Shown here: positions 1 through 64,000 of the stretch, piece by piece
Layout of the letters: each line of letters begins with the position of its first letter
Position numbering within the stretch: the first letter of the stretch is position 1
Assembly (NCBI GenBank): GCA_030530095.1
Contig: JAUMVO010000001.1
Span: 62,001-126,000 of the forward strand
Direction of reading: 5' to 3'
Source of the DNA: Clostridiaceae bacterium
Lineage (GTDB): Bacteria; Bacillota; Clostridia; Oscillospirales; Acutalibacteraceae
DNA: 64,000 nt
Translations under genes and position numbers: made by a program
The notes under the pieces: model-generated
What the model was told of the DNA's origin: nothing
Seen by the model: the letters and a program-made list of their open reading frames with translations, nothing else
The model's database searches: none

Positions 1-504
1 GGCAACGGATTTTTTGAAGGCTTCAAACCTTTTCGCCGTATTGTGAAAGTCGGGGATGGTATCGAAAAGCGAGTCAATCGGGTAGTCCGAGAGAATACTC
101 TGGAATTTGCCGAACGCCTGCCCCGCGCTTCTGAAAACGTCGGCGCTGTCAATGATATTGCAGGTGTAAACGTTGTCAATATAACGGTAGCAGCGCCAGT
201 ATTCCCCGCCGTCAACACAGTAGTATTTTCCGTCTCTGCAGGGCATGAAATCGAGCGTCTGCATACCGCCCTTCTGCTTTATATGAGCGGTAACGCCGAC
301 GAGATTGTGCATAAGCTCGTCGGGCCTGCGAAAGACGTTTGTGTTAATCTTCTGAAGCGTATATTTATCGGTCTTTGCGCCGTTTTCAAGACTCAGAACA
401 AAGGTCGAATTGATATTGCCGTCGTTCTTGACGGAAAAGCCCTTGTAAGTGCCTTTGAGCGCAAAACTGTCGATTATAAAATCCGCCTTGAAAGGCTGTG
501 ACAT
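1..504 (-). CDS. Aminoglycoside-phosphotransferase-family sugar kinase (N-acetylhexosamine 1-kinase-like), 3' part missing
   Basis: The gene reads leftward off the window edge, so only the first 168 codons are present. The translation begins MSQPFKADFII and contains NTNVFRRPDELMHNLVGV, FMPCRDGKYY, YWRCYRY and an AFGKFQ...PIDSLFDTIPDFHNT stretch. That arrangement is typical of the N-terminal half of NahK-like kinases, which phosphorylate free GlcNAc or GalNAc at C1 within the aminoglycoside-phosphotransferase fold. The catalytic HGD loop would lie beyond the edge. The start is supported by a GGAGGTG ribosome site just upstream (complement of 513-519). It is divergent from pyrH. The kinase fold is likely, but the exact sugar is inferred. 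Confidence 0.75.
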   Translation of the reverse strand, partial: MSQPFKADFIIDSFALKGTYKGFSVKNDGNINSTFVLSLENGAKTDKYTLQKINTNVFRRPDELMHNLVGVTAHIKQKGGMQTLDFMPCRDGKYYCVDGGEYWRCYRYIDNVYTCNIIDSADVFRSAGQAFGKFQSILSDYPIDSLFDTIPDFHNTAKRFEAFKKSVA

Positions 505-644
505 TTTTTCACCTCCGAGCGAAAATACAAGTTCATTATATTATCAAAACAGCGGTTCGTCAATGAAAACACGCGGTTTTAAGTTAATAATTATCTGTAA
601 GTGTTAATAATATATTAAATTACATCTTATTTATCAAATATCTC

Positions 645-673
645 TTTACATAACCGAGCGTTTAGGGTAAAAT
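645..673 (+). promoter_or_regulatory. Promoter of the pyrH operon
   Basis: TTTACA (645-650), a 17-nt spacer and TAAAAT (668-673), about 48 nt before the TTG start of pyrH. It lies in an AT-rich divergent intergenic region. Confidence 0.6.
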
Positions 674-721
674 ATAACTGTTAAAAATTAGCATATTTTT
701 ACCGAAACGGAGGACATAAAA

Positions 722-1423
722 TTGGCTGTTTATAAAAGAATTCTTTTGAAATTAAGCGGCGAGGTGCTCGCCGGTGAACAGAAGCACGGCTTCGACTTTG
801 ACGTTATCGAGAATGTCTGCTCGTACATCAAGCGCTGTGTTGAGGAAGGCGTTCAGGTCGCTATAGTTGTCGGCGGCGGCAACTTCTGGCGCGGACGTTC
901 AAGCGGCTCCATGGACCGCACGAAGGCCGACAGTATCGGAATGCTCGCGACGGTTATGAATTCCATCGCGCTTGCCGACACTCTCAACGGCCTCGGCGTA
1001 GAGGCGAGGGTTATGAGCGCGGTTGAAATGACCAACGTTGCCGAACCCTTCGTAAGAGACGAGGCGGTAAGACATCTCGAAGCGGGAAGGGTTGTCGTAT
1101 TCGGCGGCGGAACGGGCAGTCCGTTCTTCTCAACCGACACCGCCGCGGCGCTCAGAGCTGCGGAAATCGGCGCCGACGTAATTTTCAAGGCGACCAACGT
1201 TGACGGCGTTTACGACAAGGACCCCAACAAGTTCAGCGATGCGGTTATGTACGACGAGCTGACTCACTCCGAAGTTCTCGCTAAGGGACTTGCGGTTATG
1301 GACGCTGCTGCCGCGTCGCTGTGCAGGGACAACGGTATAAAAATCCTTGTGTTCAATCTTTCGGACCCCGAGAATATCATCAGAGCTCTCAGGGGCGAGA
1401 AGGTCGGCACATTGGTTAAATAA
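722..1423 (+). CDS. pyrH: UMP kinase
   Basis: Phosphorylates UMP to UDP, the first nucleotide-specific step toward UTP and CTP. The 233-residue product has the amino-acid-kinase fold of bacterial UMP kinases: [11 protein letters not shown] at the N-terminus, the [10 protein letters not shown] phosphate-binding loop, and the [20 protein letters not shown] and [10 protein letters not shown] segments. Length matches the family. The start codon is TTG, set by a GGAGGA site 7 nt upstream; no better ATG exists and [14 protein letters not shown] aligns with family N-termini. It opens the operon with frr and uppS but, unlike many Firmicutes, is not preceded by rpsB-tsf. Instead a promoter and a divergent kinase gene lie upstream. 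Confidence 0.97.
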
Positions 1424-1458
1424 ACAAACAATAAACTTTTATAACGGAGGATTTATTT

Positions 1459-2013
1459 ATGGATCAGGTGTTTGAACAGGCTAAGGCCAAAATGGAAAAG
1501 ACTTTAACGGCACTTCATAACGAATTTGCCACCATGAGAGCGGGCAAGGCAAGCGCGTCGGTACTCGACAAGATTGCGGTTGACTACTACGGCACTCCCA
1601 CTCCCATTCAGCAGATAGCTGCCGTATCCGTTCAGGAGGGCAGAATTCTTGTTATTCAGCCCTGGGACGTTACACAGATAAAGCCTATCGAGAAGGCTAT
1701 TCAGGCTTCCGATCTGGGCATCAATCCCATGAACGACGGCAAGGTTATCCGCCTTACCTTCCCGCCTCTTACCGAGGAGAGAAGAAAGCTCCTTGCAAAG
1801 GACGTCAGCAAGTACGCCGAGGAGGCTAAGGTTTCCATCCGTTCGACAAGACGTGACATTATCGACAAGATAAAGAAGATGCAGAAGGATTCCGTAATTA
1901 CCGAGGACGACCTTAAGGACGGCGAAAAGGAAGCTCAGGATATCACTGACGAGTATATCAAGAAGATTGAAGAGCTTGCCAACAAAAAAGAAAAGGAAAT
2001 CATGGAAATCTGA
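1459..2013 (+). CDS. frr: Ribosome recycling factor
   Basis: Splits post-termination ribosomes together with EF-G and releases mRNA and tRNA. The 184-residue protein is full length for the family and shows the three-helix-bundle signature: LHNEFATMRAGKASASVLD near the N-terminus, YYGTPTPIQQIA, then LTEERRKLLAKDVSKYAEEAKVSIR and a long charged C-terminal helix. A GGAGGA site sits 7 nt before the ATG. The gene lies 35 nt after pyrH and 23 nt before uppS, the usual order. Confidence 0.98.
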   Translation: MDQVFEQAKAKMEKTLTALHNEFATMRAGKASASVLDKIAVDYYGTPTPIQQIAAVSVQEGRILVIQPWDVTQIKPIEKAIQASDLGINPMNDGKVIRLTFPPLTEERRKLLAKDVSKYAEEAKVSIRSTRRDIIDKIKKMQKDSVITEDDLKDGEKEAQDITDEYIKKIEELANKKEKEIMEI

Positions 2014-2036
2014 GTTAACTCTTACGAGGTTTCAGT

Positions 2037-2771
2037 ATGGATTACAACAATTTACCAACCTTTGAAGTTCTGCCGAAGCATATTGGCTTCATTATGGACG
2101 GCAACGGCAGATGGGCGAAGCAGAGAGGTCTGCCGCGCTACAAGGGTCATATCGAGGGTGCAAAAACCTTCAGAAAAATCGGTGAGTTTGCGGGTGATTT
2201 GGGTATAAAATACCTGACGTTTTATGCATTCTCAACCGAGAACTGGAAGCGTCCTCCCGAAGAAGTTTCCGCTATAATGGACCTTTTCAGGGATTACCTT
2301 AAGGAGCTTGACGACCGCAAGGCCGAAAACGAGGAAAAGGGAATTCAGATCAAGTTCATCGGAAACAAAAAGGGTCTGCCCAAGGATATACTCGCGGCTA
2401 TGAAGTACTCCGAGAGCATTACCAGAAAAAAGGATAAGGTTTATCTCAATATTGCGATAAACTACGGCGGACGCGAGGAGATAGTTCACTCGGTCAAGGA
2501 GCTTGCAAAGCAGGTCAAGAAGGGTAAGCTCAGCCCCGACGACATTACCGAGGATATGATTTCGGATCATCTTTATACGGCGGGTATGCCCGATCCCGAT
2601 CTGATTATCAGACCCAGCGGCGAAAAGCGGCTGTCAAACTTCCTCTTGTGGCAGGCGGCTTATTCGGAATTCTGGTCGAGCGACGTGCTCTGGCCGGATT
2701 TCACCGAGGAGGATTTAGTCGAAGCTCTGCGAAGCTTCGAGCAAAGAAACCGTCGTTTCGGCGGTGTGTGA
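2037..2771 (+). CDS. uppS: Isoprenyl transferase (undecaprenyl diphosphate synthase)
   Basis: Condenses isopentenyl diphosphate onto farnesyl diphosphate in cis to make the C55 carrier lipid for peptidoglycan and other wall polymers. The 244-residue product carries the family motifs: FIMDGNGRWAK with the catalytic Asp near residue 21, YLTFYAFSTENWKRP, NIAINYGGREEI and RPSGEKRLSNFLLWQ near the C-terminus. Its 3' end overlaps the region where cdsA begins, and it belongs to the envelope and isoprenoid block of this operon. Confidence 0.98.
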   Translation: MDYNNLPTFEVLPKHIGFIMDGNGRWAKQRGLPRYKGHIEGAKTFRKIGEFAGDLGIKYLTFYAFSTENWKRPPEEVSAIMDLFRDYLKELDDRKAENEEKGIQIKFIGNKKGLPKDILAAMKYSESITRKKDKVYLNIAINYGGREEIVHSVKELAKQVKKGKLSPDDITEDMISDHLYTAGMPDPDLIIRPSGEKRLSNFLLWQAAYSEFWSSDVLWPDFTEEDLVEALRSFEQRNRRFGGV

Positions 2772-2787
2772 AAGGTACTTGATTTTT

Positions 2788-3660
2788 ATGCTTAAAAGAA
2801 CAGTTGCGGGCATTCTTGCCGCGTTGTTCGGTATCACGATTATCGTTTTCAGGGACACTCCGGCGCTCGTAGTGGTTGTCGGCGCTCTGTCGGTAATCGC
2901 GACCTGGGAGATAGAAAAGGTTATAGGTCTTAAGAATAAGGCGATTTTCATTATCAGTCTTATTTTCTCGGGCGGTGTAGTTGCTTTTTATGAATACAGA
3001 GCCGAACTCGCTTCGGTCGGCATAACTGTTCCGACAACGGCTGTTTTCGCAGTTTATGCGATGCTCGTCTTTATTCTGATGCTCACCGACTTCAAAAACA
3101 CCAAGTTTGAGCAGGTTGCTTCGGTTATAGTTGCAAGCGCGCTCGTTCCGTTTGCGTTTTCGACGATTGTTTTCTTGAACGATATGTCGGAAACCTATCC
3201 CGAATTCTTCGGCGGCGACAAGCACTACGACCTGTTCTTTATACTGTTCGGTCTGTTTGCCGCTTGGCTGACAGACACCTTTGCCTATTTCACGGGACGA
3301 TTTCTGGGTAAGCATAAGATGTGCCCGAACATCAGCCCGAAGAAAACCGTTGAGGGCGCGATAGGCGGCGTACTCGGCGGAATACTCAGCTGTGTTATTC
3401 TGTTTATCATTTTTGACAAATTCTATTTCACCACTCACGCGCTTTCGCTCGTATGGGTTATAGTTGTTTCGCTCGTCCTTTCAATAGTCGGTATGTGCGG
3501 CGACCTCACCGCTTCGGTGGTTAAGCGCAACTTCGGCGTCAAGGACTTCGGCAACATACTGCCCGGCCACGGCGGCGTTATGGACCGCTTTGATTCGGGA
3601 CTGTTCGTACTTGCGATGCTTTGGGTTATAGTTACAGTAACGGGGAATATCAGCGTATGA
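2788..3660 (+). CDS. cdsA: Phosphatidate cytidylyltransferase
   Basis: Makes CDP-diacylglycerol from phosphatidic acid and CTP, the branch point of phospholipid synthesis. It is a polytopic membrane protein of 290 residues with about seven or eight hydrophobic segments. The C-terminal signature is clear: SVVKRNFGVKDFGN followed by ILPGHGGVMDRFDS. An upstream in-frame GTG at 2764 would add eight residues overlapping uppS. I chose the ATG at 2788 because MLKRTVAGILAALFG matches the usual N-terminus. The stop overlaps the dxr start (ATGA). Confidence 0.95.
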   Translation: MLKRTVAGILAALFGITIIVFRDTPALVVVVGALSVIATWEIEKVIGLKNKAIFIISLIFSGGVVAFYEYRAELASVGITVPTTAVFAVYAMLVFILMLTDFKNTKFEQVASVIVASALVPFAFSTIVFLNDMSETYPEFFGGDKHYDLFFILFGLFAAWLTDTFAYFTGRFLGKHKMCPNISPKKTVEGAIGGVLGGILSCVILFIIFDKFYFTTHALSLVWVIVVSLVLSIVGMCGDLTASVVKRNFGVKDFGNILPGHGGVMDRFDSGLFVLAMLWVIVTVTGNISV

Positions 3661-4799
3661 CAAAAAATCTGTCGATATTAGGTTCAACCGGCTCGATAGG
3701 TAAGCAAAGTCTTGACGTATGCCGCAAATGCGGTTACAAAGTCAAGGCTTTGACTGCTTTTTCAAGCGTTGACGAAATTGAAAAGCAGGCGAGGGAATTC
3801 AAGCCCGAGCTTGTCGCGCTCGTTGATGAGAGCGCCGCAGGTGATTTGAAAACAAGGCTTGCCGACACCGATACAAAGGTACTTGCAGGTGTTGACGGCG
3901 TGTGCGAATGCGCCGCGCTTGAGAGTGCCGATACGGTGCTCAATTCCGTTGTAGGTATGGCGGGACTTAAGCCCACGCTTGCGGCAATAAAGGCGAAAAA
4001 GAAAATTGCGCTCGCTAATAAGGAGACGCTTGTTGCGGGCGGTCAGCTCGTTTATTCCGAAGCCGAAAAATACGGTGTGGACATCCTGCCCGTCGATTCC
4101 GAGCATTCTGCGATTTTCCAGTGCCTTCAGGGCAGGCCTTCCAACAAGGCGCTCAAGAAGATTATACTCACCGCTTCGGGCGGTCCGTTCTTCGGCAAAA
4201 CGCGAGACGAGCTTAAGAACGTTACGGTTGAAAATGCGCTCAATCACCCGAACTGGGCAATGGGTGCAAAAATAACCGTTGACTCTGCTACAATGATGAA
4301 CAAGGGACTCGAGCTTATCGAGGCGGTATGGCTCTTTAAGGTAAAACCCGAGGACATAGATATAGTCGTTCACCGCGAGAGCATAGTTCACTCTGCGGTT
4401 GAGTATGACGACAATTCGGTTATCGCCCAGCTCGGCGTACCCGATATGAGAATACCGATTCAGTACGCGCTGACCTATCCCGAGCGATTTGAGTCTCCCG
4501 TTGAGGAACTGAATCTTGCGCAAATCGGTGAATTAACTTTTTACAATCCCGATTATAGTACATTCTCCTGCATAAACTTATGTAAGAAGGCAATTTCAAT
4601 GGGCGGTCTTATGCCCGCGGCGGTTAACTCCGCAAACGAGCAGGCTAATCTTATGTTCCGCAAGGGCGAGATAGGCTTCCTTGAAATAGCCGAACGCGTC
4701 GAAAGAGTTTTCGGCAGAGTGCCCGAATATACGGATTACACGCTTGACGACGTAATGGAAATTGACGCTCTTTCGCGCGAAATAGTCAGAGGTGATTAA
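3657..4799 (+). CDS. dxr: 1-deoxy-D-xylulose-5-phosphate reductoisomerase
   Basis: Second step of the non-mevalonate isoprenoid pathway: NADPH-dependent rearrangement of DXP to MEP. The 380-residue protein starts MTKNLSILGSTGSIGKQ, a Rossmann GSTGSIG loop. It carries LANKETLVAGG, the metal- and substrate-binding VDSEHSAIFQC, ILTASGGPF and MGAKITVDSATMMNKGLE, all canonical. The ATG overlaps the cdsA stop codon. Its 3' end overlaps rseP by 8 nt, so the three genes are probably translationally coupled. Confidence 0.98.
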   Translation: MTKNLSILGSTGSIGKQSLDVCRKCGYKVKALTAFSSVDEIEKQAREFKPELVALVDESAAGDLKTRLADTDTKVLAGVDGVCECAALESADTVLNSVVGMAGLKPTLAAIKAKKKIALANKETLVAGGQLVYSEAEKYGVDILPVDSEHSAIFQCLQGRPSNKALKKIILTASGGPFFGKTRDELKNVTVENALNHPNWAMGAKITVDSATMMNKGLELIEAVWLFKVKPEDIDIVVHRESIVHSAVEYDDNSVIAQLGVPDMRIPIQYALTYPERFESPVEELNLAQIGELTFYNPDYSTFSCINLCKKAISMGGLMPAAVNSANEQANLMFRKGEIGFLEIAERVERVFGRVPEYTDYTLDDVMEIDALSREIVRGD

Positions 4800-5883
4800 G
4801 ATACTGTTGGCAATCACGGCATCCGCCGTTTTTTCAAAAATCTGGACAATAGCCGTTGCAATTTTATTCTTCGGCGTGATTATTATAATTCACGAATTCG
4901 GCCATTTTATCACGGCAAAGCTTTTTGACGTCAAGATAAACGAATTCTCTATCGGTATGGGCCCTGCCGTTTTCAAACGGCAGAAGGGCGAAACTCAGTA
5001 TTCCATTCGCGCGCTCCCGATTGGCGGTTACGTCAGCATGGAGGGCGAGGACGAGGATTCCGACGACGAGAGAGCTTTCAACAACAAGAAGGTCTGGCAG
5101 AAGATTATTATCGTAATTGCCGGCGCGACCATGAATTTGATACTCGGACTTGTCATAATGGCAATCACGCTCTCGACTTCCTCCGAGCTTATAGGCACGA
5201 ACACAATCAAGGAATTCTATCCCGACGCCGTCAGCGAGCAGTACGGTCTGCAGGCGGGCGATAAGTTCATTAAAATTGACGGCCATCGCGTTCTTTCCGA
5301 GAGGGATTTAAGCTTTCTTATGGCGAGAAGCAAGGACGGCGTATTCGATTTTACCGTTGAGAGAAACGGAGAGAAGGTTGAGCTTGAAGACGTTAAATTC
5401 GACACGCGTGAGGTTGACGGAATAACGCTGATAGTTTACGACTTTATCATTATCGGCGAAAAGGCAAATTTCAAAAACGTGTTTGTCAATTCCTTCACTC
5501 AGTCGGCGTCGATTGTAAGAACCGTCTGGCTGAGTCTGTTTGACATTATAACGGGCAGGTACGGTATGTCCGAGCTTGCCGGTCCCGTCGGCACTGTCGA
5601 TATTATTGCCGACGTTACTCAGGAGGCGGCGAAGCAGCACAACTTCGACAACCTGCTGTTCATAATGGCACTTATCACTATAAATATAGGCGTTGCCAAT
5701 CTTCTGCCCCTGCCTGCGCTTGACGGCGGAAGACTGATTTTCCTTATCCTTGAAGGAATCAGACGCAAAAAGATTAATCCGAAATACGAGGGTTACGTTC
5801 ATGCGGCGGGATTCGCGCTGCTCATACTGCTTATGCTGTTCGTAACCTATAACGATATAGTCAGAATCATTCAGCAACACTGA
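4792..5883 (+). CDS. rseP: Site-2 intramembrane zinc metalloprotease (RseP/RasP family)
   Basis: Cleaves transmembrane substrates such as anti-sigma factors, and signal-peptide remnants, inside the membrane. The 363-residue protein has the HEFGH zinc motif in the first membrane helix (residues 34-38). A PDZ-like domain follows, around GLQAGDKFIKIDGHRV. The second catalytic motif is NLLPLPALDGGRL in a C-terminal helix, where Asp completes the zinc site. It starts with GTG inside the end of dxr. The domain order and length are normal for Firmicutes RasP. Confidence 0.95.
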   Translation: MIKILLAITASAVFSKIWTIAVAILFFGVIIIIHEFGHFITAKLFDVKINEFSIGMGPAVFKRQKGETQYSIRALPIGGYVSMEGEDEDSDDERAFNNKKVWQKIIIVIAGATMNLILGLVIMAITLSTSSELIGTNTIKEFYPDAVSEQYGLQAGDKFIKIDGHRVLSERDLSFLMARSKDGVFDFTVERNGEKVELEDVKFDTREVDGITLIVYDFIIIGEKANFKNVFVNSFTQSASIVRTVWLSLFDIITGRYGMSELAGPVGTVDIIADVTQEAAKQHNFDNLLFIMALITINIGVANLLPLPALDGGRLIFLILEGIRRKKINPKYEGYVHAAGFALLILLMLFVTYNDIVRIIQQH

Positions 5884-5894
5884 GGATGTCAACC

Positions 5895-6947
5895 ATGATT
5901 GAGAGAAGAAAATCAAAAAAGGTGTATGCGGGTAACGTCGCAATAGGCGGCGACTCGAAAATAACCGTACAGTCTATGCTCAACGTACCCGCCGAGAACG
6001 TAGAGGGTAACGTTAAGCAGGCGCTCGAGCTTGAAGAAGCGGGTTGTGAGATAATACGTCTTACCGTTCCGAACAAGGAAGCGGTGAAGACGCTTTATGC
6101 GGTCAAAAACGCCGTTAAAATTCCCGTCGTAGCCGATATACATTTCGACTACAAATGCGCGCTTGAGAGCGTTGAGGCGGGAGTTGATAAAATCCGCATC
6201 AATCCCGGCAACATAGGCTCGGACGACCGTATCAAGGCCGTTGCCGATGCCTGTAAGCTACATAATATACCGATAAGAATCGGCGTAAATTCCGGCTCTC
6301 TGGAAAAGGATTTACTTGCGAAATACGGTTCGGTCACGCCCGAGGCGCTTTGCGAGAGCGCGCTTAGGCACGCTTCGCTTCTTGAAAAGTTTGACTTTGA
6401 CGATATAGTAATCTCGATAAAGTCGTCGAATGTACAGACCATGACGGCGGCTTACAGACTCATAGCCGACAAGTGCAGTTATCCGCTTCACCTCGGTGTT
6501 ACCGAAGCGGGCACGCACCGTATGGGTATGATAAAATCCGCGGCGGGCATAGGCGCGCTGCTGCTTGACGGTATAGGCGATACAATCCGTGTTTCGCTGA
6601 CCGCCGACCCCGTATCCGAGATTGCGGCGGGCTTCGATATACTCAAGGCGGTCGGTATCAAGACCGACTGTCCTCAGATTGTTTCCTGCCCGACCTGCGG
6701 CAGGACGAAAATTGACCTTATCGGTCTTGCCGAAAAGGTCGAAGCGGCGCTTGCAAACTGCAATAAGCCTATCAAGGTTGCGGTTATGGGCTGTGTAGTA
6801 AACGGACCCGGCGAAGCCAAAGAAGCCGACATAGGCGTAGCCGGAGGCGACGGCTGCGGAATGCTTTTCAGGCACGGCGAGGTCTTAAGAAAAGTTGACG
6901 AAAAAGATATAGTAGATGAATTGTTAAAGGAGATAGAATCCCTGTAA
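5895..6947 (+). CDS. ispG: 4-hydroxy-3-methylbut-2-enyl-diphosphate synthase
   Basis: Iron-sulfur enzyme of the MEP pathway converting MEcPP to HMBPP, so this operon holds two MEP steps (dxr and ispG). The 350-residue product has the TIM-barrel part (IGGDSKITVQSM, VPVVADIHFDYKCA, KIRINPGNIG). The C-terminal 4Fe-4S site is CPTCGRTKIDL plus GCVVNGPGEAKEADIG. An ATG at 5886 directly abuts the GAGG site. The ATG at 5895 has 9-nt spacing from GAGG and begins MIERRKSKKV as in homologues, so I chose it. Confidence 0.95.
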   Translation: MIERRKSKKVYAGNVAIGGDSKITVQSMLNVPAENVEGNVKQALELEEAGCEIIRLTVPNKEAVKTLYAVKNAVKIPVVADIHFDYKCALESVEAGVDKIRINPGNIGSDDRIKAVADACKLHNIPIRIGVNSGSLEKDLLAKYGSVTPEALCESALRHASLLEKFDFDDIVISIKSSNVQTMTAAYRLIADKCSYPLHLGVTEAGTHRMGMIKSAAGIGALLLDGIGDTIRVSLTADPVSEIAAGFDILKAVGIKTDCPQIVSCPTCGRTKIDLIGLAEKVEAALANCNKPIKVAVMGCVVNGPGEAKEADIGVAGGDGCGMLFRHGEVLRKVDEKDIVDELLKEIESL

Positions 6948-6959
6948 GGGAATTGGGAT

Positions 6960-9900
6960 ATGGCATTATTTTACGATTTGTTCAAGGATTTGCGGCAGGC
7001 TCTCGCGCCCTATGACAGAGCGCTTGAAAACGCCGAAATAATTTCGTGTACCCCCGATCTGCAGGCTTCAACGCTTACGTCGGAGGTGCGCTTTAATATA
7101 CTCTTAAAGGAAGAAACGCTCGACGCTATTGCAAAAATCATAGCCGATAAATATCAGCTTGAGAGCGCGGTGATAGAGCCGAGATTTGATAAAAGACTGC
7201 TTTCCAACAAGTACGATTCTCAGCTCGTTGAGATTATTAAGAGAAGAATTGTCGTTGCCAACGGCTATCTTAACGGCTGCGAATTCTGTTACGGCGGGGA
7301 TTTCTCGACTCTTGAGGTTAAGCTCGCGGGCGGCGGCAGGGAAGTGCTCTGCCAGAATAACTGTGAGAAAATCCTCGAAAGAGTTATCAGTGAGCGCTTC
7401 GGCGTAGAACTTAAGGTCAGCATATCTCAGCCCGCTCAGACCGAGAAGCCTTCGCTTGAGGAAATACAACAGCAGATTGACCGTGAAATACAAACCCGTG
7501 AAATCAAGAAGACTGAGGTTACCGCAAGCGTTATTGAGGAGGGCATACCCTATTATACCGACAGCCTTCGCGTTATCTACGGCAACAAGGTCAAGAGCAG
7601 ACCGGTTGAAATGTCGGAGATTAAGGATGACGACGACCGCGTTACCGTCTGGGGTAAGATATTCAGCGTTGAAGCAAAGCCCACCAAGAACGGCGACAAC
7701 TACCGCATTATATTCAAGCTGACCGACTACACGAGCTCACAGACCTGCTCGATTTTTGAAAAATCGGTTTATGTAAACGAACTGCTTGACAAGCTTACCG
7801 TCGGAGCTCACGTATTGCTTTCTGGCGGCAGGGATTACGACAGCTTCAGAGGCGAGATGGTAATACGCCCGAGAAGTATATGTCTCGTAACGCCTATCGA
7901 AAAGACCGACGACGAACCCGAAAAGAGAGTGGAATTACACCTTCATACCAATATGTCTCAGCTTGACGCCGTTACCCCGACCGCCGAGCTGGTCAAGCGT
8001 GCAATCAAATGGGGACACAGGGCCATCGCCATTACAGACCATGGCTGTGTTCAGGGCTTCCCCGAGGCTTGCGAGGCAGCAGGCGGTAAGATAAAAATTA
8101 TCTACGGCGTTGAGGGATATCTTGTCGACGACATAAATGAGCCCGAAATCCCGCTCAATTCCAAGCGTACATACCATATAACCATACTTGCCAAGAACAA
8201 CGTCGGTCTTAAGAATCTTTACAAACTGATTTCAATGTCGAATATCAAGTATTTTTATAAGAGACCGAGAATTTCCCGTTCGGAGCTTATCAGGCACAGA
8301 GAGGGATTGATTATCGGTTCTGCCTGTGAGCAGGGTGAGGTTTACAGAGCCGTCGTTACTAAAAAGAGCGATGAGGAATTGACGAATATCGCTTCCTTCT
8401 ACGACTATTTTGAAATTATGCCTGTCGGCAACAATCAGTTTATGATAAGGGCGCATTCCGACCCTGCATCGAAAAATCCCGAACAGTTTAAGGAATTCGA
8501 CGACGTTAAGAGCTTTGACGATATCAGAGCCTTCAACCGCAGGGTGATTGAGGTTGCCGATGCGCTGTCAAAGCCCGTTGTCGCTACGGGCGACGTGCAT
8601 TTCATCGACGAGAAGGATTCGGTTTACAGAGAGATCATTCAGCATCAGCAGGGTTTCAAGGACGCTTCAAATCAGGCTCCGCTTTATTTCAGAACTACCC
8701 GTGAGATGCTTGACGAATTTGCTTATCTCGGCGAGGATACCGCAAGAGAAATAGTTATTACAAATCCGAATAAGATTGCCGATAAAATCGAGATTATGCG
8801 TCCCTTCCCGAAGGGTACGTATCAGCCGTCAATCGAAGGCAGTGAGGAACAGCTTCGCAAAATCTGCTGGGACAAGGCGAAGGAATGGTACGAAAAGGAC
8901 GGCAAAGTTCCCGAGCTTGTTGAGAAACGGCTTAACAGAGAGCTTGACTCGATTATCGCAAACGGCTACGCGGTGCTTTACATAATCGCACAGAGACTGG
9001 TATGGGACTCAGAGGAGCATGGCTATCATGTCGGTTCGCGTGGCTCGGTCGGTTCGTCCTTCGTTGCTACAATGGCAGGTATTTCGGAGGTTAATCCTCT
9101 CGTTCCGCATTACCGCTGCCCGAAGTGCAACTATACCGAATTCTTTGAAAACGGCGAATACGGTTCGGGCTTTGACCTGCCGAAAAAGGCTTGTCCCGAA
9201 TGCGGAACCGATCTCATAAGAGACGGTCACGAAATCCCGTTTGAAACGTTCTTAGGCTTCCACGGCGACAAGGCTCCCGATATCGACCTTAACTTCTCGG
9301 GTGAATATCAGGGCAAGGCGCACCGCTATACCGAAGAACTGTTCGGTAAAACTCACGTTTTCAAGGCGGGTACTATCACGTCTATCGCCGACAAAACGGC
9401 TTACGGCTACGTCAAAAAGTATATTGAGGAAACTCAGTCGGAAGACGACAATACGCAGTCGCCTTCCGAGAATACGGATGCATATCCCGAGGAGGAAGAC
9501 AAACTTGTATTCAAGACTGAGAAAAAGCATATTCCCAAGGCTGAGGAGGACAGACTGACGCTCGGCTGTACCGGTATCAAACGATCCACAGGTCAGCATC
9601 CCGGCGGTATGGTTGTCATTCCCGATAATTATGAGGTTTACGACTTTACTCCCGTTCAGTATCCTGCGGACAAAACTGAGTCCGATATGGAGACTACGCA
9701 CTTTGATTTCAATTCGCTTCACGATACTATACTCAAGCTTGACGAACTCGGTCACGATGTTCCGACGCTCTACAAACATCTTGAGGATTTGACAGGAATT
9801 CCCGTTACCGAGGTTGATGTCTGCGACCCGAAGATTATAAAGCTTTGCACCAGTCCCGAGCCCTTAGGCGTTACCGCCGAGGAAATCGACTGTCAGACGG

Positions 9901-10808
9901 GCACGCTTTCAATCCCCGAGATGGGCACTCCGTTCGTTCGTCAGATGCTTCTTGAGGCTCAGCCGAAGAGCTTTTCGGACATGCTTCAGGTATCGGGACT
10001 TTCACACGGTACGGACGTATGGAACGGCAACGCTCAGGACTTGATAAAGGACGGCACCTGCACGATTTCGTCGGTTATAGGCACACGTGACAGCATTATG
10101 ACCTATCTTATGCACGCGGGACTTGAGCCGAGTATGGCGTTCAAGATAATGGAACTGACCCGTAAGGGTAAGGTTGCCAAGAACGGCTTCCCTGAGGGAG
10201 CCGAAGAGGCGATGCGCAAGTGCAACGTTCCCGAATGGTATATGGATTCCTGCCGTAAAATCAAATATATGTTCCCCAAGGCGCATGCGGCCGCCTACGT
10301 TTTTGCCGCCTTCCGTCTTGCGTGGTATAAGATATATAAGCCGCTTGAGTATTACACCGCTTTTTTGACGGTCCGCGGCGGCGACCTCGACGCGGCTACC
10401 ATAGTCAAGGGCAGAAAGGCCGTTGTTCAGAAAATGAAGGACATTTCGTTCAAGATGCAGAACAAGTCCGCTACCGCCAAGGAAGAGGATCAGTTCACCG
10501 CGCTTCAGGTTGCCAATGAAATGATGGCGAGAGGAATTGAACTGCTGCCGATTGATATCTATAAATCAAAGGCAAAGGAATATATTATTGAGGACGGTAA
10601 AATAAGGCTCCCGTTCAACGCGCTTTCGGGTGTCGGCGACAGTGCCGCCGAGCCAATGGAGGCTGCGAGAAACGACGGCAAGGGCGAGTTCGTTTCCATA
10701 GAGGATTTCGCCGACAGAGCAAAAGCGGGCAAGACCGTTATAGAAGCGCTCAGAGATTGCGGAGCCTTCGGTGATTTGCCCGAAAGCTCACAGCTTTCAT
10801 TATTCTGA
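6960..10808 (+). CDS. polC: DNA polymerase III alpha subunit, PolC type, lacking the exonuclease domain
   Basis: Replicative DNA polymerase of low-GC Gram-positives. Domain order in the 1282 residues: PolC N-terminal domains; OB fold (around RVTVWGKIFSVEAKP); PHP domain with VELHLHTNMSQLDAV, AITDHGCVQGF, IIGSACEQGE and ATGDVHF; polymerase core with the zinc module CPKCNYTEFF/CPECG, the catalytic PDIDLNFSGEYQ and LKLDELGHDVPT; and a terminal QLSLF clamp-binding peptide. The DnaQ-type exonuclease that normally interrupts the PHP domain is absent: YGVEGYLVDD runs within about 15 residues into YHITILAKNN. About 160 residues are missing relative to the usual 1440. A roughly 30-residue acidic insertion sits near 9430-9530. 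The frame is intact. Confidence 0.96.
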   Translation: MALFYDLFKDLRQALAPYDRALENAEIISCTPDLQASTLTSEVRFNILLKEETLDAIAKIIADKYQLESAVIEPRFDKRLLSNKYDSQLVEIIKRRIVVANGYLNGCEFCYGGDFSTLEVKLAGGGREVLCQNNCEKILERVISERFGVELKVSISQPAQTEKPSLEEIQQQIDREIQTREIKKTEVTASVIEEGIPYYTDSLRVIYGNKVKSRPVEMSEIKDDDDRVTVWGKIFSVEAKPTKNGDNYRIIFKLTDYTSSQTCSIFEKSVYVNELLDKLTVGAHVLLSGGRDYDSFRGEMVIRPRSICLVTPIEKTDDEPEKRVELHLHTNMSQLDAVTPTAELVKRAIKWGHRAIAITDHGCVQGFPEACEAAGGKIKIIYGVEGYLVDDINEPEIPLNSKRTYHITILAKNNVGLKNLYKLISMSNIKYFYKRPRISRSELIRHREGLIIGSACEQGEVYRAVVTKKSDEELTNIASFYDYFEIMPVGNNQFMIRAHSDPASKNPEQFKEFDDVKSFDDIRAFNRRVIEVADALSKPVVATGDVHFIDEKDSVYREIIQHQQGFKDASNQAPLYFRTTREMLDEFAYLGEDTAREIVITNPNKIADKIEIMRPFPKGTYQPSIEGSEEQLRKICWDKAKEWYEKDGKVPELVEKRLNRELDSIIANGYAVLYIIAQRLVWDSEEHGYHVGSRGSVGSSFVATMAGISEVNPLVPHYRCPKCNYTEFFENGEYGSGFDLPKKACPECGTDLIRDGHEIPFETFLGFHGDKAPDIDLNFSGEYQGKAHRYTEELFGKTHVFKAGTITSIADKTAYGYVKKYIEETQSEDDNTQSPSENTDAYPEEEDKLVFKTEKKHIPKAEEDRLTLGCTGIKRSTGQHPGGMVVIPDNYEVYDFTPVQYPADKTESDMETTHFDFNSLHDTILKLDELGHDVPTLYKHLEDLTGIPVTEVDVCDPKIIKLCTSPEPLGVTAEEIDCQTGTLSIPEMGTPFVRQMLLEAQPKSFSDMLQVSGLSHGTDVWNGNAQDLIKDGTCTISSVIGTRDSIMTYLMHAGLEPSMAFKIMELTRKGKVAKNGFPEGAEEAMRKCNVPEWYMDSCRKIKYMFPKAHAAAYVFAAFRLAWYKIYKPLEYYTAFLTVRGGDLDAATIVKGRKAVVQKMKDISFKMQNKSATAKEEDQFTALQVANEMMARGIELLPIDIYKSKAKEYIIEDGKIRLPFNALSGVGDSAAEPMEAARNDGKGEFVSIEDFADRAKAGKTVIEALRDCGAFGDLPESSQLSLF

Positions 10809-10823
10809 GGAAAGAGTGATAAT

Positions 10824-11483
10824 ATGAAAAACGGAAAATCGCAAAAAATCGTATGCATTATCCTGATTGCTGTTTTTGCCGTCGGTATGTTTCTGACGGG
10901 CTACAGTGCTTCAAAGCTTGCGTTTGAAAAACACATAAAAGGAACCTTCGTGCACGAGTATGCAGTTGTTTCCCATCTTGAGGAAAACGGTGCCGGAGGC
11001 GACGATTACATTATCTTCTTTAATGCCGAAGGAAACCGATACGAAAAGGTGTACGGAAATGCTGACAGCAAGACTTATATCGGCGAAACGCTTGATTTGT
11101 ACTACGAGCAGGGTAATCCCGAGAATTATTATATTTTCAGCGGCAATCTCAACAAATGGCTGCTTGCCGAGGGTATAATTCTTGCATTGGCAGCGCTTAT
11201 TATTCTTGCCGTAATACTTGTCCCCGTAATCGTTAAGCACAATCTTATCAAGGGAAACAAATGGGCTATGTGCAAGGTGATTAAGCTGAAAAAGGACGGC
11301 AAAAGAACCGTACGCATCTGCTGCGACAGTTCAAAATTCAAAAGCCGCAAGGGAAAGCCATTTATCAGCGCTTCTGTTAAAAAGTCAGCTCTTCCCGGTA
11401 ACATTAAAGAAAGCTCGCTGACGGTTTATTACAGTGAGAAAAACCCGAATATCTATTTTGTTGATACTGATAAAATATCATAA
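10824..11483 (+). CDS. Two-pass membrane protein, DUF3592-like, unknown function
   Basis: The 219-residue protein has one hydrophobic helix at the N-terminus (IVCIILIAVFAVGMFLTGY) and a second in the middle (GIILALAALIILAVILVPV). A roughly 85-residue extracytoplasmic segment lies between them and a basic C-terminal domain follows. The extracytoplasmic part contains the YIGETLDLYYEQGNPENYYI pattern seen in DUF3592-type membrane proteins, which is only a weak assignment. It begins 15 nt after polC behind AGGAAAGAG, so it is probably co-transcribed with the next genes. No catalytic residues were recognised. Confidence 0.7.
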   Translation: MKNGKSQKIVCIILIAVFAVGMFLTGYSASKLAFEKHIKGTFVHEYAVVSHLEENGAGGDDYIIFFNAEGNRYEKVYGNADSKTYIGETLDLYYEQGNPENYYIFSGNLNKWLLAEGIILALAALIILAVILVPVIVKHNLIKGNKWAMCKVIKLKKDGKRTVRICCDSSKFKSRKGKPFISASVKKSALPGNIKESSLTVYYSEKNPNIYFVDTDKIS

Positions 11484-11498
11484 AAGGGGAAATGTCTT

Positions 11499-12992
11499 AT
11501 GCTTAAGGAGACAATCGGTTTAATTCTGTATGCGCTTTTACTGCTGTTACTTGTTTCTATTCTCATTACGGCAGTCAGAGCTCTGTTCTTTACGCCGAAA
11601 AAGAAAAAGGGGGAGAATATTGAGCTTACCGACGAAAAGGTGGATACCGAGCGTTATCTCAGGAATTTAAGCGATGCTATCAGGATTAAAACCATTTCAA
11701 ATTACGACCGTGACAAGGTTGATTGGTCGCAGTTTGATAAGTTTCACGCTTTTCTGGAAGAGCGTTACCCGCTTATACATAAGACTATGAGCAAAACCGT
11801 TATTGGCGACGCGAGCCTTGTTTTCAAATGGGAGGGTACCGACCCCTCGCTCGACGGCATCGCGCTTTTAGGCCATCAGGACGTTGTTCCAGTTGCCGAG
11901 GGCACCGAGAATGACTGGACTCATCCCGCTTTTGAGGGCTTCAATGACGGCGAGTTCATCTGGGGCAGAGGCGCGATGGATATGAAAAACCATCTTCTCG
12001 CCGTAATGGAGAGCGTCGAGCAGCTTATAGCAGACGGTTATGTGCCCAAGAGAACGGTATATATCTGTTTAGGCCATAACGAAGAGGTTGTTGCCGCGCC
12101 TGACAACGGCGCAAAGCAGATTGCCGCCTACCTAAAGGAGCAAGGCGTGCATCTTGAAGCGGTTATCGACGAGGGCGGCGCTATACTGCCCGTCAACGTC
12201 AAGGGCGTTCTTAATACTCATCTTGCCGGCGTAGGCGTAGCCGAGAAGGGCAGCGTAAACTACGAGGTAAGCGTTTCGGCTAAGGGAGGACATTCCTCAC
12301 AGCCGCCCGAGCATACTGCGCTCGGCCATCTTGCAAACGTTATAAAGGACATAGAGAGACATCAGTTCAGGGCGAAGATGCCGAAGTTCGTTTACGAGCT
12401 CTTTACCGAAATCGGCCGCCGCTGTTCATATCCCGTAAGACTTGTAACCTGCAATCTGTGGCTTCTCAAGCCTCTTGTATTAAAGATAATGACTAAAATT
12501 CCGCCCGCGGCTTCGCTTATACGCACATGCACTGCGGTAACAATGGCGCAGGGCAGTCCGCAGTTCAATGTTCTTCCGCAGAAGGCGAGCATTACCGTAA
12601 ACTTCCGCACTATGCCCGGCGTTACCATTAAGGACGTTGAAAAGCATATCAGAAAATCCGTAAGGAAAAAGGAAAAGATAGACGTTAACTTCCTCGTCGG
12701 TAAAGAGGCATCCGTAGTCTCACCGACCGATTCAAGAGCATTCCGCACTATAAAGGAGCTCTGCGAAGCGGCTGACGACAAGTGCCTTGTCGCGCCCTTC
12801 CTCGTTATGGGCGGCACCGACTCCTACAATTACGAGTGCGTTTGCGAAAATATATATCGCTTTTCGCCGTTTGTCGCAAGCACCAAGCTGCTTCTTTGCA
12901 CTCATGCGACCGACGAGAGATTACCCGTCTCGTCCTGTGAAAATGCGCTTAAATTCTTCAAACGTTACGTAAAACAAATGACAGAGGACTGA
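11499..12992 (+). CDS. Membrane-anchored M20-family zinc peptidase (carboxypeptidase S-like)
   Basis: A 497-residue protein with one N-terminal membrane helix (roughly residues 8-30) followed by KKKK, so the enzyme is tethered. The M20 di-zinc core is visible: LLGHQDVVPV, IWGRGAMDMKNHLLAVM, LGHNEEVV, the dimerisation insert with VSAKGGHSSQPPEH, and late VMGGTDSYNY. Family members hydrolyse peptides or N-acyl amino acids, and the carboxypeptidase-S/PM20D1 subgroup fits the length and the LGHQD motif best. The substrate cannot be told. It follows the DUF3592 gene by 15 nt and precedes uxaC by 4 nt. Confidence 0.88.
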   Translation: MLKETIGLILYALLLLLLVSILITAVRALFFTPKKKKGENIELTDEKVDTERYLRNLSDAIRIKTISNYDRDKVDWSQFDKFHAFLEERYPLIHKTMSKTVIGDASLVFKWEGTDPSLDGIALLGHQDVVPVAEGTENDWTHPAFEGFNDGEFIWGRGAMDMKNHLLAVMESVEQLIADGYVPKRTVYICLGHNEEVVAAPDNGAKQIAAYLKEQGVHLEAVIDEGGAILPVNVKGVLNTHLAGVGVAEKGSVNYEVSVSAKGGHSSQPPEHTALGHLANVIKDIERHQFRAKMPKFVYELFTEIGRRCSYPVRLVTCNLWLLKPLVLKIMTKIPPAASLIRTCTAVTMAQGSPQFNVLPQKASITVNFRTMPGVTIKDVEKHIRKSVRKKEKIDVNFLVGKEASVVSPTDSRAFRTIKELCEAADDKCLVAPFLVMGGTDSYNYECVCENIYRFSPFVASTKLLLCTHATDERLPVSSCENALKFFKRYVKQMTED

Positions 12993-12996
12993 TACT

Positions 12997-14409
12997 ATGA
13001 AGAAATTTATGGATAAGGATTTCCTGCTGACTACCAAAACGTCGAAGGAAATTTATAAAAAGGGCGCCGAGAAAACACCGATTTTCGACTGGCACTGCCA
13101 CCTCTCGCCGCAGGAGATTTATGAAAACAAAAAGCCGCGCGATATAGCGCAGCTCTGGCTGGGCGGCGACCATTACAAGTGGCGCGCCATGCGTTCGTTC
13201 GGCATAAGCGAGGAATATATCACGGGCAGAAAATCGGGACACGACAAGTTTATGAAGTTTGCCGAGATGATGCCCTATTGCATAGGCAATCCGCTTTATC
13301 ACTGGACTCACCTTGAGCTTCAGCGTTATTTCGGTATTTACGAGCCGCTCAACGCGCAGACCGCGCAGAGCATCTGGAACAAATGCAACGAACAGATCAG
13401 GGCGGGCGGTTTTTCGCCGCGCGAACTGATTGAAAAGTCCAACGTCGCCTGCGTCTGTACGACCGACGACCCTGCCGACACGCTTGAATATCACAAGCTC
13501 TTGAAGGCAGACAAGTCCTTCAAGTGCAAGGTGCTGCCGGCTTTCCGCCCCGACAAGGCGCTCAATATAGACAAGGCGACCTTTATTCCGTGGCTTGCGG
13601 CTATGGAAAAGGCGGTAGGCAGAGAGATTGACAGCTTTGCTTCGCTTAAAGATGCTCTGGCTGAAAGAATAGAATTTTTCGACAAGATGGGCTGCTGCGC
13701 GTCGGACCACGCGTTTACTTATGTTCCGTATTCCGAGGCAAAGCCCTCCGAGCTTGAAGCGATATTCAAAAAGGGTGTAAAGGGCAAGCCCTTATCGGTT
13801 GATGACCTTGACAAATACCGTACCGCGCTTATGCAGTTTTTCGCAAGGGAATACCACAAGCGCGATTGGGTAATGGAACTTCATATCGGCGCTATGCGCG
13901 ACAACAACACCAAAATGTTCCGCCGCCTCGGCCCCGACACGGGCTTCGATTCAATTGACGACAATCAGATAGCCGTCGGTCTTTCTCGCTTTATGGACTC
14001 GCTTGCCGTTGAGGACAAGCTGCCGAAAACCGTGCTTTTCACACTCAATCCGAAGGACAATTATGTTTTAGGCTCGATGCTCGGAAACTTCCAGTCCGCA
14101 GAGCAGGCGGGCAAGATTCAGTTCGGCTCGGCGTGGTGGTTCAACGACAATTACGACGGTATGCGCGCTCAGCTGACGGCACTCGCAAACTTAGGCGTTC
14201 TGGGTAAATTCGTCGGTATGATAACCGACTCGAGAAGCTTCCTTTCATATCCCCGCCACGAGTATTTCCGCAGAATACTCTGCGAGCTTATAGGCGAGTG
14301 GGTTGAGCAGGGCAAGTACCCCGAGGACCTGAAATTCCTCTCTAAGCTCGTTGAGGACGTTTCGTTCAACAATGCAAAGGATTACTTCGGTTTACAGGTA
14401 AAGAAATGA
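12997..14409 (+). CDS. uxaC: Glucuronate isomerase
   Basis: Isomerises D-glucuronate to D-fructuronate (and galacturonate to tagaturonate), the entry step of hexuronate catabolism. The 470-residue protein shows the family features: TPIFDWHCHLSPQEIYENK, LWLGGDHYKWRAMRSFG, NPLYHWTHLELQRYFGI, CTTDDPADTLEYH, VMELHIGAMRDNN and SRSFLSYPRHEYFRRILC. The usual partners (uxaB, uxuA, uxuB, kdg genes) are not in this window. The upstream peptidase and downstream HAD gene do not reveal a pathway. The start lies behind GAGGA within the end of the preceding gene. Confidence 0.95.
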   Translation: MKKFMDKDFLLTTKTSKEIYKKGAEKTPIFDWHCHLSPQEIYENKKPRDIAQLWLGGDHYKWRAMRSFGISEEYITGRKSGHDKFMKFAEMMPYCIGNPLYHWTHLELQRYFGIYEPLNAQTAQSIWNKCNEQIRAGGFSPRELIEKSNVACVCTTDDPADTLEYHKLLKADKSFKCKVLPAFRPDKALNIDKATFIPWLAAMEKAVGREIDSFASLKDALAERIEFFDKMGCCASDHAFTYVPYSEAKPSELEAIFKKGVKGKPLSVDDLDKYRTALMQFFAREYHKRDWVMELHIGAMRDNNTKMFRRLGPDTGFDSIDDNQIAVGLSRFMDSLAVEDKLPKTVLFTLNPKDNYVLGSMLGNFQSAEQAGKIQFGSAWWFNDNYDGMRAQLTALANLGVLGKFVGMITDSRSFLSYPRHEYFRRILCELIGEWVEQGKYPEDLKFLSKLVEDVSFNNAKDYFGLQVKK

Positions 14410-15224
14410 GCATTAAACTGATAGCCTGCGACCTCGACGGTACGCTTATGGCCGCCGACCATATAACAGTAACTCAGCGGACGTACAACACGCTTCTCAG
14501 GGCTCACAAAACAGGCGTTAAGCTCGCCATAGCGACGGGCAGAACGCTGAATTTTACCGATGACGTTACTGCGCAGATACCGTTTGTCGATTACGTTATC
14601 TATTCAAACGGCGCCTGCGTTTACGACAGGGCGGCAAAGAAGAACATTTATACAAACTGCATTCCTGCCGCGCAGACTTCGGAAATCCTTGAGCTTCTCA
14701 ACGGCTTTGATATGTATTACAACGCTTATTACGGCGGTATGGTTTACGTTCAGGAGAATAAGATACGGCATTATAAAAACCACGACCTGCCGCAGGCTTT
14801 TCTTGAGCAGTTTATCCGCTGTTCAAACGTCTGTGAAGATATGAAAAAAGAGCTTGACGGCAAAGAAGCGGAAATAGTTGCGATGTATTCCGTCAGTGAT
14901 GAGGACAAAAAGCTGCTTGTTGAAAAGTTTGAGGGTATGCATCTGCATATCACCTCGTCTCTTGTTGACGAATTTGAGGTCACTGCTTCAGACGTCAACA
15001 AGGGTACGGCGATAAAGGGACTGTGCGAAGCAATCGGAATAAGCGCCGCCGATGCCATGGCATTCGGAGACGCGATGAACGACTATGAAATGATTTGCGC
15101 CGTCGGGCATCCGTATGCTATGGGAAATGCCTGTGACGAATTGAAACGCGCGGCGAAAAATATAGCCCTGACCAACGCCGAGGACGGAGTCGCCGTCGCG
15201 GTGGAGAAGAAATTGGGTTTATAA
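14406..15224 (+). CDS. Cof-type HAD-superfamily phosphatase
   Basis: A 272-residue member of the Cof/type IIB HAD hydrolases. Motif I is ACDLDGTLM near residues 7-15, with the nucleophile and acid Asp pair. Motif II is AIATGRT, and motifs III and IV are NKGTAIKGL and AFGDAMNDYEMI. The C2B cap lies between. Such enzymes dephosphorylate sugar phosphates, flavin or other small metabolites. The substrate is not predictable, though the overlap with the uxaC stop (ATGA) suggests a sugar-phosphate role. It is the last gene before a strong terminator. Confidence 0.9.
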   Translation: MSIKLIACDLDGTLMAADHITVTQRTYNTLLRAHKTGVKLAIATGRTLNFTDDVTAQIPFVDYVIYSNGACVYDRAAKKNIYTNCIPAAQTSEILELLNGFDMYYNAYYGGMVYVQENKIRHYKNHDLPQAFLEQFIRCSNVCEDMKKELDGKEAEIVAMYSVSDEDKKLLVEKFEGMHLHITSSLVDEFEVTASDVNKGTAIKGLCEAIGISAADAMAFGDAMNDYEMICAVGHPYAMGNACDELKRAAKNIALTNAEDGVAVAVEKKLGL

Positions 15225-15231
15225 GACGATT

Positions 15232-15263
15232 AAAAAAGCAGGAGCTAAGCTCCTGCTTTTTTT
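15232..15263. terminator. Bidirectional intrinsic terminator
   Basis: Perfect stem AGCAGGAGCT / AGCTCCTGCT flanked by an A-run and a T-run. It separates the convergent HAD phosphatase and PIN-like genes. Confidence 0.9.
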
Positions 15264-15265
15264 GT

Positions 15266-15835
15266 TTATGCGCCTTTTTTGTCTTTAATCAGCGTCTTTA
15301 TTGCCGACATAATCTGACCGACCTGCTCGCTTTTATAATTCTTCATAAGCGCGTTATTGAGGCCCTGCTTTGTCTTGTATTTTAAAATCATCTTTGTAAT
15401 TTCGTCAGGGTTAACGGTGAAGTCTATATTTTTTTCGCTTATCAGTTTTTTGACGGCTGCGCAGAGCGCTTCACTGCTTTGAGCTCCGATGCTTTCGATT
15501 CGGGCAATGTTTTTGCCGTAGCCCGCCCAGAACTTTACAGCCGCATCAAAGCCTGTGTCTTTGCTGACAATACGGTACTGCTGTTTATTGTCCGTTTCCT
15601 TTATCTTGTATCCGAGATAGGTGACAAGCTGAAAATCAATTGCATTCTGAGTTTTGACCGAAACTTTCGGAATATACTTTTTGATGCATTTAGCGTTTTC
15701 AACCTTTTTGTGGGCATTGATACTCAACTTGTTTTTATCATTATGAAAGAAGAATACCGTATCTGCATCGGTAAGCTTTTCTATTCCGTTCAGACCTGCC
15801 TCGTCAGTGTTTTCATAATCGACAAAGTACAGCAT
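15266..15835 (-). CDS. PIN/NYN-like nuclease-fold protein, function unknown
   Basis: A 189-residue protein starting MLYFVDYENTDEAG. The acidic pattern is that of a PIN/NYN-type metal-dependent RNase fold: Asp6 and Asn9 in VDYEN, Asp67 in NAIDFQLV, and Asp93/Asp97 in VSKDTGFD. The N-terminal 115 residues would be the nuclease domain. The remaining 75 residues are basic and helical, with an LISEKNIDFTVNPDEI-type tail. The start is supported by AAGGAG upstream. It lies 12 nt after the membrane-protein gene on the same strand, so the two are probably co-transcribed. Whether it is a housekeeping RNase, a toxin or a defence protein is not evident, and no antitoxin was seen. Confidence 0.7.
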   Translation of the reverse strand: MLYFVDYENTDEAGLNGIEKLTDADTVFFFHNDKNKLSINAHKKVENAKCIKKYIPKVSVKTQNAIDFQLVTYLGYKIKETDNKQQYRIVSKDTGFDAAVKFWAGYGKNIARIESIGAQSSEALCAAVKKLISEKNIDFTVNPDEITKMILKYKTKQGLNNALMKNYKSEQVGQIMSAIKTLIKDKKGA

Positions 15836-15847
15836 GGTTCAGTCTCC

Positions 15848-17632
15848 TTATTTCAATCCCTTAGCTTCAATTATCTCTCCGCTTGCATCCGCGTCAACCG
15901 TAAGCGTTACCGTGTCGCCGACGTTGAGGATAACAACCTTTTCGGCGTTTGCGGCGCTCAGCTTATAGTAGCTGTCGCCCTCGCTGAGCTTGAGATAGAA
16001 GTAGGTCTCGCCGCCCGTAACAACCGAACGTATTTCGGTTACGACTGCGGTTATATCCTTGGTCTCGGGTGCGTCGGGCTCTTCAACGGGCTCCTCGCTC
16101 ATTGAGTCGATATCAATGTCGAGATTGATGCCGTTCTGTTTGAGCTCGGCTGCATATTTCTCGGTGCATTCCGCGAGGTTGTAGCCGATGCCGACAACCG
16201 TCGACTGCTTGACGTTAACCATCGCGTACATCTTTACGAGCTGGCTGGAATCCTTGAGCGCCATAAAGTAGGTCGGCTCACCGCTGATATTCAGAAGCAG
16301 CGGGAAGGTCGCCGTGTATTCATACTGCTGAACCGCGCCCTGCGCCGAGGTCATGGCCGTATTCTCGAGTGCACCGGAAATCGCGTAGTACTTTGTTTCC
16401 TTTGTGCGCTGATTGAGAAGCACGAAGCCGATAATCGACTGGTCGGAGCTTATGGACGTAACGCCCGTGTACATATATACGTCGTCGTTGAGCGCGAGGT
16501 AATTGTAACCTGAGCTTGTAACCTTAACGCCCTGCTGACCGATAAGTGAGTTGATAAAGCCGTTTGAAAGCTTGCCGTAGTAGTTGAACTGTTCGTTGAG
16601 CAGGTCTGCCGAATAAACGCGGTCAATCCACTGCCACTGTTCATCGTTTACGGTAGCCTCGGTCGGAAGCTGCTTTCTGTCGGGATTGCCCGTCTTTACA
16701 AGCTGACAGCTGCCGTCGATGGAGTCGACAACCGCCGCGCCTATAACGTCCGTGCCGCCGAAAAGACCGATGGTTTTGTCGAGTATCGGAACTATCCAGT
16801 AGGGATGGCCGCTCTCGTCAATTTCAAAGCTCGGATTTCCGAACAGATAGGTCGGATACCGGAAACGCAGATGCCTTAAAAGGCTGCGATTGAGATACTC
16901 GGCGGGGGAGTATTTCATACCCTCTTCAAGTCTTACTATTTCGCTCTTCTGCGTAGTCATATCGACTATGATATACGCGGGCAGACCGTTCTTTGTGTTT
17001 TTGAGCCATTTGAAGATGTCGCCGTATGCCAGCGCGTGAACCCTGACGGGCGTATTCTTATAGTTAATCTGCGAGGTGTAGGCCGAAACGACGAACTGAG
17101 AAACCATATCGGACAGGTCGCCGAGCGTTCTTACCGCAAGGTTGTTGGCTGAAGTAGTATCAAGGCGCGGAACGCTTGAAAAGTCAATTTCCGCAACGTC
17201 CTCGGCAAAGTTGCCGTCCTCAACCTTGAGCAGGTTAGAGTATGAATGAGCCCTGAACAGCTGTACGCCGACAAGCCAGCCGAGTACGCAGACAACTACC
17301 ATTGCGGCGATTATGCCGAAGGGCACTCTTGCACGCTTCTTGACGTAAACGGTGTACTCGGGGTGAGTTGACAGTTTGACCGAGATGACAGTCAGTCCCA
17401 CGTAGATAAGGCAGACGATGCCGATAAACATATAAAGCTCTATTGCCTTCGGATTGAGCGCGGGAATCATAAGATAATAGGCTATTGCCGCGCCGACAAG
17501 GGTGAGAAGAATATTGATAATAATTCTTCTTGCCACGTTTTTCGGCGGGATATAAACGTCGGAAACGGAGTCGTTGCCGTTGTCCGAATCGCCCTTTTTA
17601 CCGCGTGTGAAATCAACATTGATGGGATCCAT
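15848..17632 (-). CDS. Large conserved membrane protein of unknown function
   Basis: The 594-residue product has a short charged N-terminus and about three membrane helices before residue 130 (INILLTLVGAAIAYYLMI, YMFIGIVCLIYVGLTVI, GIIAAMVVVCVLGWLVGV). A roughly 450-residue soluble part follows, predicted outside the membrane. Segments such as FSSVPRLDTTSANNLAVRTL, GLPAYIIVDMTTQ, DDVYMYTGVTSISSDQSI and FPLLLNISGEPTYFMALKD recall a family of uncharacterised Clostridia proteins. A roughly 75-residue domain after EEPVEEPDAPE looks like a small beta/OB-like fold. No signature gives a function. RBS is AAGGAG. Confidence 0.75.
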   Translation of the reverse strand: MDPINVDFTRGKKGDSDNGNDSVSDVYIPPKNVARRIIINILLTLVGAAIAYYLMIPALNPKAIELYMFIGIVCLIYVGLTVISVKLSTHPEYTVYVKKRARVPFGIIAAMVVVCVLGWLVGVQLFRAHSYSNLLKVEDGNFAEDVAEIDFSSVPRLDTTSANNLAVRTLGDLSDMVSQFVVSAYTSQINYKNTPVRVHALAYGDIFKWLKNTKNGLPAYIIVDMTTQKSEIVRLEEGMKYSPAEYLNRSLLRHLRFRYPTYLFGNPSFEIDESGHPYWIVPILDKTIGLFGGTDVIGAAVVDSIDGSCQLVKTGNPDRKQLPTEATVNDEQWQWIDRVYSADLLNEQFNYYGKLSNGFINSLIGQQGVKVTSSGYNYLALNDDVYMYTGVTSISSDQSIIGFVLLNQRTKETKYYAISGALENTAMTSAQGAVQQYEYTATFPLLLNISGEPTYFMALKDSSQLVKMYAMVNVKQSTVVGIGYNLAECTEKYAAELKQNGINLDIDIDSMSEEPVEEPDAPETKDITAVVTEIRSVVTGGETYFYLKLSEGDSYYKLSAANAEKVVILNVGDTVTLTVDADASGEIIEAKGLK

Positions 17633-17660
17633 AGTAAAACTCCTTTTTTGTAATAAGGCT

Positions 17661-17689
17661 ATTGTATATTATTATCTGCTTTATTGCAA
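17661..17689 (-). promoter_or_regulatory. Promoter of the membrane-protein/PIN operon
   Basis: On the minus strand TTGCAA (17689-17684), 17-nt spacer, TACAAT (17666-17661), immediately after the reductase stop codon and about 30 nt before the start at 17632. Confidence 0.55.
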
Positions 17690-17692
17690 GAA

Positions 17693-18418
17693 TTAAATGA
17701 CAAGACCTCCGTTGACCGAAAGCACCTGACCGGTGATATAATCAGCTCCATCGCTTGCAAGGAATGCGACCGCATTTGCAACGTCATCGGGCGTTCCGAG
17801 ACGGTCAAGCGGTATTTCGTGTCTTAACGCTTCAAGCTCACTTTCCGAAAAAGACGAGAGCATATCGGTTCTGATTACTCCCGGTGAAACCGCATTGACG
17901 GTAACGCCCGACAGTGCGACCTCCTTGGCAAGCGCCTTTGTCATACCGATCAAGCCTGCCTTTGCGGCGGAATAGTGCACCTCGCACGAGCCGCCCGTTT
18001 CGCCCCACATGGAGGCTATATTAATTATTTTGCCCGATTTCCTTTTTATCATATCGCCGAGCACCGCGCGCGAGAAATAAAACGCGCCCGACAGATTGGT
18101 CGAAATCATATCGTTCCAGTCGCTGTCGGTAATGTCCGTGAACAGCTTCTGCTGTGCGATACCCGCATTGTTTACCAGCAGGTCGATCCTGCCGAAATCC
18201 GCGAGAATTGCCGCGACGGTTTCGTTGACCTTCTGAACGTCCTTTACGTCACAGCGGTAAGCCATGGAGCCGTTGCCGAGCTGTGAGGCGAGCAGGCTGA
18301 CCTGAGCCTCGCTGTTATTGTAAACGAGCGCAACCTTCCAGCCGTCCGCGGAGAGCTTCTTCGCCGTCGCCGCGCCTATGCCTCTGGAAGCACCCGTAAT
18401 AATTGCAACTTTATTCAT
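17693..18418 (-). CDS. Short-chain dehydrogenase/reductase, FabG-like
   Basis: A 241-residue classical SDR. It has the NAD(P) loop ITGASRGIGAA near the N-terminus, NNAG in LLVNNAGIAQQ, the catalytic Ser in IINIASMWGETGG, YSAAKAGLIGMTKALA (Tyr-x3-Lys) and the C-terminal DYITGQVLSVNGGLVI. It closely resembles 3-oxoacyl-ACP reductase FabG, but no other fatty-acid synthesis genes are adjacent, so it may act on another carbonyl. The start follows GGAGGAAC. An in-frame extension to 18496 lacks a ribosome site and crosses the promoter. It is divergent from the SCP2/transketolase operon. Confidence 0.85.
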   Translation of the reverse strand: MNKVAIITGASRGIGAATAKKLSADGWKVALVYNNSEAQVSLLASQLGNGSMAYRCDVKDVQKVNETVAAILADFGRIDLLVNNAGIAQQKLFTDITDSDWNDMISTNLSGAFYFSRAVLGDMIKRKSGKIINIASMWGETGGSCEVHYSAAKAGLIGMTKALAKEVALSGVTVNAVSPGVIRTDMLSSFSESELEALRHEIPLDRLGTPDDVANAVAFLASDGADYITGQVLSVNGGLVI

Positions 18419-18445
18419 AATGTTCCTCCCTGCAGTGCCTGTATG

Positions 18446-18475
18446 ATTATACCACAGATAATGCGAAAAGCACAA
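18446..18475 (-). promoter_or_regulatory. Promoter of the FabG-like gene
   Basis: Minus strand: TTGTGC (18475-18470), 18-nt spacer, and an extended -10 TGGTATAAT ending at 18446, about 28 nt before the start codon. Confidence 0.55.
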
Positions 18476-18522
18476 TACAATTTTAAGTATGTACAAATAA
18501 CCAAATTTAAGGCTGAATTATC

Positions 18523-18555
18523 GTCAATTTGACACGCCGATTTCGTTGACTTGAC
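18523..18555. promoter_or_regulatory. Two TTGAC-type dyads upstream of the SCP2/transketolase operon
   Basis: GTCAATTTGAC (18523-18533) is a perfect palindrome around one base. GTTGACTTGAC (18545-18555) repeats the TTGAC element exactly 22 bp downstream, two helical turns. They lie 60-95 nt before the TTG start of the first gene and are plausible regulator sites. The second also resembles a -35 box (TTGACG). Confidence 0.35.
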
Positions 18556-18616
18556 GGTGTCTTTTTGATAAAATTAATTTGATATTATTATATCAACAAA
18601 AAAGGGAGGAATTATT

Positions 18617-19378
18617 TTGAAAGACCAGAAAACTATGGCATATCTTAACATGTATGCTGTTCTCGGTACGCTTGAGAATCTTTGCGAGCTTGACCCCAAG
18701 TGCAAGGAAATTCTCTCGGGTATCAAGAAGCCTGTTTCGCTCTGCTTTGACGTAAAGGACGGCCCCGCCGCCACAATCAAGTTTACGTCGAAGGGATGCA
18801 GAATGGAGGACGGAGTTAAACCCTGTGATATCAAGATTCCCGTTTCTTCCTGCGAAAAGTTCAATCAGATTATTGACGGTACGGTTACACCCGTTCCCTC
18901 AAAGGGCTTTTCGAAGATAGGCTTTTTGCTCAAGACCTTCACGGCTCTTACCGACAGACTTTCCGAAGTTATGCAGCCCTCAGAGGAGGCAATGAAGGAC
19001 AGAGAGTTTTTTGAACTCAACGTCAAGTGCACATTCTACACGATAGCCGTAGCCCTTGCCCAGATAGGCAATCAGGACGAGATAGGCAAGCACAGCGCTT
19101 CGTATATGGTTGACGGCGACATACTCTTCGGTATCAAGGACGGTCCGACCGCAACGCTGCGCGTTAAGGACCACCACCTCGTAACCATCAAGCAGGCTCC
19201 CGAGAAGCCGAGAGCGATTATGAAATTCTCGGACATCGACCTTGCTTACGCTCTCTTCACGGGCACGGCAAATGCGCTTGAGTGCGTATGTAACGGCTCA
19301 ATCGAAATCCACGGCATGGCTTCGATGATAGACAATATGAACAGACTGCTCGACAGAGTTGCTCTGTATTTAGGCTAA
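18617..19378 (+). CDS. Duplicated SCP2-like lipid-binding protein
   Basis: A 253-residue soluble protein without a signal peptide. It is built of two similar halves: FDVKDGPAATIKF (about residue 43) reappears as FGIKDGPTATLRV (about residue 175). Each copy is followed by a helix-rich segment ending in an amphipathic helix. This beta-strand/DGP/beta-strand pattern with FTGTANALECVCNGSIEI resembles the sterol-carrier-protein-2 fold, which binds acyl or other hydrophobic ligands. The assignment is by pattern, not firm. The start is TTG behind a strong GGGAGGA site 6 nt away. It opens a five-gene operon, and a related protein closes it. Confidence 0.65.
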   Translation: MKDQKTMAYLNMYAVLGTLENLCELDPKCKEILSGIKKPVSLCFDVKDGPAATIKFTSKGCRMEDGVKPCDIKIPVSSCEKFNQIIDGTVTPVPSKGFSKIGFLLKTFTALTDRLSEVMQPSEEAMKDREFFELNVKCTFYTIAVALAQIGNQDEIGKHSASYMVDGDILFGIKDGPTATLRVKDHHLVTIKQAPEKPRAIMKFSDIDLAYALFTGTANALECVCNGSIEIHGMASMIDNMNRLLDRVALYLG

Positions 19379-19391
19379 GGAGGGAAAGATA

Positions 19392-20657
19392 ATGAGTAAA
19401 TATCCCGAATATTCCCACGAAAAAGGCAGAGCCTGCTTCGACAGAGCTCTGAAAGTTATTCCGGCAGGTATCTACGGACATCTCGGTCCCTCCGAGGGAC
19501 TCTGGATTCCGATTCAGAAGTGGCCCTTCTACTCATCAAAGGCTCAGGGCTCATACTTCTGGGACCTTGACGGCAACAAATATATCGACTATATGTGCGC
19601 TTACGGCCCCAATGTTTTGGGTTACAACGATCCCGACGTTGACGCCGCTGCCATGAAGCAGCTGAAGCTCGGCAACTGCACGACCGCTCCCTCGTCGGTA
19701 ATGGTTGACTGTGCAGAGAATCTTGTCGACACTGTTGCATCGGCTGACTGGGCATTCTTCTGCAAGAACGGTTCAGACACCACGACGCTCGCAGTTATGA
19801 CCGCAAGAGCGCATACTCACAAGAGAAAGATTATCTTCCTTAAGGGTTACTATCACGGCGACTTCCAGTGGGCGCAGAAGATTGACTATCCCGGTATTCT
19901 TCCCGAGGACGTTTGCCACAACCTCGTAGCTCCGTGGTTTGATATTCCCGCTTTACAGAAGCTTTATGACGATAACGACGGCGACATCGCAGGTCTTATC
20001 GCTCAGCCTTACGACCACGGTAACTTCTACGATAACGTTCCCGCCAACAAGGAATACTGGCAGGGCGTACGCAAGTGGTGCGACGATCACGGCGTAGTTC
20101 TTATCTTCGACGACGTACGCGCAGGCTTCCGCCTTGATATAGCCGGCTCCGACCATTACTACGGCATCAAGGCTGACCTCATCTGCTTCTGTAAGGCGCT
20201 TGCAAACGGCTACAATATGTCGGCTCTCTGCGGCGGTGAGCACATGAAGAGCACCGTTTCGGGTATGACCTACACGGGCTCGTACTGGATGAGCGCGGTC
20301 CCCTTTGCAGCATGTATTGCCTGTATTGATAAGATGAAGAAGATTGACCTTCCGAATCTCTGCAGAAAGCTCGGTACTCAGCTTACCGACGGCCTTAAGG
20401 CGGCTGCCGCGAACAACGGCTTTGACCTTGTTGCTTCGGGCGAACCGGCGCTGTTCTATCTGAGAATCGCCAACGACGACAGCCTTATGCTTCATCAGGA
20501 GTGGGTTGCAGAGTGCGTTTGCAGAGGTCTGTTCCTTGCTTCTCACCACAACCACTTTATTAACGGTTCACTTACCGAGGACGACGTCAAGACGTCAATC
20601 GACATCGCCGAGGACGCCTTCAACGTGGTAAGAAAGAATCATCCTGAGTTGAAATAA
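19392..20657 (+). CDS. Class-III PLP-dependent aminotransferase (glutamate-1-semialdehyde aminomutase-like)
   Basis: A 421-residue fold-type-I PLP enzyme. It shows WDLDGNKYIDYMCAYGPNVLGY, FFCKNGSDTTTLAVMTARAHT, KGYYHGDFQW, the PLP-ring Asp in VLIFDDVRAGFR, the Schiff-base Lys in FCKALANGYNMSALCGG and TYTGSYWMSAV. The closest named relatives are glutamate-1-semialdehyde aminomutases and omega-aminotransferases. No heme-pathway C5 genes are adjacent, so a role in tetrapyrrole synthesis is unlikely. It lies 13 nt after the SCP2-like gene and just before the split transketolase, which suggests that it aminates a keto sugar or aldehyde used or made by that enzyme. Confidence 0.85.
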   Translation: MSKYPEYSHEKGRACFDRALKVIPAGIYGHLGPSEGLWIPIQKWPFYSSKAQGSYFWDLDGNKYIDYMCAYGPNVLGYNDPDVDAAAMKQLKLGNCTTAPSSVMVDCAENLVDTVASADWAFFCKNGSDTTTLAVMTARAHTHKRKIIFLKGYYHGDFQWAQKIDYPGILPEDVCHNLVAPWFDIPALQKLYDDNDGDIAGLIAQPYDHGNFYDNVPANKEYWQGVRKWCDDHGVVLIFDDVRAGFRLDIAGSDHYYGIKADLICFCKALANGYNMSALCGGEHMKSTVSGMTYTGSYWMSAVPFAACIACIDKMKKIDLPNLCRKLGTQLTDGLKAAAANNGFDLVASGEPALFYLRIANDDSLMLHQEWVAECVCRGLFLASHHNHFINGSLTEDDVKTSIDIAEDAFNVVRKNHPELK

Positions 20658-20691
20658 TTTAACTTAACATACAAAAAAGGGAGGAATTTAT

Positions 20692-21573
20692 ATGGCTAAT
20701 TTAAGCAAGCAGGAATGGTTAGCGCTTGAAAAGAAAGCCCACGAGCTTCGTAAGCTCTGCCTTCAGACTACCGACTGGGCAGGCTCGGGACACATCGGCG
20801 GCGGCTTAAGCGTTATGGATTTGCTGACCGTTCTGTATCACAAGTATCTTCACATCAAGGTTGAGGATCCCAAGTGGGAGGACAGAGACCGCTTTATCTT
20901 AAGTAAGGGCCATGCGGCTATCGCATACGCTCCGGTACTGTGCGACAAGGGCTTCAACAATATTGAACAGCTTAAGACCTTTAACCTTACGGGTTCTAAA
21001 ATGGGTATGCACCTTGACTCCAACAAGGTTGAGGGCGTTGACGCTTCGACAGGTTCACTCGGTCACGGCGTTTCAATCGCAGCCGGTACAGCTCTTGCGG
21101 CGAGAATACTCGGCAAGGATTTCCTCACCTACGTAGTTACCGGCGACGGCGAGCTTGACGAGGGTTCAAACTGGGAAGGCTTTATGACCATCAACAATTA
21201 CCAGCTTTCGAACTGCATCGTTTTCATCGACCGTAACCACTGCATGATTGACGGCCCGACAGAAGAGGTTATGAAGCTTGAACCGCTTGCGGACAAGATG
21301 ATTGCCTTCGGCTTCAATACGATAGTTGTTGACGGCAACAATATCGGCGAGCTTTGTGACGCTATTGACGTTGCAATCGAGCGTTCAAAGAAAAAGTGCG
21401 CACCGACATGTATTCTTATGGATACCAAGAAGGGCGCAGGCATCAAGGACATTGAGGGCGACTATCACTGCCACTATATGGCGCTTGACGAGGAGACCTT
21501 CAACAAGTATAACGACGAGCTTGACGCTGATTACAAGGCTCGCTGCGAAAGAGCGGAAAAGGAGGGCAAATAA
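20692..21573 (+). CDS. Transketolase, N-terminal (ThDP-diphosphate-binding) subunit
   Basis: A 293-residue protein equal to the PP domain of transketolase. It has GSGHIGGGLSVMDLLTVLYH, LSKGHAAIAYAPVL, GSLGHGVSIAAGTALAARI and the ThDP/Mg site TGDGELDEGSNWEG with ...FIDRNH. The ORF ends cleanly with its own stop. A separate gene 2 nt later supplies the pyrimidine-binding half, so this is a genuine split transketolase rather than a frameshift. It has a good GGGAGGA ribosome site. The sugar specificity is unknown. Confidence 0.93.
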   Translation: MANLSKQEWLALEKKAHELRKLCLQTTDWAGSGHIGGGLSVMDLLTVLYHKYLHIKVEDPKWEDRDRFILSKGHAAIAYAPVLCDKGFNNIEQLKTFNLTGSKMGMHLDSNKVEGVDASTGSLGHGVSIAAGTALAARILGKDFLTYVVTGDGELDEGSNWEGFMTINNYQLSNCIVFIDRNHCMIDGPTEEVMKLEPLADKMIAFGFNTIVVDGNNIGELCDAIDVAIERSKKKCAPTCILMDTKKGAGIKDIEGDYHCHYMALDEETFNKYNDELDADYKARCERAEKEGK

Positions 21574-21575
21574 TT

Positions 21576-22586
21576 ATGGCAGGCGGATTTGTTTATAACG
21601 CAATAGATCAGACCGAGGTTGCTACCGCTGAAGTTTACGGTAAGGCTCTGGCTGATATTATTCTCAAGGATCCCAAGGTCGTAGCTATCACTGCCGACCT
21701 CGCAAAATCAACCAAGCTCGGCGACGTTCTCAAGGTTTGCCCCGAGAGAGTTATCAACGTCGGTATCGCAGAGCAGGATATGTTCGGCGTTGCCGCAGGT
21801 ATGGCTAAGGCGGGTTGTATTCCCTTCCTTTCAGGTTTCTCGGCATTTACCTCGATGAGAGCGTGCGACCAGCTTCACACCGACATCTGCTATCAGAACG
21901 TCAATGCGAAGATTATCGCAACACACGCAGGTACATCCTTCGGTCAGGCGGGCTCAACGCATCACGCTATCGTTGACCTCGCAATTACAAGAGCGATGCC
22001 CAACCTTACGGTTATCGTTCCCGCCGACGGACTTGAAACCGCCAATGCAGTAAACGCTGCTTATGAAAACTTCGGTCCGTATTACATCAGAATCAACAGA
22101 GGCTTTGACCGTGTTCTTTACGACAGTCAGGATTACGGCTTCGAGGTAGGCAAGGCGGTTGAGGTTCACGCAGGTACCGACATTACCGTTATCGCCTGCG
22201 GCAGCTGCGTATTCCAGGCGAGAGAGGCAGCCAACTTCCTTGAGAATTCCGACGGACTTAAGGTTAGAGTTCTCAATATGCACACCATCAAACCTATCGA
22301 TAAGGACGCTATCCTTAAGGCTGTTATGGACACAAGACGTATTATCACCGTTGAGGATCACTCGATTATCGGCGGTCTCGGCTCAGCTGTTGCCGAGGTT
22401 ATGGCGGAAGCCGGCAAGGGCTGCGCCTTCAAGAGACTCGGCCATCCCGACAAGTTTGCACCCATCGGACTTCACGAGGACATCATGTCCGAGGTCGGCA
22501 TCGATGCCAACGGCATCATAGCCGCCGTACGTGAGGTTATGAAGGCTGACTTCGAGGAAGACGATAACTGGGACGACGATGTATAA
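21576..22586 (+). CDS. Transketolase, C-terminal (pyrimidine-binding) subunit
   Basis: A 336-residue partner of the preceding gene. It has VVAITADLAKSTK, the catalytic Glu in INVGIAEQDMFGVAAGMAKAG, THAGTSFGQAGSTHHAIVDLA, VPADGLETANAV and the C-terminal transketolase domain (ITVEDHSIIGGLGSAVAEVM...GLHEDIMSEVGI). The 2-nt spacing with its RBS inside the upstream gene implies coupled expression and a heterotetramer. Split transketolases occur both in pentose metabolism and in dedicated biosynthetic clusters. Here the neighbours favour a dedicated role, which is inference. Confidence 0.93.
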   Translation: MAGGFVYNAIDQTEVATAEVYGKALADIILKDPKVVAITADLAKSTKLGDVLKVCPERVINVGIAEQDMFGVAAGMAKAGCIPFLSGFSAFTSMRACDQLHTDICYQNVNAKIIATHAGTSFGQAGSTHHAIVDLAITRAMPNLTVIVPADGLETANAVNAAYENFGPYYIRINRGFDRVLYDSQDYGFEVGKAVEVHAGTDITVIACGSCVFQAREAANFLENSDGLKVRVLNMHTIKPIDKDAILKAVMDTRRIITVEDHSIIGGLGSAVAEVMAEAGKGCAFKRLGHPDKFAPIGLHEDIMSEVGIDANGIIAAVREVMKADFEEDDNWDDDV

Positions 22587-22633
22587 TAAATACATTGGAA
22601 AGATTATTATATATCGGAAAGTGAGTTGATAAT

Positions 22634-23443
22634 ATGCATGAGCAAAATGAAATATATGCAAATAAAATATTTTTCAATGCCGCTTTGCCGCTTATCAAGG
22701 TAATTGCGCAGGACGTTCCCTCGCTCAAAAAGCAGTTTAAGAACGTTCATGCAATAATTCAGGTTTCTGCTCTCGATCCCGATGCAGAGGGCGGCAAAAT
22801 CGGTATGCACTTCGTCGTTAACGGCGAGGATGACTGGCTTGTTCATCTCAATGCGGTTGATCCCAAGCCGCACGTTGAGCTTCAGTTCAAGTCAATCGAG
22901 GCTATGAACGCTTTCTTCAAGGGTAAGATAGGCCCCGCTACTCTTCCCAAGATGAAGGGCGTTGCCTCGCACTTCGGCGCTTTCAAGGCGTTCCTTATGA
23001 CGCTGCTGAAGATGGCTAACGTTCTCGGCGCCGACAAGGCTCCCGAGGCTGAGGAAGAAAAGCAGCTTATGGTTAAGTGTATGTTCTATCTGCTTACAAG
23101 CGGCATCAGCCAGATGAATAAGTTAGGACATCAGGAAATACACGAATGGACCGCAAAATCGCCCGACAGAGTCTATGCGCTTGCGGTTAACGACCATCCC
23201 GAGGTCGCCGCCTTTATCAGAATCAAGGCGGGTAAGTCGCGTGCGGGCAGAGGCGAATACAAGAGAGCAATGCCTTTCTTCACGCTTCGCTTCGATTCGT
23301 TTGACAGCGCACTTGGCATACTTCTCGGTACCGCGGATATGCTTGACTCCGTTAAGAAGGGCAAGCTTATCATGGACGGCGCTCCCGAATTCGGCGCGCA
23401 GTTCGGTACCTTTATGCTTATGATAGGCGATCTTGCGAAATAA
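22634..23443 (+). CDS. Second SCP2-like protein
   Basis: A 269-residue soluble protein, distantly similar in layout to the product of 18617-19378. It has two half-repeats (MHFVVNGEDDWLVHLNAVD near residue 58 and YALAVNDHPEVAAFIRI near residue 182). Each is followed by a helix-rich block ending in GTADMLDSVKKGKLIMDG or an equivalent. The middle (ASHFGAFKAFLMTLLKMANVLG) is hydrophobic and could line a ligand tunnel. It is the last gene of the operon before a terminator. The fold is assigned by analogy with its operon partner and the ligand is unknown. Confidence 0.55.
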   Translation: MHEQNEIYANKIFFNAALPLIKVIAQDVPSLKKQFKNVHAIIQVSALDPDAEGGKIGMHFVVNGEDDWLVHLNAVDPKPHVELQFKSIEAMNAFFKGKIGPATLPKMKGVASHFGAFKAFLMTLLKMANVLGADKAPEAEEEKQLMVKCMFYLLTSGISQMNKLGHQEIHEWTAKSPDRVYALAVNDHPEVAAFIRIKAGKSRAGRGEYKRAMPFFTLRFDSFDSALGILLGTADMLDSVKKGKLIMDGAPEFGAQFGTFMLMIGDLAK

Positions 23444-23452
23444 TGTTGTTTT

Positions 23453-23487
23453 AAGGCGGTCTCCGAAAATAACGGGGACTGCCTTTT
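23453..23487 (+). terminator. Terminator of the SCP2/transketolase operon
   Basis: Stem AAGGCGGTCTCCG / CGGGGACTGCCTT with a 7-nt loop, followed by TTTT. It separates the operon from the SLH gene. Confidence 0.8.
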
Positions 23488-23515
23488 GTAAAAACACAGG
23501 AGAGGATATTACATT

Positions 23516-26137
23516 ATGAAAAAGACGATAAGTATAATTCTTACAGTCGTAATGCTGCTGAGCGTTTTCGGCTTCGGTAACGTTTATGCGGTTAATCCGA
23601 CGCTTACGCTCGATGTTCCCGCTCAGGTTGAGATAACGGTCGGCGGCGACGCACGGAGCTTTGACTTCACACCGTCAGAGAGCGGATATTACTCGTTTTA
23701 TGCTGTAAGCAGTGATGATTCGATTGATAATTATGCAACTCTTTATAAGGGCAGCACCTACGTTGCCTATAACGACGATGCGAGCGGCGATAACTATCAA
23801 TTCAGAATAATTGCAGAGCTTACCGCCTCTGTTACCTACACTCTTAACACAAGGTTTTACGATGATGATACAGTCGGTGATTATGAGGTCGTTGTTGAGA
23901 AGTTTGCGGCTCAGGGCATAAGCTATGAGCCTATTGCGGATGTTACCGCATATGCGAATACGGATTATTATCCCGATATGACGGGTGACAAGGTTATAGT
24001 TACATTGGCTGACAGCACGGAAAGAATCTATACTGTACAGACTCATAACTATTATCTTGACCTCTATGACGAACAGGGCCAGCCTTACGGCGGCGAATAC
24101 GGACAGTTTTCTGCAAGTCCGAGCAGCAGCACCTGGACTCCCGGCGACAGCTCGGCGGAAATTACGGTTTGCTTAGGCCCGTTCTTTGATACAGCCCCCG
24201 TTACCGTAATCGAGGATCCGAAAGGGATTGCCGACCTTGAGGTTACCGTACCGTCAGGTAAGAGAATCGAGGTTATCAAAGAGGTCAGCGGTTATGAAAG
24301 CGGCGGCGATTTTCACTATCAGTTCAATCCGGTAGCCGGAACAACCGCTACGGTTAAGTATGCCGACGGAACGGAGAGCACCTTCACTTATGAGGCGAAC
24401 GGAAGCTTCTTAAACGAAGAGGGTTATGATTTCGGCTATGAAGGCACGTGGTACTGTGCGGCTCCCTGGAGTAAAGACGCCGACAACGAAGCAGTTTTCG
24501 AATATAAGGGCGTTACGGACAAGGTTCCCGCCTACGTTATAGACAATCCCTTCTCGGATTTCACGTTCACTCAGGGAATGGGTTTATATGCGAAGACCAA
24601 CGGTTACGTGGACACCGATGAAAATTCCGAAGAGTATTATTATTACAACTATTACGGCGATGAACTCGGCGCAAAGGTTACGCTTAAATATAAGGACGGA
24701 AAGTCGGTTACCTATACTCAAAGCGCAATTCCCCCGTACGGCCGTACGGAATTCATCGACGAAGCCGACAATCAGCTTCCCTACGGTCTCAGCTTCTGGG
24801 TAAGCTCAGACCAGTACCATAATCACTGGAAGCTTGGAAGCAACAACGTTGCGACGGCATGCCTGAGCAACTGGGAAAAGGAGACCAAGATTACCATACT
24901 TCCCAATAACACCAAGTCGGTTGAACTTGTTCTCGCAGGCGAGTGGACGCTTGAGGGCGACTCCACGCCGCTTATGGATCATGAGGGCAACAAGATTATC
25001 GTTGACGATGTAAACGGCATAGAGACTGTTTACACCATGAAGTGGGACAGCGGAAATTACGGCTTCAACTATTACGGTCCTGACGGTAAGATACTTGATA
25101 ACAGCGAATATTACGTATGGGACGGTATGGATGAGCAGGGAGCTTATATTCAGGCGCAGTTCAGAGGTGTTAATTCGGATAAGGTAAGAGTCGATTACAG
25201 ACAGATACCCGGTGTTGCAAATATCAAATTCTCACCCATAGCGCCGATAGTTATTCCCGAGAGTCAGGGAACCGTTACAAAGGCTGGCAACTGTGTTTAC
25301 GATTATGATACCTGTAAAGACCAGCTGTTTGCAGACGGCGGCGTTATGATTGTAACTTACGGCGACGGATCGGTCAAAAAATATACAACATATTACAAGA
25401 ACAACGACTACTGGCTTGTCGGAAGCGACGGCTCGAGCATTGACTATTCGTTCTTCAGTTATTACAACACCTGCAATCAGGTTGTCCGTCCGTGGACGAC
25501 TTCCGATCCCGGCAGCATAACAATCGAATACAGAGGCGTAAAGTGCGAGGTTCCGGTAAGAATTTCTCTTGACACTCCCGGCGAGTATCCCGGCTTCCCG
25601 GATGTTCCCGAAAACGCATGGTTCTACGATGCGGTTAAATACTGTGCAACCAGAGGCTTTATCACCGGTTACAAGAACGGTAAGTTCGGTCCTGCGGATG
25701 CACTTCAGCGTCAGGATTTCGTTGTAATTCTTGCCAGAATTGCGGGCGCAGACGTTTCGTCTTACACGAGCTGCAAGCTGACCGACGTTGATATGAATTC
25801 ATATTACGGCCAGGCTGTTGCATGGGCAGTCGATCAGAAAATCATCGGCGGCTATCAGAACGGCAAATTCGGCGTAGGCGATCCTATCACAAGAGAGCAG
25901 GTAGCAACAATCCTTTACAGATATATGCACTCACCCGACAAGGGCGACGCGGCTGCAATCGCAGGCTTTGCCGACAGGGGCAAAATCAGCGCGTTCGCAA
26001 CCGACGCTATGATCTGGGCGGTTAACTTCGGCGTTATCAGCGGTAAGAATGCAACCACACTTGCACCGACCGCAACTGCGTCGCGTGCTGAAATCGCAAC
26101 AATCATTATGCGTATGGACCAGAACGGTATGTTCTGA
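23516..26137 (+). CDS. Secreted S-layer-homology (SLH) domain protein
   Basis: An 873-residue exported protein. A signal peptide covers about residues 1-25 (KK, then TISIILTVVMLLSVFGFG, ending VYA). The large middle part (about 30-685) consists of beta-rich repeats with recurring ATVKYADG, AKVTLKYKDG and MIVTYGDG units, suggesting Ig-like or bacterial adhesin-like modules. Three SLH repeats close the protein from about residue 690: FPDVPENAWFYDAVKYC, LTDVDMNSYYGQAVAWAVDQ and FADRGKISAFATDAMIWAV, each with a GYKNGKFGP or GYQNGKFGVGD strand. SLH domains anchor to pyruvylated secondary wall polymers. RBS is AGGAGAGG. No catalytic domain was recognised. Confidence 0.88.
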   Translation: MKKTISIILTVVMLLSVFGFGNVYAVNPTLTLDVPAQVEITVGGDARSFDFTPSESGYYSFYAVSSDDSIDNYATLYKGSTYVAYNDDASGDNYQFRIIAELTASVTYTLNTRFYDDDTVGDYEVVVEKFAAQGISYEPIADVTAYANTDYYPDMTGDKVIVTLADSTERIYTVQTHNYYLDLYDEQGQPYGGEYGQFSASPSSSTWTPGDSSAEITVCLGPFFDTAPVTVIEDPKGIADLEVTVPSGKRIEVIKEVSGYESGGDFHYQFNPVAGTTATVKYADGTESTFTYEANGSFLNEEGYDFGYEGTWYCAAPWSKDADNEAVFEYKGVTDKVPAYVIDNPFSDFTFTQGMGLYAKTNGYVDTDENSEEYYYYNYYGDELGAKVTLKYKDGKSVTYTQSAIPPYGRTEFIDEADNQLPYGLSFWVSSDQYHNHWKLGSNNVATACLSNWEKETKITILPNNTKSVELVLAGEWTLEGDSTPLMDHEGNKIIVDDVNGIETVYTMKWDSGNYGFNYYGPDGKILDNSEYYVWDGMDEQGAYIQAQFRGVNSDKVRVDYRQIPGVANIKFSPIAPIVIPESQGTVTKAGNCVYDYDTCKDQLFADGGVMIVTYGDGSVKKYTTYYKNNDYWLVGSDGSSIDYSFFSYYNTCNQVVRPWTTSDPGSITIEYRGVKCEVPVRISLDTPGEYPGFPDVPENAWFYDAVKYCATRGFITGYKNGKFGPADALQRQDFVVILARIAGADVSSYTSCKLTDVDMNSYYGQAVAWAVDQKIIGGYQNGKFGVGDPITREQVATILYRYMHSPDKGDAAAIAGFADRGKISAFATDAMIWAVNFGVISGKNATTLAPTATASRAEIATIIMRMDQNGMF

Positions 26138-26165
26138 TAAATCAAAATAACAATTTACAAAGCAT

Positions 26166-26192
26166 GGCGGGAGATATCCCGCCCTGTTTTTA
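26166..26192 (+). terminator. Terminator after the SLH gene
   Basis: Near-perfect GGCGGGATATCTCCCGCC-type stem (GGCGGGAGATATCCCGCC) followed by TGTTTTT. Confidence 0.8.
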
Positions 26193-26198
26193 TGCGTT

Positions 26199-26405
26199 AA
26201 ATTTGAGTTTGTCGGGGAGACTGACGGCGAGCATTCAGCGCCCCTTGTTAAAGGGGAGAGGGCCAGCGAACGCTGGCGAGGGGATTCAAGAAAGCTTGAT
26301 ATAACAATAAAAAGGAATCCCACCACCGCCGTACGGCGGTCCCCCCTCCCTTTGACAAGGGAGGCTGGTGTCCTATCAAGCTTTCATATCGCCAAACTCC
26401 GATTT
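26199..26405. repeat. MITE-like repeat, copy 1
   Basis: This 207-bp element is found again at 58927-59132. The termini are inverted repeats: AAATTTGAGTTTGTCG on the left and the complement of AAATCGGAGTTTGGCG on the right. The 152-bp core (26223-26374) differs from copy 2 by one substitution and one indel. It contains short dyads: GCCAGCGAACGCTGGC (26262-26277) and the perfect ACCGCCGTACGGCGGT (26325-26340). There is no transposase. A minus-strand open frame across it is not a gene. No clear target duplication was seen. The element sits between two convergent genes. The whole 26138-26451 gap holds terminator, repeat and terminator. Confidence 0.85.
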
Positions 26406-26406
26406 G

Positions 26407-26439
26407 TAAAAAAGAAAGGCGCAGGCTTTCGCCTGCGCC
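26407..26439 (-). terminator. Terminator of hpf
   Basis: On the minus strand, stem GGCGCAGGC / GCCTGCGCC with a GAAA tetraloop, then a T-rich tract, directly after the hpf stop. Confidence 0.88.
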
Positions 26440-26451
26440 CTGTTGATTTAT

Positions 26452-26976
26452 TTATTCCATGCTCGGCTCAAGTACGCTGTAGCCGCCGTCATTTCTCTTG
26501 TAAACCACGTTAAGCTGATCGGTTTCCGCATTTCTGAACATATAGAACTGATGTCCCAGAAGGTTCATCTGCAAAATCGCTTCCTCAACGCTTTCGGGCT
26601 TAACGATAACCGACTTTGTTCTGACTACTTCGAATTCGGGTTCTTCATCTTCAACTGCGTTGAAAACTTCGTCGAAGGAAACCTCGTGAATTCGCTTTTC
26701 AAGGCGGGTCTTGTTCTTTCTGATCTGGCGGATGAGCGAGTCAACGCACTTGTCAAGCGCATCCTCCATATCCTGGGAGCGCTCCTGCGCTCTAAATATA
26801 TAACCGCCCTTTGAGAGCGTAATCTCAACAACCTTGTCATTCTTTTCAGCCGAGGCAGTTACCTTGGCATCTGCATCCGGTCCGAAAAATTTCTCAACCT
26901 TTCTGAGTTTCTGCTCAGCCCTTTCTTTGAAAGATTCTCTGGGTGTACATTTCCTTCCGATGATGGTAATATTCAT
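26452..26976 (-). CDS. hpf: Ribosome hibernation promoting factor, long form
   Basis: Binds the 30S subunit and joins 70S ribosomes into inactive 100S dimers in stationary phase or stress. The 174-residue protein has the N-terminal S30AE/RaiA-like domain (MNITIIGRKCTPRESFKERAE...KLRKVEKFF...VEITL, ERSQDMEDALDKCVDSLIRQIRKNKT). A linker leads to the C-terminal dimerisation domain (VVRTKSVIVKPESVEEAILQM, LGHQFYMFRNAETDQLNVVYKR, GGYSVLEP). This is the long-form architecture of Firmicutes. The start at 26976 follows AAGGGGATG; an upstream in-frame extension to 27042 has no ribosome site. Confidence 0.96.
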   Translation of the reverse strand: MNITIIGRKCTPRESFKERAEQKLRKVEKFFGPDADAKVTASAEKNDKVVEITLSKGGYIFRAQERSQDMEDALDKCVDSLIRQIRKNKTRLEKRIHEVSFDEVFNAVEDEEPEFEVVRTKSVIVKPESVEEAILQMNLLGHQFYMFRNAETDQLNVVYKRNDGGYSVLEPSME

Positions 26977-27030
26977 TACTACATCCCCTTTATATATTTT
27001 CAAAAGCGTCGCCGCTCTTGTTTCGTCTTT

Positions 27031-27039
27031 ATTGTAACA
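27031..27039 (-). promoter_or_regulatory. Possible extended -10 of hpf
   Basis: On the minus strand TGTTACAAT, an extended -10, about 55 nt before the hpf start. The -35 region is poor. The rest of 26977-27310 is AT-rich, with the murA promoter at its right end and no other feature seen. Confidence 0.4.
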
Positions 27040-27224
27040 CATTTTTTTTATAAAATAAAGACATTTTTTGAACTTTTTACTAATGAAATCTGAATTTTTT
27101 ATTCATTTTATATCTATTATTCACAAAATGTTCCCGTTTGACAGCGTTGGGCAAACTGTTGAAAAAATTTTTATAAAATATCGCTATTTTTTACATAAAA
27201 GTACTTTTATTTTGCTTTATATAG

Positions 27225-27233
27225 TGGTATAAT
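27225..27233 (+). promoter_or_regulatory. Extended -10 promoter of murA
   Basis: TGGTATAAT at 27225-27233, with a weak TTTTAT -35 at 27205-27210 (17-nt spacer), about 78 nt before the start. Confidence 0.5.
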
Positions 27234-27310
27234 ACTCTAGATAATGTGTCTGAATATCATCTGTTTTTATATATGTTGTGAAATTAGAAGAAACAGGGAG
27301 TGAACAGTTT

Positions 27311-28606
27311 TTGGAGAAGTTTGTTATTTCCGGCGGCACGCCTCTTAAGGGAGAGGTTACCGTCAGCGGTGCTAAAAATGCAGTAGTTGCCATTCTTCCC
27401 GCAACCATTCTCGCAGAGGATGTTTGCAGAATTGAAAATATACCGAACATCAGCGACGTTACGGCCATGATTAACATTCTCAATATCATGGGCGCTCACG
27501 TTAAGTATATAAACAAGAATACCGTTGAGATAGACACAAGACACATAAACTCTTATGTTGTCGAGCACGAGCTTTCAAAACAGCTTCGCGCTTCGTACTA
27601 TCTTATCGGCGCTCTGCTCGGCCGTTTCAGCCATGCCGAGGTTGCGATGCCCGGCGGTTGCTATCTGGGCGTAAGACCTATCGACCAGCACATAAAGGGC
27701 TTTGAGGCACTAGGTGCCAAGGTTACCATGGAGGAAAACGCCATGGTCAACGCACAGGCTGACAGACTGCTTGGTAATTCAATTTATCTTGATGTTGTTT
27801 CCGTAGGCGCTACGATTAACTGTATGCTCGCCGCCGTTAAGGCGAGGGGACTGACGGTTATCGAAAACGCAGCCAAGGAGCCGCATATAGTTGACCTTGC
27901 GAACTTCCTTAATACCATGGGAGCCGACGTAAGAGGCGCGGGTACCGATGTAATTAAAATCAGAGGCGTGGAAAAGCTTCACGGCTGCGAATATACTATC
28001 ATTCCCGATCAGATTGAGGCGGGAACATATATGGTAGCCGCTGCCGCTACAAAGGGCGATGTGCTTATAAAGAACGTTATTCCCAAGCATCTGGAGTCGA
28101 TTTCGGCAAAGCTTATCGAGTGCGGCGCAAATGTTGAGGAATATGACGATTCAATCCGAGTCAGTATGGACCGCAGACCCGGAAAATGCAATATCAAGAC
28201 TATGCCGCATCCCGGCTTCCCGACCGATATGCAGCCGCAGTTCTCGGTTCTTCTGAGCATAGCGCGCGGCGTGAGTATCGTAACCGAGTCCGTCTGGGAT
28301 AACCGCTTCCGCTACGCCGAACAGCTTTCAAGAATGGGCGCCGTGATAAGAGTTAACGGTAAGACCGCCGTTATCGAGGGCGTTGAGGGTCTGAAGGGTG
28401 CTCCGATAAGAGCCGACGACCTTCGCGCGGGCGCGGCGATGATGATTGCGGGCTTTGTCGCCAGCGGCGTTACCGAGATTGAGGAGATTTACCATATCGA
28501 GCGCGGCTATGAGGATGTGGTTGAGAAATTCCGCAGCATAGGCGCGAAAATCGAAAGACGCGAATACCCCGACGGCGACGACAAAATACAGTTGAACGTT
28601 GGTTAA
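27311..28606 (+). CDS. murA: UDP-N-acetylglucosamine 1-carboxyvinyltransferase
   Basis: Transfers enolpyruvate from PEP to UDP-GlcNAc, the first committed step of peptidoglycan synthesis. The 431-residue protein begins MEKFVISGGTPLKGEVTVSGAKNA. It has the catalytic Cys in MPGGCYLGVRPIDQHIKGFEALGA, so it should be fosfomycin-sensitive, and FPTDMQPQFSVLLSIA, YAEQLSRMGA and RAGAAMMIAGF typical of the family. I chose the TTG at 27311 because it follows GGGAG by 10 nt and gives the family N-terminus. A GTG at 27278 would add eleven residues but has no ribosome site. Single-gene unit ahead of gltX. Confidence 0.95.
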   Translation: MEKFVISGGTPLKGEVTVSGAKNAVVAILPATILAEDVCRIENIPNISDVTAMINILNIMGAHVKYINKNTVEIDTRHINSYVVEHELSKQLRASYYLIGALLGRFSHAEVAMPGGCYLGVRPIDQHIKGFEALGAKVTMEENAMVNAQADRLLGNSIYLDVVSVGATINCMLAAVKARGLTVIENAAKEPHIVDLANFLNTMGADVRGAGTDVIKIRGVEKLHGCEYTIIPDQIEAGTYMVAAAATKGDVLIKNVIPKHLESISAKLIECGANVEEYDDSIRVSMDRRPGKCNIKTMPHPGFPTDMQPQFSVLLSIARGVSIVTESVWDNRFRYAEQLSRMGAVIRVNGKTAVIEGVEGLKGAPIRADDLRAGAAMMIAGFVASGVTEIEEIYHIERGYEDVVEKFRSIGAKIERREYPDGDDKIQLNVG

Positions 28607-28611
28607 TAATA

Positions 28612-28644
28612 TGGAGTCTTTCAGTCAGGAAGGCTCCATTTTGT
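28612..28644 (+). terminator. Weak terminator-like hairpin between murA and gltX
   Basis: TGGAGTCTTTC / GAAGGCTCCA imperfect stem followed by TTTTG. It may attenuate rather than end transcription. Confidence 0.5.
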
Positions 28645-28663
28645 GATTATATGAGGTGTAATT

Positions 28664-30334
28664 TTGAACGATAACGAAAGACTTGCCGAGCTGCTGTTCG
28701 GCGGCATTGATAAGACAGAAGAATACTTTGAAGCAAAGTACCCCGACAGAGGGCTTAAGGAGGGCGCTAGAGTTACGCGTTTTGCTCCGAGCCCGACAGG
28801 TTATCTTCACGTCGGCGGACTTTTCGGCGCGCTTACCGATATTATGACCGCCAGAGTTTCCGGCGGCGTTTCAATGCTCAGAATTGAGGATACCGACAAA
28901 AAGCGTGAGGTCGACGACGGCGTTTCGGCTATACTTGACGGTTTTTCGGATTTCGGTCTCGATTTTGACGAGGGCGTTACCAAGGACGGTGAAAAGGGCG
29001 ATTACGGTCCCTATACCCAGTCGCAGAGAGTCGAGATTTATCAGACCGTTGCAAAAAGGCTTGTTGCCGAGGGCAAGGCGTATCCCTGCTTCTGCACTGC
29101 GGACGAGCTTAACGAAATCCGCGCCGAGCAGGAAAAGAGCGACGTTCTTTTCCCCGGTTACTACGGCAAATGGGCGAGATGCCGCGATTTAAGCTACGAC
29201 GAAATCAAGAGAAGAATCGATAACGGCGACAAATACGTTATCCGTTTCCGTTCCGACGGTGACGAGAGCCGCAAGGTCTTTTTCGACGATATTATCAGGG
29301 GCAAGATTGAGATGCCCGAAAACGTTATTGACGAGGTGCTTCTCAAGTCCGACGGTGTGCCGACCTACCATTTTGCACACGTCTGCGACGACCATTTTAT
29401 GAGAACTACCCACGTCATCAGAGCCGAGGAGTGGATTTCGTCCACACCCAAGCACATAGCGCTTTTCAAGGCGTGCGGCTTTAAGCTGCCGAAATATGCT
29501 CACACTCCGCAGGTTATGAAAATCGACGAGGAGGACGGCACCAAGCGTAAGCTTTCAAAGCGCAAGGACCCCGAGGCCGCGGTCAGCTATTTCGTTGAGG
29601 AGGGCTACCCGAAGGAGGCTCTTATTGAGTATCTTATGGGACTTCTCAATTCCTCTTTTGAGGACTGGCGCAGGGCGAATCCCAAGGAAAATGTAATGAA
29701 CTTCCCGTTCAATCTCAAGAAGATGAGCGCAAGCGGCTGTCTGTTTGACCTTGTAAAGCTTAACGACATAAGCAAAAACGTTATTTCGGTTATGAACGCC
29801 GAAACGGTATATAATCTCGTGGCCGACTGGGCAAAAGCTTACGACAGCGAGCTTTACGCACTTCTGAGCGCAGATCCCGAAAAGGCGAAGGCGATACTCA
29901 ATATCGACCGCGAGAATCCCAAACCGAGAAAGGATATCGCAAAGTGGTCCGAGGTCAGAAATTACATAAGCTATATGTACTCCGAGCTCTACAAGGAAAA
30001 TTATGAACTGCCCGAAAATATCGCATACGGCGATGCGGCGGCGATAATTGAAGAATACAAAAAGGCATTCGACATTAACGACGACAAGCAGCAGTGGTTT
30101 GAGAGAATCAAGGCGCTGTGCGAACCGCTCGGATTCACGCCGAATGTAAAGGAATACAAACAGAATCCCGACGCTTACAAGGGACACGTCGGCGACGTTT
30201 CAACGGTTATCAGAGTTGCGCTGACGGGCAGAACGAATACGCCCGACCTTTACTCCATAGAGTGCATCCTTGGTAAGGATGAGGTCGCAAGCCGACTTGA
30301 AAAAGCCGAAGATTTTTACAGGGAGGGAAAATGA
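28664..30334 (+). CDS. gltX: Glutamyl-tRNA synthetase
   Basis: Charges tRNA-Glu with glutamate. The 556-residue class-I synthetase has [19 protein letters not shown] (HIGH motif as HVGG), [12 protein letters not shown], and [17 protein letters not shown] (KMSKS). It is longer than the usual 480-490 residues because of an extended C-terminal anticodon-binding part, as in one GluRS subgroup of Clostridia. The TTG start is set by GAGGTG 5 nt upstream. Its stop overlaps the start of glnS (ATGATGG), so GluRS and GlnRS are made as a coupled pair and the cell need not rely on transamidation for Gln-tRNA. Confidence 0.95.
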
Positions 30335-31992
30335 TGGACGAAAACAACGTAATGGCTTCAAATTTCATTCACGATTTTATTGACGAAGACCTTGAAAAAG
30401 GCGTGTATTCCCACGTCCAGACCCGTTTCCCGCCCGAGCCCAACGGTTATCTGCACATAGGACACGCGAAGGCTATCTGCATAAATTTCGGCACTGCCGA
30501 AAAGTATAAGGGTGTCTGCAATCTCCGACTTGACGACACAAACCCGCAGAAGGAAGACGTCGAGTACGTTGAGTCGATTAAAGAGGACATTCAGTGGCTC
30601 GGCTTTGAGTGGAAGGAATGCCTGTTTGCTTCGAGCTATTTCGATTTCATTTACGAGTGCGCGATAAAGCTTATCAACAAGGGTCTTGCCTATGTTGACG
30701 ACCTCACTGCCGACGAGATAAGAGAGTACAGAGGCACTCTCACCGAGGCCGGTAAGAACAGTCCTTACCGTGACAGAAGCATCGAGGAAAACCTCGACCT
30801 GTTCAGGAGAATGACCGACGGCGAGTTCGAAAACGGCGAGCGGGTTCTCAGAGCAAAGATTGATATGGCTTCGCCCAATATCAATATGCGCGACCCCGTT
30901 ATCTACCGTATCGCCCATATTTCCCACCATCAGACGGGCGACAAGTGGTGCGTTTACCCGATGTACGATTTTGCACATCCGCTGTCCGACGCGAGAGAAG
31001 GCGTTACGCACTCTCTGTGCTCGCTTGAATTTGAAAATCACCGTCCGCTTTACGACTGGTTCCTGCAGGCGTGCGAAATAGAATGCCCGCCCAGACAGAT
31101 TGAATTCGCAAGACTTAATCTCAACTACTGCTTAACGAGTAAGAGAAAGTGCCTTGCGCTTGTAAACGAGGGCATAGTCGACGGCTGGAACGACCCGAGA
31201 ATGGCAACCTTAAGCGGTATGCGCCGCAGAGGTTATCCGCCGAAGGCTATCCGCGATTTCTGCGAGAAAATCGGCGTTTCAAAGGCGTATTCGGTAGTCG
31301 ATATGAATCTGCTTGAAAGCTGTGTGCGTGATGTCCTCAACGACACTGCACCGAGAGCTATGGCGGTACTCGACCCGATAGAACTTATTATAGAAAACTA
31401 TCCCGAGGGACAGAGCGAGGAAATCGAGGTTGACGTTCATCCCGACCATCCCGAAATGGGAAAGAGAAAGATGAGCTTCTCAAAGCATCTGTTTATTGAA
31501 CGCGATGACTTTATGGCGGAGCCCGTCAAAAAGTATTTCCGTATGTTCCCCGGCAATGAGGTAAGGCTTAAGGGCGCATATTTCGTAACCTGCACCGATT
31601 ACGAAACCGATGAAAACGGCAACGTTACACGCGTTTACTGCACCTACGACCCGGCGACCAAGGGCGGCGACTCGCCCGACGGCAGAAAGGTCAGAGGCAC
31701 CATCCACTGGGTAAGCGCCGACGACAGCTTCACGGCAACGGTCAATATGTACGACCGCCTTTTCAACGTCCCGAATCCCTCGGACGAAAGCGCAGGCGAT
31801 TTCAAGTCAAACCTCAATCCCGATTCGCTTGTCGTACTTAAAAACTGCCGTATAGAAGGCGGACTTAAGGGCACAAAGCCCGGCGACGTTTATCAGTTTA
31901 TGCGTAAGGGTTATTATTGCGTTGATATAAACTCAACCGACGATAATGTTATCTTCAACCTCACGGTTGCGCTTAATTCATCCTGGAAATAA
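30331..31992 (+). CDS. glnS: Glutaminyl-tRNA synthetase
   Basis: Direct glutaminylation of tRNA-Gln. The 553-residue protein has [22 protein letters not shown] (HIGH), [67 protein letters not shown] and [14 protein letters not shown] (KMSKS variant). The C-terminal beta-barrel domains ([12 protein letters not shown]) are GlnRS-type. GlnRS is uncommon in Bacillota, which mostly use GatCAB, but occurs in several Clostridia, where lateral origin has been proposed. Strong GGGAGGG ribosome site within the end of gltX. Confidence 0.96.
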
Positions 31993-32004
31993 AGGAGAAT
32001 AATT

Positions 32005-32742
32005 ATGAGTAAAGAAAAAACACCTAAAATCAATAGAAAGACCACAGGCCTTGATATCGTATCGAGAATTCTCACATGCGGACTTGCAGTCGCAATTCCT
32101 GCGGCGGCATACTTCCTGAGCATTATTTATTATGAGTTTCAGTCAACTGCGATTGCCCTTATTGCAAGACTGACGGGCGACGAGAACGATACGGGCATAA
32201 CCTACGGCTACATAACGATTAAGAGCATTGTAACCGATTTGCTTCCTACAATACGCAGCTCGTCAGACTCTTCGGGCACGGGAACGCAGGTCTGGGAGGC
32301 AATTGAGCCTCTGCACAATGCGATTTATGCGACGGGTATAATCTTTGCTCTTTCGCTTTTGATCGCAGTTGTATTGTTCTTCGTTTCCTGCTTCTCCAAC
32401 TCAAATAAGCTGCCGCTTATTCTCGGAGCTATTGGTTTGATATCCACAGGCTCAATTGCGATAGCATTCAGGGCAATAACCGCACCGATTGTTGACGGGT
32501 CTTTTCAGCTTACGGGAACTCTGCTTAGCACCCTGCTCGGCGGACTGTTCGGCGGTGGAGACATATTGTCGATTATAGGCTCACTTGCAGGCTCGGTTTC
32601 CGACGCTATTCTGAAATTTACCGTTATTAATCTCAGCACAGCTTGGGTAACGATGCTTGTATGCTATATCGTTATTGTCATCTGGCACGGCGCAATGCTT
32701 GTTGTCAATCTCGGCGACAAGCCTAAGCAGGAAGATAAATAA
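32005..32742 (+). CDS. Four-pass membrane protein, unknown
   Basis: A 245-residue protein with about four or five hydrophobic segments: ILTCGLAVAIPAAAYFLSII, ATGIIFALSLLIAVVLFFVS, LPLILGAIGLISTGSIAIAF, a glycine-rich LLSTLLGGLFGGGDILSIIG stretch, and TAWVTMLVCYIVIVIWHGAM. The N-terminus and C-terminus are charged and probably cytoplasmic. No family was recognised. It follows glnS by 12 nt behind AAAGGAG, so it may share that transcript, and it ends at a strong terminator. Confidence 0.7.
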   Translation: MSKEKTPKINRKTTGLDIVSRILTCGLAVAIPAAAYFLSIIYYEFQSTAIALIARLTGDENDTGITYGYITIKSIVTDLLPTIRSSSDSSGTGTQVWEAIEPLHNAIYATGIIFALSLLIAVVLFFVSCFSNSNKLPLILGAIGLISTGSIAIAFRAITAPIVDGSFQLTGTLLSTLLGGLFGGGDILSIIGSLAGSVSDAILKFTVINLSTAWVTMLVCYIVIVIWHGAMLVVNLGDKPKQEDK

Positions 32743-32763
32743 TAATTCAAATCATCAATAACT

Positions 32764-32797
32764 GCGGTCCTCGGGCATTGCTCGGGGACCGTTTTTC
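32764..32797 (+). terminator. Terminator after the gltX-glnS unit
   Basis: CGGTCCTCGGGC / GCTCGGGGACCG stem (with G-U pairs), ATT loop, then TTTTT. Confidence 0.85.
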
Positions 32798-32870
32798 GTT
32801 GTTCTGCGTCCAAAACCACATTATTTCGTGAAAAACTTTTCAAAAAACCACTAAATATAGTAATTTTATG

Positions 32871-32900
32871 TTGTAAAAGGAAGTATATGTGTGATATAAT
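32871..32900 (+). promoter_or_regulatory. Promoter of rlmB
   Basis: TTGTAA (32871-32876), 18-nt spacer, extended -10 TGATATAAT ending at 32900. Confidence 0.6.
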
Positions 32901-32945
32901 GTACAAGTATAATAGTATATTTGTATATTGAGGACAGATTGGTAT

Positions 32946-33692
32946 ATGAATGACAACGAAAGGACTCCCAACGATTTGCTCATCGGCAGGAATGCCGTAA
33001 GTGAAGCGCTGAATTCCAACAGGGAAATCGACACGCTTTTTCTGGCAAGGGGAAACTCAAATCCTGCTCTGTTACGACTTGCGTCATTGGCTCGTGAGGC
33101 GGGAGCGGTGATTAAAGAGGTTGATCAAAAGAAGCTCGACTATATGTGTGCGGGCGGCAATCATCAGGGCGTTGCGGCCTATGTTGCGGCGCACGAGTAT
33201 TCGAGCGTTGACGATATACTGGCTTATGCCGACGAAAAGGGCGAGGAGCCGTTTGTAATAATCTGTGACGAAATTGAGGACCCGCACAATCTCGGCGCAA
33301 TTATCCGTACCGCCGAATGTGCTGGGGTACACGGAATTATTATTCCTAAACGTCGCAGCGCTTCGCTCAACTATACCGTCGGCAAGACCTCGGCAGGCGC
33401 TCTCGAATATATGAGAGTTGCGAGAGTTGCCAATCTGGCAAATACTATCGACGAGTTAAAGGATAAGGGCTTCTGGATTTACGGCGCCGATATGGACGGC
33501 GAGGACTATAAACACGTCAACACCGACGGTAAGGTCGCGCTGGTTATCGGTTCCGAAGGCAACGGACTGGGCAAGCTCATCCGTTCAAAATGCGATGTAA
33601 TTATATCGCTTCCGATGAAAGGTAAAATTAATTCCCTGAATGCATCGGTCGCGGCCGGAATATTAATGTACGAAATATCATCTAAGAGATAG
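32946..33692 (+). CDS. rlmB: SpoU/TrmH-family 23S rRNA 2'-O-methyltransferase (RlmB-like)
   Basis: A 248-residue SPOUT methyltransferase that methylates a ribose in 23S rRNA (G2251 in E. coli). An N-terminal substrate-binding domain (LLIGRNAVSEALNSNREIDTLFL, DYMCAGGNHQGVAAYV) is followed by the knotted SAM domain. The latter shows the three family motifs: CDEIEDPHNLGAIIRTAE, LVIGSEGNGLGKLIRSKCD and ISLPMKGKINSLNASVAAGI. The ATG at 32946 is preceded by GAGGA at about 12 nt. An in-frame TTG at 32928 lacks a site. It lies 18 nt before the pseudo-ATPase gene. Confidence 0.93.
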   Translation: MNDNERTPNDLLIGRNAVSEALNSNREIDTLFLARGNSNPALLRLASLAREAGAVIKEVDQKKLDYMCAGGNHQGVAAYVAAHEYSSVDDILAYADEKGEEPFVIICDEIEDPHNLGAIIRTAECAGVHGIIIPKRRSASLNYTVGKTSAGALEYMRVARVANLANTIDELKDKGFWIYGADMDGEDYKHVNTDGKVALVIGSEGNGLGKLIRSKCDVIISLPMKGKINSLNASVAAGILMYEISSKR

Positions 33693-33710
33693 AATCGGGG
33701 TGTGAAGGAA

Positions 33711-36668
33711 TTGAATAACGATAATTTTTCAATCTACGAAATACTCAACGATGTTAAGCGCCTTACGGGTCAGGATACAGGGGAGGAAAAGCTCTGGTCA
33801 CTGGCTGAAATTGACGCCTTGCTCGGTGACGATAAAAAGGCTGAGGAGACTGAAACCGTACCTGCCGAACCCGAAGCTGCAGAGGAATCCGATGACGCAG
33901 TGTCCCTGATGGACTTCGCCAAGGAGCACGCAATTGACTACAATATTGAGGCTACTGCTGAGGCGCTTGCGACTGAAAACGATCAGGACGTTGAGGACTT
34001 TATAAATGAGTTCGTTGACGGCGGCGAGGAGAAAGAAACTGCCGCACAGCCTGTTGAAGAGACCGCAGAAGAAGATGTCGGAGAAAACCAATATTCCGAA
34101 TATACCGATTATCTCGAGAATGAGGAAATCGAGCCGCTTATTGACAGCGTTGACGACGCAGAAACAACTGACGAGGAAACGCAGGACGAAGAAGAGGAAT
34201 ACGTTCCCGGCCAAATAAGCATTGAAAAGACGAGAGTTTTCAACGAAATAGACGCGAGAAGCGAAACCAAGGAAGACATTGACCATCAGATTGGCGCTCT
34301 CAAAATAATCAGAACGGGCGAGATTCCCGTTTCCGGCGGTATGGAGCAGGATCCGTATCGCGAGAGATTCTTCAACAAGCCCGAGCTTGCCATCGAAAAA
34401 ACTCAGGAGCATAAGGACCTTATCAAGGACCTGCCGCAGAAAACTATCGAGAGAACGGGCGTAATCGTCAAGAAAAATCAGTTTGATAAGACGAGCGAGG
34501 ACGGACTTTCACCCGTTCCGACGCTGGTTGACCCCGCTGACGAATACGACGCACAGAGACGCCTTGAAATGGAAACTCAGCAGGGCGGCATAAGACGCGT
34601 TCTTCCCGAGGACGAGAATCAGATTATGCTCGAGGGCTTCGGCGAGGAAGAGGAAGTTGAGATAGTCAGCGAGGAGGTTACCGAGGCTAATCTGCGCAAG
34701 CTTCGCAAGGAAAAGGCAAAGAATTTCAGACTTTTCCCGAACCTGCTTGACGACGAAATCCCCGATTATGAAGAGGATGAAGAGCAGAGCGAGGAAAACA
34801 TCGATAACGAAAAAACGCGCAGGGTTTCCGTTGAAGAAGCCGAGGAGCTTGAAGCGGACGAATCTGCGACGGCAGAAGAGCTTGACGAAGACGATGACGT
34901 TAAGGTTTACGAGAAAAAGCCTGAGGACAAAGAGAATATCAGAGTTGAGCGCGAGTTCTTCGGTCCAAAGGACGCGCATGCGGTTTACGGTATTTTCTTA
35001 AAGCAGAAAAGCAAGAAAAAGACGAAGCTGATAGTTTCCGTGCTCGGACTTGCATTACTGCTTATAGGTACAATTTCAACATCATTCTTCGACAGCTTTA
35101 TGCTTTTCGGCTCAAGCGTAACGGTTTACTCTGCAGTCAATCTGCTCGTACTTATCGCAGTAGCCGCGTTTAACTATGATGCTTTTGCCGATGCAATAGA
35201 GAAGGCTAAGAAAAAGAAGCTTACCGCGTCGACCGCTCTGAGCCTTTCGCTTATAATAGGTGTTATTCAGACCGCTGTTTCGTTTGCATTCCCTGATTAC
35301 GTTGCGGGCGGAACTCACCTTTATGCTGCGGTTGCGCTGTTCCCCGTAATGATGATAAATCTTGCTGACTTTATCAAAGTCAGCACCGACCTTGACAATT
35401 TCCTGCTTATCAACAGCAACCGTGACGGCTTCTACGCCGCCAAATCGGTTGACGACGAGGGCGTGGCGTTTGAAATCGGCAGGGGACTTATGATTAAGGA
35501 GCCCGACGTAAGATATTCGTCTAAGGTTAACTTCCCTTACAAGTTTGTTGAAATGACCAGGGCAGTTGACCCGACAGCCGAAATATATAAGCTTGTAATT
35601 CCCGTAGCTGCCATCGCTGCAGCGGTAGTCGGACTGTTCTCATGGATTATCAACAAGAGCGTGTTTGTCGGCGTTACCTCGCTGACGGGTGTGTTCCTGA
35701 TGGGTATGCCCTGCGCTCTCGGTGTTGCGCTGTTTGCGATGCTTATGAAGGTTAACAGAGGGCTCAATATTGACGGCTCAATGATTTCCGGCTACGAAGC
35801 GGTTAACAACTCGCTCGAAGCCAACGCAGTTGCAATTGATGCGCACGATCTGTTCTGTAACGGTAACGCAAACATCTACGGCATAAAGCTTTTCAATTCA
35901 ATGAGAATTGATGAGGCTATACTTTATACGGCGGCTGTTGTTACACAGTCCGACGGTGCGCTGTCCGAGGTTTTCAACACTATTATCCTTGATAACAACG
36001 ATATGCTTCCGCCGGTCGACTCACTCGCTTATGAAGAGAAGCTCGGCTGCTCGGGCTGGATTTATAATTACAGAGTGCTCGTCGGTAACCGCGATTTGCT
36101 TATCAAGCACAACGTTGAGGTCCAGTCCAAGGACGAGGAGGCAAAGTTCACCGCCGACGGCAAACAGCTTATCTACCTCGCGGTTGAGGGTAAGGTTTCG
36201 GCGATGTTCGTCGTAGGCTACAGCGTTGACGGCGAGATTTCGAAATACCTTCGTTCGCTCGAAAAGGCGGGTATCAGCATACTTGTCAGAACGAGCGACC
36301 CCAACATAACCGACGAGCTTGTTGAGCAGGCTTTTGCGCTTCCGCGCGGCTGCGTCAAGGTTATCAGCCCCGTCGCAGGCGTTATGTATAAGGAACTTAC
36401 CGAGACCGAAGCTCAGAACGAGCCGTGCAGAATTCTTCATAACGGCAAGGTTCAGTCCTTCCTGTCAACCTTTGTGACTGCGCTTTCCGTAAAGGAAAAG
36501 AGCAAGATGATAACCGTGCTTCAGTACATAGGTATCGCGATAGGAATACTACTTATGGCAATGTTCTCGTTTACATCGGGAATTTCGCAGGCAGGAACCT
36601 TCCAGATAATACTCTTTGAGGCTATCTGGTCGGCGGTTGTTGTGTTTGCGCCGCAGCTGAAAAAATAA
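33711..36668 (+). CDS. Acidic-arm protein with degenerate P1B-type ATPase domain
   Basis: An unusual protein of about 985 residues. Residues 1-420 are strongly acidic and low-complexity, with several short repeats around IEKTRVFNEID, AIEKTQEHKD, TIERTGVIVKK and NEKTRRVSVEE. The rest resembles a heavy-metal P-type ATPase: eight membrane helices in a 4+2+2 layout, a PCALGVALFAM helix like the CPC helix, and RVLVGNRDLL...LIYLAVEGKVSAMFVVGYS. The key motifs are lost: the phosphorylation loop DKTGT reads DAHDLF, no TGE actuator loop exists and no GDGxND hinge follows. It is probably catalytically dead. I chose the TTG start at 33711 (GGGGTG 8 nt upstream); GTG at 33702 is possible. Confidence 0.75.
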   Translation: MNNDNFSIYEILNDVKRLTGQDTGEEKLWSLAEIDALLGDDKKAEETETVPAEPEAAEESDDAVSLMDFAKEHAIDYNIEATAEALATENDQDVEDFINEFVDGGEEKETAAQPVEETAEEDVGENQYSEYTDYLENEEIEPLIDSVDDAETTDEETQDEEEEYVPGQISIEKTRVFNEIDARSETKEDIDHQIGALKIIRTGEIPVSGGMEQDPYRERFFNKPELAIEKTQEHKDLIKDLPQKTIERTGVIVKKNQFDKTSEDGLSPVPTLVDPADEYDAQRRLEMETQQGGIRRVLPEDENQIMLEGFGEEEEVEIVSEEVTEANLRKLRKEKAKNFRLFPNLLDDEIPDYEEDEEQSEENIDNEKTRRVSVEEAEELEADESATAEELDEDDDVKVYEKKPEDKENIRVEREFFGPKDAHAVYGIFLKQKSKKKTKLIVSVLGLALLLIGTISTSFFDSFMLFGSSVTVYSAVNLLVLIAVAAFNYDAFADAIEKAKKKKLTASTALSLSLIIGVIQTAVSFAFPDYVAGGTHLYAAVALFPVMMINLADFIKVSTDLDNFLLINSNRDGFYAAKSVDDEGVAFEIGRGLMIKEPDVRYSSKVNFPYKFVEMTRAVDPTAEIYKLVIPVAAIAAAVVGLFSWIINKSVFVGVTSLTGVFLMGMPCALGVALFAMLMKVNRGLNIDGSMISGYEAVNNSLEANAVAIDAHDLFCNGNANIYGIKLFNSMRIDEAILYTAAVVTQSDGALSEVFNTIILDNNDMLPPVDSLAYEEKLGCSGWIYNYRVLVGNRDLLIKHNVEVQSKDEEAKFTADGKQLIYLAVEGKVSAMFVVGYSVDGEISKYLRSLEKAGISILVRTSDPNITDELVEQAFALPRGCVKVISPVAGVMYKELTETEAQNEPCRILHNGKVQSFLSTFVTALSVKEKSKMITVLQYIGIAIGILLMAMFSFTSGISQAGTFQIILFEAIWSAVVVFAPQLKK

Positions 36669-36679
36669 ATAAAAAAAAT

Positions 36680-36711
36680 AACGGTCGGATTCGTTTGAAT
36701 CCGACCGTTTG
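36680..36711. terminator. Bidirectional terminator
   Basis: AACGGTCGGATTC / GAATCCGACCGTT stem with GTTT loop, between the convergent pseudo-ATPase and argH genes. Confidence 0.88.
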
Positions 36712-36719
36712 TTATCTGA

Positions 36720-38090
36720 TTATTTATTAAGCCCTCTGACACGCTCAATCTGCTTTAATACGTTCTGCGGAGCGGGACCGCCAAGTGACGTGCGGTTGTT
36801 TACGCAGTTGTCAAGACTAATCGCGTCATAAACGCCTTCGTCGAAGACGTCGCAGATATTCCTGTATTCTTCAATCGGCAGCGTTTCGAGTGTCACGCCC
36901 TTGTCAATGCAAAGCGCGACAAGCTCACCCGTCGCTTTGTAGGCGTCGCGGAAGGGCACGCCTTTCGAAACAAGCCAGTCCGCGCAGTCCGTGGCGTTGA
37001 TGAAGCCGCCTGCCGCCGCCTTCCTCATATTCTCGGGCAGAGCGGTCATTGTATCGAGCATCGGAATAAATGCCGTCAGGCACATCTTGACCGTGTCAAA
37101 TGCGTCGAAGATTGCCTCCTTGTCCTCCTGCATATCCTTGTTGTAGGCGAGGGGAAGCCCCTTCATAACGGTAAGCAGTGTCATAAGGTCGCCGAAAACC
37201 CGTCCCGATTTTCCGCGCACAAGCTCGGTTATGTCGGGATTCTTTTTCTGCGGCATAATTGACGAGCCCGTTGAGAACGCGTCGTCAAGCTCAACGAATT
37301 TGAATTCCCACGAGCACCAGAGGATTATCTCCTCGGAAAAGCGCGAAAGATGCACCATAAGTATCGACAGCGCCGCAGCAAGCTCAAGGCAGAAATCTCT
37401 GTCCGAAACACCGTCGAGCGAATTCTCGCAAACTCCGTCAAAGCCGAGCGCGTCGGCAACAGCCTTGCGGTCCGTGTTATAGGTCGTACCCGCCAGAGCG
37501 CAGGAGCCCAGCGGCGAGTAATTCATTCTCGCCTTTGCGTCTGCAAGCCTCTGCTTGTCGCGAAGAAGCATCTCGGCATAGGCCATAAGGTGATGCCCAA
37601 AAGTGATGGGCTGAGCGCGCTGCAAGTGAGTATAGCCCGGCATAACGGTATCATTATACTTTTCCGCTTTATTGCAAATTACGCCAATAAGCTCGGTAAG
37701 CTGAGCATATACAGCGTCGCATTCCTTTTTAAGATACAGCCGTATGTCGAGCGCAACCTGATCGTTACGGCTTCTCGCGGTGTGAAGACGCTTTCCCGCC
37801 TGACCGATACGCGCCGTCAGCTCGCCCTCAACGAAGGTGTGAATATCCTCTGCGTTCGGGTCTATAAGCAGAGCGCCGCTTTCAATTTCAGACTTGATTT
37901 CGTTTAAGCCCCTGACTATCTGTGCGAGGTCATCGGCGCTTATTATACCCTGAGAGGCGAGCATCGTCGCATGGGCGATACTGCCGTCAATGTCCTCTTT
38001 ATACATACGGCTGTCAAATGAAATCGATGAATTGAAATCGTTGGTCTTTTCGTCTAATTCTTTTTTGAATCTGCCTTTCCAGAGCTGCAT
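36720..38090 (-). CDS. argH: Argininosuccinate lyase
   Basis: Last step of arginine synthesis: argininosuccinate to arginine plus fumarate. The 456-residue protein has LWKGRFKKELDEKTNDFNSSISFD, the HTARSRNDQVALDIRLYLK stretch, TVMPGYTHLQRAQPITFGHHL, SPLGSCALAGTTYNTDR and the family signature GSSIMPQKKNPDI with the catalytic Ser. It follows argG by 61 nt, with a hairpin (38115-38134) in between, and is presumably in the same operon. Confidence 0.97.
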   Translation of the reverse strand: MQLWKGRFKKELDEKTNDFNSSISFDSRMYKEDIDGSIAHATMLASQGIISADDLAQIVRGLNEIKSEIESGALLIDPNAEDIHTFVEGELTARIGQAGKRLHTARSRNDQVALDIRLYLKKECDAVYAQLTELIGVICNKAEKYNDTVMPGYTHLQRAQPITFGHHLMAYAEMLLRDKQRLADAKARMNYSPLGSCALAGTTYNTDRKAVADALGFDGVCENSLDGVSDRDFCLELAAALSILMVHLSRFSEEIILWCSWEFKFVELDDAFSTGSSIMPQKKNPDITELVRGKSGRVFGDLMTLLTVMKGLPLAYNKDMQEDKEAIFDAFDTVKMCLTAFIPMLDTMTALPENMRKAAAGGFINATDCADWLVSKGVPFRDAYKATGELVALCIDKGVTLETLPIEEYRNICDVFDEGVYDAISLDNCVNNRTSLGGPAPQNVLKQIERVRGLNK

Positions 38091-38114
38091 ATTATCAGTC
38101 CTTTATACCAAAAT

Positions 38115-38134
38115 GTCGGGAGCGAGCTCCCGAC
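38115..38134 (-). other. Intercistronic hairpin between argG and argH
   Basis: GTCGGGAG / CTCCCGAC perfect 8-bp stem with a 4-nt loop (minus-strand reading), followed only by ATTTTGG. It could be a weak terminator or an RNA-processing or stability element setting the argG:argH ratio. Confidence 0.5.
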
Positions 38135-38151
38135 TGCTTTTGTTTATTATA

Positions 38152-39378
38152 TTATTTATTGAGCTTTGCGTCAAGTTTTGCCTTAACCGAAATCGGAAGA
38201 CCGTAGAGGTTGATGAAGCCCTTTGAATCCGCCTGATCGTAAACCTCGTCCTCGTCGAAGGTAGCGATTTCGGGGTCATACAGTGAATAGGGGGAGGTAA
38301 CGCCCGCATTCATAATATTGCCCTTGTAGAGCTTGAGCTTAACGTCACCCGTAACGTTTTTCTGAGTTGACTTGACGAATGCAACAATAGCCTCGGTAAG
38401 AGGTGTGTACCACTGTGCGTTGTAAACGAGTTCGCCGAGTTTCTGAGCAACGAGCGCCTTGTAGTGCATTGTCTCTTTGTCGAGAGTGATTGTCTCGAGT
38501 ATCTCATGTGCCTTGTAGAGAATTTCACCGCCGGGAGTCTCATAAACGCCCCTTGACTTCATACCGACAAGACGGTTTTCAACGATATCGAGAAGGCCTA
38601 TGCCGTTAGCACCGCCGATTTTGTTAAGCGTTTCAACGAGCTCAACCGCGCCCATCTGCTTGCCGTCAACGGCAGTCGGAACGCCCTTTTCAAAATGCAG
38701 AGTGATATAGGTCGGCTTGTCGGGAGCGTTTTCGGGAGATACGCTCATCTCAAGGAAGCCTTCCTTATTGTACTGCGGCTCGTTTGCAGGATTTTCAAGG
38801 TCAAGACCCTCGTGCGAAAGGTGCCAGATGTTCTTGTCCTTTGAGTAATTTGTTTCTCTGTTTATCTTGAGCGGAACGTTGTGCGCCTCGGCGTAGTCGA
38901 TTTCCTCATCACGTGATTTGATATCCCACTCACGCCAAGGAGCTATGATGGGCATATCGGGCGCGAACGCCTTAATGGTCAGTTCAAAACGAACCTGATC
39001 GTTACCCTTGCCCGTACAGCCGTGACAGATGGCATCGGCGCCTTCAGCCTTGGCTATTTCAACGAGTCTCTTTGCGATTGCGGGACGCGCAAAAGCAGTA
39101 CCCAGAAGATAACCCTCATACTTTGCGTCAGCCTGAACGCAGGGGAATACGATTTCGGTCAGGAACTGTTCGGTGAGGTCCTCAACATATAACTTCGAAG
39201 CGCCCGTCTTAAGCGCCTTTTCCTCAAGACCGTCAAGCTCGTCCGCCTGACCGACGTTGCCGGAAACCGCGATAACCTCGCAGTTATTATAGTTTTCCTT
39301 AAGCCACGGAATGATAATCGAGGTATCAAGTCCGCCGGAATATGCCAATACAACCTTTTTGATGTTTTCCTTATTCAT
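38152..39378 (-). CDS. argG: Argininosuccinate synthase
   Basis: ATP-dependent condensation of citrulline and aspartate. The 408-residue protein begins [20 protein letters not shown], the PP-loop ATPase motif. It has [50 protein letters not shown] and [21 protein letters not shown]. The start follows AGGAG by 9 nt, and an in-frame extension to 39423 would run through the promoter. The gene has a consensus promoter and probable ArgR sites upstream. Confidence 0.97.
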
Positions 39379-39414
39379 AACAAAAAATCTCCTTGATTTA
39401 ATTAACTGAAATGA

Positions 39415-39442
39415 ATTATACACTATTTTTGCATAATGTCAA
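39415..39442 (-). promoter_or_regulatory. Consensus promoter of argG
   Basis: Minus strand: perfect TTGACA (39442-39437), 16-nt spacer and perfect TATAAT (39420-39415), about 37 nt before the start codon. Confidence 0.75.
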
Positions 39443-39450
39443 GCACTTTT

Positions 39451-39495
39451 TGCATAAATATTCAAAAACATTTGAAATTTATGAATATTTGTGCA
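39451..39495. promoter_or_regulatory. Two ArgR-box-like operators upstream of argG
   Basis: TGCATAAATATTCA (39451-39464) and TGAATATTTGTGCA (39482-39495) each match the ARG-box pattern TGAAT-N4-ATTCA with one or two changes. Their centres are 31 bp apart, three helical turns, just upstream of the -35 box. Confidence 0.5.
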
Positions 39496-39534
39496 ATTTT
39501 AGGCTGAAATAATGAATATTGTTATCCTCAGAAG

Positions 39535-39560
39535 CAAAACAGGCCTGAATATCAGGTCTG
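39535..39560 (-). terminator. Terminator overlapping the patatin stop codon
   Basis: Minus strand: AGACCTGA / TCAGGCCT stem then TTTT. The TGA stop lies inside the 5' arm. Confidence 0.65.
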
Positions 39561-40724
39561 CTCTGTGCTTTCTTCATCTTGTTCAGGCTCTTCGTCTTCG
39601 GGCTCTTCTGCCTGCGGTGCTTCGCTGCCGGGAGCGAGAACTCTCAGGGCGAGGGGATAAAGCGACGGAATCTTGTCCTTGCGCTTGAATTTACCCAGAA
39701 CCTTCTGGGCCAGCTGCGGCAGTCTGCCCTGATCCTCGGCGGCGGCCTGCTGCTCCTGCTCTCTGAGCATTTCGACGTATTTGTCGTACGCCGTTTTCAG
39801 GATGTTTACAAACTCGTCCGCTTCATAGAGCTTTACGCGCTCAACACCGAGCACTCTTGCGAGGTCTTCAAACTGATCAACCGTGTCGTAGCCGTAGCGG
39901 CCTATGAGAAGCTGATATTCGTCCTTTTTGAAATAGTAGTCCTTGCCGAACAGTTCGCCGAACGCCTTTTTGGTGTCATAGTAGCCCATCTCCATACGGC
40001 GCTCGTTCATGTCTTTATCAAACTCAAACGCCGCGCCCAGATCCTCGGGAACGTAGGGTCTGATATAAACTATGTTAGCGCACGACCAGTCCTCCTTGTG
40101 CGCCATACCCTTGCGCGAGGAGATGTCGATAACTATCAGCCGGTGATAACCGTGGCGGCGGAGAATGCCCAGCGGCGCGTTGTCATAAACGCCGCCGTCA
40201 AGATACTGCGCGTCGTCGGGACCCTGCTTGTTAAGGCCGGGGAAACGCGCCGACGCCATAATGTAGTCTATCATTGTGCCCTCGGGCATATCGCTTACGA
40301 ACAGCTCGACGGGCTTCATATTGTTAAGGTTGAAGGTTACGATAGCCAGCGGAATGTTAGAAGCGCGCACCGCTTCCTCGCTGATGTTGTCCTCAACTAT
40401 CTTTTTTGCGGGACTTATATCAATGCCGCCGTTTCTTAAAACCTCGTAGAAAATCTGCGGCATATTGCTTAAACTGAAAAGATTTTCGCCCGACTTTAAT
40501 TCAAACGGCAGATTGATACCGTTTGATACCTCGGCATTTGACCAGAAGCGCATTGCCGTCTCAAAGCTGCCCTGAGCCATAAGCGCGCCGTTGATAGCGC
40601 CTATTGAGGTGCCTGCGATGGCGTTGAATTCGATGCCGAGCTCACGCAGAGCGCGCCATGCGCCTATCTGATAGGCGCCCTTTGCACCGCCGCCTGCGAG
40701 CACTAAACCGTATGTCTGTTGCAT
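39552..40724 (-). CDS. Patatin-like phospholipase
   Basis: A 390-residue serine lipase-fold protein. It has the oxyanion-hole LVLAGGGAKGAYQIGA (residues 8-22), the nucleophile elbow IAGTSIGAING (Ser40) and the catalytic Asp in YLDGGVYDNAPLGIL, i.e. an intact Ser-Asp dyad. There is no signal peptide or membrane helix. After the patatin domain comes a roughly 100-residue region and a very acidic tail (EEPEDEEPEQDEE). The enzyme should hydrolyse acyl esters of phospholipids. The start follows AGGAAGTG. It is divergent from the peptidase gene at 40821. Confidence 0.92.
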   Translation of the reverse strand: MQQTYGLVLAGGGAKGAYQIGAWRALRELGIEFNAIAGTSIGAINGALMAQGSFETAMRFWSNAEVSNGINLPFELKSGENLFSLSNMPQIFYEVLRNGGIDISPAKKIVEDNISEEAVRASNIPLAIVTFNLNNMKPVELFVSDMPEGTMIDYIMASARFPGLNKQGPDDAQYLDGGVYDNAPLGILRRHGYHRLIVIDISSRKGMAHKEDWSCANIVYIRPYVPEDLGAAFEFDKDMNERRMEMGYYDTKKAFGELFGKDYYFKKDEYQLLIGRYGYDTVDQFEDLARVLGVERVKLYEADEFVNILKTAYDKYVEMLREQEQQAAAEDQGRLPQLAQKVLGKFKRKDKIPSLYPLALRVLAPGSEAPQAEEPEDEEPEQDEESTEQT

Positions 40725-40784
40725 ACTATCACTTCCTAACAGATAAATTATATAACTTTTTTTGAAAATTTCAATACATTTATA

Positions 40785-40814
40785 TTGAAATAATAAACAC
40801 AAATGTGATATTGT
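40785..40814 (+). promoter_or_regulatory. Promoter placed for a leaderless transcript
   Basis: TTGAAA (40785-40790), 18-nt spacer, extended -10 TGATATTGT ending at 40814. Initiation 7 nt later would fall on the A of the ATG at 40821, and no ribosome site is present. Confidence 0.5.
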
Positions 40815-40820
40815 GTTTGT

Positions 40821-41366
40821 ATGAAGTACGACGTAGAAATCATCCGTTCAAAACGCAGAACTCTGTCGCTTGAAATCAAGCCCGACGGACGTATTGTTGC
40901 GCGCGCTCCTTTAAGAATGAAGGACAGAGAGGTTGAAAGGTTTATAGACAGCAAAGAGGACTGGATTGAAAAGCATCTTGAAAGGCTGAAAAATATACCC
41001 GAAGCCGAAAAACTGACCGACAGCGAAATTAATGAACTCAACGAAAGAGGAAAGGCGTATATCCCTCAAAGGGTTGAATACTACGCAAGCCTTATCGGCG
41101 TAAGCTATAACAAAATCAGCATTAAACCCCTGCGCTCAAAATGGGGCAGCTGTACGTCGAAGGGCAATCTGAGTTTCAACTGCCTTCTGATGCTCACGCC
41201 GCCCGAGGTTATAGACAGCGTGGTTGTGCACGAGCTTTGCCACAGGCTTGAGATGAATCACTCAAAGAAGTTTTATGCACATGTATTGAAAGCGTTTCCC
41301 GATTACAAGAGGCATAACAAGTGGCTGCGTACAAACGGCAGCGCAATTATAAAGAGAATTAAATAA
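40821..41366 (+). CDS. YgjP/WLM-type zinc metallopeptidase-like protein (DUF45)
   Basis: A 181-residue protein with the DUF45 pattern: IRSKRRTLSLEIKPDGRIVARAPL at the N-terminus, SKWGSCTSKGNLSFNCLLML, then the zinc helix VVVHELCHRLEMNHSKKFYAHV (HELCH plus a later His). Members resemble SprT-like peptidases, and several sit beside restriction-modification systems, though none is visible here. The start agrees with family N-termini but has no Shine-Dalgarno sequence, so a leaderless mRNA is likely. It is followed by the sigK leader hairpin. Confidence 0.88.
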   Translation: MKYDVEIIRSKRRTLSLEIKPDGRIVARAPLRMKDREVERFIDSKEDWIEKHLERLKNIPEAEKLTDSEINELNERGKAYIPQRVEYYASLIGVSYNKISIKPLRSKWGSCTSKGNLSFNCLLMLTPPEVIDSVVVHELCHRLEMNHSKKFYAHVLKAFPDYKRHNKWLRTNGSAIIKRIK

Positions 41367-41380
41367 GGACTTGCAAGCAA

Positions 41381-41420
41381 AATCACACCGCTTCATATAC
41401 TGTTTTGAAGGGTGTGATCT
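41381..41420 (+). promoter_or_regulatory. Hairpin sequestering the sigK ribosome site
   Basis: ATCACACC(G)CTTCA pairs with TGAAGGGTGTGAT: 13 bp with one bulged G and a loop of about 9-10 nt. The 3' arm contains the only plausible ribosome site (AAGGGTG), and the start codon follows at 41424 after CTTTT. It could act as terminator for the upstream gene, as translational block, or both. The loop contains CATATACT, similar to a SigE/SigK -10. Confidence 0.6.
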
Positions 41421-41423
41421 TTT

Positions 41424-42110
41424 ATGTTTTCAATTCTTTCGGCAGTGTTGTCGAATATGCTTTTTCTTATGCTTCATCTCGAGAACGCGGGCTCGTTTCC
41501 GAAACCGCTGACGGCCGCACAGGAGAGAGAAGCGCTTGAAAAAATGAAGCAGGGCGATGCGTCTGCGCGCGATAAGCTCGTTGAGCACAATCTTCGCCTT
41601 GTGGTACATATTATCAAGAAATACTACGCCAACTATTCCGATCAGGACGACCTTATTTCAATCGGTACGATAGGTCTTATCAAGGCGGTCAACAGCTTTG
41701 ACAGCGATAAGGGCACACGCCTTGCGACCTATGCTTCGCGCTGTATTGAAAACGAAATACTTATGTACTTCCGCAATCAGAAAAAGAGCGCGCAGGACGT
41801 CTCAATGAACGAGCCCATAGACATTGACGCTCAGGGCAATCCGCTGACGCTCTCCGAGATAATCTTTACCGACGACACGATAGTTGACGATATCGACAAA
41901 AAGCTGAAGCTTGAAAGACTTCGTCAGGCGGTTGCGGGTATTGAAGACCCGCGCGAAAAGCTGATTATCGTCAGGCGTTACGGACTTGACGGCAGGATGC
42001 CCCTGACTCAGCGCGAAATTGCAAAGCAGCTGAATATATCACGCTCGTATGTTTCGAGAATTGAAAAGAAGGTGCTTCACAATCTGCGCAAAGCTTTTGA
42101 CGGAGATTGA
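41424..42110 (+). CDS. sigK: Sporulation sigma factor SigK (late mother-cell)
   Basis: A 228-residue sigma-70 family protein of the SigE/SigK type. It has a hydrophobic pro-like N-terminus (MFSILSAVLSNMLFLMLHLENAGSFPKPLT), region 2 with DKLVEHNLRLVVHIIKKYY, DLISIGTIGLIKAVNSFD and RLATYASRCIENEILMYFR, and region 4 with LTQREIAKQLNISRSYVSRIEKKVLHNLRKAF. The N-terminus and the FPKPLT junction match SigK rather than SigE. The gene is continuous, so no skin-type excision is needed. SigK drives late mother-cell sporulation genes. The start codon directly follows a strong hairpin. Confidence 0.92.
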   Translation: MFSILSAVLSNMLFLMLHLENAGSFPKPLTAAQEREALEKMKQGDASARDKLVEHNLRLVVHIIKKYYANYSDQDDLISIGTIGLIKAVNSFDSDKGTRLATYASRCIENEILMYFRNQKKSAQDVSMNEPIDIDAQGNPLTLSEIIFTDDTIVDDIDKKLKLERLRQAVAGIEDPREKLIIVRRYGLDGRMPLTQREIAKQLNISRSYVSRIEKKVLHNLRKAFDGD

Positions 42111-42125
42111 AGAATGTGCTAAAAT
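42097..42125 (+). promoter_or_regulatory. Promoter of the FkbM gene, placed for a leaderless transcript
   Basis: TTGACG (42097-42102) inside the last codons of sigK, 17-nt spacer, extended -10 TGCTAAAAT ending at 42125. The ATG at 42132 lies 7 nt after the -10, and there is no ribosome site. Confidence 0.6.
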
Positions 42126-42131
42126 AGCCGT

Positions 42132-43196
42132 ATGGTTAATGACGTATTAAAACTGAAATCCTCGTGGGAGAAACTGAAAAGCACAAGCCTGCCGATAGTG
42201 CTTTACGGCACGGGCAACGGAGCCGATAAAGTAATCGACGAGCTTGAAAGGCTTGGAATAAAGCTGTCGGGCGTTACTGCCAGCGACGGCTTTGTGCGCA
42301 CGCGCAGCTTTCGCGGCTTTGAGGTTAAACCCTTGAATTCCTTCGAAAAGGAATACGGCGATTTTATAGTTATTATCGGTTTCGGCACGAACCGTGACGA
42401 GGTAATTGACAATATAAAAAGCATACGTGAACGTCACAGAGTACTTGTACCCTGTGTTCCCGTTTACGGCGGCGAAATCTTTAACCGTGAGTTTATGGAA
42501 AAGCATGAAAATGAACTCGAAGCGGTTTACTCCATGCTTGCCGACGAAAAATCAAAAGAAGTATTTGTGGACTTTTTGAAGTTTGAACTTACCGGCGAGC
42601 TTGATTATCTTTTTAACAGTGAAACCGACAAGAGCGAGGCTTTTAGAAACATACTAAAACTAGGTAAAAACGAAAACTATCTCGACCTCGGCGCTTATCG
42701 CGGTGACACGGTTGACGAGTTTCTGAAATATACTGACGGCAAGTACGCTTCAATAACTGCGCTTGAGCCCAATAAAAAGAGTTTTGAAAAGCTGAAGGCG
42801 CACACATTGCATCTTAAAAACTGCAATGCGCTTAATCTCGGCATTTACAGCACGGACTGCTCTCTCGGCTTTGACAACGATTTCGGCAGGGGAAGCAGCG
42901 CTGTTATTTTTGAAGGCGGACAAGCCGTAACAAGCGTCGATCTGCTTTCTGCTGAGCTGAATATCGCTTTCAGCTACATAAAAGCCGACGTAGAGGGTTG
43001 TGAATATGAAATGCTTATCGGTGCGGAGAATACGCTGAAAAGCTGCAAGCCAAAGCTTAATATCGCAGCATATCACAGAAGTGCAGACATTTTTGCATTG
43101 CCTTTAATGATTAAAAAAGCGAACTCCGATTACCGTATATTCCTCCGCCATCACAGATATATTCCCTGCTGGGACTTGAATCTGTACTGTATTTAG
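42132..43196 (+). CDS. FkbM-family SAM methyltransferase
   Basis: A 354-residue protein. The N-terminal 150 residues contain a nucleotide-binding-like IVLYGTGNGADKVIDELE and VIIGFGTNRDEV module, as in many FkbM proteins of surface-polysaccharide loci. The C-terminal half is the methyltransferase: YLDLGAYRGDTVDEFL (SAM loop), TALEPNKKSFEKLK, SVDLLSAELNIAFSYIKADVEGCEYEMLIGAE and PKLNIAAYHRSADIF. The likely substrate is a sugar hydroxyl on a glycan or natural product. It is the only gene of this type here. Translation probably starts without a leader. Confidence 0.88.
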   Translation: MVNDVLKLKSSWEKLKSTSLPIVLYGTGNGADKVIDELERLGIKLSGVTASDGFVRTRSFRGFEVKPLNSFEKEYGDFIVIIGFGTNRDEVIDNIKSIRERHRVLVPCVPVYGGEIFNREFMEKHENELEAVYSMLADEKSKEVFVDFLKFELTGELDYLFNSETDKSEAFRNILKLGKNENYLDLGAYRGDTVDEFLKYTDGKYASITALEPNKKSFEKLKAHTLHLKNCNALNLGIYSTDCSLGFDNDFGRGSSAVIFEGGQAVTSVDLLSAELNIAFSYIKADVEGCEYEMLIGAENTLKSCKPKLNIAAYHRSADIFALPLMIKKANSDYRIFLRHHRYIPCWDLNLYCI

Positions 43197-43260
43197 ACGG
43201 TTTCATTTCGCATTGTTCCCGTATTCACAAACCGTTAATCTTTTTGCAACATTGTTTGCG

Positions 43261-43289
43261 TTGACGGGACTTTTTTATGGTGGTAAAAT
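43261..43289 (+). promoter_or_regulatory. Promoter of the BspA/dockerin gene
   Basis: TTGACG (43261-43266), 17-nt spacer, TAAAAT (43284-43289), about 53 nt before the start. Confidence 0.65.
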
Positions 43290-43342
43290 ACTATCGGAGA
43301 AATTGACAATCATATATTTGATAAGAATTTGGAGAGATTAAA

Positions 43343-44410
43343 ATGAAGGTAAAAAAGCTGATTTCGATAATACTGTGTCTGTGCCTTGTTACAGGCTGTC
43401 TGTCGATAGCTTCGTTTAACGCATATGCGGACGACACCGTTTATACGAGTCAGGACGGGCTGTGGAAGTACAGAGTGCTTGCCGACGGTACTGCGGAGAT
43501 ATACAACAGCGGAGATTGCGCTTATCTCGGTAACGCGGCAGAGCTTGTCGTTCCCGATGGAATTGACGGTCATACGGTTGTTGCGCTGACCTCGTTCAGC
43601 CTTTCCTCTCTTGACAGCGTTCAATCTGTTTCGATAGGCGCAAATATTTCAAGAATAGAGCCTACAAGTATCGCAAACTGCCCGCAGCTTACCGTGATTA
43701 ACGTAGATTCCGATAACGAAAGCTTTTGCTCTTTTGAAGGGGTGCTTTATAACCGTAATAAGACGCAGCTTCTGAGTTATCCGACGGCAAAGCCCGATAC
43801 ATCGTTTTCGATTCCCGAGGGCGTTGAATCCGTAGCCTTCGATGCGTTTCTGTTTTGCTCTTGCCTTGAAAGCGTTACCTTTCCGGATTCGCTGAAATCC
43901 ATAGGAGGCGAGGCGTTTGCCGCCTGCTTCTCGCTGAATAATGTTGTTATTCCCGATAACGTGGAGTCGCTCGGAATGTATGCGTTCTATATGTGCGAAT
44001 CTCTCTCAAACGTTAGTCTTTCGGAGAGCCTTACGCAGCTGCAGCCCTGCACCTTCGGTGCATGCACGGCTTTGACCGAAATCACGATTCCGTCTGGCAT
44101 ATCAACTATAGATGCTTCTGCATTCGAGGATTCCGCGGTCACTACAATAATTGGTTATTACGATACCGAAGCGGAAAGCTTTGCCGAGACGAAAGGATTT
44201 ACCTTTGTTTCGCTCGATGTGATTATTCCCGGCGATGCCAATGCCGACGGAGTTACGAACCTTTCGGATTACACAACGGTTGAGCAGTATATTTCAGGAC
44301 AGACCGATAAACTTACAAAGGTTCAGAGGCTGTCTGCCGACCTCAGCCCGGACGGCGCTGTTGATGCGTTTGATTTGTTCGAGCTTGATAAAATGCTCCA
44401 TTCAATTTAA
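43343..44410 (+). CDS. Secreted BspA-type leucine-rich-repeat protein with C-terminal dockerin-like domain
   Basis: A 355-residue exported protein. The signal peptide is MKVKKLISIILCLCLVTGCL...AYA (about 30 residues; the Cys at 19 is not in a good lipobox). Next come BspA/TpLRR repeats (ISRIEPTSIANCPQLTVINV, VESVAFDAFLFCSCLESVTF, LKSIGGEAFAACFSLNNVVI, VESLGMYAFYMCESLSNVSL). Residues about 295-355 form a dockerin-I-like pair of calcium loops (GDANADGVTNLSDYTTVE and ADLSPDGAVDAFDLFELD). Such proteins may bind a cohesin scaffold or the cell surface. The promoter and terminator make it a single-gene unit. Confidence 0.88.
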   Translation: MKVKKLISIILCLCLVTGCLSIASFNAYADDTVYTSQDGLWKYRVLADGTAEIYNSGDCAYLGNAAELVVPDGIDGHTVVALTSFSLSSLDSVQSVSIGANISRIEPTSIANCPQLTVINVDSDNESFCSFEGVLYNRNKTQLLSYPTAKPDTSFSIPEGVESVAFDAFLFCSCLESVTFPDSLKSIGGEAFAACFSLNNVVIPDNVESLGMYAFYMCESLSNVSLSESLTQLQPCTFGACTALTEITIPSGISTIDASAFEDSAVTTIIGYYDTEAESFAETKGFTFVSLDVIIPGDANADGVTNLSDYTTVEQYISGQTDKLTKVQRLSADLSPDGAVDAFDLFELDKMLHSI

Positions 44411-44423
44411 TGAACAGTAATAA

Positions 44424-44456
44424 AAAGAAGCGATGCGCGGCATCGCTTCTTTTTTT
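44424..44456. terminator. Bidirectional terminator
   Basis: AAGAAGCGATG / CATCGCTTCTT stem with CGCGG loop and a 7-T run on the plus side. It separates convergent genes. Confidence 0.9.
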
Positions 44457-44464
44457 GCTTGTTT

Positions 44465-46414
44465 TTAATTGCCCTTGTAATTCGGAACGAGTTCCTTTAA
44501 GAACTGTCTTGCGTCGTCGGGATTCATAGTCGGTATCGCGTTTATGTGTTCAAGCAACGCATCGTCGTCAAAATCGGTAGGAGCGGTGATGAAAATCTTA
44601 TTGTTTTCGGTCTTGTGCATTCCTTCCTCTTCACTGGGAAGGATAAGCTCCTCATAGAGCTTTTCGCCCGGACGCAGACCGGTAAATTGAATGTCTATGT
44701 CAACATAGGGTTCAAAGCCCGAAAGCCTGATAAGCTTTTCTGCGAGCGAAACAATCTTGACGGGCTCGCCCATATCAAGAACAAAAATCTCGCCGCCTTT
44801 TGCCAGACCGCCTGCCTGAACGACAAGCTGCGCCGCCTCGGGAATTGTCATGAAGTAACGCGTGATATCGGGATGGGTAACCGTCAGCGGACCGCCCTTC
44901 TTAAGCTGTTCCTTAAAAAGCGGAATAACGCTTCCGTTTGAGCCCAAAACATTACCGAAGCGGACTGCGGCAAATTTTGTATGAGTGGAAATCTTTGAGA
45001 AATGCTGAATGATAAGCTCGCAGCAGCGCTTTGTTGCACCCATTACGTTAGTGGGATTGACCGCCTTGTCCGTCGAGAGAAGAACAAAGTTGTCAACGCC
45101 GAATTCGTTTGCGCAACGCGCCGTATTGTAAGTGCCGAGTATATTGTTCTTAATCGCTTCGTAAGGGCTGTCCTCCATAAGCGGAACGTGCTTGTGCGCA
45201 GCTGCGTGGAAAACCGATGAGGGATGGAATTCCTCAAAAACAGCCTTAAGTCTTTCGTATTCACGGACCGAGCCTATGCGAATTTCAATCTTCGGATTGC
45301 CGAAATATTTGAGGTCAAGGGAATTCTTAAGCTCATAAGCGTTGTTTTCGTAAATATCGAAAATTACAATCTTTTCGGGATTGTATCTTGCAATCTGACG
45401 GCAAAGCTCGCTTCCTATGCTTCCGCCGCCGCCCGTGACGAGTACAATCTTGTCGGTGACGTATTTGCAGACGTCGGGATTCAGCTTTATCTCAGGACGT
45501 GAAAGCAGGTCGAGTATATCGACACTTCGCATTTCCTTGTAGGTAAGGTCCGACGCATTGTCAAGCGAAGAAATATCCGGAGCAATCTTAACCGAAACGC
45601 CGGTCTTGACGGCAAAGTCGAGTATTTCGCGTCTGCGCTCATCACTTATCGACGGGATACAGAATATTATTTCATCAATGTCATATTTCTTGCAGACAAG
45701 TTCGATATCGTCGCAGGTGCCAACGACGGGAGTGCCGTTTATTGCGAGTCCCTGCTTCGATTTGTCATCGTCAACCAGAGCGACGGGATTGCCGAATTTA
45801 TACGAATTCTTCTGGAAATCCTTGAGCAGTCCCGTTCCCGCTTCACCCGCGCCGATAATGAGTATCTGCTTGAGTTCGCTTAAATGCTGTCTTCTTGACT
45901 GCTCGTTTTTGAACAGGAAATACGAGCGGTATGCCAGTCTGAATACAAGGCATAAGAACAGTATAATAAGCATACTGTCAAGATAGACCGAGAAGGGAAG
46001 CACGTTAAACACCAGCGGATATCTGGAAGCAGTCGGTGCAAGCACGCTTTTTGCATTTTCCGCTAACTGCGGATTAGACAGATACATATACTGATTGGTT
46101 TTCATCAGCACATAGTCGGTAATCCATACAGCACCTGTTCCCGCAACGGTTGCGCTTCCGAAGCTTATAATCTCATAAAGACCCGCGTATCTCCATGCGG
46201 TTTTATAGATGCGGAAAAGCCAGTAGGCAAGTATGTAAAACAGCGTAACGTAAGGTATCCTGACAAGCAGGCGTATAGCCTCATACCTATCCATACTGAA
46301 ATTCCAATGGAAGTATATCATCAGAAAGTAAATAACATTAATGACGATAATATCGACAAATAAAAGCGCAAGATTACGTCTGCCGATTCTTCTTTTATTT
46401 AACTTCTTATTCAA
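44465..46414 (-). CDS. Membrane-anchored nucleotide-sugar 4,6-dehydratase (CapD/FlaA1-like)
   Basis: A 649-residue polysaccharide-biosynthesis enzyme. Four or five membrane helices span residues 1-175. A first Rossmann module follows (LIIGAGEAGTGLLKDFQ, PVALVDDDKSKQG). The SDR catalytic domain comes last: VLVTGGGGSIGSELCRQIA, FHAAAHKHVPLMEDSP and LLSTDKAVNPTNVMGATKRCCE, with the Met-for-Tyr active site usual for this subgroup. It converts UDP-GlcNAc-type sugars to 4-keto-6-deoxy forms for bacillosamine- or FucNAc-like residues. The start is TTG at 46414 behind GGGAGAGA. No other glycan genes are adjacent. Confidence 0.92.
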   Translation of the reverse strand: MNKKLNKRRIGRRNLALLFVDIIVINVIYFLMIYFHWNFSMDRYEAIRLLVRIPYVTLFYILAYWLFRIYKTAWRYAGLYEIISFGSATVAGTGAVWITDYVLMKTNQYMYLSNPQLAENAKSVLAPTASRYPLVFNVLPFSVYLDSMLIILFLCLVFRLAYRSYFLFKNEQSRRQHLSELKQILIIGAGEAGTGLLKDFQKNSYKFGNPVALVDDDKSKQGLAINGTPVVGTCDDIELVCKKYDIDEIIFCIPSISDERRREILDFAVKTGVSVKIAPDISSLDNASDLTYKEMRSVDILDLLSRPEIKLNPDVCKYVTDKIVLVTGGGGSIGSELCRQIARYNPEKIVIFDIYENNAYELKNSLDLKYFGNPKIEIRIGSVREYERLKAVFEEFHPSSVFHAAAHKHVPLMEDSPYEAIKNNILGTYNTARCANEFGVDNFVLLSTDKAVNPTNVMGATKRCCELIIQHFSKISTHTKFAAVRFGNVLGSNGSVIPLFKEQLKKGGPLTVTHPDITRYFMTIPEAAQLVVQAGGLAKGGEIFVLDMGEPVKIVSLAEKLIRLSGFEPYVDIDIQFTGLRPGEKLYEELILPSEEEGMHKTENNKIFITAPTDFDDDALLEHINAIPTMNPDDARQFLKELVPNYKGN

Positions 46415-46593
46415 GTTTTGTCTCTCCCTGAAAAGATATATTGTCAGTTTGTCCTACAATTTTACTCGTTTTTTTCTGTTATGTCAAATACAAACGGACG
46501 CTGTTAACTGCGATGAGAGAGCAAAAAACGTCGAAAAAGAGCAAAATATAACAATATATTGTGTATTTTAACGTATTTTTATCAATATTTATA

Positions 46594-46622
46594 TTGAAAG
46601 AATTAAAATATAATGGTAAAAT
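46594..46622 (+). promoter_or_regulatory. Promoter of the recJ operon
   Basis: TTGAAA (46594-46599), 17-nt spacer, TAAAAT (46617-46622), 35 nt before the start. The region 46415-46593 is AT-rich with nothing else seen. Confidence 0.6.
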
Positions 46623-46657
46623 ATTTATTAATCTTATTATAAGGAGAAATCTGACCG

Positions 46658-48685
46658 ATGAGCAGAGGGCTTTGGAAAAATGCACCTAAAGACAGGGACA
46701 GGGCTGCCGAGATAGCAGAGGAATTCAGCCTTGATCCCATGGCTGCCCTTTTGCTTACGGCGAGGGGAATTACCGACGACGAAGAGATTGAGGAATTTCT
46801 CTTTGCCGAGGATTTCTACGTAGACCCGTTTGAGATAAAGGATATTGACAAGGCGGTCGAGCGTATCAACCGCGCGGTTGAAAATTACGAAAAGATTATG
46901 ATTTTCGGTGACTACGATGCCGACGGCGTTACCTCGACTTCGCTGATTTACCTTTATCTTGCTTCTAAGGGCGCGGACATAGGCTACTATATCCCCGACC
47001 GTATGAACGAGGGTTACGGTATCTCCTGCGATAAAATCCGCGATTTTGCAGACGAAGGCGTAAAGCTTATTGTAACCGTCGATAACGGTATCAATGCCGT
47101 TGAGGAAACTGCGCTTGCAAACAGTCTTGGCATGGACGTCGTAATTACCGACCACCACAAAGTCGGCGATACGCTGCCCGATGCGGTTGCCGTAGTCAAT
47201 CCGCACAGAGCCGACTGTCAGAGCCCGTTCAAGGAATATGCGGGCGTAGGCGTTGCGTTCAAGCTCGTCTGTGCGCTTGACGGCGACAGCGAGGAAATGC
47301 TTGAAAAATACTGCGACCTTGCCGCCATTGGTACGCTTGCCGACGTTGTTCCGCTGACGGGTGAAAACCGCATAATTGTCAAAAAAGGAATTGAAAAGAT
47401 AAACAAGAACGCCCGTCCCGGTCTTAAGGCGCTGCGCACTTCTGCGGGCGCGGACTCGAAGGTGCTCAACGCCACCTCCGTTGCATTCACTCTCGCGCCG
47501 AGAATAAACGCTGCTGGCAGAATGGACTCGGCTATGCTTGCCATGAAGCTTTTACTTGACGAAAACGCGGCATCGGCTGCCGACCTTGCTGCAAGGCTTG
47601 AGAGTGCCAACAGACAGCGCCATGAGGTTGAAAATGAAATCACGCAGAGGGCTGTGGAATATATTGAGTCCAATGACGAGGTTAAATACTCTCCGATTAT
47701 CGTTGTTTCGGGCGAGGGCTGGCATCAGGGCGTTATAGGCATAGTTGCCTCGAGACTTGTTTCGCGCTACGGCAAGCCCGCCGTTGTCATAACCACCGAC
47801 GGCGACGAGGGTAAGGGCTCTTGCAGAAGCCTTGAGGACTTCTCGATTTACGACGCGCTCAATTCGGTCAACGATATGCTTACGCATTTCGGCGGTCACA
47901 CTCTTGCCGCGGGCTTCGGTATAAGGACGGGGGACATTCCCGTTTTCAGAAAGCGACTTGCCGATTACTGTATGCAAAGGGAAATGCCTTTCCCGTCGCT
48001 CAATATCGACCTTACGGTCAATCCGTCGATTGTTACGGTTGCGTTGCTCGACGTATTAAAGGCTTTTGAACCGTTCGGCGCCAACAATCCTCAGCCCTGC
48101 TTTGCAATTAAGGGCGCAACGCTTCGCGCAATCAGGCCCGTCGGCGAGGGCAAGCATCTGCGCCTTACCCTGCGTAAGGACGATGCCGAAATTACGGCTA
48201 TGCTTTTCTCGACTACTGCCGAACAGTTCCCATACGAAATCGGCGATACGGTTGACATAGCGTTCAGGGTTGAAAAGAATGAATTCCGCGGCGAAATCAC
48301 GCCGTCAGTTCAGATAATCGATATACGTTACTCGGACTTTGATTACTACAAGTGCGTCAGCTCCGTGAGAATTTACGAAAAGTTCAAGAGCGGCGTTATG
48401 CTCAGCGAAAACGAGGTTAAGCATCTCACGCCCGACCGCGCGTTTTTCGCGGGGGTATATAAATATTTCAGGACGAAAAAGAGTGTCGGCTTCGACCTCG
48501 AAAGCTTCTGTCACGTTACAAACTGTCCTTACAGAAATGCGGGCAGAGTGCTTCTGTGCGTTGATATACTCTGCGAGCTCGGACTTCTTGAAAAGACCGA
48601 TGCCGGCTATGCCGTGACCGAAAATCCGCAGAGAGTCGAACTCAATTCAAGCGTTATTTTAAGAAATCTTACAAAGGAGGGTTAA
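46658..48685 (+). CDS. recJ: Single-stranded-DNA-specific exonuclease RecJ
   Basis: 5'-3' ssDNA exonuclease acting in recombination and repair. The 675-residue protein has the DHH-family motifs: FGDYDADGVTSTSL (Asp85/Asp87), VTVDNGINAVEE (Asp142), VVITDHHKVGDTLPDA (DHH at 165-167), and CDLAAIGTLADVVPL. The DHHA1 motif FGGHTLAAGFGI comes next, followed by an OB-fold-like segment (LRLTLRKDDAEITAMLFS) and a C-terminal RecJ domain. It heads the recJ-relA-dtd-MBL-hemZ operon, with 1-nt spacing to relA. Confidence 0.96.
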   Translation: MSRGLWKNAPKDRDRAAEIAEEFSLDPMAALLLTARGITDDEEIEEFLFAEDFYVDPFEIKDIDKAVERINRAVENYEKIMIFGDYDADGVTSTSLIYLYLASKGADIGYYIPDRMNEGYGISCDKIRDFADEGVKLIVTVDNGINAVEETALANSLGMDVVITDHHKVGDTLPDAVAVVNPHRADCQSPFKEYAGVGVAFKLVCALDGDSEEMLEKYCDLAAIGTLADVVPLTGENRIIVKKGIEKINKNARPGLKALRTSAGADSKVLNATSVAFTLAPRINAAGRMDSAMLAMKLLLDENAASAADLAARLESANRQRHEVENEITQRAVEYIESNDEVKYSPIIVVSGEGWHQGVIGIVASRLVSRYGKPAVVITTDGDEGKGSCRSLEDFSIYDALNSVNDMLTHFGGHTLAAGFGIRTGDIPVFRKRLADYCMQREMPFPSLNIDLTVNPSIVTVALLDVLKAFEPFGANNPQPCFAIKGATLRAIRPVGEGKHLRLTLRKDDAEITAMLFSTTAEQFPYEIGDTVDIAFRVEKNEFRGEITPSVQIIDIRYSDFDYYKCVSSVRIYEKFKSGVMLSENEVKHLTPDRAFFAGVYKYFRTKKSVGFDLESFCHVTNCPYRNAGRVLLCVDILCELGLLEKTDAGYAVTENPQRVELNSSVILRNLTKEG

Positions 48686-48686
48686 T

Positions 48687-50879
48687 ATGGCTGACAGTAA
48701 GGTTGAGCTTACTCCCGACGAACAGTACGCCCGGCTTCGCAAGAAATGCGCCAAGGCATTCAAGCGCGACGAAGTGAAAATGATAGACAAGGCCTTTGAG
48801 CTTGCCTTTGACGCTCATAAGGCTCAGCTTCGCTATTCCGGTCAGCCGTATATCAGTCACCCTCTCGCCGTAGCCGATATACTTATGGACCTGGGTATGG
48901 ACTCGCAGTCGATTGAAGCGGCGTTGCTTCACGATACGGTTGAGGACACCGATGTAACCTACGACGACCTTAAAAGTGTGTTCGGCGAGGAGGTCGCAAA
49001 CCTCGTTGACGGCGTCACCAAGCTCGGTAAAATTCCGCTTTCCACCAAGGAGGAGCAGCAGGCTGAGAATATACGCAAAATGCTCCTTGCGATGTCGCAG
49101 GACATAAGGGTTATCATTATCAAGCTTGCCGACCGCCTTCACAATATGCGTACGCTTGACTATATGTATCCGCAGAAGCGCCGCGACATAGCGCTCGAAA
49201 CGCTTGAGATTTATGCGCCGCTTGCGCACCGCCTCGGTATCCGTGCCGCCAAGGAGGAGCTTGAGGACCTTGCGATTCATTTCCTTGACCCGATAGCGTA
49301 TGAGGATATTGAGAAAAAGCTGTCTGAGACAAGCGATTCGAGAATTGAATTTCTTGAATCAACTAAGCAGAAGATAGCAAAGCGTATCAAGGACGTCGTA
49401 AAGGACGCGAGAATTGACGCGCGTATCAAGAGCGTACACGGAATTTACCGTAAGATGTTTATGCAGCAAAAGGACTTTGCTGAAATTTACGACATTTACG
49501 CCATCAGAATTATAGTTGACAGCGTTGCCGAATGCTACAACTGTCTGGGCGTTATTCACGATATGTTCAAGCCGCTTCCCGGCAGATTCAAGGACTACAT
49601 CTCAACGCCCAAGAAAAATATGTATCAGTCGCTGCACACGACGGTTTTCTCCGACGAGGGCGTACCGTTTGAGGTTCAGATAAGAACCAAAGAGATGCAC
49701 CGTACAGCCGAATACGGCGTTGCGGCGCACTGGAAATATAAGCTCGGAATTACGGGCAAGGACAATATGGAGGAACGCCTTGCGTGGGTACGCCAGCTGC
49801 TTGACGAGCAGAAGGAATCGGGCGACGTGCGTGAGATAGTAACCGCTATCAAGTCCGACCTTGTTCCCGAGGATACCTTCGTTTTCACGCCCAAGGGCGA
49901 CGTTATCAACGTGCCTGCGGGCTCGACGGTAATCGACTTTGCCTACGCAATTCACTCGGCGGTCGGCAACAAGATGGTCGGCGCCAAGGTTGACGGCAGA
50001 ATTGTTCCCATTGATTATAAGGTCAAGACCGGCGAGGTAGTTGAAATCCTAACATCCTCACAGCCCGGCAAGGGCCCGTCGAGAGACTGGCTTAACATAG
50101 CCAGAACCAGTTCGGCGAGGACTAAAATCCGTTCGTGGTTCAAGAACGAGCGCCGCGACGAGAATATAGTCGAGGGCAAGGCTGAAATAGACAGAGAATT
50201 CAAGAAAAATTATATTCGCCTTAACGAAGAGGAATACACAAAGTTTATGGAAACTCTCGCGTATCATCAGCACATGGCGAGCGTTGACGACCTTTACGCG
50301 GCGATAGGCTACGGCGGTATTTCGCTTATCCGTCTTATGCCGCATATCAAGGACGAGTATAACAAGAATTACAAAAAGCACGACGAAACAGTTGCCGTCA
50401 AGCCTACCCAGAGGCGTACCGTCGCGGGCGGCGTCACGGTTGAGGGCATCGACGATATGCTCATTAAATTTGCAAAATGCTGCAACCCGCTTCCGGGCGA
50501 CAATATCATAGGTTTTATCACGCGGGGTCACGGCGTTTCAATTCATAAGCGCGACTGCCCGAATGTTCCGCGCGAGATAGCTCAGGCGCCCGAGCCCGAA
50601 CGCTGGATTAACGCTTCGTGGAACGAAGACGCAAAGCAGGAATTCAGAGCGGCGCTTTCGATAAGCGCTCTGTCGCGTATCGGACTTATGGCGGATATCT
50701 CCATGCAGCTTGCGGCTATGAGAGTTAATATCAACGATATCGCTTCCCATACCGCCAAGGACGGCAGGTCAATGCTAAATATGACAATTACCGTTTCAAA
50801 TGTCGAGCATCTGAGAAGTGTTATTTCAAGAATTGAAAAAATCGACGGCGTGCTGTCGATTGAAAGACAGGTATCGTAA
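48687..50879 (+). CDS. relA: Bifunctional (p)ppGpp synthetase/hydrolase
   Basis: Stringent-response enzyme of the Rel type, 730 residues. The N-terminal HD hydrolase domain keeps its metal ligands (ISHPLAVADIL, ALLHDTVEDTDV with His82-Asp83, DRLHNMRTLDYM). The synthetase domain has YDIYAIRIIVDSVAECYNCLG, GRFKDYISTPKKNMYQSLHT and FEVQIRTKEMHRTAEYGVAAHW. Then come TGS (VFTPKGDVINVPAGSTVIDFAYA), the zinc-finger/helical region (KFAKCCNPLPGDNIIGFITRG) and a C-terminal ACT domain. Both activities should be intact. It has an AAGGAGGG ribosome site and directly abuts dtd. Confidence 0.96.
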   Translation: MADSKVELTPDEQYARLRKKCAKAFKRDEVKMIDKAFELAFDAHKAQLRYSGQPYISHPLAVADILMDLGMDSQSIEAALLHDTVEDTDVTYDDLKSVFGEEVANLVDGVTKLGKIPLSTKEEQQAENIRKMLLAMSQDIRVIIIKLADRLHNMRTLDYMYPQKRRDIALETLEIYAPLAHRLGIRAAKEELEDLAIHFLDPIAYEDIEKKLSETSDSRIEFLESTKQKIAKRIKDVVKDARIDARIKSVHGIYRKMFMQQKDFAEIYDIYAIRIIVDSVAECYNCLGVIHDMFKPLPGRFKDYISTPKKNMYQSLHTTVFSDEGVPFEVQIRTKEMHRTAEYGVAAHWKYKLGITGKDNMEERLAWVRQLLDEQKESGDVREIVTAIKSDLVPEDTFVFTPKGDVINVPAGSTVIDFAYAIHSAVGNKMVGAKVDGRIVPIDYKVKTGEVVEILTSSQPGKGPSRDWLNIARTSSARTKIRSWFKNERRDENIVEGKAEIDREFKKNYIRLNEEEYTKFMETLAYHQHMASVDDLYAAIGYGGISLIRLMPHIKDEYNKNYKKHDETVAVKPTQRRTVAGGVTVEGIDDMLIKFAKCCNPLPGDNIIGFITRGHGVSIHKRDCPNVPREIAQAPEPERWINASWNEDAKQEFRAALSISALSRIGLMADISMQLAAMRVNINDIASHTAKDGRSMLNMTITVSNVEHLRSVISRIEKIDGVLSIERQVS

Positions 50880-51338
50880 ATGAAGGCAGTAGTTCAGAGA
50901 GTTAAATACGCTAAGGTTGAGGTTGACGGAAAAGCCGTCGGCTCTGTCGGCGAAGGCTACATGATACTTCTCGGCGTGGTAGAGGGAGATACCGAAAAAG
51001 AGGCGGAAATACTTGCACGCAAGACCGCTTCGCTTCGTATTTTCACCGACGCGGAGAACAAGATGAATCTGTCCGTCCTCGACGTTGACGGCGAGATTCT
51101 TGTTGTTTCTCAGTTTACACTGTGCGCCGACGTAAAGAAGGGCAACCGTCCCTCTTTTATTGATTCGGCGAAGCCCGACGAGGCGAACAGACTGTACGAA
51201 TACTATTGCGACCAATTGCTAGCTAACGGAGTACGCAAGGTTGAAAAGGGCGTTTTCGGCGCTCATATGGAGGTTACGCTGCTCAACAACGGACCCGTAA
51301 CCATACTTTACGATACGGATATATGGAGTAATAAATAA
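50880..51338 (+). CDS. dtd: D-aminoacyl-tRNA deacylase
   Basis: Removes D-amino acids (and glycine) mis-attached to tRNA. The 152-residue protein shows MKAVVQRVKYAKVEVDGKAVG, LLGVVEGDTEKEAE, the substrate loop LVVSQFTLCADVKKGNRPSF and GVFGAHMEVTLLNNGPVTILYD (the cross-subunit GP motif). The length is exact for the family. The ATG follows the relA stop without a gap, and the stop overlaps the next start. Confidence 0.97.
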   Translation: MKAVVQRVKYAKVEVDGKAVGSVGEGYMILLGVVEGDTEKEAEILARKTASLRIFTDAENKMNLSVLDVDGEILVVSQFTLCADVKKGNRPSFIDSAKPDEANRLYEYYCDQLLANGVRKVEKGVFGAHMEVTLLNNGPVTILYDTDIWSNK

Positions 51339-51970
51339 TGGCAATCAAGGTCGAGAGCCTTCCGTTAGGACCGGTAGGCGCAAACACTTATATAGTCACC
51401 GACGAAGCGTCGGGTCTGTCCGCGGTAATTGACTGCGGAGCGTTCACACCGCAGCTTCGTGAAAAGTTGAGAGATAAGACGGTTAAGTATATAATGCTCA
51501 CTCACGGCCACTATGACCACATTTTAGGCGTGTATGACTTAAAGCAGGCGACGGGCGCTGAGGTGCTTATTCATAAGGACGACGCCAACTGCCTTTACGA
51601 CTCAATGGCAAGTCTTGCGTTTTATAATTACGGTCAGGCTCAGCAACCGCTTAATGCCGACAGAGTGCTTACCGAGGGCGACAGAATCGAGCTCGGTCAG
51701 ACCGTTTTCAGAGTAATGAACACCAAGGGCCACACCGAAGGAAGCGTGCTTTATATTGACGAAGCGGATCGTGTAATATTCTCGGGCGACACGCTGTTTG
51801 CGGGAAGCTACGGCAGAACCGACCTGCCCGGCGGCGACGACGGCAAAATGCTCAATTCGCTCAGACGAATCAAAGCTCTCGAAGGCGACTACAAGATTTT
51901 CACCGGTCATGATCATAGTACCACTCTTGAAGAAGAGCGAAAGTTCAACGTTTATTTACGGAGTTCGTAA
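51338..51970 (+). CDS. Metallo-beta-lactamase-fold hydrolase (glyoxalase II-like)
   Basis: A 210-residue MBL-fold protein. It has the metal motif LTHGHYDHILG (HGHYDH, residues 56-61), a later His in NTKGHTEGSVLY, Asp in IFSGDTLFAGSYGRTDLPGGD and a final His in IFTGHDHSTTLEEE. This short form, next to relA-dtd, is a conserved neighbour in Clostridia. It is related to glyoxalase II/YcbL-type thioesterases, but the substrate is not proven. The start overlaps the dtd stop by one base and the stop overlaps the hemZ start. Confidence 0.92.
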   Translation: MAIKVESLPLGPVGANTYIVTDEASGLSAVIDCGAFTPQLREKLRDKTVKYIMLTHGHYDHILGVYDLKQATGAEVLIHKDDANCLYDSMASLAFYNYGQAQQPLNADRVLTEGDRIELGQTVFRVMNTKGHTEGSVLYIDEADRVIFSGDTLFAGSYGRTDLPGGDDGKMLNSLRRIKALEGDYKIFTGHDHSTTLEEERKFNVYLRSS

Positions 51971-53427
51971 TGCTGCTTGAAATACTGAATCACAAATATC
52001 AGTACGAAGCCGAAAAGCTGACGAGGATTTTTTATCCGAACGAGAAAATCACCGTTGTCAACGAAAAAAGCACACCCGACAGCGAAGCGGTGCTGACCAC
52101 TCTTTTTTCGGACGGCTTCGTTACGGTAGAATACAAAAACGAAAACGGCGATACGCTTTATACAAGGCGAGAAAGCACCGACGGCGTTTCGGACAAAGAG
52201 CTTCTGATGGCGCAGCTGATGTTTGAGGCGCTCACACGCGTCACGGGCTATACGCCGAAGTGGGGCATACTCACGGGCATAAGACCGTCGAAGCTTCTTA
52301 TTGCGCTTAAAAATAAGTACGGTGACGAAGAGGGCATAAGGCGCTTTCGCGAGGACTATCTCGTCAGCGCCGAGAAAACCGCGCTTGCCGACTCGGTTGC
52401 AAAGGCCGAAGAAAAGATTATTTCTCTTTCCGTGCCTGAGTCGTTCAGCCTTTACGTTTCGATACCGTTTTGCCCGACGCGTTGCTCATACTGCTCGTTT
52501 GTTTCACACGATATGACGAGCACCACTATCAAAAAACTGATGCCCGACTATGTCGCGTTTCTTATAAAGGAAATTGAAGCGACGGCTGAAATCGCAAACA
52601 ATCTGGGGCTCAGACTTGAGAGCATATATTACGGCGGCGGCACGCCGACCACTCTCGACGAAGCACAGCTTGCCGATGTAATTAGGGCGGTTGAAGCTAA
52701 CTTCGATTTGTCGAAGCTCAGAGAATACACAATCGAAGCGGGGCGTCCCGACACCGTTACCGACGAAAAGCTAAGAATTATGAAGGCGGCGGGAGTGTCG
52801 AGAATAAGCATTAACCCGCAGTCGTTTTCCGATGAGGTGCTCGAAGCTATCGGCAGAAAGCACACTTCAAAGCAAACTCTTGAAGCCTTCGATATGGCGA
52901 GAAGGGCAGGCTTTGATAATATAAATACCGACCTTATTGCAGGTCTGCCGAAGGACAGCCTTGACGGTTTCAAGGCTTCGCTTGATATGGCGGTTGAACT
53001 CGGAGCCGAGAATATAACCGTTCACACGCTTGCACTCAAGCGCTCGTCGTATATGGGCGGCGAGGGCACGGTTGCCGTCAGGCGCAACGAGGAAACTCAG
53101 GCTATGCTCGCATACGCTTACAGTACGCTTACGGACAACGGCTGGCATCCTTACTATATGTACCGCCAGACAAGAAGCCTTGGCAATCTCGAAAACACGG
53201 GCTACTGCAAACAGGGCAGGGAATGTCTTTACAACGTCTTTATGATAGAGGAGTGCCATTCCGTGCTTGCCGTCGGTGCGGGCGCGGTTACAAGACTCAA
53301 GGCTCCGCACGGCGATAAAATCGACCGAATATTCAATTTCAAATATCCGTATGAATATATAGACGGATTTGACGAGCTTATTAACAGAAAACAGGCAATA
53401 ACTCAATTCTATAACGAAAACAGGTGA
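51970..53427 (+). CDS. hemZ: Radical SAM coproporphyrinogen III oxidase-like protein
   Basis: A 485-residue radical SAM enzyme of the oxygen-independent coproporphyrinogen oxidase family. A roughly 155-residue N-terminal extension includes WGILTGIRPSKLL. The iron-sulfur site is SIPFCPTRCSYCSF (Cys168, Cys172, Cys175), then IYYGGGTPTTLDE, TIEAGRPDTV, RISINPQSFSDEVLEAIGR and FDNINTDLIAGLPKDS. The extension and the place after relA-dtd-MBL mark it as HemZ. HemZ-type proteins are proposed to act in anaerobic heme synthesis, but some relatives are heme chaperones (HemW-like), so activity is inferred. Confidence 0.92.
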   Translation: MLLEILNHKYQYEAEKLTRIFYPNEKITVVNEKSTPDSEAVLTTLFSDGFVTVEYKNENGDTLYTRRESTDGVSDKELLMAQLMFEALTRVTGYTPKWGILTGIRPSKLLIALKNKYGDEEGIRRFREDYLVSAEKTALADSVAKAEEKIISLSVPESFSLYVSIPFCPTRCSYCSFVSHDMTSTTIKKLMPDYVAFLIKEIEATAEIANNLGLRLESIYYGGGTPTTLDEAQLADVIRAVEANFDLSKLREYTIEAGRPDTVTDEKLRIMKAAGVSRISINPQSFSDEVLEAIGRKHTSKQTLEAFDMARRAGFDNINTDLIAGLPKDSLDGFKASLDMAVELGAENITVHTLALKRSSYMGGEGTVAVRRNEETQAMLAYAYSTLTDNGWHPYYMYRQTRSLGNLENTGYCKQGRECLYNVFMIEECHSVLAVGAGAVTRLKAPHGDKIDRIFNFKYPYEYIDGFDELINRKQAITQFYNENR

Positions 53428-53431
53428 AACT

Positions 53432-54355
53432 ATGGGAATGATGAACAACCGAATCGAATACATAAACGAGCTTGCCCGCGACAATCCGCAGGCGCTTGTC
53501 GCACGTGCCGAGCTTCGTTACAGAAATATTGTAAACAATATTGCCGAGCGTGCGCTTGACGAGCCGGGCAGAAAGATAGTTATGCTTTCCGGTCCGTCCT
53601 CGTCGGGCAAGACCACGACTGCCAGACGGCTCGCCGATACCTTCACCTCGCTGGGTATGGATACACATGTAATCTCTTTAGATGATTTTTATCTGAACCG
53701 TGAACAGATACCCGGCTACGCCGAGGGCAACCCCGACTATGAAACGGTTGAGGCGCTTGACCTGCCGTATCTGTCCGAAACCCTGCAGAGCCTTATGTCG
53801 GGTGCCGAGACCGATATGCCCAGCTTTGACTTTACGGTCGGCAGGAGAAGCGATAAGTACAACAAGCTGACTCTTGACAAGAACGACGCCGTAATCGTCG
53901 AGGGACTTCACGCGCTCAATCCGATTATAGCGAGCGGTCTTGATACTCACAGGGTGATGAAAATATATATCAACGTCTCTTCGCGTATTTATGACAACAA
54001 GGGCAAAATAATTCTCAACCGAAGAAATATACGTTTCGTAAGGCGAATGATACGCGACTATAACTTCAGAGCAAGCTCGGTAAACAACACCTTCCAGCTC
54101 TGGGATAACGTGTTAAGGGGAGAGGATCTTTATCTTTTCCCGTATAAGGATTTTGCGGATTTCAGAATTAATTCAATACATCTGTGCGAACCCTGCCTGT
54201 TCAGGGATACCGCGATAGAGCTTCTCGAGAGCGCCGAGCTTGACGACGAGTTTCAGGCTGACGCGCGCAGGCTGATTAATTCGCTTAAGAAATTCCAGTC
54301 TCTCAGCTCGGAGCTTGTCCCGAAGGATTCGCTTCTCAGAGAGTTCATAGGTTAA
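53432..54355 (+). CDS. P-loop nucleoside (uridine-type) kinase
   Basis: A 307-residue kinase of the uridine kinase/phosphoribulokinase family: Walker A in MLSGPSSSGKTTTARRLAD (about residues 51-63), DDFYLNREQIPGYAEGNPDYE, the LEAL/YLSETLQSL segment, VIVEGLHALNP (Walker B-like) and IRFVRRMIRDYNFRASS. Many Clostridia homologues carry an N-terminal TGS domain. This one has only a roughly 45-residue helical N-terminus. It is expected to phosphorylate uridine or cytidine. It lies 4 nt after hemZ with AGGTGA as ribosome site. Confidence 0.87.
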   Translation: MGMMNNRIEYINELARDNPQALVARAELRYRNIVNNIAERALDEPGRKIVMLSGPSSSGKTTTARRLADTFTSLGMDTHVISLDDFYLNREQIPGYAEGNPDYETVEALDLPYLSETLQSLMSGAETDMPSFDFTVGRRSDKYNKLTLDKNDAVIVEGLHALNPIIASGLDTHRVMKIYINVSSRIYDNKGKIILNRRNIRFVRRMIRDYNFRASSVNNTFQLWDNVLRGEDLYLFPYKDFADFRINSIHLCEPCLFRDTAIELLESAELDDEFQADARRLINSLKKFQSLSSELVPKDSLLREFIG

Positions 54356-54386
54356 TCTGACCCAAAAAGATACAAGGGGTGATTCG

Positions 54387-56168
54387 TTGGCTGCAAAGAG
54401 AAAAAGCCAGTCACTGTTAAACGGCGCGATGGTGCTCGCCGCCGCAACACTGATAGTTAAAATTATCGGAATCCTCTATAAGATTCCGCTTTCAAATATG
54501 GTCGGCGCGGTCGGCAGAGGCTATTTTGACTCTGCATATAATCTCTATATTCCGATTTATACGATTTCGATGGCGGGCCTGCCCGTAGCGGTTTCCAAAA
54601 TGGTTTCGCAGCAGATGGCACTCGGAAAATTCAGAGATGTCAAAATAACCTTCAAGGTTGCCGCAAGACTGTTTCTGATTTCGGGTACGCTGGGCACGCT
54701 CTTACTGCTGATACTCGCATTCCCTTACGCATATCTTGCAAAGAGTCTTGAAGCCCTGCCTGCAATTTTTGCTATAACTCCGTCGATTTTCTTCTGCTGT
54801 ATAATGTCGATTTACCGCGGCTATTACAACGGACTTCGCAATATGACGCCGACGGCCATGAGCCAGGTCTGGGAAGCGGCGGGCAAGGTTGTGTTCGGCC
54901 TTGCGTGCGCAAAGTTTTCCGTCACCTACGGCTATTCGCGCTTTGAGCAGGGACTTACGGTTTACGGAAAGACCGTCGGTACCGAAGCCGAAGCGGCGTC
55001 GGCTATCTATCCATACGCTGCGGCGGCTGCTGCGATAGGCGTTACGGTCGGTACGATTATCGGTATGATTTATATGATGATAATCTATCGTATGAAGGGC
55101 GACGGCATAACGCGTGCCGAGCTTGCCGGTGCGCCGAAGCCCGAGCGTTCGGGAAGCATAGCAAAGGCTCTTATGGCGCTGGCAATCCCCGTTGTTGCTT
55201 CGAGCCTCGTTTTCAGCGTAACGAATCTTATCGATGCTATGACTATTCAGAACAGACTTGCCACGATGATAGCCGATAATCTCGACTTCATCCGTCAGCT
55301 TTACAGTGAACAGCTGACCGCAAGAAGCATACTGGATGCCGATATACCGAAGTATCTCTACGGCGCTTATACCATGTCGCTTGACTTCAAGAATCTTATT
55401 CCGTCGATTACAATGACGCTCGGTGTCAGCGCAATTCCCGCTCTTTCGGCGGCATGGGCGCTCAAGGATAAGGCTCAGCTGAAGGGCTCGGTTGAATCCG
55501 TTCTGCGCGTTACCATGATGTTCGCGCTTCCTGCAGGTATCGGTATGGGCGCGCTGGCCTTCCCGATTTTACAGATGATGTACGAGACGGGCAAATCCGC
55601 CGACGCGGTTTCGATAGCCGCGCCTATAATGGCGGCATACGGCTACACGATATTCCTGATTTCTCTGTCACAGCCTATGACGAATATGCTTCAGGCGATA
55701 GGCTACGCCAAGATACCCGTTATTTCGCTTTCCGTTGGAGCAATAGCGAAGGTTATCACAAACTACATTTTCATCGGCATTCCGTCAATTAATATCAACG
55801 GCGCGGTTGTAGGCACGGTAGTCTGCTACACGATAATCGTTGTTGTCAATCTGTTTTTCCTGCTCAGGTACACCAAAGTAAAGCTTGACTTTATGAGCGT
55901 GGCCGTAAAGCCGCTTATCTGCAGCGTGCTCAGCGGCGTCGCCGCTTACACAAGCTACGGCATTTTCAACAGCATTTTGCCCGAAATAAACAAGGGCGGA
56001 CACTCAATTACGAACATAATTGCAACCGTAATTGCCGTCGGCTTTGCAGTCACAATATATGCGATTTCGATGCTTCTTGTCGGCGGAATAGTCAGAGATG
56101 ACATAATTATGCTGCCAAAAGGCGCTAAAATCGCAAAATTCCTTGAAAAATATGGCTTTTTACAGTAA
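54387..56168 (+). CDS. SpoVB/MurJ-like MOP-superfamily polysaccharide flippase
   Basis: A 593-residue integral membrane protein with about 14 hydrophobic helices, starting LLNGAMVLAAATLIVKIIGILYK. It then has MVGAVGRGYFDSAYNLYIPIY, SMAGLPVAVSKMVS, FFCCIMSIYRGYYNGLRNM and ISLSQPMTNMLQAIGY. This is the profile of Firmicutes SpoVB/YtgP-type lipid-II or polysaccharide flippases of the MATE/MOP superfamily, used in spore cortex or wall synthesis. The TTG start is set by AAGGGGTGA 4 nt upstream. It is the last gene before mazG, which has its own promoter. Confidence 0.9.
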   Translation: MAAKRKSQSLLNGAMVLAAATLIVKIIGILYKIPLSNMVGAVGRGYFDSAYNLYIPIYTISMAGLPVAVSKMVSQQMALGKFRDVKITFKVAARLFLISGTLGTLLLLILAFPYAYLAKSLEALPAIFAITPSIFFCCIMSIYRGYYNGLRNMTPTAMSQVWEAAGKVVFGLACAKFSVTYGYSRFEQGLTVYGKTVGTEAEAASAIYPYAAAAAAIGVTVGTIIGMIYMMIIYRMKGDGITRAELAGAPKPERSGSIAKALMALAIPVVASSLVFSVTNLIDAMTIQNRLATMIADNLDFIRQLYSEQLTARSILDADIPKYLYGAYTMSLDFKNLIPSITMTLGVSAIPALSAAWALKDKAQLKGSVESVLRVTMMFALPAGIGMGALAFPILQMMYETGKSADAVSIAAPIMAAYGYTIFLISLSQPMTNMLQAIGYAKIPVISLSVGAIAKVITNYIFIGIPSININGAVVGTVVCYTIIVVVNLFFLLRYTKVKLDFMSVAVKPLICSVLSGVAAYTSYGIFNSILPEINKGGHSITNIIATVIAVGFAVTIYAISMLLVGGIVRDDIIMLPKGAKIAKFLEKYGFLQ

Positions 56169-56175
56169 AAAACAC

Positions 56176-56204
56176 TTGAAAAATACCACTATATATAGTA
56201 GAAT
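56176..56204 (+). promoter_or_regulatory. Promoter of mazG
   Basis: TTGAAA (56176-56181), 17-nt spacer, TAGAAT (56199-56204). The leader would be only about 9 nt, with AAGGA before the ATG at 56220. Confidence 0.6.
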
Positions 56205-56219
56205 ATAGAAGGATTTATT

Positions 56220-57020
56220 ATGTCAGTTGATTTTAATTTCAAAACCAAATACGGCATTGACGATTTACGCGAGATAATGCGTATTCTCCGTTCGCCCGGC
56301 GGTTGTCCCTGGGACAGGGAGCAGAATCACGCTTCAATCAAAAAATCGCTCATCGAAGAAACCTATGAGGTTATCGAGGCCATAAACAAAGAGGATGATA
56401 CTCTTCTCTGTGAGGAACTCGGCGACGTGCTGTTGCAGGTCGTTTTTCACGCACAGATGGCGGATGAGAGAAACGCCTTCGGTTTTGACGAAATTACTGA
56501 CGGTATCTGCAAGAAACTCATTGAGCGCCATCCCCACGTTTTCGGCGATATCAAGGTCGACAACAGTGCCGAGGTGCTCGTGAACTGGGAACAGATTAAG
56601 TCACAGTCCAAGAACCGCAAAACCCAGACCGATAAGATGCTTTCCGTTCCGCGCGAGCTTCCCGCTCTTATGCGCAGCACGAAGCTTCAGGAGAAGGCGG
56701 CAAAGGTCGGCTTCGACTGGGAGAATGCGGACGGAGCGTTTGATAAGATTGACGAGGAAGCGCGTGAGCTTAAGGAAGCTTATAAAAGCGGCGAAACCGA
56801 GCATATTAAAGAAGAACTCGGAGACCTGCTTTTCTCGGTGGTCAACGTTTCGAGATTTCTTGATGTTGACGCGGAGGAGGCGCTCACCTTATCGGCGGAC
56901 AAGTTCCTCAACCGTTTTGCGGTTGTCGAGAAGCTTGCCGATGAACGCGGTATCGATATGAAGTCATCGTCCATAGAGGAGCTTGACAGGCTCTGGGACG
57001 AGGCTAAAAAACTCAATTAG
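56220..57020 (+). CDS. mazG: Nucleoside triphosphate pyrophosphohydrolase MazG
   Basis: Hydrolyses NTPs and dNTPs to NMP and PPi, cleaning the nucleotide pool. The 266-residue protein contains two MazG domains. The first has CPWDREQNHASIKKSLIEETYEVIEA and EELGDVLLQVVFHAQMA; the second has KIDEEARELKEAY and EELGDLLFSVVNVSRFL. Both keep the ExxE...ExxD metal-binding residues. The length and layout match E. coli MazG. It stands upstream of hup and rqcP, as in many Firmicutes. Confidence 0.96.
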   Translation: MSVDFNFKTKYGIDDLREIMRILRSPGGCPWDREQNHASIKKSLIEETYEVIEAINKEDDTLLCEELGDVLLQVVFHAQMADERNAFGFDEITDGICKKLIERHPHVFGDIKVDNSAEVLVNWEQIKSQSKNRKTQTDKMLSVPRELPALMRSTKLQEKAAKVGFDWENADGAFDKIDEEARELKEAYKSGETEHIKEELGDLLFSVVNVSRFLDVDAEEALTLSADKFLNRFAVVEKLADERGIDMKSSSIEELDRLWDEAKKLN

Positions 57021-57075
57021 TCCATATTAAAGTGGAAACACTTTGGAAAATATTAAAAAAATGGAGGACACAAAA

Positions 57076-57348
57076 ATGAATAAGACAGAACTCGTAGCAG
57101 CAGTAGTTAAGGAAACAAAGCTTTCCAAGAAGGACGCAGAGGCAGCTGTAAAAGCTACCTTCGACACCATCACTAAGGCTCTTAAGAAGGGCAACAAAGT
57201 TCAGCTCATCGGCTTCGGCACATTCGAAGTTCGTAAGCGCGCTGCAAGAACCGGCCGTAACCCCCAGACAGGCAAAGAGATCAAGATCAAGGCTTCAAAG
57301 GTTCCCGCATTCAAGGCCGGCGCAGCTCTCAAGGACGCTGTTAAATAA
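57076..57348 (+). CDS. hup: HU-family DNA-binding protein
   Basis: A 90-residue nucleoid protein. It has [49 protein letters not shown] and the DNA-clasping arm signature [13 protein letters not shown]...[14 protein letters not shown]. The ATG at 57076 follows GGAGGA by 7 nt. An in-frame extension to 57043 would translate through that site. High-expression codons (AAG, GAC, CTC) fit an abundant protein. Ends at a strong terminator. Confidence 0.97.
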
Positions 57349-57364
57349 TTTATTATTCACTTTT

Positions 57365-57397
57365 GCAGAGGAAGGCTTGTCCTTCCTCTGTTTTTTT
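57365..57397 (+). terminator. Terminator of hup
   Basis: CAGAGGAAGG / CCTTCCTCTG stem with a short loop and seven Ts. The loop and 3' arm also hold the -35 of the next promoter. Confidence 0.9.
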
Positions 57398-57405
57398 GTT
57401 ATAAT
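57377..57405 (+). promoter_or_regulatory. Promoter of rqcP, nested in the hup terminator
   Basis: TTGTCC (57377-57382) inside the terminator hairpin, 17-nt spacer, TATAAT (57400-57405). The start codon lies at 57422, so the leader is about 10 nt. Confidence 0.55.
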
Positions 57406-57421
57406 GCTTTCGGGTGATAAT

Positions 57422-57664
57422 ATGAGACTTGACAAATACCTTAAAATTTCAAGAATAATCAAACGGCGCACTATAGCCAATGAGGTCTGCGACGCAAAGC
57501 ACGTTACCGTCAACGGAAAGGTTGCGCGCGCTTCGTACGATGTCAAGGTCGGTGACGTTATCGAAATACAGTTCGGCGAGAAGCTGACAAAATACGAGGT
57601 CCTGAGCGTTCAGGAATACGCGACGAAGGAATCCGCCGCCTCAATGTTCAGGGAAATCAAATAA
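57422..57664 (+). CDS. rqcP: S4-domain RNA-binding protein RqcP (YabO/HslR-like)
   Basis: An 80-residue S4-domain protein: MRLDKYLKISRIIKRRTIANEVCDAKHVTVNGK, then the KVGDVIEIQFG strand. In Bacillus, RqcP (YabO) works with RqcH to add C-terminal alanine tails to chains stalled on split 50S subunits. The conserved place after mazG/hup supports this. The start at 57422 gives the family N-terminus (RLDKYL). Confidence 0.93.
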   Translation: MRLDKYLKISRIIKRRTIANEVCDAKHVTVNGKVARASYDVKVGDVIEIQFGEKLTKYEVLSVQEYATKESAASMFREIK

Positions 57665-57691
57665 AACTAAATACATTGAATTAAACGAACT

Positions 57692-57740
57692 CCGTCCGGC
57701 AATAATTATTGTAAGAATAATTATCGGACGGGGCTTTTTT
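57692..57740 (+). promoter_or_regulatory. Terminator-like hairpin abutting the sigG start codon
   Basis: CCGTCCG and ATAATTATT (3-nt bulge) pair with AATAATTAT and CGGACGG over a GTAAG loop. GGGC and six Ts follow, and the ATG of sigG comes immediately after (57741). The stem plus T-run is a textbook terminator. The GGGG that could serve as ribosome site lies at the base of the 3' arm. Confidence 0.7.
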
Positions 57741-58508
57741 ATGCAATACAGCAAGGTTGAAATCTGCGGCGTCAACACCGCGAAGCTTAAGGTGCTCAGA
57801 GAGAAGGAAAAGCTGGAGCTCCTGAAGCGTATAAAGGACGGCGACGCTGCCGCGCGAGACGAGCTGATAAACGGCAATCTCAGGCTCGTGCTTTCCGTAA
57901 TTCAGCGCTTTGTCAACCGCGGTGAGAATCCCGACGATTTATTTCAGGTCGGCTGCATAGGGCTTATCAAGGCGATTGACAATTTTGATATCTCTCAGAA
58001 CGTTCGCTTTTCAACCTACGCAGTGCCTATGATTATCGGCGAGATAAAGCGCTACCTTAGGGACAACAATCCCGTACGCGTCAGCCGTTCGATGAGGGAC
58101 ACTGCTTATCACGCCATGCAGGTCAAGGAACAACTGCAAAACGAGCTTAACCGCGATCCGACCGTCGAGGAAATTGCCGAGAGGCTTCAGGTCGATTGCG
58201 TTGACGTTGTGATTGCGCTCGAAGCTATCGTCGAACCCGTTTCGCTGTATGAACCCGTTTACTCGGATTCGGGCGACACGATTTTCGTGATGGACCAGAT
58301 AAGCTCGTGCGAGACCGACCGTGACTGGCTCGACGAAATAATGATGAAGCAGGCGATGGGTGAGCTTTCCGACAGGGAAAAGCAGATACTTTCGCTTCGT
58401 TTTATGAGCGGCAAAACGCAGATGGAGGTCGCTGACGAGATAGGTATCTCTCAGGCGCAGGTTTCACGGCTTGAAAAGGGCGCAATAAGCAAGATAAAAG
58501 GTCATTAA
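57741..58508 (+). CDS. sigG: Sporulation sigma factor SigG (late forespore)
   Basis: A 255-residue sigma-70 protein. MQYSKVEICGVNTAKLKVL is the diagnostic SigG N-terminus (KVEICGV). Region 2 has NGNLRLVLSVIQRFVNRGENPDDLFQVGCIGLIKAIDNFD and FSTYAVPMIIGEIKRYLRDNNPVRVSRS. Region 3 and region 4 end with SGKTQMEVADEIGISQAQVSRLEKGAI. The canonical spoIIGA-sigE partners are not upstream, where mazG-hup-rqcP lie instead. The start is certain by homology, which puts the ATG directly behind the terminator-like hairpin. Confidence 0.95.
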   Translation: MQYSKVEICGVNTAKLKVLREKEKLELLKRIKDGDAAARDELINGNLRLVLSVIQRFVNRGENPDDLFQVGCIGLIKAIDNFDISQNVRFSTYAVPMIIGEIKRYLRDNNPVRVSRSMRDTAYHAMQVKEQLQNELNRDPTVEEIAERLQVDCVDVVIALEAIVEPVSLYEPVYSDSGDTIFVMDQISSCETDRDWLDEIMMKQAMGELSDREKQILSLRFMSGKTQMEVADEIGISQAQVSRLEKGAISKIKGH

Positions 58509-58516
58509 ATACCGAA

Positions 58517-58556
58517 AACTCTGTAAAGCTTAAAAGCTTTACAGAGTTGATTTTTC
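58517..58556. terminator. Terminator between sigG and ymxH
   Basis: AACTCTGTAAAGCTT / AAGCTTTACAGAGTT stem with a 2-nt spacer, then GATTTTT. It serves both convergent genes. Confidence 0.9.
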
Positions 58557-58577
58557 TTTATTTTATGCGGGTTTCGG

Positions 58578-58877
58578 CTATCCGTCGCGAAAAACGGACG
58601 AGAGCAGACTTTCCTTAGCAGGAATACTCTCCCGACGCGGCAAATCGCAGTCAACGAGTATCGTATCGTCGCCGATAACCTGTATTTTTTCATATTCTAT
58701 TCTTATTTTTTCGCCCTTTTTGCCGATTGAAAATCCGCGCGGCTTTATACAGACGGTCACCGCCGTCAGCTTGCCGCAGGTCATATCGAATTCGAAGTCG
58801 TCGGCAGTTCCCAGACACGCGCCGTCGCGCAGGTTGATAATCTCCTTTTCAAACAATTCACTCATACAGCATTTCAT
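58578..58877 (-). CDS. YlmC/YmxH-family PRC-barrel sporulation protein
   Basis: A 99-residue protein. It has LFEKEIINLRDGACLGTADDFEFDMTCGKLTAVTV, then GEKIRIEYEKIQVIGDDTILVDC, the PRC-barrel pattern of the YlmC/YmxH family. Members are widespread in spore formers and often next to sigG, as here. Their biochemical role is not known. The start at 58877 follows GAGGTG. Repeat copy 2 ends only 50 bp upstream of the start codon, where the promoter should be. Confidence 0.88.
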   Translation of the reverse strand: MKCCMSELFEKEIINLRDGACLGTADDFEFDMTCGKLTAVTVCIKPRGFSIGKKGEKIRIEYEKIQVIGDDTILVDCDLPRRESIPAKESLLSSVFRDG

Positions 58878-58926
58878 ACACTCACCTCATTTTTATATGT
58901 ATATGAAGCTGCCGCTGCAATTATGA

Positions 58927-59132
58927 AAATCGGAGTTTGTCGATGCGATTGACGGCGAGCATTCAGCGCCCCTTGTTAAAGGGGAGAGGGCCAGCGAACG
59001 CTGGCGAGGGGATTCAAGAAAGCTTGATATAACAATAAAAAGGAATCCCACCACCGCCATACGGCGGTCCCCCTCCCTTTGACAAGGGAGGCTGGTGTCC
59101 TTTCGAGCTTTCTCCCCGATAAACTCAAATTT
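58927..59132. repeat. MITE-like repeat, copy 2
   Basis: Same orientation and near-identical core (58951-59101) to 26199-26405, with inverted termini AAATCGGAGTTTGTCG and the complement of AAATTTGAGTTTATCG. The left end here matches the complement of the right end of copy 1, and vice versa, which confirms that the ends are equivalent inverted repeats. The large palindrome is altered by one base (ACCGCCATACGGCGGT). It lies between glnA and ymxH, both on the minus strand. Confidence 0.85.
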
Positions 59133-59136
59133 GCCA

Positions 59137-59170
59137 AATAAAAACAAGGCAGGAATATTCCTGCCTTGTC
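59137..59170 (-). terminator. Terminator of glnA
   Basis: Minus strand: ACAAGGCAGGAATATTCCTGCCTTGT perfect stem followed by a run of Ts. Confidence 0.9.
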
Positions 59171-59183
59171 TGTAATTCGGTTA

Positions 59184-60506
59184 TCAATACTTCATCAGGT
59201 AGCGATTGATTTCCCAGTCGCTTACGCTGATTTTGTACTTCATCCACTCTCTGCGCTTGCCTTCAACGTACTTGTTGTAGATGTGTTCGCCGAGCGTAGC
59301 CTTCATAACCTCGTCCTTTTCAAGCTCGTCAACGGCGTGCTTTAAGGTATCGGGAAGGTGCTCAATGCCGAAGTCCTTAAGCTCGGTCGCACTCATTTCG
59401 TAGATGTTCTTCGAAATGCTTTCGGGCGGCATAAGTCCCTTCTTTATGCCGTCGAGACCGGCGGCGAGGCAGAGTGCCATTTCAAGATAGGGGTTGCAGG
59501 CGGGATCGGGTGAGCGAAGCTCAACTCTCGTTCCCATGCCTCTTGCGGCGGGAACGCGGATAAGCGTTGAGCGGTTTGAAGCTGACCACGCAATATAAAC
59601 GGGAGCCTCGTAACCGGGAACAAGTCTCTTGTAAGAGTTTACAAGCGGATTTGCAACGGCTGTAATCGCCTTGACGTGGGCGAGTATGCCCGCTATGAAG
59701 TGCAGCGCCGTGTCGGAAAGCCCGTACTGCTTGTCATTGTCGAAGAAGGCGTTTTTGCCGTCCTTCATAAGAGACATATTCGTATGCATACCCGAGCCGT
59801 TGATACCGAAAACGGGCTTGGGCATAAACGTTGCGTGAAGTCCGTGGCGGCGTGCGTATGTCTTGACAACGTGCTTGAAGGTTACAACGTTATCGGCGGT
59901 CTTTACAACCTCGTCGAAACGGAAATCAATTTCATGCTGGCCCTCGGCACACTCGTGATGAGACGCTTCAATTTCAAAGCCCATTTCCTCAAGCGCGAGG
60001 CAGATATCGCGTCTGCACTGCTCGCCCTGATCGGCGGGGCCCATATCGAAGTAACCCGCGACGTCGTTTGTCTTGGTCGTGGGATTGCCGTCATCGTCAA
60101 GCTCGAAAAGGAAGAATTCGCACTCGGGGCCTACGTTGAAGGTATAACCCATATCGGCGGCTTCCTTTACAACCTTTTTAAGTATATTTCTCGGATCGCC
60201 CATAAACGGAGTATCGCCGTCGGAGCAGTAAACGTCACAGATAAGACGGGCAACTCTGTCCTTCCACGGCAGAATTACGAACGAATCGTAATCGGGACGA
60301 AGATACATATCGGACTCATTGATACGGACAAATCCCTCTATTGACGAGCCGTCGAACATACACTCATTATTGAGAGCCTTCTCAAGCTGGCTGCGTGTAA
60401 TCGCAACGTTCTTCATCTGACCGAAAATATCGGTGAACTGAAGACGGATGAACTTGACGTCCTTTTCTTCGGCTATTCTGAGAATGTCCTCCTTTGAGTA
60501 ACCCAT
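59184..60506 (-). CDS. glnA: Glutamine synthetase, type I
   Basis: ATP-dependent ammonia assimilation into glutamine. The 440-residue protein is of the short GSI-alpha type of Firmicutes: [65 protein letters not shown] (metal and glutamate site), [20 protein letters not shown] and [20 protein letters not shown] with [20 protein letters not shown]. No adenylylation-loop Tyr region of GSI-beta is expected or seen. The start follows AGGAG. An extension to 60548 would pass through the leader hairpin. Confidence 0.97.
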
Positions 60507-60525
60507 ATTTAAGTCTCCTTTCGGG

Positions 60526-60562
60526 AAAAAGTTAGGCAACGAAATCAAAGACTCCGTTGCCT
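60526..60562 (-). promoter_or_regulatory. Terminator-like hairpin in the glnA leader
   Basis: Minus strand: AGGCAACG / CGTTGCCT stem with a 13-nt loop, then AACTTTTT, ending about 20 nt before the start and only about 8 nt after the expected transcription start. It may attenuate glnA and also stop transcripts arriving from the upstream BspA gene. Confidence 0.6.
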
Positions 60563-60576
60563 TTCAAATCAGTTAG

Positions 60577-60604
60577 ATTATAGCATAAATACTATTAATG
60601 TCAA
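60577..60604 (-). promoter_or_regulatory. Consensus promoter of glnA
   Basis: Minus strand: perfect TTGACA (60604-60599), overlapping the stop codon of the upstream gene, 16-nt spacer, extended perfect -10 TGCTATAAT ending at 60577. Confidence 0.75.
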
Positions 60605-62178
60605 TCTTTAAAATCATAGTTGTACTGATAATTGTTGAATGCGAATAAATCAAACGCGTCTATTACGCCGTCGTGATTCATATCGGCAAGTGCAAGCTGG
60701 CTGTCGGTAAGACCTTCACCCGTCTCGATATAGTTCTTTAACAGATTGTAATCGTCATTTGATAATTCATTGTTACCGTCTATATCATATGATAAAGTAT
60801 AACCGTCTTTGGCACGGATAACTCTTTCAAGATTTGTCGGGCAGTTATCGCATCCGTTATACCAAAACTCAACGTTTTTGTTTGAACCGCCCAAAACGAG
60901 TCCTCTCGGCGCGTGTTCGTCAAGACATCTGTAAGCAAAGAGCATACTGTTGTTATGTGCATAACCCATAGCTGCAGAATTCTTTGGAGCAATTATCTTC
61001 AGAGCGCACAAATCATGTTCGCCTTCATAAGTACACATTCCTACGTCACCGAGACAAGGAATATTTGTGACACATGCGGGAATTGCTAATTCCTTAAGCT
61101 TAGTGCAATGCGCAAATGCGTTGTATGCAATACTTACCGTTCCGTCTTTTACTCTGTAACAGTGGCTTATGTTTTCATCTGCTTTGACGAGGCAATTGCC
61201 GATATAAAGAACGTTGCCGATGGCATCCCAATTTTTGGAATTGTTGTAATATGCCGTATTCAAAAATGCGTTTTCTCCGCAGGCTGTTATATTTCCGTTA
61301 CAAATAATTCCCGTGAGTGCCGTACAATCCTTAAAGGCTTCTGTAGCTACTGAGGCGTCCCCGCTGATTACTACTTTTTTAAGTGCGCCGAAGCCTGCAA
61401 AGCCGGCAAGCGAGACGCCGATATACTGCGTGACCTTGCTTTTAACGTTTATGAGGGCGCTCGCGGGACAGTATGCAATTATATCCCTAAGCGAGGTGCA
61501 TCCTGCAAAGCTGTTCGCATAAACAAAATGTAACGATTTCGGAAGAACGATTTCCTTAAGCGAATAGCAGCCGTTGAAAACGTTTATACCGACAATCTCA
61601 TTACCCTCGGAGAATATGATTTTTTCAAGTTTATTACAACCGTTAAAGACTCCGTCGGCAATGGTTAATACATTGGAGTTTACGGTAAATACGCCGCTGA
61701 AATCCTTCTTCACACCGACAAGACATTTGTTCAAGCAGAGTGTACCATTGCTCCACTTGCTTTCGTCATTGTAAATACCCGTGTTATAAAAGGCGTTAAC
61801 ACCGACCTTCTGGAACTTTGTTTTGAAAGTGATGTTGTTAAGCGAAGTGCAGTCAGCAAAAGCGTAATCGCCGATTTTCAGATACTGATCTGCCTTGAAG
61901 ACGAGCGATTTCATCTGGTCAAGACCGCGGAAAACTTCGTTCCCGATTTCCATTACCGTATAATCTGATATTTTATCAGGAATATAGAGCGTGCCCGTAA
62001 GAGCGCCGTCATACTGAAAACCTACTATTTTGGCGGTGTTGTAGCTAACGTCGATAATCCACGTCTTTTTACCGTCAACTACGGTTTTAGTTGCGGCAGA
62101 CGAGGGTACAATAAATGCCGAGAATACCGATGCCGTCAGCATAACACACATTAATAACGCTATTATTTTCTTTTTCAT
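60601..62178 (-). CDS. Secreted BspA-type leucine-rich-repeat protein with C-terminal dockerin-like domain
   Basis: A 525-residue exported protein. The signal peptide is about residues 1-29 (MKKKIIALLMCVMLTASVFSAFIVPSSA). BspA/TpLRR repeats follow: VMEIGNEVFRGLDQMKSLVF, YLKIGDYAFADCTSLNNITF, VLTIADGVFNGCNKLEKIIF, INVFNGCYSLKEIVL and KEFTACTALT-like units. Residues about 460-520 form a dockerin-like domain with two calcium loops (YDIDGNNELSNDDYNLLKNY and ADMNHDGVIDAFDLFAFNNY). The second loop shares DAFDLF with the protein at 43343-44410. Its upstream region is shared with the divergent XRE regulator. Confidence 0.88.
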   Translation of the reverse strand: MKKKIIALLMCVMLTASVFSAFIVPSSAATKTVVDGKKTWIIDVSYNTAKIVGFQYDGALTGTLYIPDKISDYTVMEIGNEVFRGLDQMKSLVFKADQYLKIGDYAFADCTSLNNITFKTKFQKVGVNAFYNTGIYNDESKWSNGTLCLNKCLVGVKKDFSGVFTVNSNVLTIADGVFNGCNKLEKIIFSEGNEIVGINVFNGCYSLKEIVLPKSLHFVYANSFAGCTSLRDIIAYCPASALINVKSKVTQYIGVSLAGFAGFGALKKVVISGDASVATEAFKDCTALTGIICNGNITACGENAFLNTAYYNNSKNWDAIGNVLYIGNCLVKADENISHCYRVKDGTVSIAYNAFAHCTKLKELAIPACVTNIPCLGDVGMCTYEGEHDLCALKIIAPKNSAAMGYAHNNSMLFAYRCLDEHAPRGLVLGGSNKNVEFWYNGCDNCPTNLERVIRAKDGYTLSYDIDGNNELSNDDYNLLKNYIETGEGLTDSQLALADMNHDGVIDAFDLFAFNNYQYNYDFKD

Positions 62179-62320
62179 AAAACCGCCTCCTGATGCCTGT
62201 GTTTCTTCTTACAGTACTGCAGAGTCAAGTGCTTTTCAATATTATACAACAGTTTATGGACGTTTTCAATAGAACTTGTGCATAATGTGCGAAAAGCAAA
62301 AATAACGCACCTGACGTAAT

Positions 62321-62360
62321 ATACCATTTTGGGATATTTTTATTATACCATTATGGGATA
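62321..62360. promoter_or_regulatory. Tandem operators for the XRE regulator
   Basis: ATACCATTTTGGGATA (62321-62336) and ATACCATTATGGGATA (62345-62360): two imperfect dyads 24 bp apart in the divergent region between the BspA gene and the XRE gene. They overlap a -10-like GATAAT, suggesting autoregulation. Confidence 0.55.
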
Positions 62361-62379
62361 ATAGTGTCAAGGTGATTGT

Positions 62380-62586
62380 ATGAGGCTAAGACAACTGCGA
62401 AAAGAAAAGGGGATTTCCCAGTTAAAGCTTGCGATGGATTTGGGAATGAACCAGAACAGCATAAGCCGCTATGAAACGGGTGAACGTCAGGCGGATTATG
62501 AAACGCTGATTAAATTCAGCGATTATTTCGGAGTATCTATTGATTACCTGCTTGAGCGTACCGACAATCCTGAAATGAATAAATAA
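62380..62586 (+). CDS. XRE-family HTH transcriptional regulator
   Basis: A 68-residue Cro/C1-type helix-turn-helix protein: LRQLRKEKGISQLKLAMDLGMNQNSISRYETGERQADYETLIKFSDYFGVSIDYLLER. It is just the DNA-binding domain plus a short tail, with no sensor or dimerisation domain. Ribosome site AAGGTGA. The two tandem dyads upstream are likely its own operators, and they may also govern the divergent BspA gene. No toxin or phage partner is adjacent. Confidence 0.92.
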   Translation: MRLRQLRKEKGISQLKLAMDLGMNQNSISRYETGERQADYETLIKFSDYFGVSIDYLLERTDNPEMNK

Positions 62587-62616
62587 TCAGTGTTACCAGC
62601 GCTATAGTTGCAGAAT

Positions 62617-62645
62617 AAAAAACGGGCGATTTCAAAATCGTCCGT
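62617..62645 (-). terminator. Terminator of the DtxR-family gene
   Basis: ACGGACGATTT / AAATCGCCCGT stem (minus strand) followed by TTTTTT. The plus-strand side is T-poorer but may also serve the XRE gene. Confidence 0.8.
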
Positions 62646-62658
62646 TTAATTATTTCAT

Positions 62659-63024
62659 TTAATTATTTTTTACAAACTTCTTTATCGCCTTAAACGATTC
62701 GTCGCTGATGTCGTGCTCGATTTTGCACGCGTCGTCAACGGCGGTCTTTTCCTTAACGCCAAGCTTTCTGAAAAACTCGGTCAGCACGTTGTGGCGCTCG
62801 TAAATCTTCTCGGCGACCGCCTTGCCGTCCTTCGTCAGGGTGATATATCCGTTCGGGTCAACCTCGATAAAACCGCCGCTTTTCAGCAGCCCGACGGCGC
62901 GGCTTACGCTCGGCTTTGAAAAGCCCATTTCCTCGGCTATGTCGAGAGAACGGACAGACTCTTTTTTATGAGAGAGGACGAGTATCGTCTCGAGATACAT
63001 TTCGCCCGATTCCTGCAAATGCAT
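62659..63024 (-). CDS. DtxR/MntR-family metal-dependent repressor
   Basis: A 121-residue repressor. The winged-helix domain has MHLQESGEMYLETILVLSHKKESVRSLDIAEEMGFSKPSVSRAVGLLKSGGFIEVDPNGYITLT. The metal-binding dimerisation domain follows (YERHNVLTEFFRKLGVKEKTAVDDACKIEHDISDESFKAIKKFV), with the E-R-H and C-x-x-E-H ligands typical of the family. It lacks the SH3-like third domain of DtxR/IdeR and is MntR-sized. A Cys in CKIEH and its place next to feo suggest it senses Fe(II). The start follows GGAGGT. An extension to 63066 lacks a site. Confidence 0.9.
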   Translation of the reverse strand: MHLQESGEMYLETILVLSHKKESVRSLDIAEEMGFSKPSVSRAVGLLKSGGFIEVDPNGYITLTKDGKAVAEKIYERHNVLTEFFRKLGVKEKTAVDDACKIEHDISDESFKAIKKFVKNN

Positions 63025-63056
63025 GTCAATACCTCCGTAACGGATTTTACTTCTTA

Positions 63057-63085
63057 ATTTTACCACAGATACGGCTGTTTTGCAA
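63057..63085 (-). promoter_or_regulatory. Promoter of the DtxR-family gene
   Basis: Minus strand: TTGCAA (63085-63080), 17-nt spacer, TAAAAT (63062-63057). Confidence 0.6.
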
Positions 63086-63111
63086 GTGATGAAAAATAAT
63101 CGGAAAAATGC

Positions 63112-63140
63112 TTGACATATTGAATTAGCGGGTGTAATAT
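63112..63140 (+). promoter_or_regulatory. Promoter of the feo operon
   Basis: TTGACA (63112-63117), 17-nt spacer, TAATAT (63135-63140). The transcription start would fall on the first operator at 63147. Confidence 0.7.
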
Positions 63141-63146
63141 ATTATC

Positions 63147-63164
63147 GGTTAGCGAGGGCTAACT
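63147..63164. promoter_or_regulatory. feo operator 1 (GGTTAGC-N4-GCTAACC type)
   Basis: GGTTAGCGAGGGCTAACT, at the expected transcription start. It resembles the DtxR-family iron-box half-site TTAGGTTAG. Confidence 0.7.
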
Positions 63165-63180
63165 TGATTTTAAGGTTTAA

Positions 63181-63198
63181 GGTTAGCGTTTGCTAACC
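63181..63198. promoter_or_regulatory. feo operator 2
   Basis: GGTTAGCGTTTGCTAACC, a perfect 7-bp inverted repeat with a 4-nt centre. Confidence 0.7.
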
Positions 63199-63214
63199 GT
63201 TTATAAAGGGCGGC

Positions 63215-63232
63215 GGTTAGTTACCGCTAACT
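63215..63232. promoter_or_regulatory. feo operator 3
   Basis: GGTTAGTTACCGCTAACT, an imperfect copy ending just before the feoA ribosome site. Operators 1, 2 and 3 start 34 bp apart. Confidence 0.65.
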
Positions 63233-63246
63233 AAGGAGGATGTTAA

Positions 63247-63459
63247 ATGATGCCTTTATGCTTTGCGGATATGGGTTCGGCCAACACGATTAAGAGAATC
63301 GGCGGTTCGCCCGAGGTAAAGAAGCATCTTGAAAATCTCGGCTTCGTTGTCGGCGGAGACGTTATGATTGTCAACCGTCTGGGCGGCAATGTTATCGTCA
63401 ACGTCAAAGAGGCGAGGGTTGCCATCAGTGAAGAAATGGCGCAGAAAATCATGGTTTGA
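63247..63459 (+). CDS. feoA: FeoA-domain protein (first copy)
   Basis: A 70-residue SH3-like protein: FADMGSANTIKRIGGSPEVKKHLENLGFVVGGDVMIVNRLGGNVIVNVKEARVAISEEMAQKIMV, the FeoA fold. FeoA supports the FeoB ferrous-iron transporter from the cytoplasm. There are two ATGs in tandem; the first (63247) has the better 7-nt spacing from GGAGG. It is the first gene after three operators. Confidence 0.92.
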   Translation: MMPLCFADMGSANTIKRIGGSPEVKKHLENLGFVVGGDVMIVNRLGGNVIVNVKEARVAISEEMAQKIMV

Positions 63460-63488
63460 TTTATATTCACATATAAGGAGGATTTGCT

Positions 63489-63710
63489 ATGAACACTTTG
63501 AGAGATACGGCTATCGGCTCAACCGTCAGGGTTGTCAAGCTTCACGGCGAGGGCGCGGTAAAAAGACGTATTATGGACATGGGTATTACCAAGGGTGTTG
63601 AAATTACCGTGCGTAAGGTTGCCCCGTTGGGAGACCCTGTTGAAATTACCGTACGGGGCTATGAGCTTTCGCTTCGTAAAGCCGATGCGGAAATGATTGA
63701 GGTTGAATAA
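63489..63710 (+). CDS. feoA: FeoA-domain protein (second copy)
   Basis: A 73-residue FeoA: MNTLRDTAIGSTVRVVKLHGEGAVKRRIMDMGITKGVEITVRKVAPLGDPVEITVRGYELSLRKADAEMIEV. This is the more canonical copy (RRIMDMGITKG, APLGDPVEI). Two diverged FeoA genes before FeoB are common in Clostridia. AAGGAGGA ribosome site, 29 nt after the first copy. Confidence 0.96.
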   Translation: MNTLRDTAIGSTVRVVKLHGEGAVKRRIMDMGITKGVEITVRKVAPLGDPVEITVRGYELSLRKADAEMIEVE

Positions 63711-63726
63711 TTATTTTTTACTTTTT

Positions 63727-63744
63727 GGTTAGCGGTTGCTAACC
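63727..63744. promoter_or_regulatory. feo operator 4, between feoA and feoB
   Basis: GGTTAGCGGTTGCTAACC, a perfect match to the other operators, located inside the operon 28 bp before feoB. It could repress an internal promoter or act as a roadblock. Confidence 0.65.
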
Positions 63745-63771
63745 AAACTGAGAAGGAAAGGAATTATTGTT

Positions 63772-64000
63772 ATGTCAATAAGAATTGCCCTTGCGGGCAA
63801 CCCCAATTCGGGAAAAACAACGCTTTTCAACGCGCTGACTGGCTCCAATCAGTTCGTAGGAAACTGGCCGGGCGTTACGGTTGAAAAGAAGGAAGGTAAA
63901 TTAAAAAAGCACGACGGAGTTACAATTACCGACCTGCCCGGTATTTATTCGCTTTCACCCTACACTCTTGAAGAGGTCGTTGCGAGAAACTATCTTATCG
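63772..64000 (+). CDS. feoB: Ferrous iron transport protein B, 5' part only
   Basis: The first 76 codons before the window ends. They show the G-protein domain: [22 protein letters not shown] (G1), [13 protein letters not shown] (G2) and [14 protein letters not shown] (G3). FeoB is the GTP-dependent inner-membrane Fe(II) transporter. The start follows AAGGAAAGG. The membrane part lies beyond the edge. Confidence 0.96.

Follow-up and report, generated by a model that had tools for sequence, protein, structure and literature searches.

The PolC-type alpha subunit of DNA polymerase III typically, but not universally, carries a DnaQ-type exonuclease inserted in its PHP domain. The window analyzed here, a stretch of 64,000 nucleotides from a Clostridiaceae bacterium (contig JAUMVO010000001.1), encodes a PolC that was predicted to be devoid of this insert, which raises the question of what, if anything, proofreads for such a replicase. 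The original prediction left three options open: editing by the PHP domain itself, a separate DnaQ-like subunit, or copying at lower fidelity.

A complete PolC without the exonuclease insert

The polC frame (Table 1) is translated without interruption and represents a complete PolC, exceeding the cut-offs of the curated PolC models NF001688 (1443 vs 873 bits) and TIGR01405 (1319 vs 1043 bits). An OB domain N-terminal to PHP, palm aspartates, and a C-terminal clamp peptide are all of the PolC type; the DnaQ-type exonuclease is the one PolC feature without a match. Pfam recognizes PHP (PF02811, residues 325–480), Pol3, the finger, and HhH_6, while the match to PolC N-terminus II (PF11490, residues 87–184) reaches 25.8 bits, just below the cut-off of 26.3. 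No RNase_T/exonuclease match is found anywhere in the ORF at E-values up to 0.1, and an exonuclease hidden elsewhere in the frame is thereby rejected. The remaining parts are intact, as had been proposed: nine PHP ligands, the palm aspartates (the DD pair is kept in 139/139 related PolCs), the zinc-module cysteines, all four of which are conserved without exception across the 20 sequences of alignment A1, drawn from the window's group, and QLSLF. An AlphaFold model of the protein (mean pLDDT 72, pTM 0.49) is poor outside OB and PHP, is silent on activity, and adds little.

Table 1 Features of the polC locus, in window coordinates
Feature	Position	Strand	Basis
ispG, conserved upstream neighbor marking the orthologous polC site	5886..6947	+	profile, locus comparison
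polC, exo-less PolC-type DNA polymerase III alpha subunit, 1282 aa	6960..10808	+	profile matches, alignment
N-terminal region, ~residues 1–200	6960..7559	+	sub-threshold PolC N-terminus II match
OB domain, ~residues 215–318, approximate limits	7602..7913	+	3f2b alignment from residue 218; OB-like part of model
PHP domain part 1, to ligand E385; ligands H327, H329, D360, H361, E385	7923..8114	+	PF02811, ligand columns
Junction loop, 20 residues (386–405), exonuclease site of other PolCs	8115..8174	+	alignment
PHP domain part 2, approximate end; ligands H406, C456, D545, H547	8175..8759	+	alignment
Pol3 alpha region; PDIDLNFS aspartates D774, D776	8850..9752	+	PF07733, residues 631–931
Zinc module C720, C723, C745, C748	9117..9203	+	invariant cysteines, alignment A1
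Helix-hairpin-helix region	10533..10781	+	PF14579, residues 1192–1274
Clamp-binding peptide QLSLF at C-terminus	10791..10805	+	sequence

The PHP ligands E385 and H406 are joined by just 20 residues. A single aligned stretch runs over this junction when the protein is compared with 3f2b, a Geobacillus PolC engineered to a delta-N delta-Exo form and thus of the same delta-Exo layout, whereas the exonuclease-containing 9qpc aligns in separate stretches. Among 139 related PolCs, chosen non-randomly for a high score or an uninterrupted match, the segment between E385 and residue 407 falls into two length classes, 19–40 residues in 76 proteins (exo-less) and 198–220 in 63 (exo+), and no length between 40 and 198 occurs. 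The survey of related genomes recovered the same junction in all five congeners found and in a named MAG that is 94% identical (L208); therefore, an assembly deletion is rejected, and the window polC is confirmed as a true exo-less PolC. It should be noted that match length can mislead: the PolC of Carboxydothermus islandicus (L232) is exo+ by alignment, despite a match length hinting at the exo-less state. The exonuclease part of the profile is unmatched in three PolC frames of 1206, 1290, and 1325 aa (G433, G594, and G653), among which the exo-less state was read in the sequence of G594.

The original prediction was unsure whether such enzymes had been described. They had: the exo-less architecture is in print (Timinskas 2013; PMC3919608), where, according to the sections consulted, it accounts for 6% of PolCs and 16% of PolC + DnaE1 systems and comes nearly always from Clostridia or Negativicutes. 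Like that variant, the window protein combines OB, a PHP domain not interrupted by Exo, Pol3, and HhH in a genome that also encodes DnaE1, and it is another member of the variant, from a gut-type MAG lineage. The consulted parts of the 2013 paper contain no loss history, DnaQ census, or PHP comparison of the two states, and those of a paper on PolC and mismatch repair (PMC3774996) do not mention exo-less PolC. Replication and proofreading of PolC + DnaE1 bacteria were described as experimentally uncharacterized in 2013 (PMC3919608), and a survey published in 2026, in the sections consulted, gives no experiment on them. New beyond the 2013 description are the repeated changes of exonuclease state, the lack of a general DnaQ replacement, and the intact PHP site in 124/124 exo-less PolCs.

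Repeated changes of exonuclease state

Within the window's family, the exonuclease state changed approximately 10–14 times. A tree that unites all exo-less PolCs in one clade is rejected (p-AU 5.6e-32), and with it one ancient loss; repeated loss is the likeliest history suggested by the sequences. Comparison shows that the DnaQ-type insert was lost from an orthologous PolC. An ispG-like ORF lies beside polC at 70/75 exo-less and 60/63 exo+ loci, some of them shortened by contig ends, which disfavors a paralogous or transferred polC copy as the general case.

There are also signs that the exonuclease may at times have been re-gained from elsewhere. The free exonuclease tree has only 29/60 splits in common with the core tree, and the exo+ proteins L142, L171, and L175 stand apart from their polymerase-tree neighbors in a FastTree built from PHP alone, where they group with other exo+ PolCs (support 0.55, 0.93, and 0.81, respectively). 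Nevertheless, re-gain is not needed, since no group expected under vertical descent is rejected when held together, either with the exonuclease data (three groups, p-AU 0.64–0.74) or with the PHP-only data (0.94, 0.89, and 0.95 for g263, g232, and g237; g162 is already together in the PHP-only tree). In these tests the held trees were likelier than the free ones, the quick free search having missed them.

By raw, rounded genome size, exo-less genomes are smaller (median 1.9 vs 2.2 Mb; 45 vs 36 genomes, p 0.011), but the difference is not upheld over phylogenetically independent pairs, and genome reduction is rejected as the cause of the loss. In the full-text literature searched, mostly outside subscription journals, we found no report of repeated PolC exonuclease loss.

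The PHP active site

The nine PHP ligands of the window PolC read HHDHEHCDH, which fits the motif of proofreading replicases, HHDHEH[C/H]DH. The set is complete in 76/76 exo-less PolCs of the related set and in 48/48 further ones from nine other families, the catalytic Asp included. This residue, D545, aligns with catalytic Asp226 of M. tuberculosis (Mtb) DnaE1 (index 220 of 5lew; native numbering taken as +6 from D17/D23), a position occupied by Asn in both solved PolCs, 3f2b and 9qpc. In Mtb, exonuclease activity of the PHP domain is eliminated by D226N, and a PolC with one PHP ligand mutated, that of Gka, is described as having no exonuclease activity (PMC5636811, sections consulted); no report of PHP exonuclease activity was found for any PolC in the sources surveyed, some of them in part.

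Compared with the solved PolCs, the window protein has its remaining domains in identical order; it differs from the natural enzymes in lacking the DnaQ domain that interrupts their PHP loop and in having Asp at the catalytic position. With the PHP-proofreading DnaE1 of M. tuberculosis and Thermus it shares a nine-ligand PHP, a short loop linking the fifth ligand to the sixth, and the lack of an in-chain exonuclease domain; in DnaE1, unlike here, the OB domain lies toward the C-terminal side and a CTD is added. Exonuclease activity has been demonstrated for these DnaE1 enzymes (for Thermus, see PMC10850973) and is a prediction for the window PolC. In Mtb the groove to the PHP site is lined by a loop, 29 residues long there and 18 in Taq, and it is this loop that the DnaQ domain occupies in PolC (PMC5636811). 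The 20 residues of the window protein fall within this range, and a return to DnaE1-like length may well be of functional significance.

Exo-less PolCs are under purifying selection: the dN/dS of the Pol region is 0.011–0.046 in 11/12 exo-less pairs with computable dS, palm aspartates are kept in 76/76 and 48/48 proteins, and a clamp-type peptide in 76/76 and 40/48. The PHP ligands, however, are equally complete in 63/63 exo+ PolCs of the related set, and their retention is therefore not specific to exonuclease loss. A broken PHP site occurs in 3/132 exo+ vs 0/124 exo-less PolCs, a difference that is not significant (Fisher p 0.25); the three, all in the named set (L236, L271, and L274), retain the exonuclease motifs DxE and HxxxxD. 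Tighter PHP constraint after the loss is unsupported, the median relative to Pol being 1.48 in 35 exo-less pairs vs 1.35 in 26 exo+ pairs (p 0.60).

Candidate proofreaders

The whole-genome search for a stand-alone DnaQ-family protein returned a single PF00929 match, a DEDD-type exonuclease of 300 aa. Its presence would accommodate proofreading in trans, as would the several PF00929 matches of 9/36 exo-less genomes (up to 128 bits in G499, 117 in G286, and 110 in G448) and the proteins matching the PolC exonuclease part (146–156 bits) in three PolC-less relatives. The protein of this genome, however, is KapD-like, with KapD as its best match at 88.7 bits, below the cut-off of 169, and of a type frequent in exo+ relatives as well; 31/34 exo+ genomes have at least one PF00929 match besides PolC; and 48/92 exo-less genomes have none (4/36 in one set, 44/56 in another). 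There is, then, no general DnaQ replacement, and a trans-acting subunit, contradicted as a general rule by the last count, is in our opinion very improbable. The search for a second C-family polymerase did find DnaE1, which exceeds the cut-off in 28/28 genomes checked; its PHP site is intact in 26 of these, the window genome's included, the exceptions being one with H changed to Y and one frame without the N-terminal part. DnaE1 could be the main replicase, editing through its own PHP and leaving PolC a minor role in which the exonuclease might be spared, a possibility raised by Timinskas (2013; PMC3919608, sections consulted). Indeed, DnaE1 can suffice, since six members of the family from six genera, 95–99% complete, encode DnaE1 and no PolC in a profile search. 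Against this division of labor, which we consider doubtful, stands the fact that exo-less PolC is not decaying, as judged from its palm aspartates, clamp-type peptide, and low dN/dS.

Alternatively, the replicase may not proofread at all, base selection and mismatch repair carrying fidelity at a raised mutation rate. MutS and MutL are retained in the window genome and widely elsewhere (MutS1 over cut-off in 78/80 genomes and MutL in 77/80; 34/36 exo-less genomes for each), and the PHP activity of exo-less PolC is itself a prediction. This option is difficult to reconcile with the exo-less genus g224, in which 0/4 genomes have a PF00929 match and 0/4 have MutS1 over cut-off (one weak MutS-like match in each of three genomes that are 91–97% complete, none in a fourth that is 70% complete). 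The PHP site is complete in both g224 PolCs read (L124 and L125), and an idle PHP would be hard to live with there; we regard the absence of replicase proofreading as distinctly unlikely.

Of the options originally left open, PHP editing is thus favored. The insert was lost from the orthologous PolC of an uncultured gut- or rumen-type Clostridia bacterium, and the best explanation, to which we assign a probability of roughly 0.6, is that PolC's own PHP would be the remaining proofreader, a 3'-5' exonuclease dependent on zinc like that of the DnaE1 enzymes from Thermus and mycobacteria. The intact PHP of DnaE1 and MutSL would provide further safeguards. In contrast to the two solved PolCs, clostridial PolC still had an intact PHP site, and this would presumably explain why the exonuclease could be lost so many times. 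More tentatively, and with somewhat less than even confidence, we suggest that the Clostridia PolC exonuclease is a redundant second proofreader, deleted at least 10 times, with editing returned to the older zinc-dependent PHP; in g224, PHP would be the sole candidate replication-fidelity nuclease left. The repeated losses constitute natural matched pairs, some within one genus, that differ in one replicase domain and make PolC PHP proofreading testable by biochemistry and mutation spectra.

Architecture and orthology of the window PolC

As the original prediction held, the window PolC lacks the DnaQ-type exonuclease that is elsewhere inserted in the PHP domain. Pfam profiles detect PHP, Pol3, finger and HhH regions in it and no RNase_T domain, and a 20-residue junction separates E385 from H406, the fifth and sixth of the nine PHP ligands (HHDHEHCDH). 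The alignment with 3f2b, a Geobacillus PolC from which the crystallographers removed the N-terminus and exonuclease, is one continuous stretch across the PHP domain; that with the exonuclease-containing structure 9qpc is broken into separate pieces.

An assembly deletion is ruled out as the origin of the junction, since the same architecture occurs in all five congeners found (G640, G265, G540, G596, G237) and in a named MAG at 94% identity (L208). The upstream neighbour ispG adjoins polC in 70 of 75 loci without the insert (exo-less) and in 60 of 63 with it (exo+); thus, the window gene is the orthologous polC. Its nearest named neighbours are Clostridia MAGs, several of them titled rumen, rabbit or goat gut. 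Immediately downstream of polC lies a 219-aa ORF with no NCBIfam match at E 0.001.

Coordinates of polC and adjacent features in the window
Feature	Position	Strand	Basis or extent
PolC, 1282 residues	6960-10808	+	ORF, PolC model match
Junction between PHP ligands E385 and H406	8115-8174	+	20 residues
ORF, 219 aa	10824-11483		

Frequency and recurrence of exonuclease absence

The window PolC adds another member to a variant described in 2013, and because exo-less PolC is already in print, the architecture itself is not new. Timinskas et al. 2013 (PMC3919608) report that the insertion is missing from 6% of PolCs, with a single one of these outside Clostridia and Negativicutes; in PolC+DnaE1 systems the share is 16%. 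A later survey from the same group dates from 2026 (PMC12926913). The frequency seen here agrees with those 2013 figures. An uninterrupted match to the window PHP region was obtained in at least 122 of 398 genomes of the window's family, a lower bound, given that the match to certain exo-less members is weaker or split (e.g., G594). Class-wide, among 392 genomes at least 95% complete, 51 from ten families gave a single uninterrupted PHP match; 48 of these lie outside the window's family, and alignment confirmed all 48 as exo-less. The class-wide search also found an exo-less member of the window's order (G018).

The exonuclease is absent recurrently. The 139 PolCs compared split into 76 exo-less and 63 exo+ proteins with zero intermediates. 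A FastTree phylogeny of 999 core columns, insert columns excluded, requires 12 state changes with exo+ at the midpoint root, whereas 200 label shuffles require 46 on average and never fewer than 38; a 91-row IQ-TREE requires 14. A single exo-less clade (45 of the 91 rows) is rejected, with a log-likelihood 1117 lower and p-AU of 5.6e-32. Ten phylogenetically independent exo+/exo-less pairs fall on well-supported branches and 14 on all branches (81 rows); in three genera (g263, g162, g168), joint exo+ and exo-less groups have support of 1.00 in the core tree. It should be noted that change counts do not distinguish gain from loss. Exo+ is taken as ancestral mainly because it is the commonest PolC architecture (86%; PMC3919608); the outgroup exo+ rows were top scorers of a profile search, so sampling favours that state. 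Certain trees built from parts of the protein carry signs of exchange, though vertical grouping is not rejected when tested on the exonuclease and PHP data.

Polymerase function and the source of proofreading

An engineered S. aureus PolC lacking the N-terminus and exonuclease polymerises fast, with a kpol of 330 per s (PMC3656037), indicating that PolC without the insert can polymerise. The palm aspartates are invariant in exo-less PolCs of both sets (n=76, and n=48 from other families), and the C-terminus carries a clamp-type peptide in 76/76 and 40/48, respectively, two of the eight misses looking like cut frames. Pol-region dN/dS is 0.011-0.046 in exo-less pairs (11 of 12 computable) and 0.006-0.078 in exo+ pairs (10 of 12), rough values with synonymous sites often near saturation. 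In principle PolC is dispensable: six relatives in six genera of the window's family, 95-99% complete, have DnaE1 only, PolC being absent by profile (G332, G302, G364, G360, G342, G333). Three of them encode a protein that matches the exonuclease portion of PolC, scoring 146-156 bits (G364, 205 aa; G360, 202 aa; G332, a 469-aa frame), and short PF00929 (exonuclease profile) frames also occur in G462 (203 aa) and G532 (214 aa). Sampled members of family f10, within the same order (e.g., G009, G034, G053), give weak PolC-profile matches, best E mostly ~1e-33 to 1e-38, which suggests a further loss of PolC. Where PolC is retained, it is kept well.

By PF00929 search, a general DnaQ replacement subunit is absent. 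The separate DnaQ-like protein envisaged as one option by the original prediction was sought in the window's genome, where the single PF00929 match is a 300-residue protein with KapD as its best model, below cut-off. A census of 80 genomes comprised 36 exo-less and 34 exo+ genomes, each called from its PolC sequence, together with 10 treated as lacking PolC, of which six were assigned by profile. At least one PF00929 match besides PolC occurs in 31 of 34 exo+ genomes; four exo-less genomes have none, 23 have one and nine have more, and frames of ~280-380 residues occur in both states. Among 56 further exo-less genomes (G535, G592, G481 and G438 called by match pattern alone), 44 lack any match to this one model, which an unrelated nuclease would escape; one of them, G812, is a single-contig genome scored 100% complete.

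A second C-family polymerase, likewise sought, is present in the window's genome: DnaE1, with its PHP site intact. MutS1 and MutL exceed cut-off in 78 and 77 of the 80 genomes, including the window's; in G300, an exo-less genome missing from the MutS count, MutS is cut to part of its length. The extreme case for fidelity-factor absence is exo-less genus g224 (G465, G370, G535, G592; 0.8-1.2 Mb), whose four draft genomes, 70-97% complete, have neither a PF00929 match nor a MutS1 above cut-off; MutL was not found in G465, the one tested for it.

We infer that the PHP domain is the probable proofreader of the window PolC. The PHP site is complete in exo-less PolCs: all nine ligands are present in 76/76 exo-less and 63/63 exo+ proteins, and in 48/48 exo-less proteins from other families and 11/11 exo+ controls (one, G394, already counted). 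The M. tuberculosis DnaE1 residue in the column of window D545 is Asp226, and both 3f2b and 9qpc have Asn there. PMC5636811 describes Asp226 as the proposed water-activating residue, reports that D226N abolishes exonuclease activity, and places the PolC DnaQ insert in a loop adjacent to the PHP site, the length of which is 29 residues for Mtb, 18 for Taq and 9 for E. coli; exo-less PolC loops, at ~15-40 residues, are within or slightly above that range. PHP constraint, no higher in exo-less than in exo+ lineages, adds no support for PHP proofreading. Nor does PHP breakage, too rare in exo+ relatives for significance (3/132 exo+ vs 0/124 exo-less, p 0.25). The history, most likely one of repeated loss, makes the question testable.

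No ligand deviates in 19 named exo-less loci covering the whole PHP site, at least three of which duplicate genomes counted elsewhere; two more (L223, L227) cover it in part. Three of 59 named exo+ loci deviate, L236 in one ligand and L271 and L274 in many, each with exonuclease motifs present. The broken clostridial sites of the latter two (NHDTTSNDH, NHDTTANNH), with exonuclease motifs kept, are the reverse of the window PolC.
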